A DNA stretch of 6,673 bases from Bacteroidales bacterium (GTDB lineage Bacteria; Bacteroidota; Bacteroidia; Bacteroidales; ML635J-15). The stretch covers positions 1 to 6,673 of the forward strand of contig JAGOEF010000090.1 of assembly GCA_017997855.1 (NCBI GenBank), written 5' to 3'. Of this stretch, positions 1 through 6,673 are shown one piece after another (the first letter of the stretch is position 1; every line of letters begins with the position of its first letter). The notes under the pieces were generated by a model, which made no database searches, was not told the origin of the DNA, and saw nothing but the letters and a program-made list of their open reading frames with translations. The position numbers and the translations under genes were made by a program.

Positions 1-3000
1 CACTGTCGGACAATCCGCCATCAACTTCGATGACTATTTCGTATTGGTTGCTTGCCGACCATTCTCTGACGTATTCAATTTTGCGTATTGTTTCAGGTAC
101 AAACGATTGTCCGCCCCTTCCGATAGGTACCCCCATGATTAAGAGATGGTGCAGATCAGATTGTTTCATTTTTTCGAGCAGTGCACCCGTATATACTTTT
201 TCGTTGATTGTTAGCACTACTCCGGGAATGCAATCTTTCTGGCGAATGGTTTCAACCCCGTATTTCCACGAGTAGGTGTTGTCGTAAGCCTCGGGGTGCA
301 GATAAATTAACGATTGTTTAATTGCAGCCAGCCGCGACACATACGATTTTCCATTGCCGGCAAATGGTTTTTTTACCATGAGATGTAGGTGTGTCGTTAT
401 GTGCGGAAAATACTTTTGTAAATACGTTAGTTTTTCAAACCCGTCGAGGCTGCGCGAAATATATTCTCCATCGCCGATGTCGATATGGAAATGGGTAATT
501 CCTGTCGTAATAAGCCGCTTTACAAGTCCTGAACTGAACACCCCGAAAGGTACTTCAATCATTGATGCCAGATATGTTGCTTTTTTCTGATTGTTTTTTT
601 TGCGATGTCTGAGTTTTTCCATCGCGTTCATAATCAGTGTAAAGTCATCGTCGGGCAGATAATAGTGAGATTGGCGGAACCATTGCTGTTCGCTTTCTTC
701 CATACGGAATCCGACACCCGCATCCAGCATGAGTTTGAGTTCGGCCCATAAACTTTCGGCTACTGCGGCTTTGGCTTTATTGGCTATTTCGGGCTGAATT
801 CCGGGTAAGGATTTTTTAAGATCCGATTGCGAAGTGCCCAATGATTTGCGAACGGGTTGAGGCAGTCCGTTAACCAGTGCAAACATAAACTTGCCGGCAA
901 AGTTGACGCGGATACAACCATGTAGCACCAGTTCACCCACAGAATCGTACGGAGTAAAGGATGTACCATGGAGTACATTCCCCAGTACTCCAAAGGGAGT
1001 GCATGCATTTTTGATTTTTTCGGATAATTCCGGGTCGAGCCGGTTATGCAGCCGGTGATGCAAAGTTCCCAACCAGGGGCCGAGCAGGTATTGCTTCCCG
1101 TGTTTTTCAGAATTAAGTTGTTGTGTAATGCTTTTAATAATATCGGTATACTGCGAAACGGCAAGCATGTGGGCTAGATTTTCGAAATATTTCTCATCAC
1201 CGAGGTATATTTCTATGTCGCCGTCGAAAATCGGAATTTCGGTAAAAATTCGATTCAATTGTTCGCCGAAACGTTCCGAAACAGGTTTTAATGATTTGTT
1301 GAACAGTGCAGTCAGATCGATGCAATACGATTTTATCCAATGATTTCTTGCTGCTTCTTTCAGGAAATCGTGACCGTTGCTGTTTACTTCAGCTTGTATC
1401 ATGGCATGGTCAACCCCTAAGCTCCATAGGGGTATACGCTGGTGCGGATGCTGCTGCAGGAACCGGATAAGTTGCTTTCTGATTGATTGGGCCATGGCTT
1501 CGGCACCCGAAACCTGCAGGTAGCCCGGCGATTCTTTGGTGCCCAGGGCATTCAGGCTGGCCTGAAGTCCAAAAGCCGCTGAATTATCCGAAAAATATTC
1601 AAAATAGGCCGATACATCAAGACCGCTGATCCCGAGGTCGTACAGGCTGAGGAACGGGATTGCCTGTCTGCCTGAAACCGAGAGGGCAAAATAAAGTTCC
1701 TCGAGTGTAGCCGGTAACGAATCGATATATGATCGTGCGGTCACATCAGGTGCAATTTCGATATCCGGGCCCGAGTTGCGTATTGCAATGGTTAAAATTT
1801 TCTTGGCAGTAGTCGAAAGTTGTGGGTAAATCTTGCCAAGTTGCAGAAAATCAGTGTTTACGGTGAAAAATAGTTCGCGATCTTTGCACACACACCCGCT
1901 ATGTTTCAGTAACTCAAAATCCACTGGGTTAGGATATTCCATGTGAATCAGCGAAAATTTACCATACGCTTTGCAAAACCGATCGAAATTATCAATCAGC
2001 GCTTTTCCGGAAATGTTGCACGCAAAAATATATCGGTTAATATGTTGTGTGGCAAAGCCCGACAGGGACAGAAATCGGGATAGAAAAGAGGCTTCTTCCC
2101 GGGTTTCGGGTCGTAAAACGGCAAACGACGAATGGGTTAAAAATTCGGGAAGGTATTGCATAGCTGCCGGACTGTGCTGATAATATTGCCTGTTGCAGTT
2201 TTTCAGGTCATGTAAAAATCCGGGTATCAGCAGGCGGTTGGGACCCAGTATATAATGCCGGCTTTTGTAAACACGGGTCAAATCATATTCTTCCACCTGA
2301 GAACCCGATAGTGTGGCATCGGGAGCACAGGTAACCTGCCATATTTTTCGGGTAGATTGGTTTTGAAAAACCAGAATCAGGTTTTTGTCGGTACCCGAAA
2401 CCAGCCAAAGCCCATCCCCGTCAGTTATGCCATATACATAACTGAAATGATTGCTATCGTGGGTATAGGTGTTCAAAAAATCAGCATGCATTTGGTTTTT
2501 CGACAGAATAATGCTGAGGTTTTCTTCAAAACCGGCATCGCGGTACTGCGGATGTATTCCCCAAACCTGAACGAAACGGTTATGATAGTCAACAATCAAT
2601 CCGAGTATCGGTACCTTAGGCTCATGCTGTGAAGACGGGGTTGTGTCCTGCTTAAAAAGTGTCAATACTTTTTCATACCCGATACGTTGTTGATTTTCGA
2701 AATTCTCATTCACGAAAATGTGTTCAAACCATGCCGTGTTGAGCACAAAATAATGCCTGAAAGAACTACGGTCAACAAAGTTGAAATAGTCTGTAGTGCG
2801 GTCTGCGTCGCGGTAGCTGCCTACGCGGGCAATTTTTCGACGGAGTAATTCTGCCGGGCTTGCCACCAGTAAATAGTTCAGATCGAAAAACCTGCGCAGT
2901 TTCGGATGATGGGTATAATGGCCTTCAACAATAATCACCATTCGGGGTAGCAGGTCAACTTCGGCATTACCCGTGCAGCGTCCGGCATCGTCGCGGTTAT

Positions 3001-3346
3001 ACAACCCATTCAATTCGATATGCTCCGAACTGAAATTCCTGAACCTGTAAGCCTCGACCTTTTTCAGAAAATCAGCAGCCAGATCGAGGTTCATGTGTTC
3101 ATCAGCCTCATATTCGAAAGCAGTTTGGCGGTTCAGGTATTTGTCGAGTTGCTCAAGCCTGCTTTCACGGGGCAGCAATGTCCAGTCGAGGCGGTACACG
3201 AAAACAGGAATATGTTTTGCGACCAGTGCCGCAGTCAACGCATCGGCAAGGGTGGTTTTTCCAGAGGCAGTAGGTCCGTCGATGCCAATAATACAAAAGT
3301 TGCCATTGAACCGAATCGACGATTGAATATATTTTAGCAGGTTCAT
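1..3346 (-). CDS. Multidomain sugar-phosphate enzyme: P-loop kinase + class II aldolase + ribulose-phosphate 3-epimerase (3' end off window)
   Basis: One uninterrupted frame runs from ATG (3346-3344) to the window edge, 1115 codons with no stop. Residues ~15-217 resemble uridine kinase/phosphoribulokinase P-loop kinases: Walker A GPTASGKT (24-31), Asp54 where uridine kinases have the DDFY acid, VEGHY (140-144), then an Arg-rich RRKIARV lid-like helix (169-175). Residues ~243-555 are unassigned. Residues ~556-850 follow the class II fructose/tagatose-bisphosphate aldolase pattern: AIPFLSLYDL (562-571), LGVDH with Asp646/His647, CIDLT, GTLH with His763, VLHG with His793, then IRVN. Residues ~926 onward match ribulose-phosphate 3-epimerase: HIDIGDG (His954, Asp956), HLHLMV (His988), GRGGQSF, IEVDGG (Asp1109). 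About 30-40 epimerase residues are probably missing beyond the window. No signal peptide or membrane segment is seen, so it is likely cytoplasmic. It lies 15 bases behind the membrane-protein gene, probably in the same operon. The start has no clear Shine-Dalgarno, but no in-frame ATG lies between it and the upstream stop. Domain families are confident; substrates and overall reaction are unknown. Confidence -1.
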   Translation of the reverse strand, partial: MNLLKYIQSSIRFNGNFCIIGIDGPTASGKTTLADALTAALVAKHIPVFVYRLDWTLLPRESRLEQLDKYLNRQTAFEYEADEHMNLDLAADFLKKVEAYRFRNFSSEHIELNGLYNRDDAGRCTGNAEVDLLPRMVIIVEGHYTHHPKLRRFFDLNYLLVASPAELLRRKIARVGSYRDADRTTDYFNFVDRSSFRHYFVLNTAWFEHIFVNENFENQQRIGYEKVLTLFKQDTTPSSQHEPKVPILGLIVDYHNRFVQVWGIHPQYRDAGFEENLSIILSKNQMHADFLNTYTHDSNHFSYVYGITDGDGLWLVSGTDKNLILVFQNQSTRKIWQVTCAPDATLSGSQVEEYDLTRVYKSRHYILGPNRLLIPGFLHDLKNCNRQYYQHSPAAMQYLPEFLTHSSFAVLRPETREEASFLSRFLSLSGFATQHINRYIFACNISGKALIDNFDRFCKAYGKFSLIHMEYPNPVDFELLKHSGCVCKDRELFFTVNTDFLQLGKIYPQLSTTAKKILTIAIRNSGPDIEIAPDVTARSYIDSLPATLEELYFALSVSGRQAIPFLSLYDLGISGLDVSAYFEYFSDNSAAFGLQASLNALGTKESPGYLQVSGAEAMAQSIRKQLIRFLQQHPHQRIPLWSLGVDHAMIQAEVNSNGHDFLKEAARNHWIKSYCIDLTALFNKSLKPVSERFGEQLNRIFTEIPIFDGDIEIYLGDEKYFENLAHMLAVSQYTDIIKSITQQLNSEKHGKQYLLGPWLGTLHHRLHNRLDPELSEKIKNACTPFGVLGNVLHGTSFTPYDSVGELVLHGCIRVNFAGKFMFALVNGLPQPVRKSLGTSQSDLKKSLPGIQPEIANKAKAAVAESLWAELKLMLDAGVGFRMEESEQQWFRQSHYYLPDDDFTLIMNAMEKLRHRKKNNQKKATYLASMIEVPFGVFSSGLVKRLITTGITHFHIDIGDGEYISRSLDGFEKLTYLQKYFPHITTHLHLMVKKPFAGNGKSYVSRLAAIKQSLIYLHPEAYDNTYSWKYGVETIRQKDCIPGVVLTINEKVYTGALLEKMKQSDLHHLLIMGVPIGRGGQSFVPETIRKIEYVREWSASNQYEIVIEVDGGLSDS

Positions 3347-3361
3347 GGCAAAATGGATTTG

Positions 3362-5836
3362 TTAAAAAAGTCCGACAAGCCGAACCGGTTTATTGTGATG
3401 TTGTGTAATGCCATTTTCGTTAACAAAAATAATTTCTTTCAGGGTATAATAGTCATCTAGCCTGAAAATAATAAATCGGTCGTTTGGAACAGGGGTATTA
3501 ACAGGGGTTGCTATTATTGTATCGTTGTTTAAAGTAATACATTGGACTATAATCGAATGATATACAGCCTCGTTTGCTTCAGTGATAATTTCGATGGTTT
3601 GCCATTTTTTATAATCATTATTCTCAGATTCAATTAAAAAGTGTCCGTCTTTGTTTGTATTAATATCTGTAATTCTATCAATCCCGTTGCGTATGCATTC
3701 TGTTTGAACTGGATAACCATAGTAGGGTATATAGAAGCCTTTAGGATACTTGGTGATAATTGAGTTGTATTGTCGCCAAATCGACTGGGATGGTTTAATA
3801 AACAACACAGGGTTTGCTGCTTTCAGCTGTTGCATGTTGCTAAAATGTCTCTCGACCCTGCCTCCAATTATTATAAGCAATAATAATGATAACCCAAGGG
3901 TTCTCATTATTCCATTAAACTTTTTAGTGATGAGAAACAGAAAGTAAGCCAACAAAGCTATAAATGGAATGAATCCCAGAATGAGATAGCGTTGATACGG
4001 GACAATATATCCCGAATTTATCAGCTCTATAAACGACATTTCTCTGATAACTTGATTGTTGAAAATCAGGAAATTATCAGCCACTACTTTTACAAATAAT
4101 ATGGCACTTGAAACCGAAAGAAAACTCCCAAACAACAAAATAAGTGCAGAGAGCTCTTTGAATTTAATTAACCTGTAGAGCAAATAGCCGTTTATACCCG
4201 CAATAAATATGAACGATACTGAATTTAGAACAATTTGCAGAATGCCACTTTTTGTTTCCGTCAAAAAAATGCTAACGGGAATTCGTATGAAAATATAAAA
4301 CCCATATGTAATTGATCTGATCCACGAAATTCCATTCTCACTGAATTCGCTGATATAGTTTGTTCCCGGTGAATTAAATGTGGCGGATTGACCGCCAATT
4401 ACTGGTTCTTCATTGTAGAGAATCATCTGAATCCCAATGCAAATAAGCATAATTACCGATGCTATTAGGTATCGCTTGTTGTGCATTGCTACTCCGATGA
4501 TAAATAGAAATACGAAAGCAGGAATAAAAATGAAAAAAATTGGTTTCGAAAGAATCAAGCACACAAATGCAATAACAAAGGCGGCATAACCATTCCATGA
4601 CATTTTATCGATGCAAAATAGAAGCAACCACAATAAAACAGCAGCAAAAAATAATCCATCGTAGATGAACCACAATTCAGGAATTGCTATTTTAAATATG
4701 CCGACAGCTAGGCTAATACCAAACCTAAGTGTATCGTTTTCAATAATATTTCTAAATATTTTAAGGTTAAATGATGCAAACATAAATGAACTCAATAGTA
4801 GCGATGTAATCTGCAGCGATTCGGGTAGGTAATTACGAAAACCAAGAATGTTTGCTGTAAACCATGGAATTATGCCCTGAATTAAAGACAAATACCCGGA
4901 ACTGGGTGTAAATAGACTTTCGAAAATAGATTGATAATTAAATAATTTGATGTAAAACTTAACATCTTCTTTGAAACCAATTCCATAAAGGTAAATCTGC
5001 GGAAAAAAAACGAATGCATTTACTACGACAATTGTTAATATCGATAGCCAGAAGAGGCGGTTAAGCTTCAATTTATTTGAAAAGAAAAAACAAAAAATAA
5101 CTGGAAACAGAATGACTGCAACAACCAACATGAATTGAAGATGGGAAAGGTTTAAAAATTGCAGGACATTAGAATCAGCAATTCCGTACAAAATTCCAGG
5201 AATCAGCGAAAGCAAAATGGGTATGAAAAATCGTAAATAGTTGCTCCTAATAAAATAATATATTCCGGTAAGGATTATACCAGTTCGTGATATTATCAAT
5301 TTACGTTTCTTAATAATTTTACGCAACAAAATTAAAGAAAGAAAAGCCAGCATGCTGATGCCAATGATTTTTAAACCGGCAAATAGTATGTCAATTATCC
5401 TCGGATATAACATATCACTAAAATTGACGTTTTTGATGTCCTTTAATTTGTTAGCCAGTGAATATTTGGGGTAATACGTTGGCATTATCATATACATATC
5501 ATAACCTTGAACAGCTAGGGCTTTTGAGTCAAGAACAATTGCTTCGTTGCGATATACGAGGCTAATTTTAATTTTGCTTGTGTCGCCGCTGATGAAAATG
5601 TTTCGGCCATAGCGATTGTTTAGGTTATAGCAGGAACCTGATGTGTGCTTGTTTAGGTTTAAACTACCTCCCAAGGGTGACTCTGCGCTTACATTTACTA
5701 CTTCGGAAGAATCAATAATAACTAAAATCTCCGGCGAAATATTGACCCGGTTAAGGTAAAGCAAGATCAATCCGGTAATAAACAATAACCTGATAAAGCC
5801 TAACAACAACGTGCTTTTTAACGGACCCATAATCAT
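3362..5836 (-). CDS. Multi-pass membrane protein, probable GT-C-type glycosyltransferase
   Basis: About 824 residues with roughly 14-16 hydrophobic segments between residues ~12 and ~660. Segment 1 (~12-29) is followed by a polar loop of about 115 residues (~31-145), probably outside the membrane. The remaining segments are closely spaced, and a soluble tail of about 160 residues follows, also probably extracytoplasmic. After an early helix the chain reads GIGFKEDVKFY (~287-296) and then an aromatic GYLSLIQGIIPWF stretch. An acidic pair in a first large loop followed by such a segment is typical of GT-C enzymes, which use polyprenyl-phosphate sugars or transfer sugars outside the cytoplasmic membrane. 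I cannot name a specific family, and a polymerase- or flippase-like protein is possible. Start: the frame opens with TTG (5839), ATG (5836) and ATG (5830); I chose the first ATG. No good Shine-Dalgarno is visible. It is probably the first gene of an operon with the downstream fusion enzyme. Its sequence is visibly more A/T-rich than that gene. Confidence -1.
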   Translation of the reverse strand: MIMGPLKSTLLLGFIRLLFITGLILLYLNRVNISPEILVIIDSSEVVNVSAESPLGGSLNLNKHTSGSCYNLNNRYGRNIFISGDTSKIKISLVYRNEAIVLDSKALAVQGYDMYMIMPTYYPKYSLANKLKDIKNVNFSDMLYPRIIDILFAGLKIIGISMLAFLSLILLRKIIKKRKLIISRTGIILTGIYYFIRSNYLRFFIPILLSLIPGILYGIADSNVLQFLNLSHLQFMLVVAVILFPVIFCFFFSNKLKLNRLFWLSILTIVVVNAFVFFPQIYLYGIGFKEDVKFYIKLFNYQSIFESLFTPSSGYLSLIQGIIPWFTANILGFRNYLPESLQITSLLLSSFMFASFNLKIFRNIIENDTLRFGISLAVGIFKIAIPELWFIYDGLFFAAVLLWLLLFCIDKMSWNGYAAFVIAFVCLILSKPIFFIFIPAFVFLFIIGVAMHNKRYLIASVIMLICIGIQMILYNEEPVIGGQSATFNSPGTNYISEFSENGISWIRSITYGFYIFIRIPVSIFLTETKSGILQIVLNSVSFIFIAGINGYLLYRLIKFKELSALILLFGSFLSVSSAILFVKVVADNFLIFNNQVIREMSFIELINSGYIVPYQRYLILGFIPFIALLAYFLFLITKKFNGIMRTLGLSLLLLIIIGGRVERHFSNMQQLKAANPVLFIKPSQSIWRQYNSIITKYPKGFYIPYYGYPVQTECIRNGIDRITDINTNKDGHFLIESENNDYKKWQTIEIITEANEAVYHSIIVQCITLNNDTIIATPVNTPVPNDRFIIFRLDDYYTLKEIIFVNENGITQHHNKPVRLVGLF

Positions 5837-5849
5837 CAATCAATTTATA

Positions 5850-5857
5850 CAAATCTA
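5850..5857 (-). promoter_or_regulatory. Possible Bacteroidota -7 element (TAGATTTG) for the minus-strand operon
   Basis: On the minus strand the bases read TAGATTTG, an exact match to the Bacteroidota primary-sigma -7 consensus TAnnTTTG. It lies 13 bases upstream of the chosen ATG at 5836, so the leader would be very short. No TTTG is seen at the usual -33 spacing. A short A/T-rich motif in an A/T-rich gap can arise by chance, so this is tentative. Confidence -1.
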
Positions 5858-5881
5858 CAACGAAATATTCTAATATTTCTC

Positions 5882-5889
5882 TATTTTTG
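5882..5889 (+). promoter_or_regulatory. Possible Bacteroidota -7 element (TATTTTTG) for the radical SAM gene
   Basis: The plus strand reads TATTTTTG, matching TAnnTTTG. Transcription starting a few bases downstream would give a leader of about 30 bases before the radical SAM ATG at 5927. No clear -33 TTTG is present about 19-21 bases upstream. It sits back-to-back with the minus-strand element at 5850-5857, which fits a compact divergent promoter region, but each match is weak on its own. Confidence -1.
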
Positions 5890-5903
5890 AAGGATAGGAC
5901 ACA

Positions 5904-5930
5904 ATGAAAAATAGCCTGATAAAAATATGA
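5904..5930 (+). CDS. Possible 8-codon leader mini-ORF overlapping the radical SAM start
   Basis: ATG at 5904 opens a frame reading MKNSLIKI and stops at TGA 5928-5930. That stop overlaps the ATG of the radical SAM gene (5927-5929) as ATGA, an arrangement common in translational coupling. A purine-rich AAGGA at 5890-5894 lies nine bases upstream, a good Shine-Dalgarno position for this mini-ORF but too far from 5927. If the -7 element at 5882-5889 is the promoter, transcription would begin at or just after AAGGA and the site might be lost. Such a short frame can easily be chance. No function is proposed beyond possible coupling. Confidence -1.
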   Translation: MKNSLIKI

Positions 5931-6673
5931 CAGTTTCGCAAAAATTGGTTGTACTGGTTCAGCCAAGTCACGATACATGGGACAGGTTGTTTGTACGTAT
6001 CCCTGAGTCATTATTGGCAATTGCAGCATTACCTGTAAAGAATGGATACAAGGTAGTAATTATCGACCAGCGAATTAACTCAAACTGGAAGAAGGAGTTG
6101 GCTGCTTGGGTAATGCAAAAACCTATCTGTGTGGGAATTACTACACTTACCGGACCATCAATTTCACATGCCCTTGATGCTGCTGAAATTGTAAAAAGCA
6201 TTGACGCTGATTGCAAAGTAGTTTTTGGAGGAGTTCATGTTACTTTACTCCCGGAACAAAGTCTTTTACATCCTTGTATTGATATTGTGCTTAAGGGTGA
6301 AGGCGATTATGTTTTTGACACATTGCTGAAGGCGCTTGAAAACAAAACAGATTTACATGTTGTCGAGGGTATTTATTTTAAAGAAAATGGGCAAATTGTT
6401 TCTACACCCAATGGTAGCCTAATTACCAATATGGGTGATTTGCCTGATTATCCCTACCATCTGATTGATATGTCGAAATATTCGGCGATGGATATAGAAA
6501 ATGGTAAATCAGTGTCGTTTCAAACCTCAAGAGGTTGTCCGTTTTCTTGCAATTTTTGTGGAAACCCCCAATTGAATCAAAATACATGGAGGGCAATGCC
6601 AATCGCGAAGATTGTTTCGAAAATTGAAATACTGCAATCTGTTTACGGCTTTAATAATTTCTTATTTCTCGAC
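5927..6673 (+). CDS. B12-binding-domain radical SAM protein (N-terminal 249 residues, 3' end off window)
   Basis: The frame opens at ATG 5927 and runs to the window edge without a stop. An in-frame TAG at 5912-5914 rules out a longer start. Residues ~5-140 form a Rossmann-like cobalamin-binding domain as found in BchE-type radical SAM enzymes: KLVVLVQPS at the start, GITTLTG (70-76), VVFGGVHVTLLPE (98-110) and the typical VLKGEGDYVF (121-130). I see no DxHxxG motif, as is usual in this class. The radical SAM core follows, with SRGCPFSCNFCGN giving the CxxxCxxC iron-sulfur cluster cysteines Cys204, Cys208 and Cys211, and a first core strand ending FLFLD at the window edge. Members carry out methylations, cyclisations and other radical chemistry on lipids, cofactors and natural products; the substrate here cannot be read from the sequence. 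It diverges from the minus-strand glycosyltransferase-like/sugar-phosphate operon, so a shared pathway is possible but unproven. Confidence -1.
   Translation, partial: MTVSQKLVVLVQPSHDTWDRLFVRIPESLLAIAALPVKNGYKVVIIDQRINSNWKKELAAWVMQKPICVGITTLTGPSISHALDAAEIVKSIDADCKVVFGGVHVTLLPEQSLLHPCIDIVLKGEGDYVFDTLLKALENKTDLHVVEGIYFKENGQIVSTPNGSLITNMGDLPDYPYHLIDMSKYSAMDIENGKSVSFQTSRGCPFSCNFCGNPQLNQNTWRAMPIAKIVSKIEILQSVYGFNNFLFLD

Follow-up and report, generated by a model that had tools for sequence, protein, structure and literature searches.

A putative kinase, class II aldolase-type and 3-epimerase fusion protein encoded by a Bacteroidales bacterium

The window analyzed here (the whole stretch of 6,673 nucleotides from contig JAGOEF010000090.1, assembly GCA_017997855.1, of a Bacteroidales bacterium) encodes a P-loop kinase domain, a class II aldolase-type barrel and a ribulose-phosphate 3-epimerase-type barrel in one polypeptide. 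Our favored reading, held with moderate confidence from sequence comparisons and structural models, is that it belongs to a family of soluble multifunctional enzymes that is conserved but has no name. Its members covalently link, via a middle region, a P-loop kinase for sugars, a class II aldolase-type barrel that depends on zinc and a ketose 3-epimerase that depends on a metal, and the three would serve one short ketose or ketose-phosphate route. The protein is a real, conserved and apparently catalytically intact enzyme with changed substrate pockets, and it probably makes or degrades an unusual sugar, as these pockets differ from those of known enzymes. A single chain that couples carbon-carbon bond chemistry to epimerization and phosphorylation, and does so with altered pockets, would indicate an unrecognized sugar route; the fusion, whose architecture is kept across distant bacteria, may also prove useful in making rare sugars.

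Architecture and completeness of the fusion

The fusion gene occupies positions 2..3346 of the minus strand, with an ATG start at 3346 and a frame that stays open to window base 2, so that 1115 residues lie in the window and the 3′ end lies past its edge. The window protein is 98% identical to its closest relative, the 1154-aa P0001, and by this comparison is without its last 39 residues; 19 of the 23 differences over the 1115 residues fall at residues 669-881. Three Pfam domains scored above their curated cut-offs, in the order PRK/uridine kinase, F_bP_aldolase and Ribul_P_3_epim, which bears out the initial annotation in its claim that three sugar-phosphate enzyme types share one frame, and the profile search it had called for recovered both the aldolase and the epimerase. 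The domain limits it proposed (~15-217, ~556-850 and ~926 to the edge) were close to those found here, and its three-domain layout held, except that a fourth region, at about residues 245-535, had been left unnamed.

Profile alignment against E. coli proteins gave probabilities of 99.9% for RPE, 97.0% for Udk, 95.9% for GatY and 69.6% for FbaA, and residues were mapped on E. coli Udk, FbaA, GatY, Rpe and AlsE. Structure prediction, also called for earlier, agreed: the AF2 model of the fusion folded coherently (pLDDT 88.2, pTM 0.85) and yielded matches to both barrels via structure comparison, with Foldseek target TM-scores, among the 50 matches listed, of up to 0.89 for RPE and up to 0.75 for class II FBP aldolases. 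The middle region (residues 245-535; 1742..2614, minus strand) matched nothing in Pfam when the window protein was scanned and reached a pLDDT of 34.7 when folded alone without an alignment; structure comparison of the model barely covers it, and we claim no new fold there.

As the frame runs off the window edge, the fusion could in principle be an assembly artefact, or else a relic without catalysis, but we regard both as highly improbable. Besides the 98% identical relative of 1154 aa, many full-length relatives occur in other records, and the same architecture recurs there in proteins 22-59% identical to P0001, which rules out an assembly artefact as the source of the join, contrary to the assembly error that the initial annotation had named as a possible refutation. 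The catalytic residues are near-invariant, which argues against a relic and is consistent with the earlier view that signature residues visible in all three domains mark a functional protein.

Conserved catalytic residues and changed substrate pockets

For each barrel, the family was compared with a canonical set of 32 sequences (30 from genomes of one phylum and two of E. coli). Metal and catalytic residues agree between the family and the canonical enzymes and nine pocket positions differ, at none of which the family residue occurs in the 32 canonical rows. We take these nine positions to line the substrate pocket, as in canonical structures.

The epimerase barrel (residues 922-1115; 2..583, minus strand) is cut by the window edge. 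Its Ribul_P_3_epim match (PF00834, residues 942-1114) had an E-value of 2.4e-22 and 79.7 bits against a curated cut-off of 21.1 bits, a sequence search of solved structures found RPE chains (best E 5.7e-11), and its HxD, HLM and EVDGG motifs fall on those of Rpe in the profile alignment. According to the part of PMC9978339 covered here, two His and two Asp of RPE serve the metal and proton transfer, and three conserved Met stabilize the intermediate. The equivalents of the former, His954 and Asp956 (E. coli Rpe H34 and D36; 479..487), His988 (H68; 383..385) and Asp1109 (D177; 20..22), all on the minus strand, are each present in 101/101 family and 32/32 canonical rows. One of the three Met is replaced, the Met38 position being Gly in 93, Ala in 6 and Ser in 2 of the 101 rows, and the other two are kept in 101/101 and 100/101. 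Further changes in the same 101 rows were Asn45 to Arg (101), Val52 to Lys (101), Asp66 to His (90) and Gly199 to Trp (100); the first two correspond to Arg965 and Lys972 (431..454, minus strand), where canonical rows carry Asn (32/32) and Val, Ile, Leu, Met or Phe (32/32), respectively. The domain thus shares with ribulose-phosphate and D-allulose-6-phosphate 3-epimerases (PF00834) the barrel fold, the His-Asp-His-Asp metal set, the Met70 and Met139 equivalents and the GGQxF and DGG motifs, but differs from them in the Gly, Arg, Lys and Trp at positions 38, 45, 52 and 199, in being fused and in scoring below equivalog cut-offs.

The aldolase-type barrel (residues 541-890; 677..1726, minus strand) holds the F_bP_aldolase match (PF01116, residues 595-855; E 3.1e-07, 30.6 bits against a curated cut-off of 25.5); a PDB search with the family profile matched an aldolase weakly (KbaY-annotated 8q57, 0.0041). 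The three zinc-binding His and the catalytic Asp are in place. Asp646-His647 (1406..1411), corresponding to the catalytic Asp and first zinc ligand of GatY (D82/H83), and His793 (968..970), the third ligand (H208), are found in 104/104 family and 32/32 canonical rows. The second ligand (GatY H180; His in 32/32 canonical rows) is His763, which is followed by a family-specific His764 at GatY G181 (1055..1060; each 103/104), where canonical rows have Gly (31/32); the aligned pair is missing in one member, P0027. Gly818 (893..895; all on the minus strand) stands in 104/104 rows for the canonical Thr of GatY T233 (Thr in 30/32, 2 gaps), and His80 to Gly (102 of 104) and Arg257 to Lys (104 of 104) complete the pocket changes. 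Gly181 and Thr233 of GatY belong to the DHAP phosphate pocket, whose residues are thus replaced in the family. In canonical enzymes, backbone amides make several of the phosphate contacts, so these side-chain changes are no proof of lost phosphate binding. For the canonical acidic pair of the VEAELG strand, alignments disagree, placing either Glu712 on Glu132 or Asp710 on Glu134, and we make no claim there. Taken with class II fructose- and tagatose-1,6-bisphosphate aldolases (PF01116; GatY, FbaA and SqiA), the barrel has in common the fold, the three zinc His and the catalytic Asp, as well as the Gln and Ser of the QxS motif seen in most canonical rows, and is unlike them at the four pocket positions.

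The kinase domain (residues 1-230; 2657..3346, minus strand) was assigned through PF00485/PF13238. The PRK/uridine kinase match itself (residues 19-183; E 5.8e-05) lies above its cut-off (23.4 vs 22 bits), and the family profile retrieved uridine-kinase-like chains from PDB (1rz3, E 1.7e-10; a uridine kinase, 2.4e-05). With uridine kinase/PRK-type P-loop kinases (PF00485) it shares the P-loop, an Asp after strand 2 and the EG motif. In the P-loop DGPTASGKT (residues 23-31; 3254..3280, minus strand), D23, G24, P25, T26, A27, G29 and K30 were present in 105/105 rows with 2 gaps, and in the EGHY motif (residues 141-144; 2915..2926, minus strand) G142, H143 and Y144 were present in 106/106 rows and E141 in 105/106, with 1 gap. 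The kinase was compared with E. coli Udk and with 11 PF00485 loci, the strongest among 30. Unlike uridine kinase, the fusion kinase is without DHPxAFD and YxxxxHxR, both absent from the six family rows listed and present in the six canonical rows listed (E. coli Udk carries the first as DHPSAMD), and has an insertion with invariant Glu80 and His84 (105/105 each). The two motifs are the nucleoside-binding motifs of uridine kinases. The earlier description of the domain as uridine-kinase-like therefore stands for the Pfam match and fails for the substrate motifs, and we dropped a plain uridine kinase as an explanation because the nucleoside motifs are missing.

Family-level Pfam matches, canonical metal and catalytic residues and the public names “ribulose-phosphate 3-epimerase” and “class II fructose-bisphosphate aldolase” would all suit a fusion, for channelling, of ordinary housekeeping enzymes, namely a uridine kinase or phosphoribulokinase, an FBP aldolase and a ribulose-phosphate 3-epimerase. 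We consider this improbable, as all three domains score far below the NCBIfam cut-offs: 74 vs 212.6 bits for the equivalog rpe (TIGR01163, with a query without its last 39 residues), 15.7 vs 215.6 for the subfamily cbbA (TIGR00167) and 24.8 vs 220.3 for the equivalog udk (TIGR00235). Also against it are the missing uridine-kinase motifs and the pocket changes, which at the nine positions affect 90-101 of 101 epimerase rows and 102-104 of 104 aldolase-like rows. Because the epimerase and aldolase pockets differ at positions fixed in the family, the standard pentose- and ketose-phosphate substrates should not be assumed. In the multifunctional enzyme that we favor, all three units would contribute to one short route whose substrate is a ketose or ketose phosphate other than ribulose-5-phosphate or fructose-1,6-bisphosphate: the aldolase-type barrel would make or break the C3-C4 bond, the epimerase would invert C3, and the kinase would add phosphate.

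Aldolase or C4-epimerase chemistry of the central barrel

A serious rival, to which we give a minor share of belief, is that the aldolase-like barrel acts as a C4-epimerase by retro-aldol/aldol chemistry, like UxaE and tagatose 4-epimerase, and that the protein combines a kinase with C3- and C4-epimerases and so would alter ketose stereochemistry at two carbons. We hold equally tentatively the corresponding route, in which one polypeptide with non-canonical pockets would start from a common ketose and yield a rare, phosphorylated one, by C4 epimerization through retro-aldol chemistry, metal-dependent C3 epimerization and phosphorylation from ATP. Precedents come from the sections covered of three reports: in a published mechanism, UxaE uses retro-aldol cleavage, rotation and aldol condensation with Asp159 and Glu126 (PMC11194214), E. 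coli FbaA can epimerize F6P at C4 via Glu182 and Asp288 (PMC5434028), and C4-epimerase activity is reported for GatZ/KbaZ, whose metal site is predicted to consist of two His and one Glu (PMC11907403).

Gly818 resembles the Gly of the UxaE KT(A/S)GT motif (found in 10/10 UxaE sequences), where aldolases have Thr. In the model the structural match to the tagatose 4-epimerase/UxaE/GatZ branch, as good as that to aldolases, does not discriminate between the two. The profile match to this branch is weak, and profile comparison favored GatY over UxaE and GatZ. UxaE Glu126 aligns with Ala600 (Ala in 102/104), judged by a weak profile alignment and residue spacing, and the FbaA Asp288 equivalent in the family is Ala. 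The Asp-His pair and the three His fit an aldolase, and the third His, present in 103/104, is unlike the predicted metal site of GatZ. We therefore rank the aldolase-type reading first.

Two gammaproteobacterial members bear on the place of the aldolase-type step. The proteins of Methylomonas methanica (P0093; 840 aa, encoded on a contig of 5.05 Mb) and Endothiovibrio diazotrophicus (P0094; 766 aa) align with the family profile at their two ends and miss profile positions of about 491-913 and 490-954, respectively, which correspond to the aldolase-like barrel. In a FastTree tree built without this barrel, the two group together within aldolase-bearing members (local supports around the pair, going outward, 0.961, 0.254, 0.968, 0.976 and 0.985), which we read as one putative secondary loss of the barrel. 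Kinase and epimerase can evidently be retained without it, and since two members do so, the aldolase-type step probably opens or closes the route, or can be supplied by another enzyme. Such natural variants are a means to tell which unit does which step.

Family, apparent joint inheritance and gene neighborhood

Database searches gave a family of 107 distinct proteins, which may be larger because only the approximately 8,000 candidates sharing most words were scored per search. By a coverage criterion, 97 of the 107 have all four regions, and the other ten are P0093, P0094 and eight proteins in which one or more regions are shorter or incomplete. Members are typically ~1140-1330 aa long and come from sources including Bacteroidales, Marinilabiliales, Candidatus Carbobacillus, Alphaproteobacteria and Prochlorococcus, in addition to the two Gammaproteobacteria. 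A midpoint-rooted tree showed two broad groups, with full-length members of 1141-1186 aa and about 1255-1332 aa, and placed P0027 (1238 aa) beside the former. A Pfam scan of 26 members (E 0.01) detected the epimerase in 26, the aldolase in 25, AAA_18 in 22 and PRK in 17. Among the 97 four-region members, the pairwise identities of the regions correlate (r 0.815-0.945), so the parts appear, from these alignments, to have been passed down as one unit. Mean pairwise identity was 0.406 for the kinase, 0.369 for the aldolase-like barrel, 0.390 for the epimerase and 0.230 for the middle region, which appears the least constrained of the four.

Source names cover one or two of the domains (“ribulose-phosphate 3-epimerase”, “class II fructose-bisphosphate aldolase” or “pentose-5-phosphate-3-epimerase/uridine kinase”) or label the protein as hypothetical. 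In the open-access literature, searched by title and start of abstract and with most subscription papers outside its scope, we found no description of the fusion, in line with the earlier remark that no named enzyme of such an architecture was known. Scans of viral contigs found no relative, and one of genome contigs gave a single match, a plain epimerase. Among plasmid and phage records none covers 80% of the query, the matches listed (20 of 390, 20 of 35 and 8 of 34) involve the epimerase end only, and further plasmid and phage searches gave no match. The fusion was found at E 1e-40 in 0 of 299 genomes of one phylum (centered on uncultured Clostridia), a search without a positive control and hence uninformative. 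We conjecture that such genes occur in surface-polysaccharide clusters of marine bacteria, and a role in surface-sugar building would be our guess; a term search of the text covered of PMC11898729, on Pelagibacterales O-chain clusters, gave no match.

In its source organism, the fusion gene is probably in an operon with the upstream gene (3362..5839, minus strand), which ends 15 bases before the fusion start, as gene order and this spacing suggest. That gene encodes a polytopic membrane protein of 825 aa with 14 hydrophobic segments in a Kyte-Doolittle scan, for which searches of Pfam and NCBIfam (E 1) and of PDB (E 10) found no match. A channelled route feeding this membrane protein, as the initial annotation proposed, may exist. 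A divergent gene, with 249 residues inside the window, encodes a B12-binding radical SAM protein, whose best NCBIfam match, BchE, is far below its cut-off (100.6 vs 481.35). The fusion gene has a G+C content of 45.5%, as against 34.5% for the membrane protein gene and 38.5% for the part of the radical SAM gene inside the window.

Relatives with missing or possibly altered barrels

Among the database relatives of the fusion protein, two gammaproteobacterial members, P0093 (Methylomonas methanica) and P0094 (Endothiovibrio diazotrophicus), were found to have no aldolase-like barrel, and the full-length member P0027 was without the His-His pair of this barrel (His763-His764 in the window protein), which is near-invariant in the other members. 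In two further members (P0024 and P0026), the HxDxGDG motif of the epimerase carries Ser-Ser-Glu where Gly-Asp-Gly is expected, and thus, judging from this motif, their epimerase unit may be altered.

Base composition and neighbouring genes

The G+C content of the fusion gene (window 2-3346, minus strand) was 45.5%, in sharp contrast to 34.5% and 38.5% in the neighbouring genes, which suggests that this region (window 1-6673) is a mosaic. One neighbour (window 3362-5839, minus strand) encodes a membrane protein of 825 aa; it has 14 hydrophobic segments, and Pfam, NCBIfam, and PDB searches with it returned no match. Judged by eye, this protein may resemble GT-C glycosyltransferases. Divergently oriented from this gene is the 5′ part of a gene for a B12-binding radical SAM protein (window 5927-6673, plus strand), whose closest NCBIfam model was BchE, with a score far under the BchE cut-off.
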